Origin: Paenibacillus sp. FSL K6-3182
GTDB lineage: Bacteria; Bacillota; Bacilli; Paenibacillales; Paenibacillaceae
Assembly: GCF_037976325.1 (NCBI RefSeq)
Contig: NZ_CP150265.1
Location: 6,027,001 to 6,091,000, forward strand
Length of the DNA: 64,000 bases
Reading direction: 5' to 3'
This document shows positions 1 to 64,000 of this stretch, piece by piece. The stretch's first letter is position 1, and each line of letters opens with the position of its first letter. A model generated the notes under the pieces. It searched no databases. It had not been told where the DNA came from and saw only the letters and a program-made list of their open reading frames with translations. Position numbers and translations under genes: made by a program.

Positions 1-793
1 CAAGCTCATTTTTCTTAATTCCTGAACCCTTCACCCAATACACTTTGCCATCATCTTTACGATCCAAGTAGCCATAATCGATCAGATAGCGGCGCAGTGT
101 TGCATAATCTTCTTCCCAAAAAGAAATTAACCGCTCATTCACTTCTTTCTCTGTATAGCGGACTCCGCTTTTGAAATAAGAGGCAATATGACGCAGCACT
201 GCTACTTTACGTTTCTCCTTGCGCGGAAATGAGGCGAGTGGACCTTCAGGACCATCTGGAAAATATTGCTTCAAAAGATCTGCGTATTCATCCTCTGTAA
301 TTGCATAACGTTCATCGATTTGTGTAGCCGTCCGATGTACAGGCACGAATCGCGGAGCAGCAGTGTTGCCATGGTCCATCATTTCAATAATCGCGAGCAG
401 CAGCTTTGCTTGCTTGGCCTTTTCCTTCAGCACGAAACGATGATTTCGAATGGTCGAAGCGCTGCCTATACCAGTACGGCTCATCATCTCGTTGTCAGTC
501 AGCTGATCGGCAAAACCTTGAATAAGCTCCTTCTGCAAGTCGGTCAGACCCGTCTGCCGCTTATCCAGCTCAAGTAAATAATCAAGCATGGAGCCATGCT
601 CCTGCTGCACATGATAGGCTGCATATTTACGCGCCTCATACCAGCGTCCAGACTGCTCATCCCGAAAAATCTCTCCATCCTCAAAGCTTTCTCCGCAAAT
701 GAGGCAATAATAAAATCCTTCCGCTTCCTCATATACATAACCTTGCTTCAGTTCTTCTAGCGACGCCGACCAAAATCGTTCCTCAGTAACCAT
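1..793 (-). CDS. DUF2087-domain transcriptional regulator (C-terminus cut by window start)
   Basis: About 264 residues are visible before the window edge. The N-terminus carries a zinc-finger-like pattern, YYCLICGESF followed about 30 residues later by HVQQEH (C-x2-C ... H-x4-H). The middle has a LuxR-like helix-turn-helix stretch (LTDNEMMSRTGIGSASTIRNH). The last 80 residues match the DUF2087 fold, with FPRKEKRKVAVLRHI and RRYLIDYGYLDRKDDG. DUF2087 proteins are generally annotated as DNA-binding regulators of unknown ligand. The ATG at 793 is the first methionine of the frame. The zinc-binding role is inferred only from residue spacing. The family call is fairly secure; the function is not known. 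Confidence 0.75.
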   Translation of the reverse strand, partial: MVTEERFWSASLEELKQGYVYEEAEGFYYCLICGESFEDGEIFRDEQSGRWYEARKYAAYHVQQEHGSMLDYLLELDKRQTGLTDLQKELIQGFADQLTDNEMMSRTGIGSASTIRNHRFVLKEKAKQAKLLLAIIEMMDHGNTAAPRFVPVHRTATQIDERYAITEDEYADLLKQYFPDGPEGPLASFPRKEKRKVAVLRHIASYFKSGVRYTEKEVNERLISFWEEDYATLRRYLIDYGYLDRKDDGKVYWVKGSGIKKNEL

Positions 794-878
794 TTATCTA
801 AACACCTCTCAATAACGTTTGCTTATTTTATAAACATTATATAATTATGTTTGGTTTTTATCAAATATTATTTTCAAC

Positions 879-916
879 AAAAAAAGTCGCCTTAAGAAAA
901 TATCCTTAAAGCGACT
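879..916 (-). terminator. Rho-independent terminator after the MFS gene
   Basis: Read on the minus strand this is a 12-bp stem (AGTCGCTTTAAG pairing with CTTAAGGCGACT, one mismatch), an 8-base loop and a run of T residues. It lies 22 bases past the stop of the Fsr-like transporter. Confidence 0.8.
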
Positions 917-937
917 ATTCTGTCATTCCTATTCGAG

Positions 938-2164
938 TTACACCGATTCTTTCCTATCCTTTGGCAGCATAAGCGCCAGCAAACCCATTAGCGGTAACAC
1001 GCTGCAAGCGACCATAACAAAACTGAGTGAACGGGCGTCCGCCAAATATCCGAGAACAACCGCACCAAGTCCACCCATTCCAAAAGCAAGACCCGTTATA
1101 AGCCCTGAAGCCGTGCCTACCTTGCTGGGCATTAGCTCCTGCGCGTACACGACGCTGACCGAGAAGCCCGATTGCAAAACAAAACCAAGCACTACGATTA
1201 CTGGATATACCCAGGCTAGAGGCAGATGCGGCAGAATGAGAGCGAATGGTGCTGCACCTAGAATGGAAATCAGCATCATTTTTTTGCGTCCGATCCGATC
1301 CGCCAATATGCCACCAAGAAAGGTACCAGCAACACCAGCTGCCATAAATAGAAACAATGGAATCTGTGCTTGCTTAATCGTCAGATGATAGGCTTCCACC
1401 ACATAAAACTGATAAAAGTTACCGATCGCTGCAGCATACCAGGATCGTGCAAATACGATCACGAACAAGATAGCAAGTGCAAACGCAACAACCTTGGGTG
1501 CAAGAGCGGGCTTCGCGCTGCCTGCCGCTTTGCGCTGCATTTTGCCATCATGTACAGCTAACTGCGTCTTATACCAAGGAACGACTTTCGTCAAAATAAT
1601 AATGGCTGTAGCAGCAAGCAATGTCCCCCATATAGCACCCTTCTGTCCAAACGGCAGGAAGATCAGCATCGTCATCAACGGGCCGAGCATTTGACCAAAA
1701 TTACCGCCAACCTGATAGATCGACTGGGAGAAAGCTCTGCGATTGCCTGCGGCCAAATGCACAACCCGAGAGCCCTCCGGATGGAACACGGCTGAGCCAA
1801 GCCCCACAAACACAACCGCGAGCAGCACCAAGTAGAAGTTCGATGCGAAGGCTAAGCCAACCATCCCGAGCATGCTGGCACACATCCCGACAGGAAGCAT
1901 CCAAGGCGCGGGTCTCTTATCCGAGATCAAGCCCACAACAGGCTGCATAACGGATGAAGTCATATTGAGCGTAAAAGCAATCCAGCCGATTTGTGCCAAG
2001 CTTAACCGTAGAGATTGCTCCAATACGGGAAACAGCGCGGATACAACCGACTGCATCATATCATTCATGAGATGAACGGAGCTGATGCAAATGAGTATCG
2101 AGTATACAGTAGCTGATTTTATCGCTTCTTTATTGATTTTTCTCGTTTCTTGCTGTGCAGACAT
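938..2164 (-). CDS. MFS efflux transporter, fosmidomycin-resistance (Fsr) type
   Basis: This 408-residue inner-membrane protein has the hydrophobic pattern of a 12-helix major facilitator. Hallmarks of the Fsr branch are HLMNDMMQS in helix 1, GLISDKRPAPW in the loop between helices 2 and 3, VFHPEGSRVVHLAAG, and ADRIGRKKM between helices 8 and 9. Known Fsr proteins export fosmidomycin in E. coli, but many homologues have unknown substrates. The gene lies 70 bases after the lactonase gene on the same strand, with a weak terminator-like hairpin between them, so partial co-transcription is possible. Family call secure, substrate unknown. Confidence 0.85.
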   Translation of the reverse strand: MSAQQETRKINKEAIKSATVYSILICISSVHLMNDMMQSVVSALFPVLEQSLRLSLAQIGWIAFTLNMTSSVMQPVVGLISDKRPAPWMLPVGMCASMLGMVGLAFASNFYLVLLAVVFVGLGSAVFHPEGSRVVHLAAGNRRAFSQSIYQVGGNFGQMLGPLMTMLIFLPFGQKGAIWGTLLAATAIIILTKVVPWYKTQLAVHDGKMQRKAAGSAKPALAPKVVAFALAILFVIVFARSWYAAAIGNFYQFYVVEAYHLTIKQAQIPLFLFMAAGVAGTFLGGILADRIGRKKMMLISILGAAPFALILPHLPLAWVYPVIVVLGFVLQSGFSVSVVYAQELMPSKVGTASGLITGLAFGMGGLGAVVLGYLADARSLSFVMVACSVLPLMGLLALMLPKDRKESV

Positions 2165-2191
2165 GTTTAGTAGGACCTGCCTTTCTTAACG

Positions 2192-2221
2192 AAAAACACT
2201 CGTTCCCCTCAACGAAACGAG
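2192..2221 (-). terminator. Weak terminator-like hairpin between lactonase and MFS genes
   Basis: On the minus strand CTCGTT pairs with AACGAG around a 10-base loop and is followed by TGTTTTT. It could reduce read-through from the lactonase gene into the transporter gene. Confidence 0.45.
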
Positions 2222-2234
2222 CAGCAAGCATGAA

Positions 2235-3332
2235 CTAAGCTATTGCAAACTTCATGCACACAGGACTAGGCAGCTCTAGCTCCGAATCCAGCTTGGACAG
2301 CAGCCCACTTTCCGCATTTACTGAGAATACAGTAATATTGCCTGTCTTCTGATGAGCAACGAGTAAATGATCGCCGCTTGGCGTAAGGACAAAATTTCGC
2401 GGTGACTCTCCGCCGCAATCGATATGCTGAATAAGCGAGAGCTGTCCGTTTCCTTGATCCACTGCAAATACAGCAATACTATTATGACCACGGTTAGAGC
2501 TGTACAAAAAGCGTCCCGAAACTCCTAAATGAATATCCGCTGAATCGTTATATCCATTGTAGTCCGCTGGCAATGCTGATATCACCTGGTTTGCTGTTAA
2601 TGCGCCCAGTTCCGCATCCACATCAAATTGTGTAATCGTCGAATCCAGCTCATTCATCACGTAGCCTGTTTTTAAATGAGGATGGAAAATCAAGTGACGT
2701 GGACCAGCACCACGGTGGACCTTGCTAATCCCATGAGGAATAAGCGAGCGCCGTTCCTCATCATAGCGATAAATAACGATCGCATCGATACCCAAATCGA
2801 CTGCACATACATAAGAAGAACCAAACGGAATGATGCAATGAGCATGCGGTGCATCCTGCCTTGCTGCGTTTGGTCCGAGCTCACCAGCATTTTGCTGAAC
2901 AGATGTTGCCGCCTCCAGCCCGCCATCAGCCTTAATCGGTAATAATGCAACGTTTCCGCCTGTATAATTGGCAGCTAAGAGCACCTGCCCCGCTTTGTCC
3001 GTGCTAATGTAGCAAGGATGAGCGCCATATGTAAGCAAGCGGTTGCCTGTAGGTTTCAGCAAGCCCGTTGCTTTATCAATCTCAAACGAAGCGACTGAGC
3101 CACCGCTGGCATCACCGGTTACTTCAGTTTCACTAGCCGCATATAAGCTGCCGCCATTTGGATTTAAAGTCAAATAAGAAGCGTTTTCGAGCCCGCTAAG
3201 ATGCTGCAATATCGTTAACTCACCTGTCGTTTCGTCAAACGCACACACATGAATCGTTGATTCCTCCGCTGTTCCATATGACCCGATATAAAGGATATTT
3301 ATGGGTGTCGGTTGTTCCTTTAAATTGCTCAT
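2235..3332 (-). CDS. Lactonase family protein (7-bladed beta-propeller, Pgl/YkgB-like)
   Basis: This 365-residue cytoplasmic protein matches the lactonase beta-propeller family (COG2706). Visible landmarks are YIGSYG at the start, DAPHAHC, GAGPRHLIFHP, SADIHLGVSGRFLYSSNRG and GGESPRNFVLTPSGDHLLVAHQ. Members include 6-phosphogluconolactonase of Bacillus (YkgB) and E. coli (YbhE), which hydrolyses 6-phosphogluconolactone in the pentose phosphate pathway. The length fits the family. The ATG follows GGCAGGG at a suitable distance. The perfect cre box 118 bases upstream hints at carbon-catabolite control. Another sugar lactone substrate cannot be excluded. Confidence 0.85.
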   Translation of the reverse strand: MSNLKEQPTPINILYIGSYGTAEESTIHVCAFDETTGELTILQHLSGLENASYLTLNPNGGSLYAASETEVTGDASGGSVASFEIDKATGLLKPTGNRLLTYGAHPCYISTDKAGQVLLAANYTGGNVALLPIKADGGLEAATSVQQNAGELGPNAARQDAPHAHCIIPFGSSYVCAVDLGIDAIVIYRYDEERRSLIPHGISKVHRGAGPRHLIFHPHLKTGYVMNELDSTITQFDVDAELGALTANQVISALPADYNGYNDSADIHLGVSGRFLYSSNRGHNSIAVFAVDQGNGQLSLIQHIDCGGESPRNFVLTPSGDHLLVAHQKTGNITVFSVNAESGLLSKLDSELELPSPVCMKFAIA

Positions 3333-3420
3333 TTTTTACCCTGCCTCTCTGACTTTTTGGCTTTACAGTGACCATAGCATAAGCGGCTTCATCAAACAAT
3401 GTCTTTTTTTTATAAAAGAC

Positions 3421-3463
3421 TTCACAAATACTATTGTGACATGTTACAATGTAAGCGCTAACA
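3421..3463 (+). promoter_or_regulatory. Promoter with perfect CcpA (cre) box over the start site
   Basis: TTCACA (3421-3426), an 18-base spacer and TACAAT (3445-3450) form a plausible sigma-A promoter reading toward the LytTR gene. The 14-mer TGTAAGCGCTAACA at 3450-3463 fits every position of the Bacillus cre consensus TGWAARCGYTWNCW. A cre box overlapping the transcription start normally means repression by CcpA when preferred sugars are present. It could also affect the divergent lactonase gene. Confidence 0.7.
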
Positions 3464-3499
3464 AATTCAGCGATTCACATTTCTAAAGGGGGAATTGAG

Positions 3500-3862
3500 A
3501 TGATGAATGTTGTAATGAGCGAACGGAATGTGTATGAGGATTTCGATTTGGAGACGGACGTGCTCTATTTCAAGCTCGGTATGCAAGGACTCGTTAGCTT
3601 CCATGGCAGAAACTATAATATAAAGAGACGAATGACTGCCGAACAGATTAGCCAGTTGACTAACGAACACAGCTTCTATCAAGTCAGCTCTAATTGCTAC
3701 ATCAATATCGGAAAAATCAAGACGATTGATGCTGGTACGATTTATTTTGACTCCGAAATAACAGACTCTAAGCAAGTAACCGTAAATCGCCGCAAGCAAT
3801 TCGTCATCCAACAGCTGTTTTCACAGCGTGCTTCAAACAAAGAATATCGGATAACAAAATAG
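3500..3862 (+). CDS. Stand-alone LytTR DNA-binding domain protein
   Basis: This 120-residue protein consists of a LytTR-type DNA-binding domain with no receiver domain. Typical features are an N-terminal strand-rich part (VLYFKLGMQGLVSFHG), MTAEQISQLTNEHSFYQVSSNCYINIGKIKTI (the usual 'F..hrsyivN...I' pattern) and VTVNRRKQF near the end. Such proteins bind direct repeats near promoters and act as transcription regulators. Two adjacent ATG codons follow AAAGGGGGA, and the first is taken. A strong terminator follows 8 bases after the stop, so the gene is monocistronic. Target genes are unknown. Confidence 0.8.
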   Translation: MMNVVMSERNVYEDFDLETDVLYFKLGMQGLVSFHGRNYNIKRRMTAEQISQLTNEHSFYQVSSNCYINIGKIKTIDAGTIYFDSEITDSKQVTVNRRKQFVIQQLFSQRASNKEYRITK

Positions 3863-3870
3863 TTGTACAT

Positions 3871-3920
3871 ACAACCGCCCCATTTTTCGCTATTATCGGA
3901 ATAGGGCGGTTGTTTGTTGT
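3871..3920 (+). terminator. Terminator after the LytTR gene
   Basis: ACAACCGCCC pairs perfectly with GGGCGGTTGT across a 20-base loop, followed by TTGTTGT. It sits 8 bases after the LytTR stop codon. Confidence 0.75.
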
Positions 3921-4006
3921 CTACTGTCCTGCTATTCTAAAGTTGAATATTATTATATTTTTCGCACAAATGAAGTCAATTATTAATCACTTTTAGGAGG
4001 ACTACC

Positions 4007-5005
4007 ATGTCTACGCAAGGACAAGCATTTGAAAAATTATTTCATGATGAGCAAGCTGTATGGCTGCAATGGGGCGCATATGAAGCAGCTGTATTGCCAG
4101 CAGTTGGTGCCAATCTTATTGCGTTTCGCGATAAAGCAAACAACTATACCTTCCTTCGCGAACCATCCCTAGAGGAAATGGATAGCTTCAGAGAGAATCC
4201 GGGCATTCACGGCATCCCAGTTCTGTTCCCTCCAAACCGTTATGAAGATGGTACTTTTACATGGAACGGCAGAACGTATAACTTTCCAGTTAACGAAGCA
4301 AAAACGGGCAACCATTTGCACGGATTTTTCCATACAGCAGCTTGGAGTGTCGAGGATTTTGGGACAAACAAAACGGAAAGCTACGTATCGCTCAAAATTT
4401 CAATCGATGAAAGCCACCCGATCTACACGTATTTGCCGCATCGCTTCACCATTAAACTTCGTTATGCATTAAATGATACTGGTCTACTGCAGCATGTATC
4501 GGTACATAATGAAGGAACGGACGCTATGCCTTGCTTGATCGCTTTCCATACAACGATCAATGCTCCGTTCGCAGCGAATAGTACAGCAGATGATTACCGC
4601 TTCACGCTAACAACCGGCAAACGCTGGGAGCTTAACGAGCGTATGCTGCCAACAGGCAATTACCAGACGCTAGTTGCAGACGAGGAAGCCATGAAAACAA
4701 CAGGCATCTCCCCATTCTGGGAGCCGATGGATAATCACTACACAACCGAGCCGCAAAATGGCCGCAACGCGATGGAGCTGACCGATACACGCAATGGCGT
4801 AACATTAGTCTACGATATTGGAACGGCTTACAAGCAGTGGATGATTTGGAACAACAACGCTACGCCAGGCTTCTTCTGTCCGGAGCCGCAGCTGAATCTC
4901 GTCAATGCGCCAAATGTGAACTTGCCAGCTGAGCAAATCGGGCTTGTCTCACTTGAGCCGGGCGGCATTTGGGAAGAAACGAGCCGCTTGTACGTTAGAA
5001 AATAG
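4007..5005 (+). CDS. Aldose 1-epimerase (galactose mutarotase-like)
   Basis: This 332-residue cytoplasmic protein of the aldose 1-epimerase family would interconvert alpha and beta anomers of aldoses. Likely active-site elements are NHLHGFFH near residue 110, IAFHTTINAPF near residue 185, and FCPEPQLNLVNAPN near residue 290, which would supply the catalytic His and Glu. The start ATG follows TTAGGAGGACTACC, a near-ideal ribosome site. The gene is monocistronic, with a terminator 13 bases past the stop. It probably serves sugar catabolism in general; there is no direct operon link to the nearby beta-galactosidase. Confidence 0.85.
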   Translation: MSTQGQAFEKLFHDEQAVWLQWGAYEAAVLPAVGANLIAFRDKANNYTFLREPSLEEMDSFRENPGIHGIPVLFPPNRYEDGTFTWNGRTYNFPVNEAKTGNHLHGFFHTAAWSVEDFGTNKTESYVSLKISIDESHPIYTYLPHRFTIKLRYALNDTGLLQHVSVHNEGTDAMPCLIAFHTTINAPFAANSTADDYRFTLTTGKRWELNERMLPTGNYQTLVADEEAMKTTGISPFWEPMDNHYTTEPQNGRNAMELTDTRNGVTLVYDIGTAYKQWMIWNNNATPGFFCPEPQLNLVNAPNVNLPAEQIGLVSLEPGGIWEETSRLYVRK

Positions 5006-5018
5006 GAACTGATCAAAG

Positions 5019-5052
5019 GATAGCAGCCATTGCGCTGCTATCTTTTTTTTTA
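5019..5052 (+). terminator. Terminator after aldose epimerase
   Basis: GATAGCAGC pairs perfectly with GCTGCTATC across a 6-base loop and is followed by nine or more T residues. Confidence 0.85.
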
Positions 5053-5182
5053 TGTAGAAATTGATTTTTAACGAAGCCGAATCATTTTTTCCATCCAAAT
5101 ACAGGACAGGAGTGACTATTGTCGAGAAAGGCTGTAAAATGTAAGCATCAGCCCCTCTTATGTCGAAAACTGAAGGGAGAAT

Positions 5183-5668
5183 ATGATGCGGCAATCATTA
5201 TGGAAAGCACTTGTCATTACAAGCTTCTTATCCTTTATTCTCATCATCATTCCACAACCAACTGTCCACGCAGGTTTAATTGATCGAATCAAAGACATTT
5301 ACAATACACCTGAGAAAATAAGCGAGCTTCAGCAGCAGTATATTGAAGCCACAGAAGCACTTGCTGAGCAGCAGCAGCAGCTTGAGGAATCCGCAAAGGC
5401 TGCGGCAGAATATGCGCTTAAGCAAAAGGAACTGCTTGAACAAAACAATCAGCTTATCGCGCAAAATGCCGAGCTGCAAGCCGAGATGGATCGCATGAAG
5501 CAGGACAAACAATCGTTTATAAGCAAGCTTATTAATACTGTCATTATAATCGCAGCTGTTTTTGTTGCTTATATCGTATCCCTGAGAGTTTGGCGTTATG
5601 TCGTATGGCGCAAGCAGCGCAGCACAAGCAGTAGAGACAGCAAAGGCAGCAGAGGAATTAGCGGATGA
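5183..5668 (+). CDS. Membrane-anchored coiled-coil protein, partner of AIM24-like protein
   Basis: I do not recognise this 161-residue protein as a named family. Residues 7-28 form a hydrophobic signal or anchor segment ending in TVHAG, a plausible signal-peptidase site. Residues about 45-108 are a Gln/Glu/Ala-rich heptad coiled coil (EALAEQQQQLEESAKAAAEY). Residues about 115-137 form a transmembrane helix (LINTVIIIAAVFVAYIVSL), followed by a short basic tail. Two ATG codons lie in tandem at 5183 and 5186; the second is better spaced from AAGGGAGA. It overlaps the AIM24-like gene by four bases (ATGA), so the two are translationally coupled and probably act together at the membrane. Confidence 0.65.
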   Translation: MMRQSLWKALVITSFLSFILIIIPQPTVHAGLIDRIKDIYNTPEKISELQQQYIEATEALAEQQQQLEESAKAAAEYALKQKELLEQNNQLIAQNAELQAEMDRMKQDKQSFISKLINTVIIIAAVFVAYIVSLRVWRYVVWRKQRSTSSRDSKGSRGISG

Positions 5669-6354
5669 AAATAACCGTTCCTGCCCAAGTCGGCCATGTG
5701 CATCTCACCCTTGATACTGCGGACAAGCTTCATGTTCTGCATCCAAAATCAATCATCGCCTTCCAAGGCGATCCGCAAAATCGCGAGGATCGTTTCATGG
5801 ATTTGGCTGGCATGTATCGCAAGAAACGCTGGATTCGCTCCCTTATTTCTGGACCGGCCGAATTCATTGTCGGCTTGCCTGCAGGCTGCTCGCTCGAAAC
5901 GCTGCACATCGATGAGAAAAGCGACTTGCTGTTCGATTTCAGGCATATTATCTTTTTCTCGGACGGCATGAAGCTAAAGTCTGTCGTGCAGAAGCTCAAA
6001 AACGCATGGATTACGAAGGAATTTGTGCGAATGCGATTTTCCGGACCAGGCTTGCTCGGAATCATTACCGCTGGAGATGTGAAATCCATTCAGCTCCATC
6101 CGGATCGTCCTTTGTATGTTGAGACTGGAGCACTCGTCGCATATCCAGAGCATGCTTCCATCCAGCTGTCCGTTTACGGCAACAAGCTCGCAAGCCAGCA
6201 TATGAATGTGCAGTGGGAAATTCGCGGCACCGGTCCAGTACTTATCCAAACAGGCTCCCGCGATGCCGAACTGGAGGAGCAGCTGCAAAACGGCGGCTTT
6301 ATCAAAAGAATTCTTCGCGAAGTGCTGCCGTTTGGCGGCATCTATATCAAATAA
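5665..6354 (+). CDS. AIM24 family protein
   Basis: This 229-residue protein resembles the AIM24 (formerly DUF124) family of beta-rich, TRAP-like proteins. Supporting segments are FSGPGLLGIITAGDVKSIQL, the GALVAYPEHASIQLS stretch ('hvdtgalvA...'), and the C-terminal Gly-rich GGFIKRILREVLPFGGIYI. No signal peptide is visible. Bacterial members have no established function; the yeast homologue affects mitochondrial inner-membrane organisation. The four-base overlap with the membrane-anchored coiled-coil gene upstream suggests a two-protein assembly at the membrane. A branched terminator follows. Confidence 0.7.
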   Translation: MKITVPAQVGHVHLTLDTADKLHVLHPKSIIAFQGDPQNREDRFMDLAGMYRKKRWIRSLISGPAEFIVGLPAGCSLETLHIDEKSDLLFDFRHIIFFSDGMKLKSVVQKLKNAWITKEFVRMRFSGPGLLGIITAGDVKSIQLHPDRPLYVETGALVAYPEHASIQLSVYGNKLASQHMNVQWEIRGTGPVLIQTGSRDAELEEQLQNGGFIKRILREVLPFGGIYIK

Positions 6355-6357
6355 AAC

Positions 6358-6404
6358 AGAGGCCAGCCGACCGTCAGCAGACGGAAGACAAGCCTCTTTT
6401 TATT

Positions 6405-6405
<1 letters not shown>
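6358..6405 (+). terminator. Branched terminator after the AIM24 pair
   Basis: The outer stem AGAGGC/GCCTCT encloses an inner hairpin CCGTC-AGCA-GACGG and is followed by TTTTATTTTAT. It lies between convergent genes and ends at the beta-galactosidase stop codon, so it may serve both directions. Confidence 0.6.
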
Positions 6406-9575
<3,170 letters not shown>

Positions 9576-9662
9576 TCATATCATAAAACAATTTTCATAT
9601 CTTCTATAAAAATATGAACATTACGATACAAACGGCGCTCGTGATTGGAAGCGTAAAGCCAA

Positions 9663-9700
9663 AAAAAAAGCTGACCGGGGTAAAAACACCCGATCAGCCT
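9663..9700 (-). terminator. Terminator after the ABC exporter
   Basis: On the minus strand GCTGATCGGG pairs with CCCGGTCAGC (one mismatch) across a 9-base loop, followed by nine T residues. It lies 33 bases past the exporter stop. Confidence 0.8.
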
Positions 9701-9732
9701 TAACCGCCATTTCAGAAGCAGACCTGCCTCTT

Positions 9733-11538
9733 CTAGAGCTGCAGCTGCTTCAAATTATAAAACTCGCCTTTGCTTGCCATCAGCTCATCGAAAGTGCCTA
9801 CCTCAACAATACGTCCATGCTTCATGACGACAATACGATCTGCATCACGAATCGTCGACAGGCGGTGAGCGACAATAAATGTCGTGCGGCCTTTAATCAG
9901 CTCCTGCATCGCCTTCTGAACATGAAATTCTGACTCGTTGTCGAGTGCTGAGGTGGCTTCATCCAAAATAATAATTTTTGGCTCGCGTACAAGCGCACGT
10001 GCAATCGCAATCCGCTGACGCTGCCCGCCAGACAGCTTGCCGCCATGTTCGCCAACCATTGTGTCGAGGCCATCCGGCAGCTGCCCGATAAACTCGGATA
10101 GGTTAGCCATCTCAACAACACGATTCACTTGCTCATCAGTAATGTCGCGAAGGCCATACGTAATATTGTCTCGAATCGTACCTGAGAACAAAATATTCGT
10201 TTGCGGCACGACCGCCAAATGCTTGCGATAGCTGCGTAGATCAATGTCCGCCAAATCAATGCCGTCCATCAGCACTTTCCCGCCCGTTGGCTGCAGGAAG
10301 CCGATAACTAGATTGAGCACTGTTGATTTGCCTGCGCCGGATGCGCCAACAAATGCAATACATTCCCCTGCTTCAACTTCGAGGGTAACATCCTCAAGCA
10401 CATGATGTTCACTGCCCGGATATGAAAGCTCTACACCCTCGAAAGAAAATTCGCCTCGTACATCGGCAACTTTTCTTTTGCCGCTATTATTTTCAATATC
10501 GGTCGATACCAAAATCTCTTTAATGGAATGAATCGATTCAAGACCTTTTGCAATTTGCGGATAAATGTTAATGAGACCAGTAACGGAAGCCAAAATCATC
10601 GCAAAAAAACCTTGGTACATAACGACGTCGCCAACCTGAATTTGCCCATTGTAAGCTAAGTATGCCGTGAAAATTAAACAAAGCACCTGGAAAATTTGAA
10701 ACGTCACCCAGTTTGTTGAGCCAAAATACGCCTCCACCAAATCCAGCCGATACCCTTTGCCTTGAATGTTGTTCAGTGTCTGGTCAATACGTGCGATCTC
10801 TACCTTCTCCAAGCCGTGTGCGCGCGTAATCGGAATCATCTCGACCATCTCTGACACGCGAGAGGACATTTGTTCTATTTCTTTACGGAATTCCTTGTTC
10901 GATTTACGGATTTTGCGCCTAAAAATCGTTACGATCGTTATGGACATTGGAATGGTCAGTATAAAAAACAACGACACAATCCAGCTGCTGTTCAGCGTTA
11001 TAATAAACGATACGATAATGTTAACGACAGCCGGCGCCAAAGCAATCATGAACTGCTTTGACATCATCTCAACCGCTTCGACATCGCGCAGCACTTTCGA
11101 TTGCAGCTTGCCCGCAGGCAGTTCCCTGTGTTGATTAATGGACAACTGCTGCAGCTTGCGCACAAGCGCGCTGCGAAGTCCCGCTTCTACATATCTTACC
11201 GCACGGCTCAAAAAAGAAATGTAAGCAGCATGGGTTGGTATGTTCTGCAGGATGACGATCAAAATAATAACAAAGTTAATCCAAATGCCGCTTAGCGGAT
11301 ATTTTGCTGGATTCGTCGCAATGTTGATAATATTAGCTGTTACAATTGGCAGCACATAAATTGGCGCGCTTTTGATGAACAAAAATAATAATGAAATCAA
11401 TAGATTGGCAAAGTTGCCTTTGTATAATGACAATAAAAACTTCAACGGGCTGGCATTTTCCTCTAGTGCCGCGTTTTCAAATGTGCTCGCTAGTCCCTTT
11501 GCAGCACCAAGCTGAGTTTTTACAACCCTCTCTGACAT
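9733..11538 (-). CDS. ABC exporter half-transporter (membrane and ATPase domains fused)
   Basis: A type I ABC exporter of about 601 residues. An N-terminal six-helix membrane domain (roughly residues 40-330) is followed by an ATPase domain. Walker A GASGAGKST, Q-loop PQTNILFSG, signature LSGGQRQRIA, Walker B IIILDEATSALD and switch IVAHRLST are all intact. Such proteins dimerise and export drugs, lipids or peptides. The frame extends 19 codons further to 11595, but MSERVVKT at 11538 is preceded by GGATGGAGAG at the right distance and is preferred. It follows the response-regulator gene on the same strand by about 140 bases without a clear terminator, so low-level co-expression is possible. 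Substrate unknown. Confidence 0.88.
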   Translation of the reverse strand: MSERVVKTQLGAAKGLASTFENAALEENASPLKFLLSLYKGNFANLLISLLFLFIKSAPIYVLPIVTANIINIATNPAKYPLSGIWINFVIILIVILQNIPTHAAYISFLSRAVRYVEAGLRSALVRKLQQLSINQHRELPAGKLQSKVLRDVEAVEMMSKQFMIALAPAVVNIIVSFIITLNSSWIVSLFFILTIPMSITIVTIFRRKIRKSNKEFRKEIEQMSSRVSEMVEMIPITRAHGLEKVEIARIDQTLNNIQGKGYRLDLVEAYFGSTNWVTFQIFQVLCLIFTAYLAYNGQIQVGDVVMYQGFFAMILASVTGLINIYPQIAKGLESIHSIKEILVSTDIENNSGKRKVADVRGEFSFEGVELSYPGSEHHVLEDVTLEVEAGECIAFVGASGAGKSTVLNLVIGFLQPTGGKVLMDGIDLADIDLRSYRKHLAVVPQTNILFSGTIRDNITYGLRDITDEQVNRVVEMANLSEFIGQLPDGLDTMVGEHGGKLSGGQRQRIAIARALVREPKIIILDEATSALDNESEFHVQKAMQELIKGRTTFIVAHRLSTIRDADRIVVMKHGRIVEVGTFDELMASKGEFYNLKQLQL

Positions 11539-11678
11539 TTCTCTCTCCATCCTTCTGCAGCTCTGCATGCTGTCCAACCATTCTAAATCCGGCAAGCTAC
11601 CGCATCATCTTACGCTCATTCCACCTTCCTGTAAATGTGCGATATTGCACTTCTTATATTCAATTTTGTTCTTCAATG

Positions 11679-12443
11679 CTAGTGGTGCTTAGCTTTATAA
11701 TCCTTTGGCGTTTCACCGACCATTTTCTTAAAAAGCTTGTTAAAGTAAACAGGATCACTATAGCCGACCAGCTGTGATATTTCGTAATTTTTCAAATTTG
11801 GATGATCGCTCAAAAACTGCTTTGCCTTCTCTATTCGAATGTCGATCAAATAGTCTGTCAGCGTCATGCCCGTCTCCTGCTTAAATAAGCGGCTCAAATA
11901 ATTGGCGCTCATGCCGACGGTGTCAGCGATACGCTCCATTTCGAAGTTTTTGCCGTATTCTTGCTCCAAAATCGTTTTCATTTGCTCAATAACATGATGC
12001 TCTTTTTCCTTCGAGATCGTCTCTTGTGCTGGAGCAGATACCGTTGATTCCGATGTTTGCCCGTTTTCGCTGCGCTCCTGCTCAATCTTAACCAGTATGT
12101 CGTACAAGTTCGCCTTGTCCACCGGCTTGAGCAAATAATCCCGCACGCCCGAGCGAAGAGCCTTGCGCGCATATTCAAATTCACTAAATCCGCTGAGCAC
12201 AATCGTATCAATCGACTTATCGCGCAAGTGCTCAATAAGGCGCAAACCGTCCATCATCGGCATCTTTATATCGGTAATCAGCACATCCAGCTCGCCTTCA
12301 CTGAGCTTCGAAATTTGCGCCCAAGCGTCCATTCCGTTGCTGTAGGAGCCGATAACTTTGATGTCCAAATCCATTTTCGTTAATATTTTTTCTAGACCCA
12401 GCCTTATGAATTCTTCATCATCCGCGATCATAATGTTCAACAA
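11679..12443 (-). CDS. Compact response regulator, receiver plus AraC-type HTH (YesN-like)
   Basis: 254 residues: a receiver domain (1-120) with acidic ADDEE near the start and phospho-acceptor Asp58 in LITDIKMPMMDG, a short linker, and an AraC-type double helix-turn-helix (about 155-254, ending GYSDPVYFNKLFKKMVGETPKDYK). The start codon is TTG; the in-frame ATG at 12431 would remove part of the first strand. It sits directly downstream of a binding-protein/permease operon for which it is the obvious regulator. No histidine kinase gene is adjacent, which is unusual for this class. It is much shorter than the usual ~500-residue YesN proteins. Confidence 0.88.
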   Translation of the reverse strand: MLNIMIADDEEFIRLGLEKILTKMDLDIKVIGSYSNGMDAWAQISKLSEGELDVLITDIKMPMMDGLRLIEHLRDKSIDTIVLSGFSEFEYARKALRSGVRDYLLKPVDKANLYDILVKIEQERSENGQTSESTVSAPAQETISKEKEHHVIEQMKTILEQEYGKNFEMERIADTVGMSANYLSRLFKQETGMTLTDYLIDIRIEKAKQFLSDHPNLKNYEISQLVGYSDPVYFNKLFKKMVGETPKDYKAKHH

Positions 12444-12524
12444 TCCTGCTCGCTCCTCCCCGCGTGTTCCTCTTCTAGTTTGTGCTAAAATCGGTACATC
12501 TGCAATGAAAAGAAAGCGGACGGT

Positions 12525-13355
12525 TTATTTAACCGCACCGCTTGTCACACCCGCGAAAATATATTTTTGCAAGAACACATAAAGAATTGCGGTAGGAATC
12601 ATAATGATAAGAATGGCTGAGGATATCATTTGCCAGTCCCCGCTGTTGACCCCGAAGAAGCGCATGAGTGACGTTGATACGACGACATGTTCGGCCCTAG
12701 GCAGATACAGGAGCGGAATAAACATGTCATTATAGATGCTGATTGTTTTCAAAATAATGATTGTCGCTGTCGCTGGCGCAAGCAGCGGGAAGATGATGGA
12801 GCGGAAAATACGAATCAATGAAGCACCCTCGATCATCGCGCTTTCATCTAATTCATAAGGGATATTTCTAATGAATTGCAGATAAATGTAGATTTGCAAA
12901 ATATCTGCGCCTACATAGATTAGTACAGGTCCCATCAAATTATTCGTTAAGCCAAGCGCCTGAATCGTTTTGTAGTTGACGACTTGCGTTGTAATCGCTG
13001 GAATAATCGTGGCGAATAGGAACAAGCCGACTAGCGGTCCTTTAAATCTGAAATTGAAGCGCCCAACGGCATAACAGAACGCCGATCCGATTAATATGTT
13101 CAAAATTAGCGTGATCGCGATAATGAACAGCGTATTCCCGAACGCATGGAGCATATCCGCCTGCTTAAAGGCTTGCGCAAAGTTTTTAAAATAGAGAAAA
13201 CTGTCTGGCATGGAGATGGTCGATTTCGTGTGAAATTCATCCTTCGTCTTAAAAGCATTGACGACGATGATGTAAGGCGGGAACAAAATCGCAAACGCAG
13301 CCAATAGAAGGCTTAAATACTTGATTGTGTCCCAAAGCTTATTGGATTTATTCAT
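12525..13355 (-). CDS. Sugar ABC importer permease (MalG/CUT1 type)
   Basis: 276 residues with six predicted membrane helices. The cytoplasmic EAA loop DESAMIEGASLIRIFRSIIFPLLAP identifies it as a binding-protein-dependent permease of the MalG branch. It starts 3 bases after the partner permease, behind GGAAAGGGGGA. With 13359-14249 and the binding protein it should import an oligosaccharide. The divergent GH113/epimerase/GH130 operon points to beta-manno-oligosaccharides. No ATPase gene is present. Confidence 0.9.
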   Translation of the reverse strand: MNKSNKLWDTIKYLSLLLAAFAILFPPYIIVVNAFKTKDEFHTKSTISMPDSFLYFKNFAQAFKQADMLHAFGNTLFIIAITLILNILIGSAFCYAVGRFNFRFKGPLVGLFLFATIIPAITTQVVNYKTIQALGLTNNLMGPVLIYVGADILQIYIYLQFIRNIPYELDESAMIEGASLIRIFRSIIFPLLAPATATIIILKTISIYNDMFIPLLYLPRAEHVVVSTSLMRFFGVNSGDWQMISSAILIIMIPTAILYVFLQKYIFAGVTSGAVK

Positions 13356-13358
13356 CGA

Positions 13359-14249
13359 TTATTCCCCCTTTCCTTTCAACAAAAACCGCTGAATCGATAA
13401 TACAATGACAACAAAGAGTAACAAGACGACGCTCATTGCGGATGCCAAACCATAGTTGTTGAACTGAAAGGCGGTCTCAACAATTTTCATAACGAAGGTT
13501 TCACTCGATCCTGCCGGCCCGCCCTTGGTTAAAATATAAGGCAGATCAAACACCTCTAAAGCCCCGGTGACCGTTAGGAACAAATTGAGCTCGATAATTT
13601 TATAAATGTTCGGCAGCGTGATGCTAATAAATTTTTGCCAGCCGTTTGCCCCGTCAATCGATGCCGCTTCGTAAATATCACTTGGAATCGATTGAAGCGC
13701 CGCCAAATAAATGACCATATTGAAGCCCATAAAGCGCCAGAAGCCAATTGAAGCAAGAGTATAGTTTACAAACGATCCACTGCCGAGCCAGCTTGTTTTG
13801 GAGAGTGCATCAAAGCCGAGCTGTCCTAGCAAATAGTTTAATGATCCGTTTGTCGTATCGAATACGTAACCGAATAAGTATGCTACAGCAACGCCATTTA
13901 GGATGTACGGTAAAAAAAGCAGCAGCCTGAAAAAGTTTTTCCCCTTCAGCTTGCTGTTCAGCACCACTGCGAAATAAATCGCGGCGATATTTTGTACAAT
14001 TCCAACAGCGAAATAGGCAAAGTTATGTTTAAAGACACCAAAAATAGCTGGATTTGAAAATACTTCCTTGTAGTTCGACCAACCAATCCACGGTTTGTTT
14101 TGACTTAAGCCGTCCCAGCTCGTAAAGCTTAATCGAATGAGTTCCATTGCCGGATAATAGGCGAATGTCAGCAGCAGCAGCAGCGGCAATGCGACGAAGC
14201 CAATAATGACATAGTTCTTCTGTGTTTTAAAAGGCAATCTGCTAAACAT
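13359..14249 (-). CDS. Sugar ABC importer permease (MalF/CUT1 type)
   Basis: 296 residues with six membrane helices and the EAA loop YEAASIDGANGWQKFISITLPNI. It is the MalF-type partner of the next gene and lies downstream of the lipoprotein gene, separated by 86 bases containing a strong 9-bp hairpin. It would form the translocation pore of the mannan-oligosaccharide importer. Confidence 0.9.
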   Translation of the reverse strand: MFSRLPFKTQKNYVIIGFVALPLLLLLTFAYYPAMELIRLSFTSWDGLSQNKPWIGWSNYKEVFSNPAIFGVFKHNFAYFAVGIVQNIAAIYFAVVLNSKLKGKNFFRLLLFLPYILNGVAVAYLFGYVFDTTNGSLNYLLGQLGFDALSKTSWLGSGSFVNYTLASIGFWRFMGFNMVIYLAALQSIPSDIYEAASIDGANGWQKFISITLPNIYKIIELNLFLTVTGALEVFDLPYILTKGGPAGSSETFVMKIVETAFQFNNYGLASAMSVVLLLFVVIVLSIQRFLLKGKGE

Positions 14250-14288
14250 GAGACAACCCCATCCTCCCTGCGTCTATCTAATCGGAAG

Positions 14289-14328
14289 GTGCAGGATAGA
14301 CAACCGTTAAAGGTAATCCATCCTGCAC
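14289..14328 (-). other. Intercistronic hairpin between binding protein and permease genes
   Basis: GTGCAGGAT pairs perfectly with ATCCTGCAC across a 22-base loop. No T-run follows, so it is more likely an mRNA stability or processing element than a terminator. Similar hairpins separate malE from malF in other bacteria and favour excess binding protein. Confidence 0.55.
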
Positions 14329-14335
14329 GCAGCCC

Positions 14336-15649
14336 TTACAATCCTAAATCTTTTTTCGCTTTCGCCCACGCTGTGTTCACTTTATCCAATACCTTTTGCG
14401 GGTCTTTAGCTAATACGAATTCTTGTACAACTGCAGCTTGATCAAGCTGAGCTTTGTTTTGAATTTCTGTCGCTGCATCTACTGGTGCAGCTGGCTCGAA
14501 AAATTTAGGGGTAAAGCTGTTGAATTCCGAAAGCTGTGGAAGCTTCGATTCTTTGGCTTTCAAAGTTGGAATGAAACCTGCGAAATCATCATAACCGGAT
14601 TCTTCGATCATCCATTGTACGAATGCTTTGCCTGCTTCAACATTGCCGTTTTTGTTAACTGCATAGAAGAAATCCGGGTTAAGCGGTGCTTTCGCTTCGC
14701 CAGTGTTGTCGACCGGGAATGGGAAGAAGCCAATGTCCTCAGCAGGAGCGCCGTTTTCAATTACTTGGTTAATTACCCAGTTGCCAAGCAGATACATACC
14801 GAATTTGCCGGTTGCTACGTCTTTTTTCGATTGCTCCCAGTTCGTCGAGTTCACGTCTGTTTCTAGGAAACCTTTTGTGTACAGCTCACGAAGAATTCCC
14901 CATGATTTGCCGTAAGCATTGTCAAGCGTGTATGGTGTTTCGGATTCAGCACGTTTGTTTTGGTGATCAGAAGCTCCGCCGATTAGCGTTGGAATATCGT
15001 ATACCCAAGTATCAAGCGGCCATTTATCTTTGAAGTTTGATGCAAGCGGCACGATGCCTGCGTCTTTAAGCTTTTGCGATGCAGCTAGAAATTCGTCGTA
15101 TGTTTTTGGAAGAGCTGTAATGCCTGCTTTCTCGAATGCTTTCTTGTTGTATACGATACCGACTGTCGATCCGCCGGAAGATACGCCATACATTTTGCCT
15201 TCTTGCGCCTTCAAATCCTTGAAATGAATTTCACCTGAGAATGCAATGTCGTCAAGCGGAGCGAAATAATTAGGCAGCTCTGCGTTTGGAATGGTTGGTA
15301 CAAATACGACATCAGGGAAGTCTCCGGAAGCGATGCGGATTTTCAACGTTTTATCATAGTCCGTTATGGCTTCAAATTTTAGATCGACACCAGGGTATTT
15401 GTCTTCAAAACGTTTTTCGTAATCGACGTACTGTTTGTCAATCATGTCAGTACGGTTTGTTAAGAATACGACTTCACCTTTAATCGTTGATGTTTCTTCT
15501 GTTCCACCGTTTTCCGGTTTGTTTGTTGCGGTGTTATCCGTGCTCGGCTTGTTCGTAGGTGTATTCGTGCTTGCGTTATTCCCACCACATGCAGCTAACG
15601 ATGTTAGCATAACTACAGAAACAAGTGCTAACGAAATGACTTTTTTCAT
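14336..15649 (-). CDS. Sugar-binding lipoprotein of ABC importer (mannan locus)
   Basis: 437 residues: signal peptide with lipobox TSLAACGG, a Thr/Asn-rich linker of about 30 residues, then an extracellular solute-binding protein type 1 fold. Landmarks are DFPDVVFVPTIPNAELPNYFAPLDD, GGSTVGIVYNKKAFEKAGI, KFGMYLLGNWVINQVIENGAPAEDIGFFPFP. It should capture an oligosaccharide outside the membrane for the two following permeases. It is a clear paralogue of the binding protein at 36789-38078, with shared stretches such as LLGNWVINQV / LMGNWVINQV and EDIGFFPFP. The start follows GAGGGGGA. Transcribed divergently from the GH113 operon. Confidence 0.92.
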   Translation of the reverse strand: MKKVISLALVSVVMLTSLAACGGNNASTNTPTNKPSTDNTATNKPENGGTEETSTIKGEVVFLTNRTDMIDKQYVDYEKRFEDKYPGVDLKFEAITDYDKTLKIRIASGDFPDVVFVPTIPNAELPNYFAPLDDIAFSGEIHFKDLKAQEGKMYGVSSGGSTVGIVYNKKAFEKAGITALPKTYDEFLAASQKLKDAGIVPLASNFKDKWPLDTWVYDIPTLIGGASDHQNKRAESETPYTLDNAYGKSWGILRELYTKGFLETDVNSTNWEQSKKDVATGKFGMYLLGNWVINQVIENGAPAEDIGFFPFPVDNTGEAKAPLNPDFFYAVNKNGNVEAGKAFVQWMIEESGYDDFAGFIPTLKAKESKLPQLSEFNSFTPKFFEPAAPVDAATEIQNKAQLDQAAVVQEFVLAKDPQKVLDKVNTAWAKAKKDLGL

Positions 15650-15964
15650 TTTCTAAATCCCCCTCAGCTCGTTTTGATTCCGCTTACATGTCGATAATAC
15701 CTCATAAAATGTGGTTCTAAAATGGTTTAAAATATGATTTATAGTCTTCAACTGTCATTTTGTGAAAACGCTTTTTCACGCATATTCACTCATTATTGTG
15801 CATATACGTGCCGCTTTCCGTGTTATTAAATGAAGCAATTTTATGAAGTTGCCTGCTCTTCAAGAAAGGTATTGCAAACAAGACTAGAATCATGTTTACT
15901 TGTTATATAACAAAAATATTATTAGTAATAACAAAAATACCAAATATAAAGTGAGGGGAATCCA
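15650..15964. promoter_or_regulatory. Divergent control region of the mannan locus
   Basis: This 315-base region contains no gene. It holds a cre-like palindrome at 15763-15776 (TGAAAACGCTTTTT, 13 of 14 consensus positions; extended symmetry GTGAAAA...TTTTCAC). A candidate promoter TTTACT (15895-15900), 16 bases, TATTAT (15917-15922) reads toward the GH113 gene. CcpA control and activation by the response regulator at 11679-12443 are inferred from position. Confidence 0.5.
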
Positions 15965-16939
15965 ATGACAACGAAAGCAGCCTATATAGGCGGAATGACA
16001 TGGGGCTGGACAGGTATTCGAGGCACATGGACTGGCGAAAAAGCGGATCGTTCGATGGAATTAATGGCCGAGCGGTTAAGCGTGAACTGGACAGCTATTG
16101 CACTTGGCGCACTTCAAGATCATGCCCACTCCACCGAAATTAAGTTTCGCGAGGCGCCTACGGTTACCGATGAGGAAGTTCTTAGCGCCATTCACAAAGC
16201 GAAAGAACTAGGCCTTAACGTTTGTTTGAAGCCGGTCGTCAATTGTGCGGATGGCACATGGCGTGCTCATATTAATTTCTTTGATCTCGATGTGCCTTGC
16301 GAGCCAAAATGGTCTGACTGGTTCGCTTCTTATACCACATTCATTTTGCACTATGCCAAAATTGCCGAAGAAACAGGTTGCGAAATGTTTTGTGTTGGAT
16401 GCGAAATGGTTCAAACCGATCGCAGAGAAACGGAATGGCGTGAGCTCATCGCAGAAGTTCGCAAAGTTTATTCCGGCATCGTTACGTACAACTGTGACAA
16501 ATATCAAGAAGGCCAAATTAAATGGTGGGATGCTGTTGATGTCATTTCTTCCAGCGGCTACTACCCTATCGATGCTTGGGAAGAGCAGCTGAACCGAATT
16601 GAAAAGGTCGTATCCGAATACGACAAGCCTTTTTTCTTCATGGAAGCAGGCTGTCCTAGCCGCGAAGGCTCGCAGTATATTCCGAACGATTGGGGACTTG
16701 CAGGCGCGCCAAGCGAAGAGGTTCAGCGTCAGTTCTACGAGACGATGTTCTCCCATACGGACAAACGTGATTGGGTTGGCGGCTTTATGCTTTGGGATTG
16801 GCCAGCGAGACTATATGAAGAGGCCGATGCGAGTGCTAACGACGATTATTGTATGTATGGCAAGCAAGCAGAACAAACCGTTCGTCAATATTATGCAGCC
16901 AAAATAGCTGAATCGATTGACGGAGGTTTGGGCGAATGA
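15965..16939 (+). CDS. GH113 endo-beta-1,4-mannanase (cytoplasmic)
   Basis: 324 residues matching GH113, a clan-A TIM barrel. The acid/base Glu147 lies in FCVGCEM and the nucleophile Glu227 in [14 protein letters not shown], spaced 80 apart exactly as in the Alicyclobacillus enzyme AaManA. RGTWTG near the N-terminus and [13 protein letters not shown] are also typical. No signal peptide is visible, so it should cut imported manno-oligosaccharides inside the cell to mannobiose. The stop overlaps the start of the epimerase gene by 4 bases (ATGA), indicating translational coupling. The start ATG follows GTGAGGGG. Confidence 0.88.
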
Positions 16940-18147
16940 ACGTAAATAACGAGCAGTGGCTGGCAAGCATCAAGCAGGAGCTGGAATCCAACATTCTCGG
17001 CTTTTGGATGAAACATACGATCGATGAGCAAAAAGGCGGTTTCTACGGCAATATCAGCAGAGATCTAACCGTTAACGATGAAGCTGGCAAAAGCCTGGTG
17101 CTTAATACACGTATTTTGTGGACCTTTGCCTCCGCTTATCGCATGACTGGCAATGAAGACTATCTTGAAATGGCTAACAGTGCCTATCAATATGTAAATA
17201 AATACTTTGTAGATCAAGAATACGGCGGATTATACTGGATGGTCGACGCAGCTGGCAGCCCAGCCGAAACGAAAAAGCAGGTATACGGTCAAGCCTTTGC
17301 TATTTATGCTTACTCCGAGTATTACCGTGCAACCGGAATTGAAGCTGCGCTTCAGCAAGCGATCTCACTATTTCATACGCTTGAGAAATATAGCTATGAT
17401 GAGCAATATAAAGGTTATTTTGAAGCTCTTACACGCGAGTGGCTGGAAACCGACGATAATAGCCTGAGTGAAAAGGATTTGAACGAGAAGAAATCCATGA
17501 ATACTCATCTCCACATCATGGAGGGTTATACGAACCTTTACCGGGTATGGAAGTCGGATGTGCTGCATGCCAAGCTGAGAGAACTAATCGAAATCACGAT
17601 TAAACATATTATTAATCCAGATAACGCGCACTTTATCCTTTTTTTCGATGAAAAATGGAACGGCAGATCCGAGCACATTTCTTACGGTCACGATATCGAG
17701 GGCAGCTGGCTGCTAGTCGAGGCGGCTGAGGTGCTTGGAGATGCAGCATTGCTGGCTGAAGCCAAAGCTATTGCTATTCGAATGGCAGAAGCGACACTGA
17801 ATGAAGGCGTTGACGAGGACGGCGGTCTTCTTAATGAGGCAGGTCCTGATGGGATCATCGATTCACACAAGGATTGGTGGCCGCAAGCAGAGGCTGTTGT
17901 TGGTTTCTATAATGCTTATCAAATGACGGGCGATGAGAAATACCTTGAGGCTGCCTTGAAATCTTGGCAGTTCATTGAAAATTTCATCGTCGACAAACAG
18001 TATGGCGAATGGCACTGGAGCGTAACTCGCGATGGAACTCCAAGCGATAATTTACAAAAGGTTAGCCCTTGGAAATGCCCGTATCATAATGGTCGTGCAT
18101 GCTTTGAAATGATCGAACGCTTGTCTGGTACAGCAACTTCACACTAA
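16936..18147 (+). CDS. Mannobiose/cellobiose 2-epimerase (AGE superfamily)
   Basis: 403 residues forming an (alpha/alpha)6 barrel of the N-acylglucosamine 2-epimerase superfamily. The cellobiose 2-epimerase subgroup is indicated by [10 protein letters not shown] (His191/193), YGHDIEGSW (His252) and [14 protein letters not shown] (His384), matching the catalytic histidines of that group. The enzyme converts the reducing-end mannose of beta-1,4-mannobiose to glucose, giving 4-O-beta-mannosyl-glucose. Placement between a mannanase and a GH130 phosphorylase makes mannobiose the likely physiological substrate. Cytoplasmic, second gene of the operon. Confidence 0.92.
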
Positions 18148-18161
18148 TGGAGGTATATTCA

Positions 18162-19331
18162 ATGAGTAAATTTAATGAACGCAAGCAAATGCTAACGGAC
18201 CGTTATGAGGAGCTCGTACAGCGTAAAAACGAGCCTGCAGAAGTTAGCAACGGCGTTTTTGATCGTTACGTACACCCTGTTCTAACAGCAGAACATGCTC
18301 CGCTGATTTGGAAATATGATTTTAATCCTGAGACGAACCCTTATTTCATGGAGCGCCTCGGCGTTCATTGCGTATTCAATCCAGGCGCAATCTTCTTAAA
18401 TGGCAAATACCATCTCGTAGCACGCGTTGAAGGCAATGATCGCAAATCATTTTTTGCCATTGCAGAGAGTGACAGCCCCGTTGATGGTTTCCGCTTCTGG
18501 AACCACCCTATTTTGCTTCCAGAAACAAGCGATCCCGATATTAACGTCTATGATATGCGCCTCGTTCAACATGAGGACGGCTGGATTTATGGTCTGTTCT
18601 GCACAGAGAGAAAAGACCCTTCCGCTCCAAAAGGAGATCTGTCGAGCGCGATTGCACAATGCGGTATCGTAAGAACGAAGGATTTGAAGCAATGGGAGCG
18701 CCTTGCCGATCTAAAAACAGCGTCCAACCAACAGCGCAACGTCGTGCTTCACCCTGAATTTGTAGACGGAAAATACGCCTTCTATACTCGTCCACAGGAC
18801 GGCTTCATCGATACGGGTTCAGGCGGCGGCATTGGCTGGGGACTATCCGATACGATCGAGAACGCAGTTGTAGAGCGTGAGATCATTATTGATGAACGCC
18901 ATTATCATACAATCAAAGAAGTAAAAAACGGTCAAGGTCCCGCTCCAATTAAGACGGACAAAGGCTGGATTCATATTGCTCACGGCGTTCGCAACACTGC
19001 GGCTGGCTTGCGTTATGTACTTTATGCATTCCTATCCGACTTGCAGGAGCCTAACAAAGTAACGCATCGTCCAGGCGGCCACTTGCTTGCGCCAGAAGGC
19101 ATTGAACGTGTCGGCGACGTATCGAACGTAGCTTTCTGCAACGGTTTTATCGCACAAGATAACGGCAACGTCTATATTTACTACGCTTCCTCCGACACAC
19201 GCTGTCACGTTGCTGCAACTACCGTTGATCAACTGCTCGACTATTGCTTAAACACACCGGAAGATCCGCTTCGCTCCTTCGCATGTGTAGAGCAGCGCAT
19301 CGCTTTAATTGATCGCAACTTGCAGCTATAA
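18162..19331 (+). CDS. 4-O-beta-D-mannosyl-D-glucose phosphorylase (GH130_1)
   Basis: 389 residues of the GH130 five-bladed propeller family. The proposed proton-donor Asp falls at residue 131 (NVYDMRLV) when the ATG at 18162 is used, the same number as in the Bacteroides fragilis enzyme. [20 protein letters not shown] and [23 protein letters not shown] are further matches. An in-frame ATG exists at 18147, overlapping the upstream stop, but GGAGG at 18149-18153 places the true start at 18162. The reaction is phosphorolysis of mannosyl-glucose to mannose-1-phosphate and glucose, the last step of the pathway encoded here. Confidence 0.93.
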
Positions 19332-19376
19332 TCCGCTTCACCAAGCAAGAAACTTTAAGTCTTTCCAGCCTAAAGG

Positions 19377-19422
19377 AAAGGGCTTCCCAGAGAGCATTTC
19401 TGCTTTTGAGAAGCCCTTTTTC
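19377..19422. terminator. Terminator between convergent GH130 and anti-sigma genes
   Basis: AAAGGGCTTC pairs with GAAGCCCTTT across a 22-base loop with T residues on the plus-strand side and A residues on the other, so it can work in both directions. Confidence 0.7.
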
Positions 19423-19441
19423 ATTTATTGTTTGATACAAA

Positions 19442-20761
19442 TTACTTTTTGATTTCCATAGGAATAGAGATGGTCTTATCGTAGGTTTTAATATAGGAAA
19501 ATCCGTTAAGCAGCAGCTGTGCCGGTTCCTCTTCCGTGTTAAAAGAAAACGTCTGCTCCCACAAGATGTTGCCATTTTTCAAATCCCACGGGCGTGATGA
19601 GGAAATGGATGAGACGGGAACTACACTATCACCCGATTGAACAGATAAGTTTTCCGTTTCCAAGATTGTAAATTGTTTTCTGGCGATAACAATATCATAA
19701 CCTGTATCGGTTTTTGTAACGCTGCGAATCCATAATTTCTCATTCCCAATTTTTATGGACAGATCTGATGGTGAAGCTAAGGAGATCGGTTCTTCTATTT
19801 TCTGATAGCCAGCAAAATTTTCAAGTACGAGCTCGATGGTTTCCAGCTTGTCTGTAGGCAGCACATCAAATTCAAGTTCAAATGCCGCCTTGCCCTTTTC
19901 ACCCGAATGATCCGACTGCATTCCCCATGATTTCACTTCTGTTCCATTTACATAAAGCTTTGTTATACCTGAGAACCTCGGGTATCCCCCATCATTCATT
20001 TCATAATGTCCCTTTACGATGGTAGAAGTAGGTGAAGCTGTGATGGCGTCATAGTGGACCAATCCCTCATCGACCGAAACGGATTTTGAGATATCCTCTT
20101 TAAGCATGCTTTTCATCGCTTTATTCGCTTCAAACTTGAAGGAGATTGGGTAAGATGCCCGTTCCCCATTTTCTAGCCACTCACTAAATGTAACGGTTAA
20201 AGTTCTAGAGAATGGACTAACCGGTTCAAATTTATAGATACCCTCGTACTGGGTCTCATCTTTGCTATAATTGCCGCTTCCTTCTTTGGGATCGGAATCC
20301 GTCAAGAACCCTTCCATTTGACCTACGTTATAACGTAGTGAACTATTGTCAGTAAATACAGAGCCTTCGGGTCTATCAATGCTATAATACATGAGCAAAG
20401 CGTTATCGTCAGCAATAACCCCGTTGATGGTAATGACAGTACCGTCCTCAAGCGTTTTGCTTTTGTTGACCGATTGTCCATAGCCTTGCTCCGCCACTTC
20501 AGAGAAGCTAAGAGAGTTCAGCTCGATTTTGTTAAACAACTTGCCTCCGTAATAAGCGAATGCAGGATATTGATAAGTTCCGACAATCAGAAGGAGTGCT
20601 GCAGCTGATGCTGCAACCCATGTCATCGCTCTATTTAGCTTTCTTTTCTTAGCAGGAACATGCTCAAGAGCATTTCGAAGCCTGTCCTCAAGTCCTGACG
20701 GTGCCTGCACGATATTCAAGGTCTGTCTGTGCTCCTGCAATCTCTCCTCGATCGTTTTCAT
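19442..20761 (-). CDS. DUF4179-domain anti-sigma factor-like membrane protein
   Basis: 439 residues: a cytoplasmic N-terminus (1-45) that would bind the sigma factor, one transmembrane helix (about 46-68, MTWVAASAAALLLIVGTYQY), then a large extracytoplasmic part with a DUF4179 domain (about 60-160, INGVIADDNALLMYYSID). No zinc-binding His/Cys motif of the ZAS type is visible. The start ATG follows GGAGGGG and lies 74 bases inside the 3' end of the sigma gene. Proteins of this layout usually hold an ECF sigma factor inactive until an envelope signal is sensed; the signal is unknown. Confidence 0.82.
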   Translation of the reverse strand: MKTIEERLQEHRQTLNIVQAPSGLEDRLRNALEHVPAKKRKLNRAMTWVAASAAALLLIVGTYQYPAFAYYGGKLFNKIELNSLSFSEVAEQGYGQSVNKSKTLEDGTVITINGVIADDNALLMYYSIDRPEGSVFTDNSSLRYNVGQMEGFLTDSDPKEGSGNYSKDETQYEGIYKFEPVSPFSRTLTVTFSEWLENGERASYPISFKFEANKAMKSMLKEDISKSVSVDEGLVHYDAITASPTSTIVKGHYEMNDGGYPRFSGITKLYVNGTEVKSWGMQSDHSGEKGKAAFELEFDVLPTDKLETIELVLENFAGYQKIEEPISLASPSDLSIKIGNEKLWIRSVTKTDTGYDIVIARKQFTILETENLSVQSGDSVVPVSSISSSRPWDLKNGNILWEQTFSFNTEEEPAQLLLNGFSYIKTYDKTISIPMEIKK

Positions 20762-21290
20762 TACGATCCCCTCCGATCATCGCTTTCAGTTTTTGCATGC
20801 CTTGCGAAATTCTTGATTTGATGGTTCCAATCGGTGAACAGGTCATGTCCGCAATCGTCTGATACGGAAGATCATGTACATAGCGAAGCTCGATAGCTTC
20901 CCGCTGCTGTGCGTTTAGATTCGAGAGCAGCACCTGCATGTTCATCTCAGACTCCGTGTTGCGGTAAGGGTTATCTTCAGTTAATCCAGCAAAAGATGAT
21001 TCACCCTCGTCTCCCAGTGGAACAAATCGTTCTTTTTGGCGGAGCAGTTTTTTGCAACGATTGACGAGAATGGTTTTGCTCCAGCTGTAGAAGGCTTCGC
21101 TCTTTTGCAATTGATCCAGCTTTTCATAAAGCGTAACAATCATGTCTGCCATGGCATCCATCGCGTCATGCTCATTTCTCAAATAGCTGTAGGCAAGACG
21201 ATAATAAGCGTCCTGATCGGCTATGATTAGTTGTAATAAAGCTTCTTTGTTGCCTTTTTGAGCTTGTTTGACAAGACGGCTTACATTCAT
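20688..21290 (-). CDS. ECF-type RNA polymerase sigma factor
   Basis: 200 residues with region 2 (DAYYRLAYSYLRNEHDAMDAMADMIVTLYEKL) and region 4 (LNAQQREAIELRYVHDLPYQTIADMTCSPIGTIKSRISQGMQKLK), the two domains of group IV sigma factors. The C-terminal 20 residues after MIGGDRNEN are probably a loose tail, since they coincide with the overlapping start of the anti-sigma gene. The long overlap implies coupled production of sigma and its regulator. Target promoters are unknown. Confidence 0.92.
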   Translation of the reverse strand: MNVSRLVKQAQKGNKEALLQLIIADQDAYYRLAYSYLRNEHDAMDAMADMIVTLYEKLDQLQKSEAFYSWSKTILVNRCKKLLRQKERFVPLGDEGESSFAGLTEDNPYRNTESEMNMQVLLSNLNAQQREAIELRYVHDLPYQTIADMTCSPIGTIKSRISQGMQKLKAMIGGDRNENDRGEIAGAQTDLEYRAGTVRT

Positions 21291-21456
21291 GTTCTCCCCC
21301 CTTTCATAGATAAGAGATCACAGAGGCTATTAAAGTTCATTTTGCGAAAAAAAATCTCAACTACCACGTCACTGCGATGTTATTAGAGGATGTTGACATC
21401 AACTAAACCTGCATAATAACATCCATATAAATCTAATTTTACGGAGGCTCGCTATT
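21291..21456. other. Upstream region of sigma gene and broken small gene
   Basis: Non-coding between the sigma factor start (minus strand) and the small plus-strand remnant. The sigma gene is preceded by GGGGGGAGAAC. I see no confident promoter. TGAACTTT on the minus strand (about 21335) is only a weak resemblance to an ECF -35 element. Confidence 0.4.
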
Positions 21457-21557
21457 ATGGAGATTTCAAAGAAAATATTGCATCCGTTGTTTGTTATCAC
21501 GGGGAATTAAGCACCGAAAATGTTAATGATCAATTGTTAAAGCTCAGCCAAGAGTAA
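21457..21557 (+). pseudogene. Frameshifted small gene, possibly Spo0E-like
   Basis: A complete expression unit surrounds a broken frame. GGAGG (21443-21447) lies nine bases before an ATG at 21457, which reads only 17 codons to a stop at 21508. One base earlier, the neighbouring frame stays open for 33 codons to TAA at 21555, reading GDFKENIASVVCYHGELSTE and ending LLKLSQE. A perfect terminator follows after 8 bases. The 'YHGELS...LKLSQE' pattern resembles the short Spo0E-type aspartyl-phosphate phosphatases, whose signature is SQELD, but it stops just before LD. A single-base deletion in codon 2 would explain the break. Tentative. Confidence 0.35.
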
Positions 21558-21565
21558 CTATATAT

Positions 21566-21612
21566 AAAGGGTTCCACATACTAATCAAGCATAATATGTG
21601 AAACCCTTTTAA
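21566..21612 (+). terminator. Terminator after the broken small gene
   Basis: AAAGGGTT-C-CACATA pairs with TATGTG-A-AACCCTTTT across a loop of about 14 bases, followed by T-rich sequence. Confidence 0.75.
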
Positions 21613-21687
21613 GTTTTATTTTAGAAGCATAACCTATCCATAAAGGGGAGAAAATACCCAAAGATCAGCCACTTTCTAGAAAGTTGT

Positions 21688-22209
21688 GTGAATGCTTTGG
21701 AAAATAAATATGTCAAAGAAACGCGATCCTTTAAGGTTTCAAGAGTATTCCCAACCGATGTAAACAATCACAATACGTTGTTCGGCGGCAAACTTATGTC
21801 TTATATCGATGATATTGCTTCGATATCCGCTTCCAAATTATGCAGAGTTACCGCGGTAACAGCTTCGACGGATTCCGTTGATTTCTTGCATCCAATCCGC
21901 CCAACAGATTCCGTTTCCCTAGAGTCCTTCGTTACTTGGACGGGCAAAAGTTCAATCGAGGTTTTTGTGAAAGTGATACGAGAAGATTTAAGAAGCGGCG
22001 AGCGAAAAATAGCAGCAACCTCTTTTCTTACTTTCGTTGCCCTTGATGAACAAAATAAGACAATACTTGTACCTCGTATTGTCCCTGAAACGGAAGAAGA
22101 AATTAAATTATATGAAACAGCCGAGCATAGAACGGCAATGAGGAAGCAGCGCAGAGAAGAGAGCAAAAAGTTTGCAGACTTTTTGCTGACGAAGTTTCCG
22201 TGGGAATAA
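21688..22209 (+). CDS. Acyl-CoA thioesterase (hotdog fold, YkhA-like)
   Basis: 173 residues with the single hotdog domain of the acyl-CoA hydrolase family. HNTLFGGKLMSYIDDIASISASK holds the conserved N-x-H...GG..M...D pattern, and TASTDSVDFLHPI and SIEVFVKVIRED follow as expected. It would hydrolyse medium or long acyl-CoA to free acid and CoA. The start is taken as GTG (21688), which fits the family N-terminus (MNALENKYVKETR); the ribosome site is weak. It converges on the BenE gene with a 16-base gap. Confidence 0.88.
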   Translation: MNALENKYVKETRSFKVSRVFPTDVNNHNTLFGGKLMSYIDDIASISASKLCRVTAVTASTDSVDFLHPIRPTDSVSLESFVTWTGKSSIEVFVKVIREDLRSGERKIAATSFLTFVALDEQNKTILVPRIVPETEEEIKLYETAEHRTAMRKQRREESKKFADFLLTKFPWE

Positions 22210-22225
22210 TCGTCCCCTTTTATTA

Positions 22226-23428
22226 CTATTTATTTTGACGAACAACATCCTTGCTATTGCTGCGTGTTCCCTCGCCCAGCAATTTCATCGTAACCATGCC
22301 GATTGCCAAGCACCAAACAGGCGCAGAAACGCCAAGAAAGGCGACATTCGCTACCGCAATCGCAAATGTAAAGGCCGTTGAGTAGCGGTAGGCAGATTCC
22401 GAAAAGGCTGACTGAAGGCTTTGAATGAATACCCCCATCAATGAAAAACCCGTTAGAAGCCAAATAAATGAAGACGGAAGAATATTAATAAAGGCAATAA
22501 CCTTCCAAGCAAATAATCCAAATAGCGCCACTAATGTACCCGAGACAATTGCTGCATAAGGACGAGATTCCTTTGCACCAGCTTCTTCGCTGCTGCAAAG
22601 CATACTCATCATTCCTCCAACATTTACACTATGTCCGCCAAGAAACGCTACAGCAGTCGTGGCAAAACCAGTTATCGTAATTGTCTTGGAAGCGGATGGC
22701 TCATAGCCATTTTTGCGAAGTGCTGCCAAAGCTACAAACAAATCGTTGCTAAGCACGAGTATCGACAAAGGGATAGCTAACGATAACAGCCCATTAATCG
22801 AAAACTCAGGGCTCACCACATGCGGCAGCGCAAACGGCAGCACCTCCATTGGAGGCAAATCGTAGCCAATCCATAGAGCAAGCAGCCCCATGCAAACGAC
22901 GCCGAGCACGGGCGGAAAGCCCTTGAATAAACGGGGAAATAAGAAAAAAACGACCAATGCCATAAACCCGACAAAGGGAGCATCCTTGACCGCGGGAACG
23001 ATTTTTACAATATGGTTGAATATTAAACCGGCAAGCATCGCATCCATCAGAGGCTTAGGCAGGAAAGCCAGCAGCTTATCGGACAGACCAGATAAACCAA
23101 ATACAGCGATAATAATCCCGGAAATAATGCTCGCACCAGCTAACTCCTGCACTGTAAATTGTGTCGCAGAAGTGCTTAAGAAAGCAACGGCGGTTATCGA
23201 ATGCGCGCCGCCAAACGGTATTTTATAAATCAACGTCAAAGCTATGTTCAGCAGTCCGCCAAAAAAGTAAACGGCGAACAGCCACGCGACGAGCTCTAAG
23301 GTTGAAAAACCTGCTTTTTCAGCGCTGCTAACGATGAGTACGGCTCCGCCTGTACATGCCAGCATCGCAGATAATATACCAGTAAACACATTTTGCCGAT
23401 TGAGCTTGGATTGGGTTTTTATCATCAA
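22226..23428 (-). CDS. BenE-family membrane transporter
   Basis: 400 residues, about 12 hydrophobic helices, matching the BenE (benzoate/H+ symporter) family. Supporting segments are GGAVLIVSSAEKAG, GGAHSITAVAFLSTSATQF, and GFATTAVAFLGGHSVNVGGMMSMLCSSEEAG, the conserved H/N motif of the second half. BenE imports benzoate in Acinetobacter, but distant members may carry purines or other aromatic or weak acids. No aromatic-degradation genes are nearby, so the substrate is open. Start ATG follows AGGAAG. Confidence 0.8.
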   Translation of the reverse strand: MMIKTQSKLNRQNVFTGILSAMLACTGGAVLIVSSAEKAGFSTLELVAWLFAVYFFGGLLNIALTLIYKIPFGGAHSITAVAFLSTSATQFTVQELAGASIISGIIIAVFGLSGLSDKLLAFLPKPLMDAMLAGLIFNHIVKIVPAVKDAPFVGFMALVVFFLFPRLFKGFPPVLGVVCMGLLALWIGYDLPPMEVLPFALPHVVSPEFSINGLLSLAIPLSILVLSNDLFVALAALRKNGYEPSASKTITITGFATTAVAFLGGHSVNVGGMMSMLCSSEEAGAKESRPYAAIVSGTLVALFGLFAWKVIAFINILPSSFIWLLTGFSLMGVFIQSLQSAFSESAYRYSTAFTFAIAVANVAFLGVSAPVWCLAIGMVTMKLLGEGTRSNSKDVVRQNK

Positions 23429-23588
23429 ATCGCTTCCTAATCGTATAATAATATTGCTTTCGAGTTGTTCAAGTGCTTAAGTATAACCGTTTCTATGCGA
23501 TTTGTACCCATCCACTGCTCAATCTTTTTTCAGCCATTTCTGCGCATAACATATCAAGGCATCCCAAGACATCCCAAGATCAACTCTC

Positions 23589-23777
23589 TAACGAACTGTA
23601 TTATTCTTATTGTGATGAAAACTAACTTACTTATGTTTTTACGAACCTCATGAACGTTATAGCAGGCTGAATTGAGTGTCATAAGCTATTTTTCTCGAAA
23701 TAACGATTCTGGAGTTCGTTAAACTTTTAATCTATTACTTTTGATTAAAATAAGAGCTACTAGGTTCGTAAGTTATA
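23589..23777 (+). repeat. Dispersed ~187-bp repeat with four GTTCGTTA-type boxes, copy 1
   Basis: This element recurs inverted at 47016-47200. In order it has TAACGAACT (box 1), TTACGAACCT (box 2), AGTTCGTTA (box 3) and AGGTTCGTAA (box 4). Box 1 is complementary to box 3 and box 2 to box 4. The block before box 3 (TTTTTCTCGAAATAACGATT) is nearly identical in both copies. No open frame of note. Possible structured RNA or DNA element; function unknown. Confidence 0.7.
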
Positions 23778-23809
23778 GGTCCGAAAACGTTCACTCTGTC
23801 TGAGCTCCA

Positions 23810-24967
23810 GCTCCATTTCCTACCTTGATCATACGCCGCAGCTACTCTATAAGCGCATATTTGTGCTTACAGACAACAAACCTAGCCCTTTCTCTCGCTG
23901 TAAGAACATATACGTGCTTATTGCTCCATTTCCCACCTCGATCATACGCCACAGCTACTCTATAAGCGCATATTTGTGCTTACAGACAACAAACCTAGCC
24001 CTTTCTCTCGCTGTAAGAACATATACGTGCTTATTGCTCCATTTCTTACCTCGATCATACGCCGCCGCTACTCTGTAAGCTCATATACGTGCTTACAGAC
24101 AACAAACCTAGCCCTTTCTCTCGCTGTAAGAACATATACGTGCTTATTGGTCCATTTCCCACCTCGATCATACGCCGCAGCTACTCTATAAGCGCATATA
24201 TGTGCTTACAGACAACAAACCTAGCTTTTTCTCTCGCTGTAAGAGCATATACGTGCTTATTGCTCCATTTCACACCTCGATCATACGCCGCAGCTACTCC
24301 ATAAGCGCATATACGTGCTTACAGACAACAAACCTAGCCCTTTCTCTCGCTGTAAGAACATATACGTGCTTATTGCTCCATTTCCCACCTCGATCATACG
24401 CCGCCGCTACTCTGTAAGCTCATATACGTGCTTACAGACAACAAACCTAGCCCTTTCTCTCGCTGTAAGAACATATACGTGCTTATTGCTCCATTTCTTA
24501 CCTCGATCATACGCCGCAGCTACTCTATAAGCGCATATTTGTGCTTACAGACAACAAACCTAGCTTTTTCTCTCGCTGTAAGAACATATACGTGCTTATT
24601 GCTCCTTTTCCTACCTCGAGCATACGCCGCAGCTACTCTATAAGCGCATATATGTGCTTACAGACAACAAACATAGCCCTTTCTCTCGCTGTAAGAACAT
24701 ATATGTGCTTATTGCTCAATTTCTTACCTCGATCATACGCCGCCGCTACTCTGTAAGCTCATATACGTGCTTACAGACAACAAACCTCCCCCTTTCTCTC
24801 GCTGTAAGAACATATACGTGCTTATTGCTCCATTTCTTACCTCGATCATACGCCGAAGCTACTCTATAAGCGCATATTTGTGCTTACAGACAACAAACCT
24901 AGCCCTTTCTCTCGCTGTAAGAACATATATGTGCTTATTGCTCAATTTCTTACGTCGATCATACGCC
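23810..24967 (+). repeat. 113-bp tandem repeat array, about 10.25 units
   Basis: Ten full units of 113 bp and a partial one. Each unit holds two copies of the 20-bp near-palindrome TAAGnnCATATnnGTGCTTA, the first copies starting at 23850 and 23901. Distances between motif starts alternate 51 and 62 bp, so the array contains 20 such motifs. The A-type motif (TAAGCGCATATATGTGCTTA) can form an almost complete hairpin with one G-T pair; the B-type is less symmetric. Units 3, 6 and 9 share a diagnostic variant (CCGCCGCTACTCTGTAAGCTC), giving a 339-bp higher-order period. Because 113 is not a multiple of 3, the 71-residue frames across it are artefacts. Not a CRISPR array: there are no unique spacers. 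Confidence 0.95.
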
Positions 24968-25003
24968 AAGATTCGATTGTCCACCATTTGCTTAAGCAAA
25001 CAT

Positions 25004-25104
25004 CAATAGACCAAAATAGAAAAATGGCGTCACAGAAACAAGTCTCTGTGACGCCATTTTTTTCAATATTCATATCGAGCTATCTCTCCAGTGAGTTCAT
25101 CACT
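25004..25104 (+). repeat. Hairpin-bearing dispersed repeat, copy 1 (also acts as terminator)
   Basis: Shares with 46740-46852 an AATAGACC segment, a long stem AATGGCGTCACAGA/TCTGTGACGCCATT (25022-25036 with 25045-25059) and the tail ATCGAGCTATCTCTCCAG. Flanking A and T runs let it terminate in both directions, and it lies about 80 bases past the stop of the minus-strand gene ending at 25142. Confidence 0.75.
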
Positions 25105-25141
25105 GTGGAACAGCCCCTTCAATCGTTCGTTTGTTATCGCA

Positions 25142-27328
25142 TTACCATTCCACGCTTACTGCAATTCCTTCCGGAACGCCCGGATAGCGAAGAAGCACCG
25201 TTCCTGACTCTCCATCATACTCGTATGATGCCGCTTGATCACCAGCTGTGACGCTGCTAGGCTCACTTGGTACACGCAGGCGCGTACTAACCGTGATGTC
25301 CAGCGGTGCCTCTGAAACAAAGGAAATTCGGTTTTCAGCCGACAGCTCCTCACGAATGCGAGATGAACTAACAAGAATACTTGTTTCCCCCTGCTGTTTA
25401 TCAGAGTAGTTCAAATCAAACAACAAGCTGTCCTCTCCCGATTTGATTTCCACGGAATGTTTCACAGGCATGCTCGCTTCGAACAAATCAACGAACAATC
25501 CTTCAAGAACAATTGAATCATCCGCTTCCCTCTCATCCAGCACATGAGTAATGACATAAGGCCCCCGTCTCATATGCAGCGAGGTGCTTTCCTTATAATC
25601 AACCATTTCTCCGCGGATCTCGAGCGACCTTTTTACAGCACTCCGTATAAGAGCTGCACCCGCTTCAGAGCGGGACAATTCCGCCGGATTCTCACGGTAA
25701 AATAAAACAGCACCGCTGCCTACCGTAAACTCTCCTTGCTCCGGGTTTCTACCTAAGCCAAGCGACTCGAATAAATGTTCTTCCGGACGCATGTAAGAAC
25801 GGCGGCTGTTCTCACGGTTCCACCATTCCCGTACTTCATGATAGGGGTCCGAGCCGTCACCGACATAGATGAGTATGCCGCCCTCCCTTACCCATTGTCC
25901 GATAGCTTGATGAATGCCCGGATGCTCCGGCTTCATAAATTCGTAGCTGAGCAGCAGCACCCGGTAATGATCCAAATATCCTGGGAAGGTCAAAATATTG
26001 TCCAGCTGTACCGGTCTAAGCGGAATGCCTACCTTCACGAGCGGAAGCGCGAGTCCGTAAAAGGATGACCAGTCAAGAAGCTCCTTCTGCTCTGCACTCA
26101 GCTCTTCAGCTGAACTCGTTCCGTCATATTTGGCAGCTTCGCCTTCCTGCTCGTTTTCACGGATAACGTCCCCGCGTTGATACATCGCAGAGTTGGATAA
26201 GCAAAGGCCAATGCCAGCTGTATAGGCGTCGTCTCCAGCAACCTCATCATGGTTATGCATGTCGCGCAGTACATTCATGACCGTCAGAAGCACGGTCGCA
26301 TAGTCACCCGGGATCATTTCTTTTCCTTTCCCGTCCTCAGTCGGGTAGCTGCCCTCGAATACACGGCGCGGCCATGGGCATACCTCGTATTGCTTCACCT
26401 CAGGATGCAGCAGGGAAGCAACAACAGTAGAACGATAGTTTTTACGATAGTCGCTCCAGCTGTATCTAGGGTTATCCTCAATCGGATCGTGAAGGAACCA
26501 CATTTCACGCCCCGTCCCACGAGTCAGCTCCTGCATAATTCCATATTCCAAATATGCCGTCTCGAAGGTTCGCTCTCTGCGCAGCCCCTTATAAACGTTC
26601 GGAGTACGAGCCGTTCCCGTCCAGATCTGAGCAATGAAACCGTCACAGCCAGGCATCGAAACGAGCAGCGCCTCAGGACTAATAATTCTCCACTGCGTGT
26701 AATTGATCAAGCTGTGAGTTGGGACATAGAAACGCACCGTTCTACCGTAGGTTACTAACGAATATTCCTTCATTTGACTGCAAAGCCGGTCAAGCGCACG
26801 ATAGTACATTGCCGCCTTCAGCTTGGATGCTCTATACTGAGCGTCCGGTGAGGAGTGGGGAGGAATCCAATCCTCCCCGTAATAGTTCAGCCACTCCCGC
26901 TTGAACGCATCGGAATAACCCGATGCCGCCCAAAATTCCGGCTCTTCCAAATGAATCGCTTCTGCGCCAGAGTCGATTGCCCGTTTAATATGAGAAGCCA
27001 AATATTCAGCGAAGGCAATGGTCGGAACCATATAAGGAACATCCTTGCCATGAAGCAGATGATTTCCGCTGCGGTCCATTTGAGCTTCATCCCAGTGCTC
27101 CCGTCCGTCGAATCGACCGTACAAGTAGTCCTGATACTCCCCCCAAGATACACCTGTCATCAAATGAATCTTATAGCCGGCATTTCTCCAGCCTTCGATC
27201 CGCTCAGGCAAGTCATCAGATATTCCGTACACCATGACAAAATCGGTCCGCAAATCATACTTCGGGCCATACGGCCTTGATTCCTGAAAACCGGTCCACT
27301 CTGCTCGTTGTCCCAAACCCTTCGTCAA
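25142..27328 (-). CDS. Unclassified glycoside-hydrolase-like protein (GH42-like layout)
   Basis: 728 residues that I cannot place in a numbered GH family. Residues about 30-400 look like a clan-A TIM barrel, with a candidate catalytic acid in AEAIHLEEPEFWAASGYSDAF and a second acidic strand end in MWFLHDPIEDNP. Residues about 420-560 resemble the Rossmann/amidotransferase-like trimerisation domain of GH42 enzymes (YRVLLLSYEFMKPEH, WVREGGILIYVGDG). The rest is beta-rich. There is no signal peptide. The start is TTG behind AAAGGAGG, which overlaps the stop of the binding-protein gene. As last gene of a GH38/importer operon it probably removes another sugar from the imported glycan. Catalysis is unproven. 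Confidence 0.6.
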   Translation of the reverse strand: MTKGLGQRAEWTGFQESRPYGPKYDLRTDFVMVYGISDDLPERIEGWRNAGYKIHLMTGVSWGEYQDYLYGRFDGREHWDEAQMDRSGNHLLHGKDVPYMVPTIAFAEYLASHIKRAIDSGAEAIHLEEPEFWAASGYSDAFKREWLNYYGEDWIPPHSSPDAQYRASKLKAAMYYRALDRLCSQMKEYSLVTYGRTVRFYVPTHSLINYTQWRIISPEALLVSMPGCDGFIAQIWTGTARTPNVYKGLRRERTFETAYLEYGIMQELTRGTGREMWFLHDPIEDNPRYSWSDYRKNYRSTVVASLLHPEVKQYEVCPWPRRVFEGSYPTEDGKGKEMIPGDYATVLLTVMNVLRDMHNHDEVAGDDAYTAGIGLCLSNSAMYQRGDVIRENEQEGEAAKYDGTSSAEELSAEQKELLDWSSFYGLALPLVKVGIPLRPVQLDNILTFPGYLDHYRVLLLSYEFMKPEHPGIHQAIGQWVREGGILIYVGDGSDPYHEVREWWNRENSRRSYMRPEEHLFESLGLGRNPEQGEFTVGSGAVLFYRENPAELSRSEAGAALIRSAVKRSLEIRGEMVDYKESTSLHMRRGPYVITHVLDEREADDSIVLEGLFVDLFEASMPVKHSVEIKSGEDSLLFDLNYSDKQQGETSILVSSSRIREELSAENRISFVSEAPLDITVSTRLRVPSEPSSVTAGDQAASYEYDGESGTVLLRYPGVPEGIAVSVEW

Positions 27329-27343
27329 AGCGAGAAGCCTCCT

Positions 27344-29020
27344 TTAGTTTGCCATTCCAAACAAAGCTACTTCCTTGCCTTTCAAGTTGTCATTAGTAAA
27401 CTGCATCGCTTCTTTATAGCCTGTTTTATTCATCTGTCCGCGAAGATCATTAATGATTTTTAGTGCCGCTTCATCCGATTTCGCATAAATCGCTTCTTTC
27501 CAGACGTCGCCTATTTTGTCCATGGATGGCTTCAGCATTTCCCACTGTGGAGACTTAATCATAACGTCGCCAGGATTGTATGCCGAAATAACACTAATAC
27601 CGTTAGGACGTAAAATTTTACGCGCATTGTCCATCGCTGCCAGACGATCCTGATCAGACCAGATGTCTCCAGCGCCAACGGAGTTGATGCGGTCTTGGCC
27701 AGACATGCTCTCAAGGCCAATGCCCATGCCTTCGTTTTTCTTCATCTTGCCAGTTGTATCCGCTGAGAATTTATCAAACCATTCTTTTTTGGCTACAGGC
27801 TTGCCGTTTTCCATATCCCAATGTTCGCCTTGAATGCCGTAACGTACGAGAAGGAAACCTTCATCAGAAGCAAGATAGTCCAGCAGGCGAAGCGCTGCAT
27901 CTACGTTTTTCGATTTTTTCGGAATAACGGTTACGTTGTTTCCTTGAATAGAAAGGTCAGCAGGACGGTCAGCAGCAGCACCAGCACGCTCAAGCGGGCC
28001 GACTGGAATATAATCGCTGCCTGGATGCGCTTTCACATAGTCCTTGGAAGCATCGAGAATCGCTGGATAGTGAGCAGCCAGCACTGCAATACGACCTTGC
28101 TTGATTTTCTCATTCGCGATTGGATCGGTTTGCGTAAACGCTTCAAGATCAAGCAGACCTTCGGAGATCAGCTTGCGGTAATACAGCGTATAATCCTCGT
28201 ATTGTTTCGAGAAGAAGCTGTTTTCCAGCGTTCCATCACCTTTATCTACATAACCAGAGCCATAGAACATCGTATTACCAATACCAACAGCCCAGCCGTT
28301 ATGGAAGCCTCCGAGAGGAATAACAGACATGCCATTTTCCTTCAGGTCAGCGTCCTTGATTTTTTTCAGGAAGCTGTAAAGCTCTTCCTTTGTACGTACG
28401 GATTGCGGATCTACTCCAACCTTCTCAGCAATATCCTTGCGGACATAGAAGCCATAAAGCCAATCCATTGCATCCTCAGGTGTTGCAGGGTGGTTCTGGT
28501 AAAGCAAGAACTGCTTGCCGTCATACACATCAAAAGCTTTCTCATAAAGCGCTGGCGGAACATTGTCTTTCTGAATCGCTTTTGCTAGATTTGGATATTT
28601 GTCCAGCTTATCCGAAAGATCGACCAATTGGTCTTCCTTCGCTGCTTTTATAATTCCATCTAGCTCTCCGCCCCAAGCTGGACCTGTGTAAATATCAGGC
28701 ATATCTTGAGTTGCAAAAATGGTGTTCACTTTCTCAACTTCACTGCCCTTTGTATATTCCCACTCGATCGTAATCCCCGTTTTTTCTTTAATAACCTTCT
28801 CGATCGCCGTCGTATCTGTGTCGCTGCCGCTGGAGCCGTTCCAGTTGTGAAGAACTTTGAGTTTCACCTCTTTTTGCTCTGTACCGCTGTTAGTTGTGCC
28901 TGCGTTGTCCGAAGGCTTATTGACGGCGCCACCGTTGTTGTTGCTGCAGCCAAACAGCGTAACCGCCATCAGAGTTACTGCGAGTAACAACGAAGTGCTT
29001 TTTGCTCTTTTGTTCTTCAT
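27344..29020 (-). CDS. Sugar-binding lipoprotein of ABC importer (alpha-mannoside operon)
   Basis: 558 residues with lipobox LFGCSNN and the long (LplA-type) extracellular solute-binding fold (DMPDIYTGPAWGGELDGIIKA, LYGFYVRKDIAEKVG). Such proteins work with LplB/YteP- and LplC/YtcP-type permeases, which are encoded immediately upstream. It would deliver a glycan fragment for the co-encoded alpha-mannosidase. Start behind GGGAGGG. Confidence 0.9.
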   Translation of the reverse strand: MKNKRAKSTSLLLAVTLMAVTLFGCSNNNGGAVNKPSDNAGTTNSGTEQKEVKLKVLHNWNGSSGSDTDTTAIEKVIKEKTGITIEWEYTKGSEVEKVNTIFATQDMPDIYTGPAWGGELDGIIKAAKEDQLVDLSDKLDKYPNLAKAIQKDNVPPALYEKAFDVYDGKQFLLYQNHPATPEDAMDWLYGFYVRKDIAEKVGVDPQSVRTKEELYSFLKKIKDADLKENGMSVIPLGGFHNGWAVGIGNTMFYGSGYVDKGDGTLENSFFSKQYEDYTLYYRKLISEGLLDLEAFTQTDPIANEKIKQGRIAVLAAHYPAILDASKDYVKAHPGSDYIPVGPLERAGAAADRPADLSIQGNNVTVIPKKSKNVDAALRLLDYLASDEGFLLVRYGIQGEHWDMENGKPVAKKEWFDKFSADTTGKMKKNEGMGIGLESMSGQDRINSVGAGDIWSDQDRLAAMDNARKILRPNGISVISAYNPGDVMIKSPQWEMLKPSMDKIGDVWKEAIYAKSDEAALKIINDLRGQMNKTGYKEAMQFTNDNLKGKEVALFGMAN

Positions 29021-29074
29021 AAAAACCCTCCCGTGAACTGTAATGAAATATGATAAAGTCCCGAATGCGGACGA

Positions 29075-29971
29075 TTATCCTTTGACCGAGCCAATCATAA
29101 CGCCCTTGACGAAGTAACGCTGCAAAAACGGGTAAATACACAAGATCGGAAACACCGTGATAACGAGCAAAGCCATTCGAAGCGATTCCGGTGTTGCCCC
29201 AGCCACATTGACGCTGACGGTCTGACCGCCTTGCTGCGCCGCTCTCTGCATGGAGGATGATAGCGCTTCCGCTTCGGTCAGCAATTCTTGCAGCAGCGTT
29301 TGAACTGGTATCAGATTTTTATCCGACACATAGTAGGCGCCTGTAAACCAGTCGTTCCAATGCGAAACCCCGATAAACAAAGCGATAGTCGCAAGAACTG
29401 GACCCGATAACGGTAGTATGATTTTAAGGAATATTTGAAAGTCACCGTAGCCGTCAATTCGTGCCGATTCCTCTAGCTCCTCCGGTATGCCTTGCAGGAA
29501 CGTTCGAAGAATGACGATATGCATGAAATTGAACAGCATCGGAATGACATATACCCAAAAACTGTTGATCAGATGCAGCTTCTGCAAAGTGATGAAATAC
29601 GGAATGAATCCAGCGCTGAATATCGTTGGCAAAAAGATGTAATACGTAAAAAATGTTCTTCCTGGCAGCGTTTTTTTGGAAAGCGCATAAGCCATCAGCG
29701 TACAAAGACCTACGTGCAGGAATGTGCCGAGCACCGTTCGAAGCAGCGTAATTTTATAGGCCTGCCAAATGCGGGCATTATCAAAAACCTCTACGTAATT
29801 GTCGAGTGTAAATTTACGAGGGAAGAAATAAAGCGCACCCATCATCGAATCTTTTCCATCGTTGAGCGAGTAGACCAGAATGTAAATAAACGGGTAGATC
29901 ATCGACAATCCGAACAATGTTAAGAAAATATAATTACAAATGCTAAATATAGAAAATCGGCTTTTCGCCAT
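29075..29971 (-). CDS. ABC importer permease, YtcP/LplC type
   Basis: 298 residues with six helices and the EAA loop ELEESARIDGYGDFQIFLKIILPLSGP. The frame extends to 30019, but MAKSRFSIFSIC at 29971 is preceded by AAGGAGTGG, so that start is chosen. It pairs with the permease at 29985-30896; the 14-base gap indicates one transcript. Confidence 0.9.
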   Translation of the reverse strand: MAKSRFSIFSICNYIFLTLFGLSMIYPFIYILVYSLNDGKDSMMGALYFFPRKFTLDNYVEVFDNARIWQAYKITLLRTVLGTFLHVGLCTLMAYALSKKTLPGRTFFTYYIFLPTIFSAGFIPYFITLQKLHLINSFWVYVIPMLFNFMHIVILRTFLQGIPEELEESARIDGYGDFQIFLKIILPLSGPVLATIALFIGVSHWNDWFTGAYYVSDKNLIPVQTLLQELLTEAEALSSSMQRAAQQGGQTVSVNVAGATPESLRMALLVITVFPILCIYPFLQRYFVKGVMIGSVKG

Positions 29972-29984
29972 ATCAAACCACTCC

Positions 29985-30896
29985 TTAAAACAGGGATACG
30001 TCGCTAACCTTGCGAGCAATTCGGTTGACAGTCACGATGAGAATGAGTGCAATGACACTCTGGAATAATCCTACAGCAGCCGCATAACTTAATCGGCCTT
30101 CACCTATACCGGAGCTGATAACATGCACATCGAGTACGCTGCCGATTGCGGCGGTAGCCGGACCGTTCAGCAGGAGCAGCTGCTCATAACCAGCGCTCAT
30201 TAAGCTGCCGGCCGAGAGTATGAACAAAATAACGGCAATGTTGCGAATACCAGGAAGCGTTACATGCCACATTTGGCGAGTGCGCCCAGCGCCGTCGATC
30301 TTAGCCGCCTCGTAAAGCTGCTGGTCAATGCCGGCGATTGCTGCCATATAGATGATCGAGTTCCACCCGATGTTTTTCCAAATATCTGAGCCTACAACAA
30401 TTTGATAAAACCATGTTGTATTGTTCAAGAACTGAATCGGTTCTACACCAAACACACCAAGCAATTCATTGATTGGACCTCCAGATGGAGTAAGAAGACG
30501 CTGCATCAGCGTAACAACGACAATCCATGAAACGAAATACGGTAAATAAGAAAGCGTTTGCACGGTTTTCTTAAATTTAATGTTGCGAACCTCGTTCAAT
30601 AGGATTGCGAGACATATAGGCATTGCAAATCCGATAAGAAGCTTCATGAGACTGATGATAATCGTGTTGCGGATCAACTCGAATGACTGATAATAGGAGA
30701 AAAACTGCTGGAAGTATTTCAGTCCTGCCCAGGGGCTTCCAGTGAAGCCCCCAGAGAACATGAAATCACGAAATGCCACTTGTACGCCAAAAAGTGGAAC
30801 GTAGGAAAAGAGGAAAAACCAGATGATGCCGGGCAGCATAAACAAATAAAATAGTTTGTGCCGCCAAATTCGTTTCCACAATACAGACTCTGTCAT
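29985..30896 (-). CDS. ABC importer permease, YteP/LplB type
   Basis: 303 residues with six helices and EAA loop LYEAAKIDGAGRTRQMWHVTLPGI. Starts 6 bases after the GH38 gene behind AAGGAGGTAGAG, so the two are tightly coupled. First permease of the alpha-mannoside importer; no ATPase gene in the operon. Confidence 0.9.
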   Translation of the reverse strand: MTESVLWKRIWRHKLFYLFMLPGIIWFFLFSYVPLFGVQVAFRDFMFSGGFTGSPWAGLKYFQQFFSYYQSFELIRNTIIISLMKLLIGFAMPICLAILLNEVRNIKFKKTVQTLSYLPYFVSWIVVVTLMQRLLTPSGGPINELLGVFGVEPIQFLNNTTWFYQIVVGSDIWKNIGWNSIIYMAAIAGIDQQLYEAAKIDGAGRTRQMWHVTLPGIRNIAVILFILSAGSLMSAGYEQLLLLNGPATAAIGSVLDVHVISSGIGEGRLSYAAAVGLFQSVIALILIVTVNRIARKVSDVSLF

Positions 30897-30901
30897 ATGC
30901 T

Positions 30902-33900
30902 CTACCTCCTTGCCAAACGGATCGTTTTTATTTCAAATGGAGTAAAGGCCAGGTGGTATGCCCCTTCCTCCGCATGGATTCTATCGATGGGTGTTTCCAT
31001 CAAATCAGTAAGCCAAGCATCCGCTTCGTTCATAGCTGCAATGAGTTTTGCCTTAAGATGTGTTCCTGCGGTTTCATATAAACGGATGATCAGATCATCC
31101 CCGTCCTCTGCCTGCTTCACCGTTTCAACCATCACATTGGAATGGTCAACGCTGAAAAATGATTTTGCTGCTGGCAAATGCTGTGCCTCGTCGCTTGCTG
31201 CCATGCTTACCGAACGCAGTGGTACGTTAAGCTCATATCCACGCTTATAAACCTCTGCCTGAACATGATCCCCTTTATGCGGGTACAAGGAGTACGTAAA
31301 CTGATGCTCTGCTTGATCGGCTTCTGGATCTGGATACGATGTACTGCGCAAAAGATTCAAATCCAGCACATTCTGCCAAGCACGATGTCCGTATTTGCAA
31401 TCATTGAGAAGTGCGACGCCATAATCCGACTCTGAAAGATCGATCCATTGATGAGCGCAAATTTCATCCTTCGCATAATCCCACAGTGTATTGCGATGTG
31501 TAGGGCGTTTCAAGTAGCCGAACTGAATTTCACAGCTCGCGCTGTCCGATCGAATATTGACAGGGAAGGATGTACGCAGCATCTTCGCTGATTCCTTCCA
31601 ATCAACGTTCGTAACGAAATCGATGCGGCGGCTGCCTTGAGTCAGGATGACCTTCTGTGTCATTGTTGATTGACCAAACCGATATACAAGCAGCAAGCCT
31701 ACCATTGGTCCATCTTGGAAAGCTGATGATTCAGCTGGCTCAAGCGGTACTCCTCCCGAGAGGCGATAATCTTGTTTAATATCCCATGCATCGCCCTCAT
31801 CATGATACAGGCTGAGTTCATTCGCCTTCTGGCCATGCGGGATGATTTCCCGGCCAAGCTCTTTATCAATGATGGATATAATTGTGAAGTCTTCAGCGAA
31901 CGTAACCGATAACAAATCATTTTCCATTATCCGATCGATAGCTGATGCCCTCATATCAGGAAAGAGGTTATTTGCCGCTGTTTTCTCTTGCGTCCGGGCA
32001 GCTGCAATTTCTGCTTCAGCTGCTGCCGTCTCAGCAAGCGCTAGTGAACCATTTGCAACGGCATATCCCATAGCAGGAATACGAACCCGCTGCCATGCGC
32101 CATTGTTTTCATACCATTCTTCCCGATCCCATGACAGGGAGTTAAAGATTACCTCAGAGCCTTTCTCAGCAGATACGGATTGTGCAACCGCTTCGTAAGC
32201 TTCGGAAATTAATTGCTCGACACGGTCCAGCAGTATAGCGTATCTCTCCAGCGATTCATCGTATACGCGCTTGATAGAGGAGCCTGGCAATATATCATGG
32301 AATTGATAGAGCAGCACTTCTTTCCATATCGTTTCCAGCTCCTGCGCAGGATAAGGTTTGCCCTTTGTTCTTTCAGCCAAGACAGCTGCATATTCAAGCT
32401 CACGCAAAGCTTTCTCAAGCTTACGGTTATACCGTTTATTGCGCGCTTGGCTGGTCAGCGTTCCTTGATGGCGCTCCAGATAAAGCTCCCCGGACCACAC
32501 TTGATAACGATCAGAACCAACTGCAAGCTTCTCAAAAAATTGTGAAGAATGCTCTTGAACAACTGGGCTAAGGCCAAGTAAATTTTTCTCCCGCTGCAAT
32601 CTCTCGAGATGCTCCTCGCCAGGACCGCCTCCGCCATCGCCGATTCCGAACAACATGAGACAATTCTCCGATACGTTTTTGTCCATATATTCATTCTCTG
32701 CCTTCACAATGGAACGAGGTGCAGCCGGGCTGTTATACGTATCCTCAGGCGGCATATGAGTCAGGACACGCGAGCCGTCGATTCCTTCCCAGTGGAACGT
32801 ATGGTGGGGATGACGGTTGTAAATGCTCCATGACAGCTTCTGCGTCATCATGTAATCAACGCCTGATTTTTTCAAAATTTGAGGCAGGCTCGCTGTGTAT
32901 CCAAATACGTCCGGCATCCAAAGCGACTTCATCTCTTGACCAAACTCTGCTTGGAAATACCGTTTTCCGTAAAGGATTTGACGGATCAGCGCTTCTCCGC
33001 TAGGTACGTTTGTATCCGATTCAACCCACATCGCGCCTTGCAGTTCCCAGCGCCCTTCTTGCACACGCTCTTTGATGCTTGCATACAGCTTCGGATAATG
33101 GATTTTCATCCAATCATAAAGCTGTGGCTGGCTTGCTCCAAAGATGTAGTCGGGGTAACGTTCCATCATCCGCAGCACCGTTGAAAACGTGCGTGCTCCC
33201 TTACGGATGGTTTCGCGGATTGGCCATAACCAAGCCAGATCCATATGCGCGTGGCCGACGGCACTAATTGTAAGCACTGGATCTCCGCCGCGTTTATCAA
33301 GCTGCTCACGCAGCAGTTTCGATGCCTTAGCTACTCTTTCTTCACTCAAAGATGTAAGGATATGAGAGGCTTCATACAAAGACTGCAAAATGCGTGCTCT
33401 GCGTGCTGACCCTTCAGGCAAACGATCCGCCGTCTCCAGAAGTACCTCAGCGTCATAATAAAGCTGATGGATATTCTCGTGGCAGATTGCGACTTGGGCT
33501 TCCTTCAAAGTGCCGCTGCGGAAGCGACCGAACAGGTCGTTGCAGCCTGCATCGCCCCACAAATCAATTTCTTCATCCCCCTGCGCGCTTTCACTAATGT
33601 GTACAACACGTTTGCCAGGAAGGCCAAGGCTATAATCAAACTCAGAATTTATATTCGTTAAACCCTGAATAGGTGTTCCCTCTTCATCTACTAAACAAAG
33701 CTCACCATTCACATCGATAAGAAGCACAATTTTGAAGCCCTTCGCCTCTTGCGGTACTTTTCCGCTAAAGTGAAACCAAGCGCAGTCCCAAAGATTTCCC
33801 CAGCGGTCTCCCGCAGCGAGTTCAATCTTCCGGCCTGACTCCCTATCCTCGTAAGAAACCGGCTCCTCAGTAACCCAAGCGGTTACTTTCAAATCCGTAA

Positions 33901-33976
33901 GCGGCTTGTAGATTTGTTCCTTCAACCGGTCCAACAGCGACTTCAACTGCTCCGTTCTCACTTTTTCGTATGGCAT
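30902..33976 (-). CDS. GH38 alpha-mannosidase
   Basis: 1024 residues, the length typical of bacterial/class III GH38. Zinc ligands lie in GHAHMDLAWLWPIRET (His244, Asp246), and the nucleophile Asp356 in SLWMPDVFGYTASLPQI. QPQLYDWMKIHYP, GRWELQGAMWVESDTNVPSGE and LLFGIGDGGGGPGEEHL are also family landmarks. It has no signal peptide, so it cleaves terminal alpha-mannose from imported oligosaccharides in the cytoplasm. First gene of a five-gene operon with two permeases, a binding protein and a glycosidase-like protein. A cre-like box and AT-rich palindromes lie upstream. Confidence 0.93.
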   Translation of the reverse strand: MPYEKVRTEQLKSLLDRLKEQIYKPLTDLKVTAWVTEEPVSYEDRESGRKIELAAGDRWGNLWDCAWFHFSGKVPQEAKGFKIVLLIDVNGELCLVDEEGTPIQGLTNINSEFDYSLGLPGKRVVHISESAQGDEEIDLWGDAGCNDLFGRFRSGTLKEAQVAICHENIHQLYYDAEVLLETADRLPEGSARRARILQSLYEASHILTSLSEERVAKASKLLREQLDKRGGDPVLTISAVGHAHMDLAWLWPIRETIRKGARTFSTVLRMMERYPDYIFGASQPQLYDWMKIHYPKLYASIKERVQEGRWELQGAMWVESDTNVPSGEALIRQILYGKRYFQAEFGQEMKSLWMPDVFGYTASLPQILKKSGVDYMMTQKLSWSIYNRHPHHTFHWEGIDGSRVLTHMPPEDTYNSPAAPRSIVKAENEYMDKNVSENCLMLFGIGDGGGGPGEEHLERLQREKNLLGLSPVVQEHSSQFFEKLAVGSDRYQVWSGELYLERHQGTLTSQARNKRYNRKLEKALRELEYAAVLAERTKGKPYPAQELETIWKEVLLYQFHDILPGSSIKRVYDESLERYAILLDRVEQLISEAYEAVAQSVSAEKGSEVIFNSLSWDREEWYENNGAWQRVRIPAMGYAVANGSLALAETAAAEAEIAAARTQEKTAANNLFPDMRASAIDRIMENDLLSVTFAEDFTIISIIDKELGREIIPHGQKANELSLYHDEGDAWDIKQDYRLSGGVPLEPAESSAFQDGPMVGLLLVYRFGQSTMTQKVILTQGSRRIDFVTNVDWKESAKMLRTSFPVNIRSDSASCEIQFGYLKRPTHRNTLWDYAKDEICAHQWIDLSESDYGVALLNDCKYGHRAWQNVLDLNLLRSTSYPDPEADQAEHQFTYSLYPHKGDHVQAEVYKRGYELNVPLRSVSMAASDEAQHLPAAKSFFSVDHSNVMVETVKQAEDGDDLIIRLYETAGTHLKAKLIAAMNEADAWLTDLMETPIDRIHAEEGAYHLAFTPFEIKTIRLARR

Positions 33977-34050
33977 TTGTAGGTCTCCTTTATCATCCAG
34001 TTCTATATTTCATACAGGCTTTTTCCCATACATGCCTATCGACTTCAAAT

Positions 34051-34180
34051 TGTTAGCGTTTTCAGATCGTACTCGCGAAACTATTCAAAACTTCGCTATA
34101 TGACTTTTGAAACCAAGCTTTATAAACATTTGTCTTATTCATAATATAATATATAGATTCAATATATTCAATATATAAAT
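34051..34180 (-). promoter_or_regulatory. Control region of the alpha-mannoside operon
   Basis: TGTTAGCGTTTTCA at 34051-34064 matches 13 of 14 cre positions, 75 bases before the GH38 start. Further up, 34139-34180 is almost pure A/T with AATATAATATATAG and a doubled TTCAATATAT. These resemble the AT palindromes upstream of the GntR-LacI gene and are candidate operators for it. Confidence 0.45.
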
Positions 34181-34210
34181 AAAAAAATCTTTTCCTTAGC
34201 GGAAAAGATT
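34181..34210 (-). terminator. Terminator after the GntR-LacI regulator
   Basis: AATCTTTTCC pairs perfectly with GGAAAAGATT over a 5-base loop, with a T-run on the minus strand. Confidence 0.8.
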
Positions 34211-34232
34211 CTCAATTTTATCGCTTATTCAA

Positions 34233-35390
34233 TTATTGAACTGGTCTTGGTCCAGTCGTTTGGCGGATAACCAGCTCAGGATTAAGCAGCGTTTTGCTAT
34301 ATCTATTGTTTGGGTCTACCCCATTTTCAATAATGTTGATCAGTGTGCTTGCTGCACGATAACCCATATCATGCTCAAACTGATTGATATGTGTAAACAA
34401 GCTGAACTCATCTACGATAGATGTCGGGTCATCGAAGCTGATAATAGACAAATCCTCAGGCACGCGAAGCCCCGCTTGCCTAGCCATTTGATAAATTCGA
34501 ACAGCCAGCCTTCCGTTAAGCGTAATATACGCTGTAGCCATTCGGTTGCGAATATAGCGGTATAACGGGTGCTTCTCAGCATCCTTAAGACTACCAACAT
34601 TAAAATCGGTAATAATATGAGCCGGATTAATGAGTGCGCCTTTGTTTTTCAAAGCGTCCATATAACCTTCAATCCGCTCCTGTACCGTAACCGTTTGCAG
34701 CGGAGAATCTGAGCAAATCGCAATTTCCCGGTGCCCAAGCTCCCACATATATTCGACAGCAAGGCTTGTTCCAAGCCTTCCATCCGCAGCGATATAATTG
34801 GTTTCTACGCCAGGCAGGAAACGATCGATAAGTACAAAGGGGTAGCCATTGAACTTCATATTTAATATTTCTTCGTTATAATTCTCTTCATCTACGGGAA
34901 ATACAAGCAAACCGTCCGTACCGAATTCCTTTAGCGTCTTAAACGCTTCTTTCTCTTTATCCACATCGCCCTCAGACAGCAAAATCATGCTTCGGTAGCC
35001 CTTTTCTCTTAGCGCCCTCTGCACTCCCTCAACTAAACGGATGGCAAAATAATCATAAATAGATGGCATAACGAGACCAATCATACGCGTTTTATTCTGG
35101 GTTGCCGCTCTTTCTAAACCAACTGTCGGCGTAACCGGCACTGTCTCATCCACTTCTACCGGCCCATCATTGCTGACGAAGCTGCCCTTTCCCGGTACCC
35201 TTGAAATGATTCCATCGTTCGCAAGTCCGACCATCGCATTCACTACAGTTATTTTACTGACGTTAAACAACTTCATTAGATCTTTTTCGGTCGGAATGCG
35301 GTCCCCCGCCTTCAAGCCTTCCGTAGCAATCAACTCGCGGATATAATCCTGGATTTTCTGGTAAAGCGGCGTACGGACTGTTGAATTCAT
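34233..35390 (-). CDS. GntR-type HTH fused to LacI-type sugar-sensing domain (AraR-like)
   Basis: 385 residues. Residues 1-75 are a GntR winged helix (PLYQKIQDYIRELIATEGLKAGDRIPTE, then ITVVNAMVGLANDGIISRVPGKGSFV). Residues 100-385 are a LacI/periplasmic-binding-like effector domain (MIGLVMPSIYDYFAIRLVEGVQ, DGLLVFPVDEE, ISIISFDDPTSIV-type end). The layout matches B. subtilis AraR, a sugar-responsive repressor. Position next to the GH38 operon makes it the likely repressor, with a mannoside or mannose derivative as inducer (inferred). Confidence 0.9.
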   Translation of the reverse strand: MNSTVRTPLYQKIQDYIRELIATEGLKAGDRIPTEKDLMKLFNVSKITVVNAMVGLANDGIISRVPGKGSFVSNDGPVEVDETVPVTPTVGLERAATQNKTRMIGLVMPSIYDYFAIRLVEGVQRALREKGYRSMILLSEGDVDKEKEAFKTLKEFGTDGLLVFPVDEENYNEEILNMKFNGYPFVLIDRFLPGVETNYIAADGRLGTSLAVEYMWELGHREIAICSDSPLQTVTVQERIEGYMDALKNKGALINPAHIITDFNVGSLKDAEKHPLYRYIRNRMATAYITLNGRLAVRIYQMARQAGLRVPEDLSIISFDDPTSIVDEFSLFTHINQFEHDMGYRAASTLINIIENGVDPNNRYSKTLLNPELVIRQTTGPRPVQ

Positions 35391-35702
35391 TTGCTATCAC
35401 CAAGCTCCATATTAATATTTGTAATATATAATATAGGTTAGCCTCTTTTTAGGCAATACCCACATCTTTGTCGAATGAAGTAAATTACCCTTCTTTAGAA
35501 CTAAGGAAGACGCTAATTCACAGCTTTTTTCCTATACATCGGGCGTTTTCAACCACTTTTCTTGTCGAATATCGCGAATTTTGTATATATAATATATACA
35601 ATATATATTTTTAATTGTATTCGAAATCGCTATCAATATGACAAATCATAAGCAATTCATCCATTTAAACCTCATTGTTCATACATCAACCTATGTCCTA
35701 AG
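35391..35702. promoter_or_regulatory. Upstream region of GntR-LacI gene with AT palindromes
   Basis: No gene in these 312 bases. A perfect 21-base palindrome (odd centre) lies at 35581-35601, TTGTATATAT-A-ATATATACAA, followed by more AT repeats. A related partial site, TTGTAATATATAATATAGG, lies at about 35418-35437 near the start codon. Both are candidate autoregulatory operators. Confidence 0.5.
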
Positions 35703-36776
35703 TCATGCTTTCACCTGCGCCGTTGACTCTCGGTACAAGATCTCTCCAGCTACAAGCAGCTTCTCCATCGGCTCCTGCTTGTTCGTTATTCTGCTAATCA
35801 GCCTCTCTACCGCACGCTTGCCAAGCGCCTCCTTAGGCACATGCACCGTCGACAAAGAAGGTGTCATGCGATAGGAATCGTCAATGTTGTCATAGCCTGT
35901 AATGGACACCTCTTCCGGCACCGCAATACCTAGCTCCTTCATGGCATCAATCGCACCGATACCGATCATGTCATTTGCACATAGAAGCGCCGTTGGCATC
36001 GTTTTTGCCTTGAGCCTTTTGATTGCCCACTGTTTTATCGGCTCTTGAAACTGCTCATGCTCAAAACCTTCAACGGGAAGATAACAGTCATTGCTCATTT
36101 GGAACCTAGGCTCCACCAGAGCCTGCTCCTCCAGTACACTTCGGAACCCAAGAAACCGATCCTTAAAGCTCCGCGAATAATTCATATCCCCAATAAAGCA
36201 CAGCTGCGTATGTCCTTTACCAATCAAATGTTTCGTCAAGCGATACATAGAATCATAATTGTTCGTAAACACCGTATCGCTAGGAATTAACATATCCTCA
36301 TGATCCACGAGCACCATTGGCAAGCCGATGCGATGCACCTCTAACAGCAGCGGAGTTGAAATTTCTCCCACGCCGATAAGCCCCAATATGCCATTCGGGT
36401 TCAAGAAATGAAGGAAATGATCAACGCTTTGCTCTGACACAATGACCATGCCATAACCATCTTCCTCCAATCGCGAAGCAATCCCATCGAGGATTCTTCC
36501 CCAATACAGCGACTCCTTCGTTTGGAAGCGAATATTAGGCATAAGCACAAGCACCGATTGTTTGTGGGCGGCAGGCGTTTTGGGAAGCTGCTCAAGCTTC
36601 ATTGTTTTCACATAAGCATTCTTTTGCGTAAAATAACCCAGCTGCGATGCCGCTTGAATAACCCGCTCCTGTGTTGCCTCACTGACGCCGCCTTTGCCAG
36701 AGAGCGCCTTCGAGACAACAAACTTTGATACGCTTAAATAATCAGCAATTTGCTGCATGGTAACCTTGTTTGACAT
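35703..36776 (-). CDS. LacI-family transcription regulator
   Basis: 357 residues. The LacI helix-turn-helix is MQQIADYLSVSKFVVSKALSGKGGVSEATQERV (residues 6-38). The effector domain has SVLVLMPNIRFQTKE, TVFTNNYDSMYRLTKHLIGKGH and VSITGYDNIDDSYRMTPSLSTVHVPKEALG. It starts 12 bases after the binding-protein gene behind AAGGTGG, so it is the last gene of an SDR-kinase-binding protein-regulator operon. Probably a sugar-responsive repressor; targets unknown. Confidence 0.9.
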   Translation of the reverse strand: MSNKVTMQQIADYLSVSKFVVSKALSGKGGVSEATQERVIQAASQLGYFTQKNAYVKTMKLEQLPKTPAAHKQSVLVLMPNIRFQTKESLYWGRILDGIASRLEEDGYGMVIVSEQSVDHFLHFLNPNGILGLIGVGEISTPLLLEVHRIGLPMVLVDHEDMLIPSDTVFTNNYDSMYRLTKHLIGKGHTQLCFIGDMNYSRSFKDRFLGFRSVLEEQALVEPRFQMSNDCYLPVEGFEHEQFQEPIKQWAIKRLKAKTMPTALLCANDMIGIGAIDAMKELGIAVPEEVSITGYDNIDDSYRMTPSLSTVHVPKEALGKRAVERLISRITNKQEPMEKLLVAGEILYRESTAQVKA

Positions 36777-36788
36777 CGGTAGTCCACC

Positions 36789-38078
36789 TTAGCTTTCAGT
36801 AATGGTTCGCGCTTCTTTCCAGCGCCTATTGTATTCGGTAAACACCTTCTGCAAATCTGGAGAGGCAATCCACTCTTGAATATAATCGCCGGACCAAAAT
36901 GCAATTTGAGCTGTATTCGCAATTTCAAGCAAGAGGTCGTCTGGCACTCTTCGCTCCAGAAATTCGATGTTGAACGATAGAAACTGTTGAAATTGCGGCA
37001 AGGAAGGCTGCTTATCCTCAATCACAGGCAAGAAGCCCGAATCATCAACATAACCAGATTCGTTTACAAAAAATTTGACCCACGCCTCGGCGAGCTCTTT
37101 GTTCTCGCTAAATTTGCTTACACCCACAAACCAATCCGGGCTTAGCGGCGAGAAGCGCTTCTCGCTATTGTCGTAAGGGAATGGGAAAAAGCCGATATCT
37201 TCCGATTTCGCACCCGCTGCAATAACTTGATTGATGACCCAGTTACCCATTAAATACATGGCGGCTCTACCGTCAGCAAGCTCTTTTTTGGATGTTTCCC
37301 ATTGATTCGAAAGCAATTGGTTTTCCACATAACCTTTTGATATTAATGTTTTGACAATGGAAATTGACTGTCCCCATGCATTATCAATAGTCCACGGCTC
37401 GTCCGTGTTGACCATATTATTTAAATAGTCGGCATTGCCAGTCATATAGCTGACTAGATCCTCGCCCCAAGTCATAAGCGGCCACTGAGCGCCATAATTC
37501 AGATAGACAGGTACAATGCCGGCTTTCTTCAGCTTCTCGCATGCTGCATAGAACTGCTCCAAGGTCGTTGGGATTTGTGTAATGCCTGCCTTTTTGAAAG
37601 CTTGCTTATTATATACGATCCCTGTCGTGGAAGCGCCGGTAGCAATACCAAAGCGTTGTCCAGCATGTGCTTTAAAGTCTGCAAAATGAATATGCTCAAA
37701 CAAGCTGTCGCTTAGCGGCTCAAAATAATCAGGCAAGTCTTCATTTTTAATATTGTTCGGAAGCAGCAGCACATCGCCTAAGCTGCGAGTGGATAAGCGC
37801 AGCATAATATCGCTGGCATAATTGGTTATGCCCTCAAACTTGACCGTTACGCCAGGATTCAGCTGTGCAAATTGATCGGCATATTTTTGAAACACGCCAT
37901 TCTCCATCAGATCAACACGATTGGTCATCACATTAATCGTCACATTTTGACCAACTTGTTCCTCTTTGCTAACGGGCTCCTTTTCCTTTTCGCTGTTGCC
38001 TTGTGCCTTCTGGCATCCCGTCAAGCCTATGCTGGACAAAAGAACAATAAGCAGCAGCATACAAATGTATTTGTTCAT
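36789..38078 (-). CDS. Orphan sugar-binding lipoprotein, probable co-receptor of the kinase
   Basis: 429 residues with lipobox GLTGCQKA and a type 1 solute-binding fold. It is a clear paralogue of the mannan-locus binding protein at 14336-15649: GASTTGIVYNKQAFKKAGI, AAMYLMGNWVINQVIAAGAKSEDIGFFPFP and NESGYVDDSGFLPVI all have close counterparts. No permease genes accompany it. Instead it follows the histidine kinase gene by 17 bases and precedes the LacI gene by 12. This suggests a sensing rather than transport role, presenting a sugar to the kinase (inference). Confidence 0.85.
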   Translation of the reverse strand: MNKYICMLLLIVLLSSIGLTGCQKAQGNSEKEKEPVSKEEQVGQNVTINVMTNRVDLMENGVFQKYADQFAQLNPGVTVKFEGITNYASDIMLRLSTRSLGDVLLLPNNIKNEDLPDYFEPLSDSLFEHIHFADFKAHAGQRFGIATGASTTGIVYNKQAFKKAGITQIPTTLEQFYAACEKLKKAGIVPVYLNYGAQWPLMTWGEDLVSYMTGNADYLNNMVNTDEPWTIDNAWGQSISIVKTLISKGYVENQLLSNQWETSKKELADGRAAMYLMGNWVINQVIAAGAKSEDIGFFPFPYDNSEKRFSPLSPDWFVGVSKFSENKELAEAWVKFFVNESGYVDDSGFLPVIEDKQPSLPQFQQFLSFNIEFLERRVPDDLLLEIANTAQIAFWSGDYIQEWIASPDLQKVFTEYNRRWKEARTITES

Positions 38079-38095
38079 GCAGCGTCTCTCCCTCT

Positions 38096-39946
38096 TTATA
38101 GTGGAAACTGTAAAATAACCTCGGTGCCTTTACCCCGTTCACTGGTCACCTTCAAGCCATACGCGTTTCCGTAGTGGAGCTTGATACGCTCGTTTACATT
38201 TTTCAAGCCGATTCCGCCTGATTTGCGCTTGACGACCGCTTCCTCCGATCCTGTAAGTGAACGGTTTAAGCGATCTAATGTATCCTCATCCATGCCAAGC
38301 CCATCATCTTTTATGCGAAGCAGCACACCATGCGGCGTACGCTCGCTGCTCATCACAATTCTCATCGAGGCCTTATTGTCATCCATGCCGTGATAAATCG
38401 CATTCTCGACAATGGGCTGCAGCACAAGCTTAATCATAGGATACTTCAGCATGTCATCGGTTATATGCGTTTCTAAATGGAAGCGGTTCGGATAACGATA
38501 ATTAAGCATTTCCACATAGTTGCGCATATGCAGAACCTCATTCTCCAGCGTTACTTCCTCATGCAAATCGCTTATGCTGTATCGCAGCAGCTTCCCGAGT
38601 ATGGCAATCATGTCGGCTGCGATCTGATCGTCGTTCAGCTCAGCCGCCATTCGGATCGATTCGAGCGTATTATACATGAAATGCGGATTGATCTGGCTTT
38701 GCAGCGCGTGCAATTCAGCTTCCTTCTTCTTTGTCTCCATCAAATAAATATCCTGAATGAGGTGATCAATTCGGACAATCATTCGGTTGAACTGATTGCC
38801 TAGCTGTCCTACCTCGTCCCGATATTTCACTTGAAACTGAACGTTAAAGTCACCCTCCTGCACGTTCTTCATCAATCGCATCATTTTGCGTAGCGGATTC
38901 GTTAGTGCAAAGGAAAACACAACAGAAATAAAAAGCGCGACGATAATCGTAATAATTGTAGCGATCCAGGTTACGTTGCGAATGACAACGGCATCTTTCG
39001 TCAGCTCACTATCCGGAATGGAGGTCATTACCTTCCATTTCGTATTGGGCGAGGTCGTATAAATGTATAAACGATTAACACCGTCACGCTCAAAATAAAA
39101 GCTCCCCTTCGTGCCCTTTGCTTGGACTACCGTAGGATCACTCATAATGTTTGTGGCCATTCGCTGCTTGTCGCTGTCATAAACGACATTGCCAAGCTCA
39201 TCGATAATGACCGATTTTCCATTTGTCACCTTGTCGAGCTCACTCATTTGATCCTCAATGACGCTAATATTCGCATCCACCGCAATCATGCCGATAGGCT
39301 TAAGCGATTTATCAATCACCTTGCGAACGACGGTAAATGCATATTTGACGCTCTGCAAATTGCTCGTATATTTTTGCGTGCTGAACAGTCTCGCTTCACC
39401 GCCGGAAGTATTAATGAGCTCTCGCCATTTCTCATAGCTCTCCTTCACGTTCAGCCGAATGCCTCCGCCTGCTGTAGAATAATAGCCATTGCCGAACTGA
39501 TCAAATATATAAACCGAGTTGGCGCCGCGTTTTATCGTATTGATGAACGAAATATTTCCCTCTATGCCTCGCTGGATTAAGAGCAGAAGGTCAAAATCGT
39601 CAGGCACCTGATTGCTATTATCGATCGATGTTTGCTGCCTTTTCTCGTAATAGCTGTTCGAGAGAATCAGGTTTTGTTTGATATCGTTCTGGTACGCAGG
39701 AATAGAGGAAATACGAATCATATCCTCGATATAATCGTCAACACGAACCATCATGTTCTCAAGCATCTTGGTCGAATAAACAATCGTTTTCTCCTCAATC
39801 GAACGCGAGTAATTGCTATATGAGATGTAGCCTATAAACGATAACGGCAGCGTGATTAGAAGCAGGAAAACGATAAACAGCTTCCCCTCCATTCTCATGC
39901 TGCCTAAAGCTGCCCATATGCGCCACAATCGTTTTCTGGGGCTCAT
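38096..39946 (-). CDS. YesM-type sensor histidine kinase without adjacent response regulator
   Basis: 616 residues: membrane helix (about 22-44), extracellular Cache-like sensor (45-320), second helix (about 322-350), HAMP (SFALTNPLRKMMRLMKNVQEGDF), His_kinase domain with phospho-accepting His in LQSQINPHFMYNTLESIRM, and HATPase with N-box PIVENAIYHGMDD and G-box GGIGLKNVNERI. Co-transcribed with an SDR upstream and a sugar-binding lipoprotein downstream. YesM kinases normally sit next to an AraC-type response regulator; none is here, while the mannan locus has such a regulator without a kinase. Confidence 0.92.
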   Translation of the reverse strand: MSPRKRLWRIWAALGSMRMEGKLFIVFLLLITLPLSFIGYISYSNYSRSIEEKTIVYSTKMLENMMVRVDDYIEDMIRISSIPAYQNDIKQNLILSNSYYEKRQQTSIDNSNQVPDDFDLLLLIQRGIEGNISFINTIKRGANSVYIFDQFGNGYYSTAGGGIRLNVKESYEKWRELINTSGGEARLFSTQKYTSNLQSVKYAFTVVRKVIDKSLKPIGMIAVDANISVIEDQMSELDKVTNGKSVIIDELGNVVYDSDKQRMATNIMSDPTVVQAKGTKGSFYFERDGVNRLYIYTTSPNTKWKVMTSIPDSELTKDAVVIRNVTWIATIITIIVALFISVVFSFALTNPLRKMMRLMKNVQEGDFNVQFQVKYRDEVGQLGNQFNRMIVRIDHLIQDIYLMETKKKEAELHALQSQINPHFMYNTLESIRMAAELNDDQIAADMIAILGKLLRYSISDLHEEVTLENEVLHMRNYVEMLNYRYPNRFHLETHITDDMLKYPMIKLVLQPIVENAIYHGMDDNKASMRIVMSSERTPHGVLLRIKDDGLGMDEDTLDRLNRSLTGSEEAVVKRKSGGIGLKNVNERIKLHYGNAYGLKVTSERGKGTEVILQFPL

Positions 39947-39966
39947 CCTCTTAACTCTCCCTTATT

Positions 39967-40728
39967 CTAGATGGCAGGCATAACGTTTCCGCCGTTTACA
40001 GGAATGTAAGCGCCAGTTATAAAGCTTGCTAGATCCGATGCTAGAAAAGCGACCGTATTGGCAATCTCTTGGTCCGTTCCTCTGCGTTTTAGCGGAACGT
40101 TTTGTGAATAAGCAAGGTTCTCCTCCGTACCGGTGGCACGATCGCGATCACTGATGGTCCACCCTGGCGCCACCTGATTAACCGTAATTTGATGCTCTCC
40201 AGCTTCTTTGGCTAACACACGATAGACGCCATCCATCCCGCGTTTGCCAGCTGTATAGGCTGATTGTCCTGCAAAATTTTGCATCGCGCATTCGGTGTTG
40301 ATGCCAATGACTCTACCGCCGCCCCGCTCGATCATTGCCGGCACAAAAGCTTTCGCTAAAAAGACGCTTTGCAATACGCAGGATTCGAATTGGCTGACAT
40401 AATCAGCAACAGGCTGTTCTAGTATGCTTGTCCATTGGTACTGAATGACCGCGTTAGCGACAACGATGTCTACATGGCCGAGCTCCTCTGTTACCTTAGC
40501 TTTCATTTCATTAATATGCTGCTCACTCGTTACGTCTGCCTGTACGATCATTGCTTTTCTGCCCATAGCTGTAATTTCCGTCTGCAATTCTTTGGCCTTT
40601 GCTTCGTTATTATTGTAGTGCAGAACGATGTTAGCGCCGCAGCTTGCCAGTGTACGTGCCATTACCCGTCCTAAATCGCCAGTAGCTCCTGTGATTAACG
40701 CTGTTTTATTAGAAAGATCAATGTGCAT
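39967..40728 (-). CDS. SDR family NAD(P)-dependent oxidoreductase
   Basis: About 253 residues of a classical short-chain dehydrogenase. The nucleotide-binding TGATGDLGRVMA, the YxxxK active site SAYTAGKRG, and the C-terminal FITGAYIPVNGG are present. The segment around the usual catalytic Ser reads RVIGINTECAMQ, so the canonical Ser-Ser-x motif is replaced, which is odd. The frame opens with GTG at 40740, but the ATG at 40728 behind AAAGGTGA is preferred. It begins the operon ending with the LacI regulator. Substrate unknown, perhaps a sugar derivative. Confidence 0.85.
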   Translation of the reverse strand: MHIDLSNKTALITGATGDLGRVMARTLASCGANIVLHYNNNEAKAKELQTEITAMGRKAMIVQADVTSEQHINEMKAKVTEELGHVDIVVANAVIQYQWTSILEQPVADYVSQFESCVLQSVFLAKAFVPAMIERGGGRVIGINTECAMQNFAGQSAYTAGKRGMDGVYRVLAKEAGEHQITVNQVAPGWTISDRDRATGTEENLAYSQNVPLKRRGTDQEIANTVAFLASDLASFITGAYIPVNGGNVMPAI

Positions 40729-41018
40729 GAATAAGGTCACCTTTCTTTATGGAAACAGATTTGTTAGATCATTTACTAATAATTATGCTACCAAAAAATA
40801 TTCATTTTATAAAGCTTATCCAAAAAAAATGAATTTGTACACACAAGTAAACGATACGGTGAATTAATTTACAATATGGTTATCTTCTCCATGGCTTGCA
40901 GCGGCTATTTCAAGCAATATTCCTTGTGATTTCGACTATTTTCATGTATATTACAGACTATAGCCTACTCTAAACATTCACATATGTATTAATAATAACT
41001 CTTATTCGGAGGTAACCC
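40729..41018. promoter_or_regulatory. Divergent promoter region, SDR operon and ArsR-type gene
   Basis: AT-rich, 290 bases, no gene visible. It must carry promoters for both flanking transcripts, but I see no unambiguous -35/-10 pair or operator. Confidence 0.4.
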
Positions 41019-41951
41019 TTGAAAATCGAGCTATCAGAGCAAAGCCTGCCTATATTTGAGGCTATATCGAGTAATGTACGCATTCAAATGATTCACCTGC
41101 TCTCCAAAAAATCAATGAACATTCGCGAGCTGGCAGAGGCTTTAGGCTTAAGCAGTGCAATCATGACAATGCACGTAAAAAAGCTGGAGAAGGCCGGAAT
41201 CATCAAATCCGAAATGACCCCCGGCAAAGGCGGTGCCGCTCAGAAGGTGTGCTCGCTTAGCATGGATGGACTTGAAATAGCATTCCCCCGCAAGGACGTC
41301 GTACAGCGCGAGTCAAGAAGAACCGAGGTTTCCATCGGACACTATACCGATCTCAACATCGTTCCTACTTGCGGCATTTGCACGACGGAAAAGGTTATCG
41401 GTATTTTCGACGACCCCCGCTACTTTCTTGATCCCGATCGCGTGAACGCCAAAATATTATGGTTCTCGCAAGGCTATATCGAATATAAAATTCCTAACTT
41501 CCTATTAACGAGCGAGAGTCCAGACGAGCTCGAAATTTCGATGGAAATTTCGTCTGAAGCGCCTCTCACCAATATGAACTGGCCTTCGGATCTTACGTTT
41601 TTCTTTAATGGTGTAAATGTTGGCACGTGGACGAGCCCTGCCGATTATGGCGGAAAAGGCAAGCTTAATCCACCTTGGTGGTTTGATGATGTCAACCAAT
41701 TCGGTTTATTGAAGCGGTTGATTATTAAGAAGGATGGCACTTACATGGACGGCCTTAGGCTTTCGGATGTCAGTCTCGACCAGATTGATATTAGCAACAG
41801 CCACTGGACGTTCCGCATTGCGATTTTGGAGGATGCTGAGCATATTGGCGGCTTTACTTTATTCGGCTCCGGTTTCGGAAACTATAATCAGGATCTCATT
41901 TTCAAGCTGTACTATACGAAGCTGGCGCAAGAGGATCGGACAACCGTCTAA
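41019..41951 (+). CDS. ArsR-type HTH regulator with large C-terminal beta-rich domain
   Basis: 310 residues. Residues about 8-80 form an ArsR winged helix (AISSNVRIQMIHLLSKKSMNIRELAEALGLSSAIMTMHVKKLEKAG). The remaining ~220 residues are rich in Trp, Tyr, Asn and Gly and look like a beta-sandwich (ILWFSQGYIEYKIPNFLLTS, DLTFFFNGVNVGTWTSPADYGG, SHWTFRIAILEDAEHIGGF), with a CGIC pair at its start. I do not know a named family for this part; a carbohydrate-sensing role is a guess. The start codon is TTG behind CGGAGG. Divergent from the SDR-kinase operon. Confidence 0.75.
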   Translation: MKIELSEQSLPIFEAISSNVRIQMIHLLSKKSMNIRELAEALGLSSAIMTMHVKKLEKAGIIKSEMTPGKGGAAQKVCSLSMDGLEIAFPRKDVVQRESRRTEVSIGHYTDLNIVPTCGICTTEKVIGIFDDPRYFLDPDRVNAKILWFSQGYIEYKIPNFLLTSESPDELEISMEISSEAPLTNMNWPSDLTFFFNGVNVGTWTSPADYGGKGKLNPPWWFDDVNQFGLLKRLIIKKDGTYMDGLRLSDVSLDQIDISNSHWTFRIAILEDAEHIGGFTLFGSGFGNYNQDLIFKLYYTKLAQEDRTTV

Positions 41952-41968
41952 TCTGCTATATACGAAGA

Positions 41969-42004
41969 AAAGAAGAGGAGCCCCGCATGGGACTCCTCTT
42001 CTTT
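41969..42004. terminator. Bidirectional terminator between convergent genes
   Basis: AAAGAAGAGGAGCCCC pairs with GGGACTCCTCTTCTTT across a GCAT loop (one mismatch). Symmetric A/T flanks suit both the ArsR-type gene and the SLH-protein gene. Confidence 0.8.
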
Positions 42005-42043
42005 AGCTTGATTAAGCTGCTTCCTGTCATATTGCCTCGTAAT

Positions 42044-45000
42044 CTATTCTTTCGCTGTTAGCAAATTCAATATTCGGTAAAGAAACACTGCTGTTTCAGC
42101 ACGGGTAGTATGGCTGCTTGGCTTGATCATGCCGCCATCGCCTTGAATGAGCCCTAGCTCAATCATGCCTGCTATGCTGCTGGCTGCATAATCTGGCACC
42201 TTATCTGAATCCTTGAAGCTGCTGAGCGATGCAATATCGCCAGGTAGCTCTAACGCTTCCGCTGCCTTTAATGCCCGCGCTGCCATAACCATCATATCTT
42301 GCCTTGTCATCTTTGCCTTCGGCTCGAATCGTCCCCCCTCCATGCCGGTAACGATACCTAGCTTCTTGGCAATAGCCACTGCATCATAATAATAATCCTG
42401 TGGCTGAACATCTATGAATGCATCGCTTGCCTCCGCTTTCAAGCCTAACGCTCTTACAAGCATTAGAATAAAGTCTGCTCGGCTTACCTGTACAGCCGGG
42501 CTGAAGGTTGCAGCCGATGTTCCTTTTACGATGCCTAAGGCAGCCAACTTCTCAACCGCTTCCTGCGCCCAAGAGTATTTGCCGAGATCTGTAAAGGCTG
42601 CTGCGGGCTGTTTATAAAATACTGCATAAGTGCCCATACGGTCTGTTTGGAACCTGATATGTTTATCTGAGTCGGAAAAGGCTGCTGCCGCAATTGCTGA
42701 TGCTGTGCCTTGTTCATTAATGGACAATATACCGATGCTTGACGCTGTCTCGCTGCCTGTTAACAAATACGGGACCGTAACGGTAATCGGTGCCTTTGCA
42801 TTGGTCCATGCATAAGCCTTTCCGTCCAATAACGCCGAAAGCTCAACGACTGCTCTTTCACCTACCTGGATCTGTACATCCTGCTTCAACGTTTTAAGGT
42901 CCCGCTCGCCGATGATAAGCCGCAGCTCCTTGCCAAGCTCTGCTGACTTCACCAGCATCTGTCCAGAAAGCAAGATCGTTGCTTTAGGCGTCGTTACTTC
43001 AATAAGCAAGTTAGGATGCTCAGACAAGAAGGATACAGGAAGATCCAAAGCATACTTCGCTGCCTCGCCGTTTTTCTTAAGCACAATCATTGCTTTCAGC
43101 TTTCCATCTTTATCTGCTTTAGCCCGAGCTAACGCCTTCTGCAGGTCTTGTTCACTGACTACACCGACTGCCATCGTTCCACTAGGATCAAGCTTTGTGT
43201 TCATTTCCGCTTTGACAGAACCATCTGATTGCAGCTGGAACAAGTCAGGAGTGGAAATGACCGAGTCCCCGCCTCCTCCGCCAGTCGATGCTTTCTTGTA
43301 CTCAAAAGTAACCCGTTTAGGCTTGCTCATATCATCTAATGCTAGATATGCCTCATAGGTACCCTCTAATTCACCCGTAAGCGTAAATGCAAATTGGAAG
43401 TTTCCAGCTTCTGTACTCGTCGTCTCCGCTGTGTAATGAACCTTGCCTTGCGGATCAAGCACCTTCAAACTTACTTTTGTATGATCGCCATTTACCACTA
43501 ACCCATCGATCGTTACTTTTTTGGTTGCAGCATCTAGTCCAGCTTTAACTCCTTCTATCGTCTTAATAACCTCGATTTCTTTCTTGTACTCAAAAGTAAT
43601 CTTCTCAGGTTCACTCATATCATCTGTTGCTAGATATGCCTCATAGATACCCTCTATTTCACCTGTAAGTGTAAAGTCGAATTGGAAGTTTCCGGAAGCT
43701 TCACTCATCTTCTTCGCTTCATAATGAACCTTGCCTTGTGGATCGATGACTTTCAAACTTACGTTTGCAAGATCGCCATTCATCACCAGACCGTCTAAAG
43801 TTACTTTTTTGGATGCCGCATCTACCGTAGTTTTAATGCCTTCAATAGGCTTGGCTTCCTCTGTTCCCGATAAGTGATAAACGCCAAATTCATAGAACGA
43901 ATATCCGTAAAATGTCGCTCTTTCGATCCCTTCAAATTTAATGTATCTAGCCTCGATAGGGTCAAAATGAACGGTTTCTTTGCCGTCTTTCGCCGTAATC
44001 ACGCCGTCATTTTCCTTGATTACACTCTTCCAATTTTGCTTATCATCGGAGACGAGCAATCTGTAGGTTTTCGCGCGAGCGTATTCCCAATCAATGGTTA
44101 CGGTGTCCATCTCCGTCACTTCACCGAGATCGACCTGGAACCACGTATTGTTGAGCAGTTCGCTTGCCCATCTTGTTGACGGGAATCCATCAACAGCTTT
44201 CCCCGGAGCATAATTTGGACTATCGGCTTCTACTGTAGATGCTTCCGCAGCTTTATTCAGCGCCAAATTTCCAAGCAGATAATAGATGTCTTCCTTCAGC
44301 GTGTTATAAGCCCCATCTGTAATCATCTGATCCTTTTTCAGAAGCTCCAGCTTCGCATTAAAGCCTTTCAAGTACATAGTAAACTTCGCCTTATCGCTTC
44401 CTTCGAACCGGCTCATCATCTCCAAATAATTGTTCAGCGACCGAGCCGCTTCCTCATTCGTGATTTGTTTGGTTTCCTTATAGCTTTGAATTAAAGTTTT
44501 CAAATTGGAAGCGTTAGTTCCAGCCTCAATCACATAAGTTGTTTTCTCCGATTTGCCTGCTGCTACGGTAATGACAAGCTCATGTTTTCCTGGCTTGCCA
44601 GCCAGATTAATAACGGTTCCTTCCGTATAAGGCTTGCCGTTAAAGGCAGCCGTTACTTTATTAAGTCCGCTTCCAGCATCATCGATTAATTTCCACGTAA
44701 AGGAAACGGGCTCTCTTTCTGAAATAACGACTCCGCTTTGAAGCACTTTGCCATTCATTTGTACTTCTGCCTTTGGAGGGGCAGCGTTGTTCGCTTGATA
44801 TGTTCCATTCACAAACTGATAGAGCCAATCGTATAAAATACGTGTTGCAGGATCAGAGCTTACCGCAGTATCAAACACGGCATTATTACCTTGGTAATAG
44901 GCTTTAAAGCCTGATTTCATAAAACCAGCTTTAACACCGCTGTTTAAATAATCAACATACCGCTCCCTAAACACACCATCTGTCAGCATTCGATCATCAA

Positions 45001-46453
45001 ACTCAAGCTCAACGCCCATCCCATACTGCTTCGCTATGTTCGTGGCGTCTTCCAGACGATCCTCATCCAATGGCTCGAAAAAGTAGTTTGGCTGGAAGGC
45101 TACTGCATCTATCCCGACATCCTTCCACATATGGCTTTTGTAAGCTAAGAAGTGCGGTATCCAGAAAAGCTTCAAGTTCTGGGCATGCACTTTATTACTC
45201 GTCGAACGAATTAAATCCGGCCCTGTCGCGCTTGTACTGATTTGTTCCTCCAGCCAGTACATGCCGGCAAGCTCAAGATGAGAGTAATGGTTTGATGCCC
45301 ATTTTTGTTCCGCTTCATTTAACCACCACTGTATCGCTTTCTCTCTATTTGCATACGCTTTCATTTCTCCGACTTCAGAAGCATTGAAGCTTTCAGATAT
45401 ACCATCACCGTCAATATCTCCGAAATCGTTCACATACTCACCTGGGTCTGGAATCATTAAAACAACCTTTACCTTATGATCAGGCTGATTCAGCTTGCTT
45501 CCAACTTCCATCGCCGCTTCGTTTAGCTGCTGCATATCGCCTGTTTCTGCAAAAGTTTTGTTCAGGTACCATTTCCAGTCCTCCAGCGTAGCTCCTCCGC
45601 CAAACGCATTTCCGGCCGGCGATGTAAGTCCAAGATAAAGAACGCCGTCAAAAAGCCAATCCACTGGTTCCCCGGCCCGATCTACGTAACTGATATTAGG
45701 AATAATCCGATCCTTCGTCCAAGTTCCCTTATCATTCGCATATTGTCCGTTATAGAGCAATCCAAGATTACGAATGCCAGCCGTTGCTTCTCCCGGCTCT
45801 AAGTAGCTCGGCTGCTCAGCGGCAACTTCTTCCGCTCCTTCCACTTTTCCATCTGCGCCCCAAATTTCGATTTCATCAATGAAGGTCCAAGCTCTCGTAT
45901 GCATCGAGAAGGTTACTTTCACATAACGGGCATAAGCCATCTCCGCATCAGAATTCCCGCTTTTGATGCCATCTCTGCTTCCATTCCAGTCATATACCTC
46001 TTCTCTTGGCGGACCATCCCCCCAGAGCAGTTTGGTTGAATTGTGTGAAAGTGTTCCCCAATTTTCTTTGTCGTCGGATACGTACATTGAGACCGTCAAC
46101 GGCACAAGCATAGTGTTGTCAGGCCAATCCTGCAAAAATCGCGCTTTAATGCTCGAGATAGATTTCTTCTCCCCTAAATCAAACACAACCTCGCGTGTCA
46201 TCTTCTTCACATGTCCTACCCAAGCCGGGTCCGACATATCCAACTTGCCATAAATGCCATCCGTCAGCTTATTATGATCATCCGGGTACTTGGCCTCCGG
46301 TGCTTCGGACCATTCATATCCAAGCCCCGCAGCAAGATTACGGAACTCTGGCTGTCCCTGATCTTGTCCCTCTTCCGCTTGTACTGCCGGAACCAGTGTC
46401 AATAACAGGGCACTTATCAATGCGATAGCTATCCAGCTTTTACTTCTTTTCAT
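42044..46453 (-). CDS. Large secreted SLH-domain surface protein with DUF4855 and F5/8C domains
   Basis: 1469 residues from the ATG at 46453 (behind AAAGGGAG; the frame opens at a TTG 27 bases earlier). After a signal peptide ending VPAVQAEEG come a DUF4855-like region (about 30-560; KLTDGIYG, FDGVLYLGLTSPAG, GMYWLEEQ), a coiled stretch, an F5/8 type C carbohydrate-binding domain (about 730-875; KAVDGFPSTRWAS, WFQVDLG, ARYIKFEG), and two tandem ~90-residue beta repeats. A GGGGG linker, another beta region and three SLH domains (about 1285-1470) follow. SLH domains anchor it to secondary cell-wall polymer, so it probably displays a glycan-acting or glycan-binding module on the surface. DUF4855 has no firmly known activity. 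Confidence 0.88.
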   Translation of the reverse strand: MKRSKSWIAIALISALLLTLVPAVQAEEGQDQGQPEFRNLAAGLGYEWSEAPEAKYPDDHNKLTDGIYGKLDMSDPAWVGHVKKMTREVVFDLGEKKSISSIKARFLQDWPDNTMLVPLTVSMYVSDDKENWGTLSHNSTKLLWGDGPPREEVYDWNGSRDGIKSGNSDAEMAYARYVKVTFSMHTRAWTFIDEIEIWGADGKVEGAEEVAAEQPSYLEPGEATAGIRNLGLLYNGQYANDKGTWTKDRIIPNISYVDRAGEPVDWLFDGVLYLGLTSPAGNAFGGGATLEDWKWYLNKTFAETGDMQQLNEAAMEVGSKLNQPDHKVKVVLMIPDPGEYVNDFGDIDGDGISESFNASEVGEMKAYANREKAIQWWLNEAEQKWASNHYSHLELAGMYWLEEQISTSATGPDLIRSTSNKVHAQNLKLFWIPHFLAYKSHMWKDVGIDAVAFQPNYFFEPLDEDRLEDATNIAKQYGMGVELEFDDRMLTDGVFRERYVDYLNSGVKAGFMKSGFKAYYQGNNAVFDTAVSSDPATRILYDWLYQFVNGTYQANNAAPPKAEVQMNGKVLQSGVVISEREPVSFTWKLIDDAGSGLNKVTAAFNGKPYTEGTVINLAGKPGKHELVITVAAGKSEKTTYVIEAGTNASNLKTLIQSYKETKQITNEEAARSLNNYLEMMSRFEGSDKAKFTMYLKGFNAKLELLKKDQMITDGAYNTLKEDIYYLLGNLALNKAAEASTVEADSPNYAPGKAVDGFPSTRWASELLNNTWFQVDLGEVTEMDTVTIDWEYARAKTYRLLVSDDKQNWKSVIKENDGVITAKDGKETVHFDPIEARYIKFEGIERATFYGYSFYEFGVYHLSGTEEAKPIEGIKTTVDAASKKVTLDGLVMNGDLANVSLKVIDPQGKVHYEAKKMSEASGNFQFDFTLTGEIEGIYEAYLATDDMSEPEKITFEYKKEIEVIKTIEGVKAGLDAATKKVTIDGLVVNGDHTKVSLKVLDPQGKVHYTAETTSTEAGNFQFAFTLTGELEGTYEAYLALDDMSKPKRVTFEYKKASTGGGGGDSVISTPDLFQLQSDGSVKAEMNTKLDPSGTMAVGVVSEQDLQKALARAKADKDGKLKAMIVLKKNGEAAKYALDLPVSFLSEHPNLLIEVTTPKATILLSGQMLVKSAELGKELRLIIGERDLKTLKQDVQIQVGERAVVELSALLDGKAYAWTNAKAPITVTVPYLLTGSETASSIGILSINEQGTASAIAAAAFSDSDKHIRFQTDRMGTYAVFYKQPAAAFTDLGKYSWAQEAVEKLAALGIVKGTSAATFSPAVQVSRADFILMLVRALGLKAEASDAFIDVQPQDYYYDAVAIAKKLGIVTGMEGGRFEPKAKMTRQDMMVMAARALKAAEALELPGDIASLSSFKDSDKVPDYAASSIAGMIELGLIQGDGGMIKPSSHTTRAETAVFLYRILNLLTAKE
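43303..43850 (-). repeat. Two tandem ~260-270-bp coding repeats inside the SLH protein
   Basis: The encoded segments (IEGIKTTVDAASKKVTLDGL... and IEGVKAGLDAATKKVTIDGL...) are similar along their whole length, ending in ITFEYKK and VTFEYKK. The DNA is also clearly similar, pointing to an internal duplication. Confidence 0.85.
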
Positions 46454-46725
46454 TAATGACAGCTCCCTTTCTATTCTCAAATAAAAAAACTACTAAACAT
46501 GTAATACAATAGGTTTCATTTCAAGCCTGCTTTAAGTCTTTTGCAGCACTCAATCCCCCTTCCTAAGATTCCATCGCAACCGATGTAGAAGCTTGCAACC
46601 ATGTTCTTACTGTTACTTTAAGAAACTTGACCCGACTTTCAAAGAGATAACTTATGACTTTGATATACATTTGTTTACTTGTCTCATTTCACCGCTCAGT
46701 TTGCTCTTGTCATGGACAAATAAAT

Positions 46726-46870
46726 GGGCCTATCTCAAAATAAATAGACCCAAATAGGGAATGGCGTCACAGAAATAAATTTCTGTGACGCCATTTTTTT
46801 CATCAGCTGCATGATTATTAATGAAATCGAGCTATCTCTCCAGTGAGTTTATCTCTTTTGAGACACACCC
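46726..46870. mobile_element. MITE-like 145-bp element containing hairpin repeat copy 2
   Basis: Ends are inverted: GGGCCTATCTCAAAA (46726-46740) and TTTTGAGACACACCC (46856-46870), 12 of 15 complementary. Inside lies a perfect 16-bp stem AATGGCGTCACAGAAA / TTTCTGTGACGCCATT (46760-46795, TAAA loop) and the tail ATCGAGCTATCTCTCCAG, both shared with 25004-25104. There is no coding frame. No clear target-site duplication was found, so mobility is inferred. Confidence 0.5.
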
Positions 46871-47323
46871 TATTTCATCGTGCCTTGTATGGAAGCGATA
46901 GGTTTAATTTTGCAACGCAATCTACTTTCGCATTTATGCGTATTCACACAATCCGCCTCAACTGTTGACGCTCAAAATGCTCTGTTGCTAGCGGTCATCG
47001 TTAAAGCATATATCGCTAACGAACCTAGCAGCTGTTATTTATGCAATTTCTAATGAATGCAATTTCTAACGAACTCCAGAATCGTTATATCGAGAAAAAT
47101 GAGGCATAACATCTTATAAAGCATGAAATAACGACAATAAGGTTCGTTAAAACTTAAAAAAGGCAATTTTCTGTACAATAAGCTTAATACAGTTCGTTAG
47201 GGGAGTGCTCTTAGCATGTTGTGCGCCGCTGACGGCGGCACAATGATTAAACACAAAAGGGTACTTATTGCTCCAGCGAGCTGACCACTATTGAGACACC
47301 TTATCTCAACCTGTCTGTTTACC
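46871..47323. other. Rest of second intergenic repeat island
   Basis: No gene. Contains the inverted ~187-bp repeat at 47016-47200, a GC-rich hairpin TTGTGC-GCCG-CTGA-CGGC-G-GCACAA at 47219-47244 with no T-run, and TACTTATTGCTCCA at about 47261-47274, which matches 13 of 14 bases of the 113-bp array unit. Confidence 0.5.
47016..47200 (-). repeat. Dispersed ~187-bp repeat with four GTTCGTTA-type boxes, copy 2 (inverted)
   Basis: Reverse-complement copy of 23589-23777. Boxes on the plus strand start at 47017, 47067 (both TAACGAAC), 47142 and 47192 (both GTTCGTTA). The most conserved block is at about 47067-47098. In this copy boxes 2 and 4 read TAACGAACCT and AGGTTCGTTA, where copy 1 has TTACGAACCT and AGGTTCGTAA: a compensating change. 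Confidence 0.7.
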
Positions 47324-48598
47324 TTATGCAGGCAGCTCTTGCTTCTCAAGCATATCCGACATTTTGATCGCAAGCCCCTCATGCAGCCTCGAATGCTCCG
47401 ACGCAAATGCTATCAGATGGCTTTGCAGCGACGCCGTTGCAGAGGTCAAGCCATGTGAAGGATTGCTGTCAAATTGGCAAACGTTTCTCAGGAACGAGCT
47501 GACCATCCGATCATCTCCGCCTCCGTGGCCATCCCCTTGGACACTGCAGCGAATTTCAAGCTGTTCTCCCGTTGCATAACGATACAGCGTAAAAGAACCT
47601 TTCTCCATATCGCCAATAATTTCACCCTTTGTGCCCATCATTTGAACACGGCGTGTACCGCTTTGCGTCAATCCTGACATAATGAACGATGCATTCGCTC
47701 CATTCTCGAATTGCATATTCACAACCTGATGGTCAACGACATTGTTATCGCAGCGGTATACACAACGTCCAAACGGTCCTTCCTTCAGTGCTTTCAAAAT
47801 ACCCTCTTGTGACAAATCATTCGTCATATATCTCGCCCAAGCATGATCCGGCGCCTGCATATACATCTTTATCGCTGAGAAAGCACATTCCTTCTCGACG
47901 GCGCAGCCATCAATGCAGCGTTCCGCTGAACCATCCGGAGCATTCTCCGATCTGAAATGCAGTAAAGAGCCGTACGAGCTAACGCTTATACAAGGCTGAT
48001 CCATAAGCCAGGAGATAATATCCAGATCGTGGCACGATTTGGCCAAAATCATTGGACTAGTCTCCTCTGAATTCCGCCAATTGCCGCGCACATAACTATG
48101 CGTCATATGCTGATAACCAACATTCTCCGTTAATTGAATCGTACCCACCGTGCCAAGCTCGCCGTCCTCGATACATTTTTTAATCCCAGACCAAAATGGT
48201 GAATACCGAAGCACATGCGTAACAACAAGCAGCCTTTTATGCCGCAGTGATGCCTGCTCAAGCTGAATGCATTCCGTAAGTGAAGGCGACATCGGCTTCT
48301 CAAGCAGAACGTGATAACCGAGCTCCATGGCCTTCATCGCCGGAATATAATGCATCCGATCGAGTGTACAGATGATCATGACATCTGCTATACGCCCTTG
48401 CTCAAATACTTTTTCCCAGCTGTCATACACATGCTCTTGGTCGATTTGATGGATTTCTGCAAACCGATTTCTGCGTTCTTCATTTGGTTCAGCTACAGCA
48501 ACCATTTTTAATTCATTCGGAAATTTCTCCGCATACGGCCCGTAAATATATCTCCCTCTGCTGCCTGCGCCTAGTAATACGGCTGTTAATGTTCTCAA
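47324..48598 (-). CDS. Gfo/Idh/MocA family oxidoreductase
   Basis: About 424 residues: an N-terminal Rossmann NAD(P) domain (LLGAGSRGRYIYGPYA), the family's EKP motif (HVLLEKPMSPSLTE), and a C-terminal substrate domain (SCHDLDIISWLM). The C-terminal part has a Cys cluster (CIDGCAVEKECAFSA) found in a subgroup of the family. The start is taken as TTG at 48598 behind GAGGAGGAG; the frame opens 12 codons earlier without a ribosome site. Members oxidise or isomerise sugars and inositols. It follows the response regulator on the same strand and may process the sugar imported by this system. Confidence 0.85.
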   Translation of the reverse strand: MRTLTAVLLGAGSRGRYIYGPYAEKFPNELKMVAVAEPNEERRNRFAEIHQIDQEHVYDSWEKVFEQGRIADVMIICTLDRMHYIPAMKAMELGYHVLLEKPMSPSLTECIQLEQASLRHKRLLVVTHVLRYSPFWSGIKKCIEDGELGTVGTIQLTENVGYQHMTHSYVRGNWRNSEETSPMILAKSCHDLDIISWLMDQPCISVSSYGSLLHFRSENAPDGSAERCIDGCAVEKECAFSAIKMYMQAPDHAWARYMTNDLSQEGILKALKEGPFGRCVYRCDNNVVDHQVVNMQFENGANASFIMSGLTQSGTRRVQMMGTKGEIIGDMEKGSFTLYRYATGEQLEIRCSVQGDGHGGGDDRMVSSFLRNVCQFDSNPSHGLTSATASLQSHLIAFASEHSRLHEGLAIKMSDMLEKQELPA

Positions 48599-48687
48599 AT
48601 TTTCTCCTCCTCTTGTGCGCTTTCTATACCTCAATTGTAAGGGGAGCGTTCAGGAGGAGACAGAGATCGTTGTTTACAATCCATATA

Positions 48688-50379
48688 CTATTGTTGACCT
48701 TGCATTTGCGAATGGCACCTTGCCATGCGGAAATCCTGCGGCGTCGTCTCGTTCTGCTTCTTGAAAAACCGAATAAAGGCAAGCGCGGAATTGTACCCGA
48801 GCGCAGCCGCAATTTCATTAACTTTCATGGATGTGTTCAGAAGCATGTCTTTGGCAACCAAATTCCGATAGTCGTTTACGTATTTCGATAAGCCTATGCC
48901 CGTTATTTGCTTATAAAGCCTGGACAAATAAGAAGGATTTAAGCTTACGTAATCCGCTAAAGCGGTTAAGGAAATATCGGTAGACAAATTCTCTTCGATA
49001 TAGCGATGTACTTTATTTACAACCTCAGTCGGTAATTGCGATCCGCGCAGCGTATTCCATTCAAAAAAACAGTCCGCCATTTGCCTATAATACTGAATCA
49101 ATTCCGTCCATGAGGTAGAGTCCCCGTAGCGGTATAACTTCTCCAAGTCGAGCTGCGTATTCATGTAATCCCGAATGTCCCGGTTTTTGTGTATATAGTA
49201 AAGAAACACTGCCGAGAGGGAATGATACATTTCTATTTTGCGCTCATTAGGCGTTCCTGGGACATTCCAAATTGCAGTAAGCTCCATATACAATTTATTG
49301 AACTGCTCCCGATTGTTATTTTCTAGACAGCTCATCAGCAATTGCACCCGAGCATGGTAAAAGCTATCATGAATGCTGCCAGCTTTATCGTCTGTCTCTT
49401 GATTCTGAATGTCCTTATCGGTCATAATGACCTCATTAAACAATCCATGCCCTTGCACCAAACCATATTTGTTCGCATGAAAACGATCCGATAGATCATT
49501 CCATTCCGTCACTTCGCTGCCAAGGAGAAAAGAAACGGTCGTTCCGAGCAGCCTCTTGCATGTGCCTTGAATCGTTTCCAATATGCCGCTCGTATAGCGA
49601 TAGGCTCTAACAAAATCCATATTGCTGGAACTGGTATCAGCAGATAACTCATCAGAGTTTTTCGGTTGAATCAGCCAGACGATCTTTGACAGCTCAAATA
49701 CAACGGAATAGCTTCTTACCTGTGCAGACAAATATTCGTCGCCAATATTTTGCAGCGCATAAGTTAACAAAGCTTTATCCGGCGCAGTGAACATTTCCTT
49801 CCATACATCGATTCTGGCAATGAGTACATAAACCGGCAGGGCAGCATCGAGCGGAATATTTAGTTCATTGAAGGCCTGCTTTAACTGATTCTCCGCTGCA
49901 TGCTTGCCCTGCAAAAGCCCCCATATATACTCTTTTTGCAATGAGGGCAATGCCAGTCTCATACTGGTTTGCGCTCTCGTAATCATTTGTACTTGATCTT
50001 GCTCCTCTTCTATTTTCTCGATGGCTCGTTCGACAGACTGGATGATTTTCTCGTCGCTTTCTATTTTCAGAATATAATCAAAACCACCGTAAGTAATGGC
50101 GTTTCTTGCATATTGAAAATCGTTATATCCCGTTAGAAAAATAACTTTGCAGGCAGGCCACTGTGCCTTTATTTCCTGCAACAGCTCGATTCCTTCAATT
50201 CCCGGCATTTTAATGTCGGATACGACGATATCCATGCGATGCTGGGATAATACCTCCAATGCTTCTTCCCCTGAATAAGCTTTCATCACTTCGAGCTGCA
50301 AATGCTCTGTCTGCTCGAACAGCTCTACTAATCCATCAACAATAATGGGCAGGTCATCTACAATGAGCAGTCTGTACAT
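48688..50379 (-). CDS. Response regulator with AraC-type output (YesN type)
   Basis: About 563 residues: a receiver domain with Asp55 in VVSDIKMPGIEG, a long middle region of about 330 residues typical of YesN regulators, and a C-terminal AraC helix-turn-helix pair (SLTALADYVSLNPSYLSRLYKQITG ... ALGYNSALAFIRFFKKQNETTPQDFR). The ATG at 50379 behind AGAGGAGGAAACACC is preferred over the frame opening at 50403. It lies 13 bases after the kinase gene and should be its partner, activating the importer operon. Confidence 0.92.
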   Translation of the reverse strand: MYRLLIVDDLPIIVDGLVELFEQTEHLQLEVMKAYSGEEALEVLSQHRMDIVVSDIKMPGIEGIELLQEIKAQWPACKVIFLTGYNDFQYARNAITYGGFDYILKIESDEKIIQSVERAIEKIEEEQDQVQMITRAQTSMRLALPSLQKEYIWGLLQGKHAAENQLKQAFNELNIPLDAALPVYVLIARIDVWKEMFTAPDKALLTYALQNIGDEYLSAQVRSYSVVFELSKIVWLIQPKNSDELSADTSSSNMDFVRAYRYTSGILETIQGTCKRLLGTTVSFLLGSEVTEWNDLSDRFHANKYGLVQGHGLFNEVIMTDKDIQNQETDDKAGSIHDSFYHARVQLLMSCLENNNREQFNKLYMELTAIWNVPGTPNERKIEMYHSLSAVFLYYIHKNRDIRDYMNTQLDLEKLYRYGDSTSWTELIQYYRQMADCFFEWNTLRGSQLPTEVVNKVHRYIEENLSTDISLTALADYVSLNPSYLSRLYKQITGIGLSKYVNDYRNLVAKDMLLNTSMKVNEIAAALGYNSALAFIRFFKKQNETTPQDFRMARCHSQMQGQQ

Positions 50380-50392
50380 GGTGTTTCCTCCT

Positions 50393-52126
50393 CTAGCTCG
50401 CACTCAGTTTGATTGTGACCATCAATCCGCCTAAATCAGATCGTGACAGCGCAATGCCGTAATCCTCTCCGTAACGCAGTTGAATTCTACGATGCACATT
50501 AATAATTCCTGTTGTTTCCTCGATATGATTTGTTGAATGCCGCAGCTTCTTCTGAAGCTGTTCAATCTCTTTATCCGTAATGCTCTGGCCATTATCTTCC
50601 ACATAAATCGTGAATTCATTTTCCGTTTGGTCACTGTGTACCTTCAATTCGCCGCGCTGTACCATATTGCCTAAAGCATGCTTATAGGCATTCTCAATAA
50701 TAGGCTGCAAAATCAGCCTTGGTACGTGAATAGCTGGGACATCTCCTGCAAAAGAAACCTGTATCCGTTCTCCGTAACAGATCGATTGCATGTCAACATA
50801 AGTACGCGAATGCTCTACCTCAAGCTCGAGAGGGATCTCATCCTCATCATCGCGAGTAATAAACTGAAAGTATTGCCCAATGTATAAACAAAATTGATAG
50901 GCCTTATCCTTCTGACTGTCCAATTTAATTAATCGGCACAGAACAAAAAAACAGTTATATAAAAAATGAGGATTAATTTGCGATTGCAGTCGTTTCAGCT
51001 CCGAGCGCTGATTCCGAATTTGCTGCTCGTAATTTTCCTTAATTAACGTATTGAGCGATCGTACCGTGTCATTAAAGGCTTTGTACAAATATCCAAATTC
51101 ATCTCCTCCACGGTCAATCACAATCGGCTCCAGCCTATTCTGCTGAACACGGCGAAAGGCTTGCACCAGCTTCATAAGAGGCCGGTAAATAAAGCGCAAT
51201 AGGAAATAGGTGAAAAATAAGACGATACCTACCGAAAGAGCACAAGCCCATAAAAATAATGTTCTGTACATTTGCAATGATCCAAGAACCTTCTCTTCGG
51301 GAATACAGGTAATCGAATAGGAATTCCAAAGCGTAGAATATTTATATACAGTAAGAAAGCGCTTACCATTGTAGATAACCGTTTCGTAACCTTCATTGGA
51401 CTTTGATTCTTGTTTTTTAACAGCCAAAGCTTTCATTTGTCCCAGTAAAGCCGGGTCTACCCCGCTTTCAATTTCCCAGCCGCGTTCCAAATTAAGCAGC
51501 ACGCTGTGTCCGTCTCGCGTTCCGCCAATTTGCGATAACGTGTCCTTTATTTTGCTCGTTGAGAGCTCAACCCCTACAATATACAACGGATTTTTAACTG
51601 AAATAATAGGATATTGCATCGTTATAAACAATCGGTTCTCCCAATAAATGAACGGCTCTTCATACAATTTCACATTAGCCTGCATGGCGGTATACTCCGA
51701 TTCATTCAAAGAGGTCTCAAAATCATTGCTCAGAATCGTGCGCTTGATTAAAGGAATATACGCCTTAGCTTCTTTAATAAACGGACTTGAATTTTTCATA
51801 AGCTCAAGCCTTCGCTGGATATCCAATATTTTGCGCGAACGCTCATATGAGCTCATGTCATTGCCCGTTGTAGCAATTTCCATCAAATCTTTGTCCATTA
51901 CATAGTTCGGCAAGTAACGGCTAATTCGATCCGCTTCCTTGTCGAGAGAGTCCATATAAAACCTAGTCGTATTCAGTATCGATTCTGAGATCTCGCTGCG
52001 AATATTTTCCGAGCCCTTCTCTACTATCATCCAAGTAATGGCCATCAGCGGCAGCAAGGCCGCCAAGAAGGCAGCCATAATTTTTTTGAATATGGAGGAA
52101 TCATGCAAAAAGAATAGGTTTTTCAT
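50393..52126 (-). CDS. YesM-type sensor histidine kinase
   Basis: 577 residues: membrane helix near residues 17-36, an extracellular sensor region to about 285, second helix (TLFLWACALSVGIVLFFTYFLL), HAMP, His_kinase domain with phospho-accepting His in LQSQINPHFLYNCFFVLCRL, and HATPase with LQPIIENAYKHALGN and a degenerate G-box region (TGIINVHRRIQLRYG). It pairs with the next gene and follows the importer permeases by 39 bases, so it senses the solute or its binding protein outside the cell. Confidence 0.92.
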   Translation of the reverse strand: MKNLFFLHDSSIFKKIMAAFLAALLPLMAITWMIVEKGSENIRSEISESILNTTRFYMDSLDKEADRISRYLPNYVMDKDLMEIATTGNDMSSYERSRKILDIQRRLELMKNSSPFIKEAKAYIPLIKRTILSNDFETSLNESEYTAMQANVKLYEEPFIYWENRLFITMQYPIISVKNPLYIVGVELSTSKIKDTLSQIGGTRDGHSVLLNLERGWEIESGVDPALLGQMKALAVKKQESKSNEGYETVIYNGKRFLTVYKYSTLWNSYSITCIPEEKVLGSLQMYRTLFLWACALSVGIVLFFTYFLLRFIYRPLMKLVQAFRRVQQNRLEPIVIDRGGDEFGYLYKAFNDTVRSLNTLIKENYEQQIRNQRSELKRLQSQINPHFLYNCFFVLCRLIKLDSQKDKAYQFCLYIGQYFQFITRDDEDEIPLELEVEHSRTYVDMQSICYGERIQVSFAGDVPAIHVPRLILQPIIENAYKHALGNMVQRGELKVHSDQTENEFTIYVEDNGQSITDKEIEQLQKKLRHSTNHIEETTGIINVHRRIQLRYGEDYGIALSRSDLGGLMVTIKLSAS

Positions 52127-52165
52127 CGTTTTTACTCCTGCTAGTAGTAGTAGACCATTCCGGCA

Positions 52166-53050
52166 CTATTCTTTTACGCTCCCCATTACGATTCCTTTTA
52201 TGAAAAACCTCTGTAAAAAAGGATACACAATCAGAATCGGAAATGCTGCGACAAAAATTTGTGCCGCTCGGCTTGTGCGATCAGACAGCTTAAGCATCAA
52301 TTCGGCATTCTCCGCTTTAATAAAGCGGAAATCCATCTTGATAATGACCGTCTGCAGAAACGTCTGAAGCGGATAATTCTCAGTATGATTCATATACAGC
52401 ATGCCGTCAAACCAACTATTCCAATGCCCCACCATCGTAAGAAGTCCCGTCGTTGCCAAAGCTGGTAACGATAGCGGTACATATATTTTCCATAATGTAG
52501 TGAAATGGCCTGCACCATCTATTCGCGAGGATTCCTCTAGTTCTTTAGGCAAATTACGATAGAAGTTAAGCAATAAAATAACATTAAACACCGGAATAGC
52601 CGTTGGCAGGACGAGCGCCCACATCGTATCGATTAAACCTAGCGATTTTACAGTCAAATAAGAAGGAATCAGACCGCCGCTGAACAAAATCGTAAACACG
52701 AATAACCAAGCATATAAGGTTCTAAGCCGAAATTGACGGGGATCTTTGGATAATGGATAAGCGGTTATAATCATCAAAACCATACTAATGGAGGTTCCTA
52801 GAACAACGCGCTGAATCGATACCCAGAACGCACGCAAATATTCTGGTTTTCCAAATACATTATCATAAGCCGCAGTGGTGAATTCAACCGGCCATAAAAT
52901 AACCTTCCCAGCAGCCGCGGCAGCTCCAGAGCTGAATGAGATCGCCAAAATATGAATAATAGGCATGAGGCATAAGAAGGATGTAAGCATGAGAAAAGTA
53001 AAGTTGCACGCTACAAATAGCCGTCTGCTAAATGATCGGTTTGTAATCAC
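52166..53050 (-). CDS. ABC importer permease, LplC type
   Basis: 294 residues, six helices, EAA loop ELEESSRIDGAGHFTTLWKIYVPLSLPAL. The start is GTG behind AGAAGGGAGA. Second permease of the 52-56 kb importer. Confidence 0.9.
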   Translation of the reverse strand: MITNRSFSRRLFVACNFTFLMLTSFLCLMPIIHILAISFSSGAAAAAGKVILWPVEFTTAAYDNVFGKPEYLRAFWVSIQRVVLGTSISMVLMIITAYPLSKDPRQFRLRTLYAWLFVFTILFSGGLIPSYLTVKSLGLIDTMWALVLPTAIPVFNVILLLNFYRNLPKELEESSRIDGAGHFTTLWKIYVPLSLPALATTGLLTMVGHWNSWFDGMLYMNHTENYPLQTFLQTVIIKMDFRFIKAENAELMLKLSDRTSRAAQIFVAAFPILIVYPFLQRFFIKGIVMGSVKE

Positions 53051-53083
53051 GTAATGTCTCCCTTCTGAATTACGAACGCATCG

Positions 53084-53998
53084 TTAGAAAATGCGGTAAT
53101 TCGCTACACGATAAGCTAACAGATAAGATAGAGAAATGAATATAAAAGAGACGATAGATTTCAATAAGCCTACTGCCGTGGCGAAACCAAATTGCGCTTG
53201 CTGCACACCCATTCGATAGACAAAGGTGTCAATAATATCTGCGCTTTCATAGACAGGCGGACTATACAAATTAAAGATTTGTTCGAAGCCTGCGTTCAGT
53301 ACATTCCCGATATTAAGCGTAAACATAAGTACGATAATCGGCATCATTCCAGGCAGTGTGACATGAAAGGTCTGTTTGATACGCCCTGCACCGTCGATTT
53401 CGGCTGCTTCATAAAGCGAAGGATTGATGCCCGTCAGCGCAGCCAAATAAACAATTGTACCAAATCCAAACTCCTTCCATACATCCGAGGCGACCATAAC
53501 ATATGGAAACCAATCATTGCTCCCTAAGAAAAAAATAGGCTTTATCCCAAACAAGCCTAATATTTGATTGAAAACGCCTGAGGATGGAGAAAAAACATCA
53601 ACGATAATTCCGCTTAGCAGTACCCATGATAGAAAATGCGGCAAGTAAACAAGCGTCTGAAACGTCCGTTTTATCCATTCTCTCCGCAGCTCATTAAGCA
53701 ATATCGCAATCGTGATCGGTACAATGAGACCTACTATGATTTTCATCACGGCGATATAGACCGTATTAAAGAAAATACGCCCGATATCAGGGTAATCAAT
53801 CAATAGCTGAAAGTTTTTCAGTCCAATGAAGGGGGACCCGAATAATCCTTTGTTTGGTACATATTTCTGAAAAGCCATAATGATGCCGACCATCGGGACA
53901 TAGCTAAAAATCAAAACCAAAACGATTCCCGGAAGCAGCATCAGATGAAGAGGCCATTCCCTCTTCCACATCCGTGTTAGTACATTCAAGCCATTCAC
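53084..53998 (-). CDS. ABC importer permease, LplB type
   Basis: 304 residues, six helices, EAA loop LYEAAEIDGAGRIKQTFHVTLPGM. The annotated start is GTG at 53998, which lacks a good ribosome site. A TTG three codons later (53989) is preceded by GAGGTG at six bases and may be the real start. First permease of the importer. Confidence 0.88.
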   Translation of the reverse strand: MNGLNVLTRMWKREWPLHLMLLPGIVLVLIFSYVPMVGIIMAFQKYVPNKGLFGSPFIGLKNFQLLIDYPDIGRIFFNTVYIAVMKIIVGLIVPITIAILLNELRREWIKRTFQTLVYLPHFLSWVLLSGIIVDVFSPSSGVFNQILGLFGIKPIFFLGSNDWFPYVMVASDVWKEFGFGTIVYLAALTGINPSLYEAAEIDGAGRIKQTFHVTLPGMMPIIVLMFTLNIGNVLNAGFEQIFNLYSPPVYESADIIDTFVYRMGVQQAQFGFATAVGLLKSIVSFIFISLSYLLAYRVANYRIF

Positions 53999-54015
53999 CT
54001 CGTTGTTTAAGGTTA

Positions 54016-54048
54016 ATAAAAAGAGGGATTGCTTTAACCAATCCCTCT
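54016..54048 (-). terminator. Internal terminator between binding protein and permease genes
   Basis: On the minus strand AGAGGGATTG pairs perfectly with CAATCCCTCT (7-base loop), followed by TTTTTATT. As it lies inside an operon, it probably lets only part of the transcripts continue to the permeases. Confidence 0.8.
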
Positions 54049-54065
54049 ACTCATTCGTTTTGCAA

Positions 54066-55706
54066 TTATTTCAGAGCAGCGTAAAACTCGTTTACTTCTT
54101 TTGTAATTTCATCGCCGCCAAGCTTTTTCCATTCCACGACGAATTTATCGAATTCATCCACCGATACTTGATTCATGATAATTTTGAAGAAAACTTCATC
54201 GCGCTTCTTGAGCAAAATTTCTTGTCGGTCTACCATAGTTGGAGTTGGCGCGCCGTAAAATTTATTTTGCAAATATTGCTTATTCTTCTGGATTTCCGGT
54301 ACATGAGAGAACGCGCCGCCTGGGCCTGAGATCAAATACTCCCACCACATGCTCGTATCACCGTCAACATACTTCATTGCCCGCTCATACCGCGTTTTAT
54401 GATCCTTCGTCACCAAAATGCTAGTGTCTTTATTGGCAATCGCTTTTGGCAGTATTTCGCCGTTGTTATCCAGTTGTTTACCTACGCGCAGTGGACTAAG
54501 CAGCCAGTAGTTGTTGCCCTTCTCTTTCAAGTCTTTACCGAATTCGTATACCTTTTGCTCATCGGTTGGATGATTGTCGACGGCAATCCACTGGTTCAGC
54601 AGCCTAATAACGCCTTCTGGATGCTTCGCCTTCTTTGAGATGACATAATATTCATCAACACCCAGCCCGATTTGGGATAATGCAGGGCTGCTGTCTACCG
54701 TTGGAATCGGGAATGCTCCCCACTCCTGAACCACTTTTCCATCCTTCACAGCACCTTTCACAAGCTGAGCTGGTGTCCAAGATGCGCCATAAACCATACC
54801 AATGCTATTGTTGTAAACGAGTTCTGCCGCTTTCTCCACATCTTTTACAGCGAACTCAGGATCAATCAGCCCTTTTTTGAACATATCCTGCAGTGCAGCA
54901 AGCGCATCCTTTACTTGCGGCTGAATGTCGCTGTTAACCAAGCCGCCTTTGCCATCTTCGATCCAAATATTTTCATAGGCATGATAGCCATTGAGGAATG
55001 CACGTAGTCCCGTTACTCCTGTATCCATACTGAATGGATTTTTACTTACGGCAAGCCCGTATGATGTGCCTGTGCCGCCTGGATCTTTGGCTTTGAAAGC
55101 TTCAGCAATCGCCATGAAATCTGCCATCGTCTTCGGCTCAGGCAAATTCAGCTCCTTCAGCCAGTCTGTACGCACATACAAAAACTGATATTGGTACGGA
55201 TTGTATGAGCTCGGAATACCCATCAGCTTGTTGTCGAACATCGCTGTTTTCATCTGCATGCCGCCATCCATCGTCAAAAACTTTTTCGTTTCCTCTGTGG
55301 CATTCTCGTCATACACTTTGGTCAAATCCATAATCATATCCGCTTCAGTCAGCTCTTTCAATTGCGTTGCGTTAACTAGGAGGAAATCGGGAAGATCATC
55401 GGATGCGATCGTAATCTTTACCTTTTCCTTGAATTGGCTCGTATCGGCTACCCACTTGTTCGTAATCTTGACGCCAATGTCTTTCTCATAAGCATCGTAT
55501 ACGGAATTTTTCTCGAAACTCTCGCCCTCATCAAACTTCAAATATTGATCGCTTGGCGAAACCGTCGATACTTCAATCACTTCATTTCCTTTTTCAACGG
55601 GCGTGTTAGTCGATTTTTCCGGTTCATTCGTGTTTTTGCCACACCCAGCAACGGCCAAGCTAAGAACCAATGCGATACTCAAGAGCGCCTTCCTTTTCTT
55701 CTTCAT
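54066..55706 (-). CDS. Solute-binding lipoprotein of ABC importer (LplA type)
   Basis: 546 residues with lipobox LAVAGCGKN and a long LplA-type binding fold (SDDLPDFLLVNATQLKELTEADM, YLYVRTDWLKELNLPEPKT with intervening residues). The ATG at 55706 behind TGGAGGGG is preferred over the frame opening at 55730. It is the first gene of SBP-permease-permease-kinase-regulator-oxidoreductase. The ligand is unknown, probably a carbohydrate. Confidence 0.9.
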   Translation of the reverse strand: MKKKRKALLSIALVLSLAVAGCGKNTNEPEKSTNTPVEKGNEVIEVSTVSPSDQYLKFDEGESFEKNSVYDAYEKDIGVKITNKWVADTSQFKEKVKITIASDDLPDFLLVNATQLKELTEADMIMDLTKVYDENATEETKKFLTMDGGMQMKTAMFDNKLMGIPSSYNPYQYQFLYVRTDWLKELNLPEPKTMADFMAIAEAFKAKDPGGTGTSYGLAVSKNPFSMDTGVTGLRAFLNGYHAYENIWIEDGKGGLVNSDIQPQVKDALAALQDMFKKGLIDPEFAVKDVEKAAELVYNNSIGMVYGASWTPAQLVKGAVKDGKVVQEWGAFPIPTVDSSPALSQIGLGVDEYYVISKKAKHPEGVIRLLNQWIAVDNHPTDEQKVYEFGKDLKEKGNNYWLLSPLRVGKQLDNNGEILPKAIANKDTSILVTKDHKTRYERAMKYVDGDTSMWWEYLISGPGGAFSHVPEIQKNKQYLQNKFYGAPTPTMVDRQEILLKKRDEVFFKIIMNQVSVDEFDKFVVEWKKLGGDEITKEVNEFYAALK

Positions 55707-55730
55707 ACTACCCCTCCACATGGTCTTCAT

Positions 55731-56082
55731 AATAATAATGCGGCTGCTTTTATGCAGCTTTCCTTCTTAGTTCTAGTATAGAAAGGTGAGCAATGTTGAT
55801 CCATATACTAGTCTTTACTTTCGTATACACCTCTTGACTCGGGCGAGCTCCTGCCTGTACCAAGCGATGAATTGCTGAAGAGCCAAAGGACAATAAAAAG
55901 AGTTGCGCTCCAAATAAAACCGTGATACTATACTAATCATACAATTCCACTAGGAATAATATGGAAAACGACCGGACAGCCGGAGAAATCGCTTTATGCG
56001 ATAGCTCCGGCTGTTTTTATATTCTCATGCAATTTCAACATCCGCCAATTTAAAATTTATTTCACGAAGGAGGGCGTACACG
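55731..56082. promoter_or_regulatory. Divergent control region with a 5' leader for the lyase operon
   Basis: 352 bases without a gene. A candidate plus-strand promoter is TTGCGC (about 55904), 17 bases, TACTAT (about 55927). The transcript would have a ~145-base leader with a small hairpin ATTCC-ACTA-GGAAT (55944-55957) and then a strong terminator (55976-56018) before the first gene. TATACT near 55776 on the minus strand may serve the importer operon. Confidence 0.5.
55976..56018 (+). terminator. Strong hairpin terminator or attenuator in the leader of the lyase operon
   Basis: ACAGCCGGAG pairs perfectly with CTCCGGCTGT. An inner stem ATCGC/GCGAT caps it, and TTTTTAT follows. It points into, not out of, the lyase operon and lies 65 bases before its start codon, so it may be an attenuator. 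I recognise no known riboswitch in front of it. Confidence 0.7.
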
Positions 56083-57594
56083 ATGACGATTAGATGGAGC
56101 GATTCAGCTGAAGGCAGCTCGTTCCCTGGCAGAACCTATGCTGAAGCGGTACTTGCGCCAGCCTATGACCAAGCCAAGAAGGAGCTTCTGCTTCCAATGA
56201 TCTCCGTGCATAAAGCGCATCTCATCATGCTGCTTGAGCAAGGGCTGCTCAGCAAAGAAGAAGGCCATAAAATCGCCAAATCATTATTTTCACTTGATTT
56301 GGAGCAGTTAAACAGCGGTACCTATACCGGCCAATTTGAGGATTTGTTTTTTGAAGTGGAACACCAGCTGCTTACATTATCGGATGAAGCCTCCGGCAGC
56401 CTTCATCTGGCTCGAAGCCGCAATGACATGGGTATCGCCATATACCGAATCACTTTACGAGAGAAACTGCTTAGAACGATCTCGTCTGCCCTGCAGCTGC
56501 ATACTGAACTGTTCGCTTTCGCCCAGAAACATACGGAAACGATCTTTATCGCTCATACGCATACCCAGCAAGCACAGCCGACGACAATCGCCCACTACAT
56601 TGCAGCGGTAACAGACTCGCTCGCAAGGGATATACGCAGATTGCAGGCGGCCTACGCAAATTGTAATTTAAGCAGCATGGGAGCTGCCGCTCTGACAACG
56701 TCGGGCTTTGCCATTAGCCGGGAACGCGTTGCCGAGCTGCTTGCTTTTGACGGGTTAATTGAAAACTCTTATGACGCTGTAAGCGGAGCAGATTATGTAG
56801 GTGAAATCGCCGCTGGAATCTCGCTCGCAGCGATTAATCTTGGAAGATTCACGCAGGAGCTGCTGCTGTGGTGCACACAAGAATTTGGAGTCGTTCAAGT
56901 AGCCGCCCCATACGTCCAGATCAGCTCCATTATGCCGCAAAAAAGAAATCCAGTTTCCGTTGAGCATATCCGTTCACTCTTATCCAGCATTGCAGGCAAT
57001 GCTCAGACCGTCCTTACGATGATTCACAATACGCCTTTTGGCGATATTGTGGATACCGAAGACGATATGCAGCCCTATGCTTGGCGCAGCCTAGAGACGC
57101 TTGAAGTTGTGTATCGATTGTTGTCCAAGGTCATCTCCACCTTGCAGCTAAACGAGGATGTTCTGAGGCAGCGCACTGCTGCAAGCTTCGCTACTGTGAC
57201 TGAGCTTGCTGATACGATCGTCAGAGATGAAGGATTATCTTTTCATAACGCACATTCAATCGTAAGCAAGCTCGTCACGCATGCCGTTCAGCATGGTAAC
57301 AAGATAACTGACTTGAACCTTCAAGCATTAAACGAAGCTGCGATCCAAACCATTGGCTTCCCGCTTGGGCTAACTGAGGAGCAATTAAAGCAAGCGTTGG
57401 AGCCTGTGCATTTTGTAAATATACGCAGTCTGCGGGGCGGTCCTAGCCCTGCCGAGATAAACCGGGCGCTTACCGTTCAGCAAGATAGATTATCTGAGCT
57501 TGCGCTATGGCTGGAGGAACGAGAATCCCGATTGGAAGCTGCTGCTGCTGATATTGATTTAATTTTAACTGATTGGATCATCAAGGAATTATGA
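56083..57594 (+). CDS. Argininosuccinate lyase-like C-N or C-S lyase
   Basis: 503 residues of the fumarase/aspartase superfamily, closest to ArgH. The superfamily signature is SSIMPQKRNP (281-290), the catalytic base is likely Ser281 or Ser282, and the His160 region reads HTHTQQAQPTT. ARSRND (110-115) is kept. Several substrate-contact stretches differ from true ArgH (HLARSRNDMG for HTGRSRNDQV, SYDAVSGADYV for the SLDAVSDRD type). No arginine-synthesis genes are nearby. It probably removes fumarate from a different succinyl adduct. Homologous precedents are EDDS lyase and S-(2-succino)cysteine lyase (inference). Start behind GAAGGAGGG. Confidence 0.82.
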   Translation: MTIRWSDSAEGSSFPGRTYAEAVLAPAYDQAKKELLLPMISVHKAHLIMLLEQGLLSKEEGHKIAKSLFSLDLEQLNSGTYTGQFEDLFFEVEHQLLTLSDEASGSLHLARSRNDMGIAIYRITLREKLLRTISSALQLHTELFAFAQKHTETIFIAHTHTQQAQPTTIAHYIAAVTDSLARDIRRLQAAYANCNLSSMGAAALTTSGFAISRERVAELLAFDGLIENSYDAVSGADYVGEIAAGISLAAINLGRFTQELLLWCTQEFGVVQVAAPYVQISSIMPQKRNPVSVEHIRSLLSSIAGNAQTVLTMIHNTPFGDIVDTEDDMQPYAWRSLETLEVVYRLLSKVISTLQLNEDVLRQRTAASFATVTELADTIVRDEGLSFHNAHSIVSKLVTHAVQHGNKITDLNLQALNEAAIQTIGFPLGLTEEQLKQALEPVHFVNIRSLRGGPSPAEINRALTVQQDRLSELALWLEERESRLEAAAADIDLILTDWIIKEL

Positions 57595-57607
57595 ATGGAG
57601 TGAAGCT

Positions 57608-58576
57608 ATGTTTCGCAGCCAATTTAAAGTATTTGATGTACATGGACATCTTCCTTACCGATTAGCGCTAGGAAATAACAAACGACATGAATCCGTTGCT
57701 CGCTATGGTGCAGAGAGAAGCGAGCGAATGCGGCTCACTTGGGATTTTCCAGATGCAACGATTGCAGACAACGATAGTGAAAATGAAAACACGCCGTTAA
57801 TTGACCGATGGGTGAAGGAGCTTGATAAGTACGGGATCGGAGGACTCAACTTCCTCACCGCGCTTGATAATGACAATTTGGCCGATCATCTGGCCAGTCA
57901 TCCTGATCGTTTTACCGGCTTTGCCCATCACGCCATCGAGGATGCTGGCGCAGAGGAAGAACTTCGAAGGGCAGTTAATGAGTTAGGGCTTAAAGGTTAT
58001 AAGCTGTTCGGCCCGCTGACTTCCATCCCTTTTGATGATCCGTCCCTCACGCCCGTATGGACCTTTCTCGCAGAGAAGAAGCTTCCTGTGTTGATCCACT
58101 TCGGTTTACTCGGCCATGCGGGAGGAATTGCACATCATCCGAATATAAGTCCTCTAGCAATTTTTAACACAGCAAGAGAATTTCCGGACATTCCGTTCAT
58201 CATTCCTCACTTTGGCGCAGGTTATTTCCAAGAGCTGCTTCATCTGTGCTGGAGCTGCCCGAATGTATATGTCGATACTTCCGGCTCCAATCAATGGATG
58301 CGCTGGATGCCTTATGAGCTCACCTTGGAATTCGCCCTTCGCAAAACCTATGAGCTGATCGGGCCTGAACGTATTATTTTTGGAACGGATGCTAGCGGGT
58401 TTCCTCGAGGTTACCCTTATCGTTATCTGCAAGATCAAGTTCGTGCCTGCCGCGAGCTGCGATTCGGAGAGGACGATATCGAGAATATATTCGGCAATAA
58501 CGCTAGGCGCCTGCTCGGTCTTGAGCTGCCGCCAAACACGATTACCAAGAAATCCGACATCGCAAGCCAAGCATAA
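57608..58576 (+). CDS. Amidohydrolase family protein (amidohydrolase_2)
   Basis: 322 residues, TIM-barrel metal-dependent hydrolase. FDVHGHLPY (His12, His14) is the strand-1 metal motif. KLPVLIHFG, FIIPHFGAGYFQELLHL, YVDTSG and IIFGTDASGFPRGYPYRY follow in family order. Members include hydrolases and decarboxylases acting on cyclic or acidic substrates. It lies 13 bases after the lyase gene, so the two are co-transcribed. Probably cytoplasmic; reaction unknown. Confidence 0.85.
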   Translation: MFRSQFKVFDVHGHLPYRLALGNNKRHESVARYGAERSERMRLTWDFPDATIADNDSENENTPLIDRWVKELDKYGIGGLNFLTALDNDNLADHLASHPDRFTGFAHHAIEDAGAEEELRRAVNELGLKGYKLFGPLTSIPFDDPSLTPVWTFLAEKKLPVLIHFGLLGHAGGIAHHPNISPLAIFNTAREFPDIPFIIPHFGAGYFQELLHLCWSCPNVYVDTSGSNQWMRWMPYELTLEFALRKTYELIGPERIIFGTDASGFPRGYPYRYLQDQVRACRELRFGEDDIENIFGNNARRLLGLELPPNTITKKSDIASQA

Positions 58577-58610
58577 GCACCGTTTTTTATAAAAAAAGGA
58601 GTGGATACCA

Positions 58611-59960
58611 TTGAAGAAAAAAAGCTCAGTTTCTATCGTTACAGGATCACTTATCATCGCACTTGCTCTAGCAGGCTGCGGCAGCAACAATCAAGCAAAC
58701 AGCACAGAACAAAATAAAGCAACGGAAAAACCAACCGATAAGGCAACAGACAAAGAAACAGATAAAAAAGTGACGATTGAATATTGGCAATATGAATTTC
58801 CAGCCAAGGTTGAACTGATCAACGAACTCATAAAAGAATTCCAAACCTTACATCCGAACATTACCGTAAAACAAACCAACTTCCCTTATGATCAATACAA
58901 TCAGAAGGTTGCTACGCTGGTGCCAGCCGGCAAAGGCCCAGATGTTATTAACCTCTACTATGGCTGGCTGCCGAAATACGTCTCATCCGGTTACTTGCAG
59001 CCGCTGCCTGAGGATCATTTTCCAACTGCGGAAATTGAAAGCAATTTTTACCCATTAGTCAGCGCCGCAAAAATTAATGGCTCTTATTACGCTATTCCTA
59101 CTGCCGTACGCACACTCGCCTTGTTCTACAATAAGGATCTATTGTCCAAAGCCAATATTACTGAGCTTCCTACGACATGGGAGCAGCTGGTAGACGTATC
59201 CAAGAAACTGACAGAAACAGATGCCAAAGGGCAGTTTGTCACTGAAGGTTTCGCATGGGAGCCCGGTGCGCAGCTGCATCACTGGTATCGAGATGGTCTG
59301 CTGCATCAAGCAGGCGGTCAAGACTTAAGCGATGATCGACGCAAAATATTATGGGCAGAAACACCTGCAGGTTTGGAGGCATTTCAATATTTAATCGATT
59401 TTGCCGTGAAGCATAAGGTTGGGATTAACGGATTTTATGAGAATGACAGCAATGCCTTTATGACCGGTCATGCAGCTATTAATATCGACGGTTCCTTCCG
59501 ACTTGGCTCCATTAAGAAGGACTTTCCAGATTTAAACTATGGCGTTGCACCTCTTCCATCCTACAAAACCAAATCAGCTCCGTCCTCCTTCTGGGCGAAC
59601 GCCATTCCCAAAAATGTTGAAGGCGACAAGCTGAAGGCTGCTTCTGAATTTTTGGAATTTCTAACGAGCAAAGAGGTTCAGGAGAAATGGGTAGAGCAAA
59701 TCGGAGAGCTTCCAGCACAAAAAGCGGTTGCGACGCAGGATAAATACGTAAACGACGAGAAGCTAGGGCCATTTATTTCCCAATTGGACGATAGCCGCGC
59801 GCATTTCTTCATCGACGAAACCCAAGAAAAAACATTGTTTGTTGATGCGACAAATGAAGTGCTCCTCAATAAAGTTCCGGTCGAGAAAGCCTTTCAAGAC
59901 CTTGTAGCCAAAACGCAAAAGCTCTATGACGACTATTGGGCTGCTGCAGACAAAAAGTAA
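58611..59960 (+). CDS. Solute-binding lipoprotein of ABC importer (lyase operon)
   Basis: 449 residues with lipobox LALAGCGSN, a Thr/Lys-rich linker, and a type 1 extracellular binding fold (VTIEYWQYEFPAKVELI, GKGPDVINLYYGWL, GHAAINIDGSFRLG). The start is TTG behind AAAGGAGTGG. Such CUT1 proteins normally bind sugars, but here the partner enzymes are a lyase, an amidohydrolase and an FMN monooxygenase. The ligand may therefore be an unusual organic acid or organosulfur compound. Confidence 0.9.
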   Translation: MKKKSSVSIVTGSLIIALALAGCGSNNQANSTEQNKATEKPTDKATDKETDKKVTIEYWQYEFPAKVELINELIKEFQTLHPNITVKQTNFPYDQYNQKVATLVPAGKGPDVINLYYGWLPKYVSSGYLQPLPEDHFPTAEIESNFYPLVSAAKINGSYYAIPTAVRTLALFYNKDLLSKANITELPTTWEQLVDVSKKLTETDAKGQFVTEGFAWEPGAQLHHWYRDGLLHQAGGQDLSDDRRKILWAETPAGLEAFQYLIDFAVKHKVGINGFYENDSNAFMTGHAAINIDGSFRLGSIKKDFPDLNYGVAPLPSYKTKSAPSSFWANAIPKNVEGDKLKAASEFLEFLTSKEVQEKWVEQIGELPAQKAVATQDKYVNDEKLGPFISQLDDSRAHFFIDETQEKTLFVDATNEVLLNKVPVEKAFQDLVAKTQKLYDDYWAAADKK

Positions 59961-59966
59961 TAATAA

Positions 59967-60000
59967 GGGCGCTCGGCCTAGAGCGAGCGCCTTTCTTTTG
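59967..60000 (+). terminator. Internal terminator between binding protein and permease genes
   Basis: GGCGCTCG pairs with CGAGCGCC across an 8-base loop, followed by TTTCTTTT. It lies inside the operon and probably lowers permease expression relative to the binding protein. Confidence 0.8.
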
Positions 60001-60023
60001 ATGAAATGGAGGTGAGTTCCATT

Positions 60024-60956
60024 ATGATTGCACATGCCTTAAAGCTAACCGTACGCAAAAGCCGAGAACTGTTCCTCACACGTTTATCCTACCGCACGCA
60101 GCGTTATTTGTTTATTTATATTACGCTTGGAATTCCTCTGCTTTATTTCCTCAGCACGCGGTTGCTCCCCATCCTGTATGCCTTCAATGTGAGCGTTCGT
60201 GAATGGGATTTATTGTCCCCGAGCAAACCTTATGTTGGACTGGCGAATTTCAAGGCGCTGTTCACAGATGAAATCTTCCTCAAGTCGATCGCCAATACGT
60301 TCAAATTTGTTGTTATTGGTGTTCCCGGACAGCTGATCGTTGGGCTATTTGTCGCACTGCTGCTTCACAATATCAAGCGGCTGCGCGGCTTGTTCCGTAC
60401 CGTGTACTTCATCCCTTACGTCACAAGCATCGTCGCAGTAAGCTGGGTATTCCGGTGGATTCTCATGCGCAACGGCTGGTTAAACGAGATGTTATTAAAT
60501 CTCGGTCTCGAACCGCAATTGTTTCTGCAATCGCCGCGTCAAGCGCTTATTCTCATTACATTAACGATGATATGGCAAAGCACCGGCTTTCAAATGCTTA
60601 TCTTTATGACAGGGCTTGAAGCGATTCCACGCATGTATTATGAAGCGGCAGCTATCGATGGCGCAAGCGCATGGCGGAAATTCCGTCATATTACGCTTCC
60701 GCTGCTTAATCCCGTCATCGTTTTTTCGGCTGTCATTGGCGTTATTTCTTATTTACAATCATTCGGACAGGTGCTGAGTATGACAAATGGAGGACCGCTG
60801 AACGCGACAACGACGATGGTGCTCCATATTTACAATTTAGCGTTTCAGCAGTTTAAGATGGGCAGCGCCGCAGCTGCTACTGTTATTTTGTTCGTCGTCA
60901 TTTTGGTGCTTACGCTGCTTCAATTAAAAGTGTTGAACAAAAAAGTAGAATATTGA
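60024..60956 (+). CDS. ABC importer permease, MalF type (lyase operon)
   Basis: 310 residues, six helices, EAA loop YYEAAAIDGASAWRKFRHITLPLLNP. The frame opens at an ATG at 60006, but GGAGGTG there is the ribosome site for the ATG at 60024 (MIAHALKL), which is chosen. Confidence 0.9.
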   Translation: MIAHALKLTVRKSRELFLTRLSYRTQRYLFIYITLGIPLLYFLSTRLLPILYAFNVSVREWDLLSPSKPYVGLANFKALFTDEIFLKSIANTFKFVVIGVPGQLIVGLFVALLLHNIKRLRGLFRTVYFIPYVTSIVAVSWVFRWILMRNGWLNEMLLNLGLEPQLFLQSPRQALILITLTMIWQSTGFQMLIFMTGLEAIPRMYYEAAAIDGASAWRKFRHITLPLLNPVIVFSAVIGVISYLQSFGQVLSMTNGGPLNATTTMVLHIYNLAFQQFKMGSAAAATVILFVVILVLTLLQLKVLNKKVEY

Positions 60957-60971
60957 TGGGAGGACGAATCA

Positions 60972-61835
60972 GTGAGCACACAAAGCGTTTACAAAACACA
61001 GAAAAACGCAAAGTCCCCCGCAGAGAGGCTGCGCACGCTTGTCATTTATTTGCTGCTAACGCTCGGCGTCGGCATCATGTTGTTTCCGTTTTTATGGATG
61101 GTCGCTACCTCCTTCAAGCTTCCTCAGGACGTTTACAATCTACGCTTAATTCCTGAGACGATAACCTTTGACAACTACGCTGCCATATTCAAAAAGGCTC
61201 CTTTTGCACAATGGATCAAAAATACGCTCATCATCTCTCTAATTGCAACCTCTACTGTTCTAATCTTCGATACAGCGGCAGGGTACGTGCTTGCCAAATT
61301 TTCATTCGTCGGCAAACAGCTCATTTTTCTGCTCATAATCAGCACCTTAATGGTTCCAACAGAGATGCTCATCATCCCTTGGTATTTAATTGCGAATGAA
61401 TTAGGCTGGTCCGATACTTATTGGGGCGTGCTGTTTCCCGGTATTATTACGGCCTTCGGCATCTTTCTTATGAGGCAGTTTATGGACTCCATTCCTTCTG
61501 ATTTGCTGGATGCGGCTCGCATTGATGGACTTAATGAATGGCGTATTCTGCTGCATATCGCGATCCCACTAGTCAAGCCAGCTATTATCACTTTGATTAT
61601 TCTTACCTTTATCGGGAACTGGAACCAGTTCATCTGGCCGCTCATCGTGCTGCAAACGGAGGAGAAATTCACACTGCCCGTCGGGATTGTTTATTTTTCC
61701 AGCGAGCTGAAGGATACGAGCAATTGGATCTTAATTATGGCAGGAACAACGATTTCAATCGCTCCGCTTATTGTTATTTTTCTTATTTTCCAGAAGCAAA
61801 TCATTCGTGGAATTACGCTTAGCGGCATGAAATAA
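60972..61835 (+). CDS. ABC importer permease, MalG type (lyase operon)
   Basis: 287 residues, six helices, EAA loop LLDAARIDGLNEWRILLHIAIPLVKP. The start is GTG behind GGGAGGACG. Partner of the preceding permease; no ATPase gene is found in the operon. Confidence 0.9.
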   Translation: MSTQSVYKTQKNAKSPAERLRTLVIYLLLTLGVGIMLFPFLWMVATSFKLPQDVYNLRLIPETITFDNYAAIFKKAPFAQWIKNTLIISLIATSTVLIFDTAAGYVLAKFSFVGKQLIFLLIISTLMVPTEMLIIPWYLIANELGWSDTYWGVLFPGIITAFGIFLMRQFMDSIPSDLLDAARIDGLNEWRILLHIAIPLVKPAIITLIILTFIGNWNQFIWPLIVLQTEEKFTLPVGIVYFSSELKDTSNWILIMAGTTISIAPLIVIFLIFQKQIIRGITLSGMK

Positions 61836-61851
61836 ACAGGAGGTGATCCAG

Positions 61852-63162
61852 ATGAGCGAGCCTAATCGCAGAATGATTTTAAATTTGTTTCTACACAATG
61901 CGGGCGCTCACAAAGGAGCTTGGCGTCATGCAAGCACGAAGCTGGATGAAATTCATGACGTCAGTCATTTCCTGCGGATCGCCAAAAAAGCGGAAGCCGC
62001 CCGGATAGACTCCCTATTTATCGCGGATGGTCTGTCTATTGAAGCAAAAGCAGTCCAGCATGGTCCGATCTTCGGCTTCGAACCACTAACATTATTATCT
62101 GCAATTGCGACCGTAACGGAGCGAATCGGCCTAATTGCTACCGTTTCTACAAGCTTCACCGAGCCCTATAACACAGCTAGAATATTCGCCTCGCTTGATC
62201 ATATAAGCGGCGGGCGAGCTGGTTGGAACATTGTAACTACTGGCGTAGAACGTACAGCCTTCAACTTTGGGCTGGAGCAATTGCCAGCTCATGCAGAACG
62301 TTACGAGCGAGCGCGGGAATTCACAGAGGTCGTGCTCAAATTGTGGAGCAGCTGGGAAGCCGATGCGCTCGTTCAAGACAAAACATCCGGTGTGTATGCC
62401 GACGTGAACAAGGTTCATGATATACAGCATCAGGGGGATTATTATTCCGTACGCGGTGCGCTTAATATGATGCGTCCTCCACAGGGAAGGCCTCTGCTTA
62501 TCCAAGCCGGAGCCTCAGAGGATGGCAGAAATTTAGCTGCTCAATATGCCGAGCTTATATTCACCGTCCAAAACTCATTTGAAGACGCGCAGCTGTTTTA
62601 TCAAGACATCAAAGAAAGAACAGTCAAAGCCGGACGTTCCCCGCATGATATTAAAGTATTGCCGGGCATTCATGTTATTGTTGGTGAAACGGAGGCTGAA
62701 GCTCGTGACATTGCGAGAGAGCTGCAGCAGCTCGGTTCAATAGAACGTTCCGTCATGTCTCTTTCCAATTTGCTTGGCATCGATTTTTCGGGATATGCAC
62801 TGGATGATCCTTTTCCGAAGCTGCCTGATATGGGCCAAGTTAATGCGTATCAAACCTTCTATCAGATGGTCAAAAAGATTGTTGATAATGAACAGCTGAC
62901 ACTCCGGGAGCTGCTCGAGAAATATTGGGTAGGCAACGGTCAGCTAAGCATTGCTGGAACACCTAACCAAGTAGCTGATATTATGGAGCATTGGTTCGTA
63001 AATGGTGCTGCTGATGGCTTTAGCGTTATGCCTCAGCTGGCATTTGGCGGTATTGATGCCTTTCTCGAACTAGTCGTTCCTGAGCTGCAAAGGCGAGGAT
63101 TATTTCCTAGCGAGTATGCTGGACAAAATTTGCGTGAAAACCTCGGCTTCAGTCCGTTGTAA
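61852..63162 (+). CDS. FMN-dependent monooxygenase, NtaA/SnaA/DszA type (LLM class)
   Basis: 436 residues of the bacterial luciferase-like fold, NtaA/SnaA/DszA subgroup. Landmarks are LNLFLHNAGAHKGAWRH, RIDSLFIADGLS, FEPLTLLSAIATVTERIGLIATVSTSFTEPYN, SGGRAGWNIVTT and RPLLIQAGASEDGRNLAAQYAE. These enzymes use FMNH2 from a separate reductase to oxidise aminopolycarboxylates (NtaA, EmoA), dibenzothiophene sulfone (DszA), or N-acetyl-succinocysteine (YxeK). Start ATG at 61852 behind AGGAGGTGATCC. No reductase gene is seen before the window end. Likely the oxygenase step of this catabolic operon. Confidence 0.9.
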   Translation: MSEPNRRMILNLFLHNAGAHKGAWRHASTKLDEIHDVSHFLRIAKKAEAARIDSLFIADGLSIEAKAVQHGPIFGFEPLTLLSAIATVTERIGLIATVSTSFTEPYNTARIFASLDHISGGRAGWNIVTTGVERTAFNFGLEQLPAHAERYERAREFTEVVLKLWSSWEADALVQDKTSGVYADVNKVHDIQHQGDYYSVRGALNMMRPPQGRPLLIQAGASEDGRNLAAQYAELIFTVQNSFEDAQLFYQDIKERTVKAGRSPHDIKVLPGIHVIVGETEAEARDIARELQQLGSIERSVMSLSNLLGIDFSGYALDDPFPKLPDMGQVNAYQTFYQMVKKIVDNEQLTLRELLEKYWVGNGQLSIAGTPNQVADIMEHWFVNGAADGFSVMPQLAFGGIDAFLELVVPELQRRGLFPSEYAGQNLRENLGFSPL

Positions 63163-63173
63163 CTTATTAAGAT

Positions 63174-64000
63174 GTGGAGGGTGCTCACATAACGAATACG
63201 AGCGATTTACATTACCCCAATGAACATCTTCTGGCAGACGCCCATTGGCTTAAAAACCATTACCAAGAGCCGAACGTCATTTTATTAGATGTCAGAGCCA
63301 GCGGATATGAATCAGGCCACATTCCAGGGGCGTACTGGCTGGACGCTAAAGCATTAAAGGATAGCTCACGCTGCACTTTTGCTGCCGCGGATGCTCTTGC
63401 TTATTTGCTTGAAAATGTTGGCGTCAGCAATGATTCAACTATCATCGTCTATGATGATGGAGGCGGAGTGTTAGCGGCACGCGTCTTTTATGTGCTGGAG
63501 TATTATGGTCTGAAGGACCAAGTGAAGCTATTGAATGGCGGCTTCGCAGCGTGGGCAGCGGCGAGCTATGAAACAACAATAGATTTGCCGCTACCCTCTA
63601 AAGGAGCACTGACGTTATCTGCTCATTCAGAGCTGGTTGCCACGAAAGCATCTATCCAAGCTGGGCTCGATAATTGCCTTCTTGTCGATACACGTTCCGC
63701 TTTAGAATACACCGGAGCTGATCAACGCTCGAATCGTAAGGGCGGGCATATTTCTGGCGCAGTTCATCGAGAGTGGAACGATTCCCTTGAAGGGGCAGAT
63801 CAAGATGGCGTCGTGCGTTTCAAAGCTTATCGAGATTTAAAGCAGCAATTTGATGCTCTTGGCATTGACCCTGCAAAAACAATCGTGCCTTATTGCCAGA
63901 CAAATCAACGCGGAGCGCATACTTATTTTACTTTACGACTAATGGGCTATCCTCATCTTCGCCCCTATGAAGGCTCTTGGGATGAATGGGGCAACGACGA
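63174..64000 (+). CDS. Double-rhodanese sulfurtransferase (3' end beyond window)
   Basis: About 275 residues are visible, with two rhodanese domains as in thiosulfate/mercaptopyruvate sulfurtransferases. Domain 1 (VILLDVRASGYESGHIPGAYW) has no catalytic Cys: its active loop reads YDDGGGVLAAR. Domain 2 carries the Cys in VPYCQTNQRGAH. It transfers sulfane sulfur, for instance to cyanide or a protein acceptor. The start is uncertain: a GTG at 63174 has no ribosome site, whereas GGAGG at 63176-63180 is ideally spaced for an ATA at 63189. The coordinates use the GTG. Confidence 0.82.
   Translation, partial: MEGAHITNTSDLHYPNEHLLADAHWLKNHYQEPNVILLDVRASGYESGHIPGAYWLDAKALKDSSRCTFAAADALAYLLENVGVSNDSTIIVYDDGGGVLAARVFYVLEYYGLKDQVKLLNGGFAAWAAASYETTIDLPLPSKGALTLSAHSELVATKASIQAGLDNCLLVDTRSALEYTGADQRSNRKGGHISGAVHREWNDSLEGADQDGVVRFKAYRDLKQQFDALGIDPAKTIVPYCQTNQRGAHTYFTLRLMGYPHLRPYEGSWDEWGND

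Follow-up and report, generated by a model that had tools for sequence, protein, structure and literature searches.

The closest described systems are the REP/BIME elements with their RAYT (the REPtron). Like them, the arrays described here have paired extragenic palindromes with alternating linkers (51 and 61-62 bp, between ORFs), tandem amplification, dispersed copies and a gene flanked by its own palindromes. REP palindromes keep complementary changes, according to an excerpt of PMC2817692. Unlike RAYT, which is a Y1 HUH transposase, the enzyme found with our arrays is a predicted PD-(D/E)XK-wHTH protein, and, in further contrast to REP/BIME elements, there is no stem covariation and the spacings follow helical turns. 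The enzyme itself appears to be akin to the MTES_1575/DUF559/Vsr-type REases, with 39 of 44 aligned members matching each of the MTES_1575 and DUF559 models (PF18741, PF04480) at E<=0.01. Combinations of a Vsr-type REase with a wHTH are known, as seen in an excerpt of PMC3710099. Unlike the REases of that family, the protein here stands alone, is about 230 aa long and has adjoining tandem arrays.

Homing endonucleases are selfish nucleases with a long specific site. They are the nearest functional analogy. Here, in contrast, there are many targets per genome and no intron or intein was seen. The parS sites of partition systems are arrays of protein-bound palindromes. The present arrays, in contrast, are spread chromosome-wide at 0.59-3.1 Mb from dnaA, with the nearest one 0.59 Mb away and no cluster at the origin, and the partition site that the original prediction had offered as one reading is not supported. 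CRISPR loci have palindromic repeats at regular spacing, but the spacers here recur inside each array instead of being unique, in keeping with the earlier statement that this is not a CRISPR. No account of the arrays or of their link to a nuclease was found in the open-access literature, as far as excerpts of it go.

A tandem array and its relatives in one genome

The window is the whole stretch of 64,000 nucleotides of Paenibacillus sp. FSL K6-3182 that was analysed. Its array lies between ORFs, as seen in Table 1, which agrees with the noncoding nature claimed for it. The other structural claims of the original prediction, namely ten 113-bp units with two motif copies each at alternating 51- and 62-bp distances and BenE as a neighbor, were borne out by TRF, the motif search and Pfam. 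All 20 sites carry TAAGNNCATATNNGTGCTTA with 0 mismatches, the last of them starting at 24918. With up to one mismatch and both strands counted, there were 24 matches, compared to 0 in 100 dinucleotide shuffles. An Rfam scan of the window at gathering thresholds gave no match. Elsewhere in the window, a 288-bp sequence is repeated 1.9 times (43291-43824) and there is a 12/24-bp repeat, ATAAAGCAACAG, at 58714-58766.

Table 1. Positions of the array, its flanking genes and related features (window coordinates unless prefixed G000)
Feature	Position	Strand	Remarks
Tandem array	23810..24967	.	TRF: period 113 bp, 10.2 copies, 92% match
20 near-palindromic 20-mers	23850..24937	.	51 and 62 bp apart alternately; 0 expected by chance
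A sites (n=10)	from 23850		step 113 bp
B sites (n=10)	from 23901		step 113 bp
First A site, TAAGCGCATATTTGTGCTTA	23850..23869	.	
First B site, TAAGAACATATACGTGCTTA	23901..23920	.	51 bp after first A site
Short spacer, 31 bp (CAG...CTG)	23870..23900	.	like short spacers of other G000 arrays
Long spacer, 42 bp	23921..23962	.	
BenE benzoate transporter, flanking gene	22226..23428	-	ORF; Pfam BenE E 1.2e-65; its 5' side faces the array
Flanking gene, 728 aa, without Pfam family	25142..27328	-	ORF; 3' end toward the array
Solute-binding protein gene	27344-29020		next after the 728-aa gene; on the side of the putative 'alpha-mannoside operon' named in the original prediction
Nuclease gene beside the window's dialect	G000:C1:3101335-3102024		adjoins ftsZ; 2.95 Mb from the window
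Arrays related to that of gene 1298222	G000:C1:2400447-2401141 and 6370215-6371141		period ~123-124 bp; 67-80% identity

An assembly artefact had been named as a possible objection. An orthologous array is also present in a second assembly of the same species (Paenibacillus sp. FSL A5-0031, G033), where the surrounding DNA is 95-97% identical to the window; it has 4.2 copies there, a number that is uncertain in this draft. Plasmids and phages searched by blastn with the window array gave no match. Double-site matches in 33 IMG/VR stretches were rejected, as they had no array and looked by eye like chance or coding matches. No clean empty site for the window array was found among the BenE homologs of seven relatives (G029, G031, G040, G032, G022, G018 and G046). 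These homologs had no TAAG site in the flanks of up to 1.5 kb that were inspected on each side, and the DNA past BenE was not collinear with the window.

Going beyond the original prediction, the window array is one of many and is tied to a nuclease family. In the window's genome (G000, 7.56 Mb), the motif with up to 2 mismatches occurred 213 times on the forward and 214 times on the reverse strand, compared to 2 and 4 times for a reversed control pattern. There are at least 16 arrays including the window's, each with 2-27 detected sites; 17 other regions were fetched, of which 15 held an array of the same kind, one a single site and one none. Neighboring sites are mostly 51 and 60-62 bp apart, with exceptions of 50, 53 and 120 bp, runs of 61/61, and gaps at missed or degenerate sites. 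TRF, which is blind to the motif, reported 112 or 113 as the basic period of each of the 15 other arrays. The arrays have a common geometry and the half-site TAAGNNC, and their units are related to one another, with TAAG..C..AT..G..CTTA retained while the spacers have drifted far apart. The window array is an orphan member of this TAAGNNC family. There was a hint that the arrays avoid the origin and terminus, but the p for the largest two gaps combined was 0.20. No recurrent transposase was seen beside the arrays among the 40 largest clusters of neighboring ORFs.

Half-site dialects in related species

Of 51 genomes of the genus, 14 had one or more 51-bp pairs when 2 mismatches were allowed, and with the controls none had. 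The window motif with up to 1 mismatch was present in 13 of 394 family genomes, all of the same genus. A looser three-site pattern found 64 stretches in a collection of named genomes, and their titles were Paenibacillus, Saccharibacillus, another genus of the Paenibacillaceae, and two 'Bacillus sp. FJAT' strains. One of these strains, FJAT-28004, is called Paenibacillus in the title of its genome paper, and the other, FJAT-26390 (G031), belongs to the window's genus.

Related species have the same array geometry, often with another half-site dialect. The halves are CAC, AAC and CGC in G000 and FJAT-28004. P. sacheonensis and P. taihuensis have TGC, P. flagellatus has GTA, and NEAU-GSW1 (G038) has mostly GCC along with GTA. 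Dialects are broadly consistent over unlinked loci with different spacers. TRF periods in the relatives were 112-114 where arrays were detected (10 of 20 fetched regions). Since loci were fetched partly by TAAG and by the 51/61 spacing, the conservation of both is partly ascertained, and the evidence free of ascertainment is that of the TRF periods and the paralog arrays. In 11 array pairs with common neighbors in G000 and FJAT-28004, the palindromes (0.80-0.97 identical) were more conserved than the spacers (0.67-0.85); a twelfth pair, the window and L107, was judged not orthologous (palindromes 0.78, spacers 0.54).

The orientation of arrays to genes was considered at 69 loci, from which 8 'far' ones and 12 at the edge of a stretch were excluded. 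The remaining 49 comprised 28 co-directional, 17 convergent and 4 divergent cases, with orthologs counted repeatedly. Array copy number varies between genomes, partly between drafts. One single-contig genome has a very long array (G032:C1:415575-417997), with 22 units listed at 112-bp steps. Other tandem repeats adjoin TAAG arrays at two loci: an 81-bp repeat with a TAAGTGC half in P. sacheonensis (L105:3208-3537), and 71-bp and 327-bp repeats (TAACGAACCCCATTCGCTGATTA...) next to a TAAGGCC array in NEAU-GSW1 (L222:6785-8238), which are possibly an orphan array of another family.

The putative nuclease gene and its adjoining arrays

A gene of ~230 aa beside some arrays is predicted, from Pfam and AF2, to encode a Vsr/DUF559-like nuclease of the PD-(D/E)XK type whose C-terminal part is a winged helix. 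Of the 51 genus genomes, 50 carry a homolog, and many of these carry more than one copy, with 7 in G000. The gene is present in 46 of 398 Bacilli genomes, which represent 21 of the 146 genera covered. Outside Bacilli the full-length family is rare: among 398 genomes sampled across the phylum there were 13 matches, and one full-length match lies outside the taxonomic family of the window. The presumed catalytic residues D72, E85 and D87 (a D...ExD/K acidic triad) do not vary among the 44 aligned members, and two diverged members have ExK. One member, L106, is below both profile cut-offs (24.4 vs 38.2; 18.4 vs 20.6). The AF2 model had a pLDDT of 84.4 and a pTM of 0.62; Foldseek matched it to nucleases only at E>=3e-3, with none in PDB at E<=0.001. 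The rows from VIA-align were mainly on the winged helix. PADLOC and NCBIfam gave weak matches only, for a minority of members. Members of the family are annotated under names such as 'DNA-binding response regulator', 'DUF559 domain-containing' or 'very-short-patch-repair endonuclease'. As judged by codon comparison, the gene is under purifying selection, with dN/dS of 0.07-0.27 in five pairs (dS saturated in three). Internal stops were found in 3 of 50 gene copies (L237, L251, L257), and three further copies have a stop at the C-terminal end only.

Most of the family members examined come with an array of their own. A TRF array (period 45-130, score>=100) lay within 300 bp of 28 of 50 nuclease loci, compared to 0.47% of random gene-sized intervals drawn from 400 kb of the own genome only. 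The 50 loci were the best matches of the 30 top-ranked genus genomes and 20 copies chosen before the flanks were viewed, and they retain two duplicates, L231 and L245. Removing both and adding 29 loci from the Bacilli survey gave 77 loci, of which 47 showed strong direct repetition (>=30/40 in the +-420 bp flanks) compared to 2.1% of 3000 control intervals, again from the own genome only. The added Bacilli loci contributed 15 of these. The other 30 of the 77 were under the threshold, and L237, L255 and L268 are among the loci without a clear repeat. In one Bacilli genome (L320), 106-bp arrays flank the nuclease gene on both sides.

The best offsets of the 47 loci were 40-44 bp (3 loci), 49-52 (8), 61-63 (2), 74 (1), 82-84 (3), 95 (1), 102-106 (4), 111-113 (14) and 123-126 (11), most of which lie close to a whole number of helical turns or to the sum of two steps of this kind. 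When offsets of no more than 80 bp were tested for phase, without a null, there was a broad peak at 10.9-11.3 bp (R 0.80, compared to 0.77 for 10.5). Among 19 adjacent arrays, two dyads per unit were recognised in 5, one in 6 and none in 7, with one array lacking a usable unit, so that 'palindromic' cannot stand for all adjacent arrays. The centers of two-palindrome units were 51/61 (L272), 51/72 (L266), 52/73 (L279), 52/72 (L249) and 51/73 bp (L258) apart. Their palindromes differ by member, such as AATAACGCTG..CAGCGTTATT (L272), TAGATCTA.. (L266) and TTAAGGTCCCT..AGGGACCTTAA (L279).

Arrays were present in 10 of 11 genomes with a homolog at least 60% identical, compared to 4 of 40 without one (Fisher p 8e-7, uncorrected for kinship). 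The eleventh genome, G046, lacks arrays, and its gene copy has an internal stop. In 13 of 14 array-bearing genomes, the best match has one or more TAAG sites within 1.5 kb, with only one site in G008, G018 and G040. The exception, G004, has one weak TAAG pair, and its best homolog (46% identity) adjoins a non-TAAG array. Genomes whose gene copy has an internal stop had 0, 1 and 5 pairs, compared to 4-148 for intact copies (Mann-Whitney p 0.012, n=3 and 8, several of them drafts). G040, G014 and G038 were excluded from this comparison because their match is diverged or starts only at residue 15, and the G008 copy is partial and 54% identical.

Six genomes, which represent five species, have the array beside the nuclease gene between ftsZ and spoIIGA. 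Two dialects occur in NEAU-GSW1, where 2 of the 8 homologs adjoin TAAG arrays, one per dialect: GTA sites adjoin the gene at the ftsZ locus, and GCC sites flank the other gene on both sides. In P. flagellatus, GTA sites adjoin a frame-broken gene copy. The more alike two nucleases are, the more alike are their half-sites: the Mantel r for 19 proteins was -0.515, and 0 of 5000 shuffles were as low, a value that is inflated by relatedness. The GTA nuclease of NEAU-GSW1 is closer to its own GCC paralog (54%) than to the partial GTA nuclease of P. flagellatus (51%), which counts against dialect pairing. No TAAG palindromes were found beside the other six G000 gene copies; four of them are near other tandem repeats (L260, L262, L263 with a 37-bp unit, and L264) and two, L261 and L265, are not. 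A second G000 paralog, gene 1298222, has an adjoining 123-bp array, and arrays related to it lie away from all seven G000 gene copies found (Table 1). Orphan arrays like the window's are, therefore, a repeated outcome.

Interpretation of the arrays

Genes and arrays are paired, the spacing is mostly in whole turns, and the dialects track the neighboring gene. On sequence grounds, the palindromes are very likely to be the binding sites of the nuclease-wHTH protein, and the array as a whole would probably consist of targets, in phase with the helix, of a homodimeric PD-(D/E)XK (Vsr/DUF559-like) winged-helix nuclease. One winged helix would read each TAAGNNC half-site, and dimers would line up next to each other along the same face of the helix. 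The comparison across arrays and genomes thus favors one part of the original prediction, a phased protein-binding array that is not a CRISPR, and speaks against its hairpin and partition readings. The conserved active-site residues suggest that the nuclease cuts or nicks the palindromic sites. Break repair and unequal exchange may then amplify the arrays, and orphan arrays such as the window's may be seeded in tolerated intergenic positions, with a selfish or commensal nuclease-plus-satellite system as the outcome. We propose this cutting-and-spreading step tentatively. A nuclease that cuts its own chromosome at 20 sites should be toxic if neither its expression nor its activity is kept in check. 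The stability of orthologous arrays across species also points to a slow spread or to a role in the host.

The main rival, which we consider unlikely, is a host-beneficial architectural or regulatory array, in which cooperative binding organises the DNA or insulates 3' ends and the nuclease center is auxiliary or silent. Stable orthologous positions, as at the ftsZ-spoIIGA gene in six genomes of five species, and the 3'-biased placement (28 co-directional, 17 convergent, 4 divergent) favor such a role, and whole-turn spacing and purifying selection on the gene would fit it as well. Against it are the invariance of D72, E85 and D87 in 44 members, the patchy presence (14 of 51 genus genomes), a copy number that varies, partly between drafts, and the internal stops in 3 of 50 gene copies. 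Much less probable is neutral satellite DNA with a gene beside it by mechanistic accident. Tandem arrays do expand through slippage and unequal exchange, and copy number does vary, but the adjacency at 47 of 77 loci (2.1% in controls), the period retained despite unlike spacers and the match of dialect to nuclease are hard to reconcile with neutrality.

A hairpin or cruciform array retained for its secondary structure, another reading in the original prediction, is highly improbable. The sites are near-palindromic, and many GTA and GCC dialect sites have perfectly palindromic arms. However, in the three genomes that made up the independence test (the GTA and GCC dialects vary too little for it), the left and right halves were identical at positions 5-7 in 28 of 92 (29.0 expected), 24 of 89 (30.0) and 18 of 56 (15.9). 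Since the half-sites vary about independently, base-pairing is not kept there and the hairpin idea is unsupported, whereas such variation is as expected for a dimer site. The sites, therefore, look like dimer sites rather than hairpins, as far as their letters tell. REP/BIME-type elements moved by a RAYT have the same layout of extragenic palindromes with short and long linkers in turn in tandem units. This explanation has next to no probability, given that Y1_Tnp (PF01797) was found in 0 of 14 array-bearing genus genomes compared to 8 of 37 others, and that hairpin covariation is lacking.

With the nuclease-bound reading preferred, the arrays and genes look like an undescribed protein-plus-repeat system of Paenibacillus and other Bacilli. 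That they form a new class of Bacilli element, in which a PD-(D/E)XK-winged-helix protein sits as dimers on phased palindromes in lineage-specific dialects and makes and disperses its own arrays via controlled cleavage or nicking, is a proposal with somewhat less than an even chance of being right. If true, a variously annotated nuclease family would be matched to a specific partner on the DNA, and one class of satellite DNA in bacteria would have its owner. It would also be a second system of a protein plus extragenic palindromes besides REP/RAYT, built on unrelated enzymology. The family would then offer many natural protein-site pairs for studying the evolution of DNA specificity, and its phased arrays may serve as binding scaffolds.
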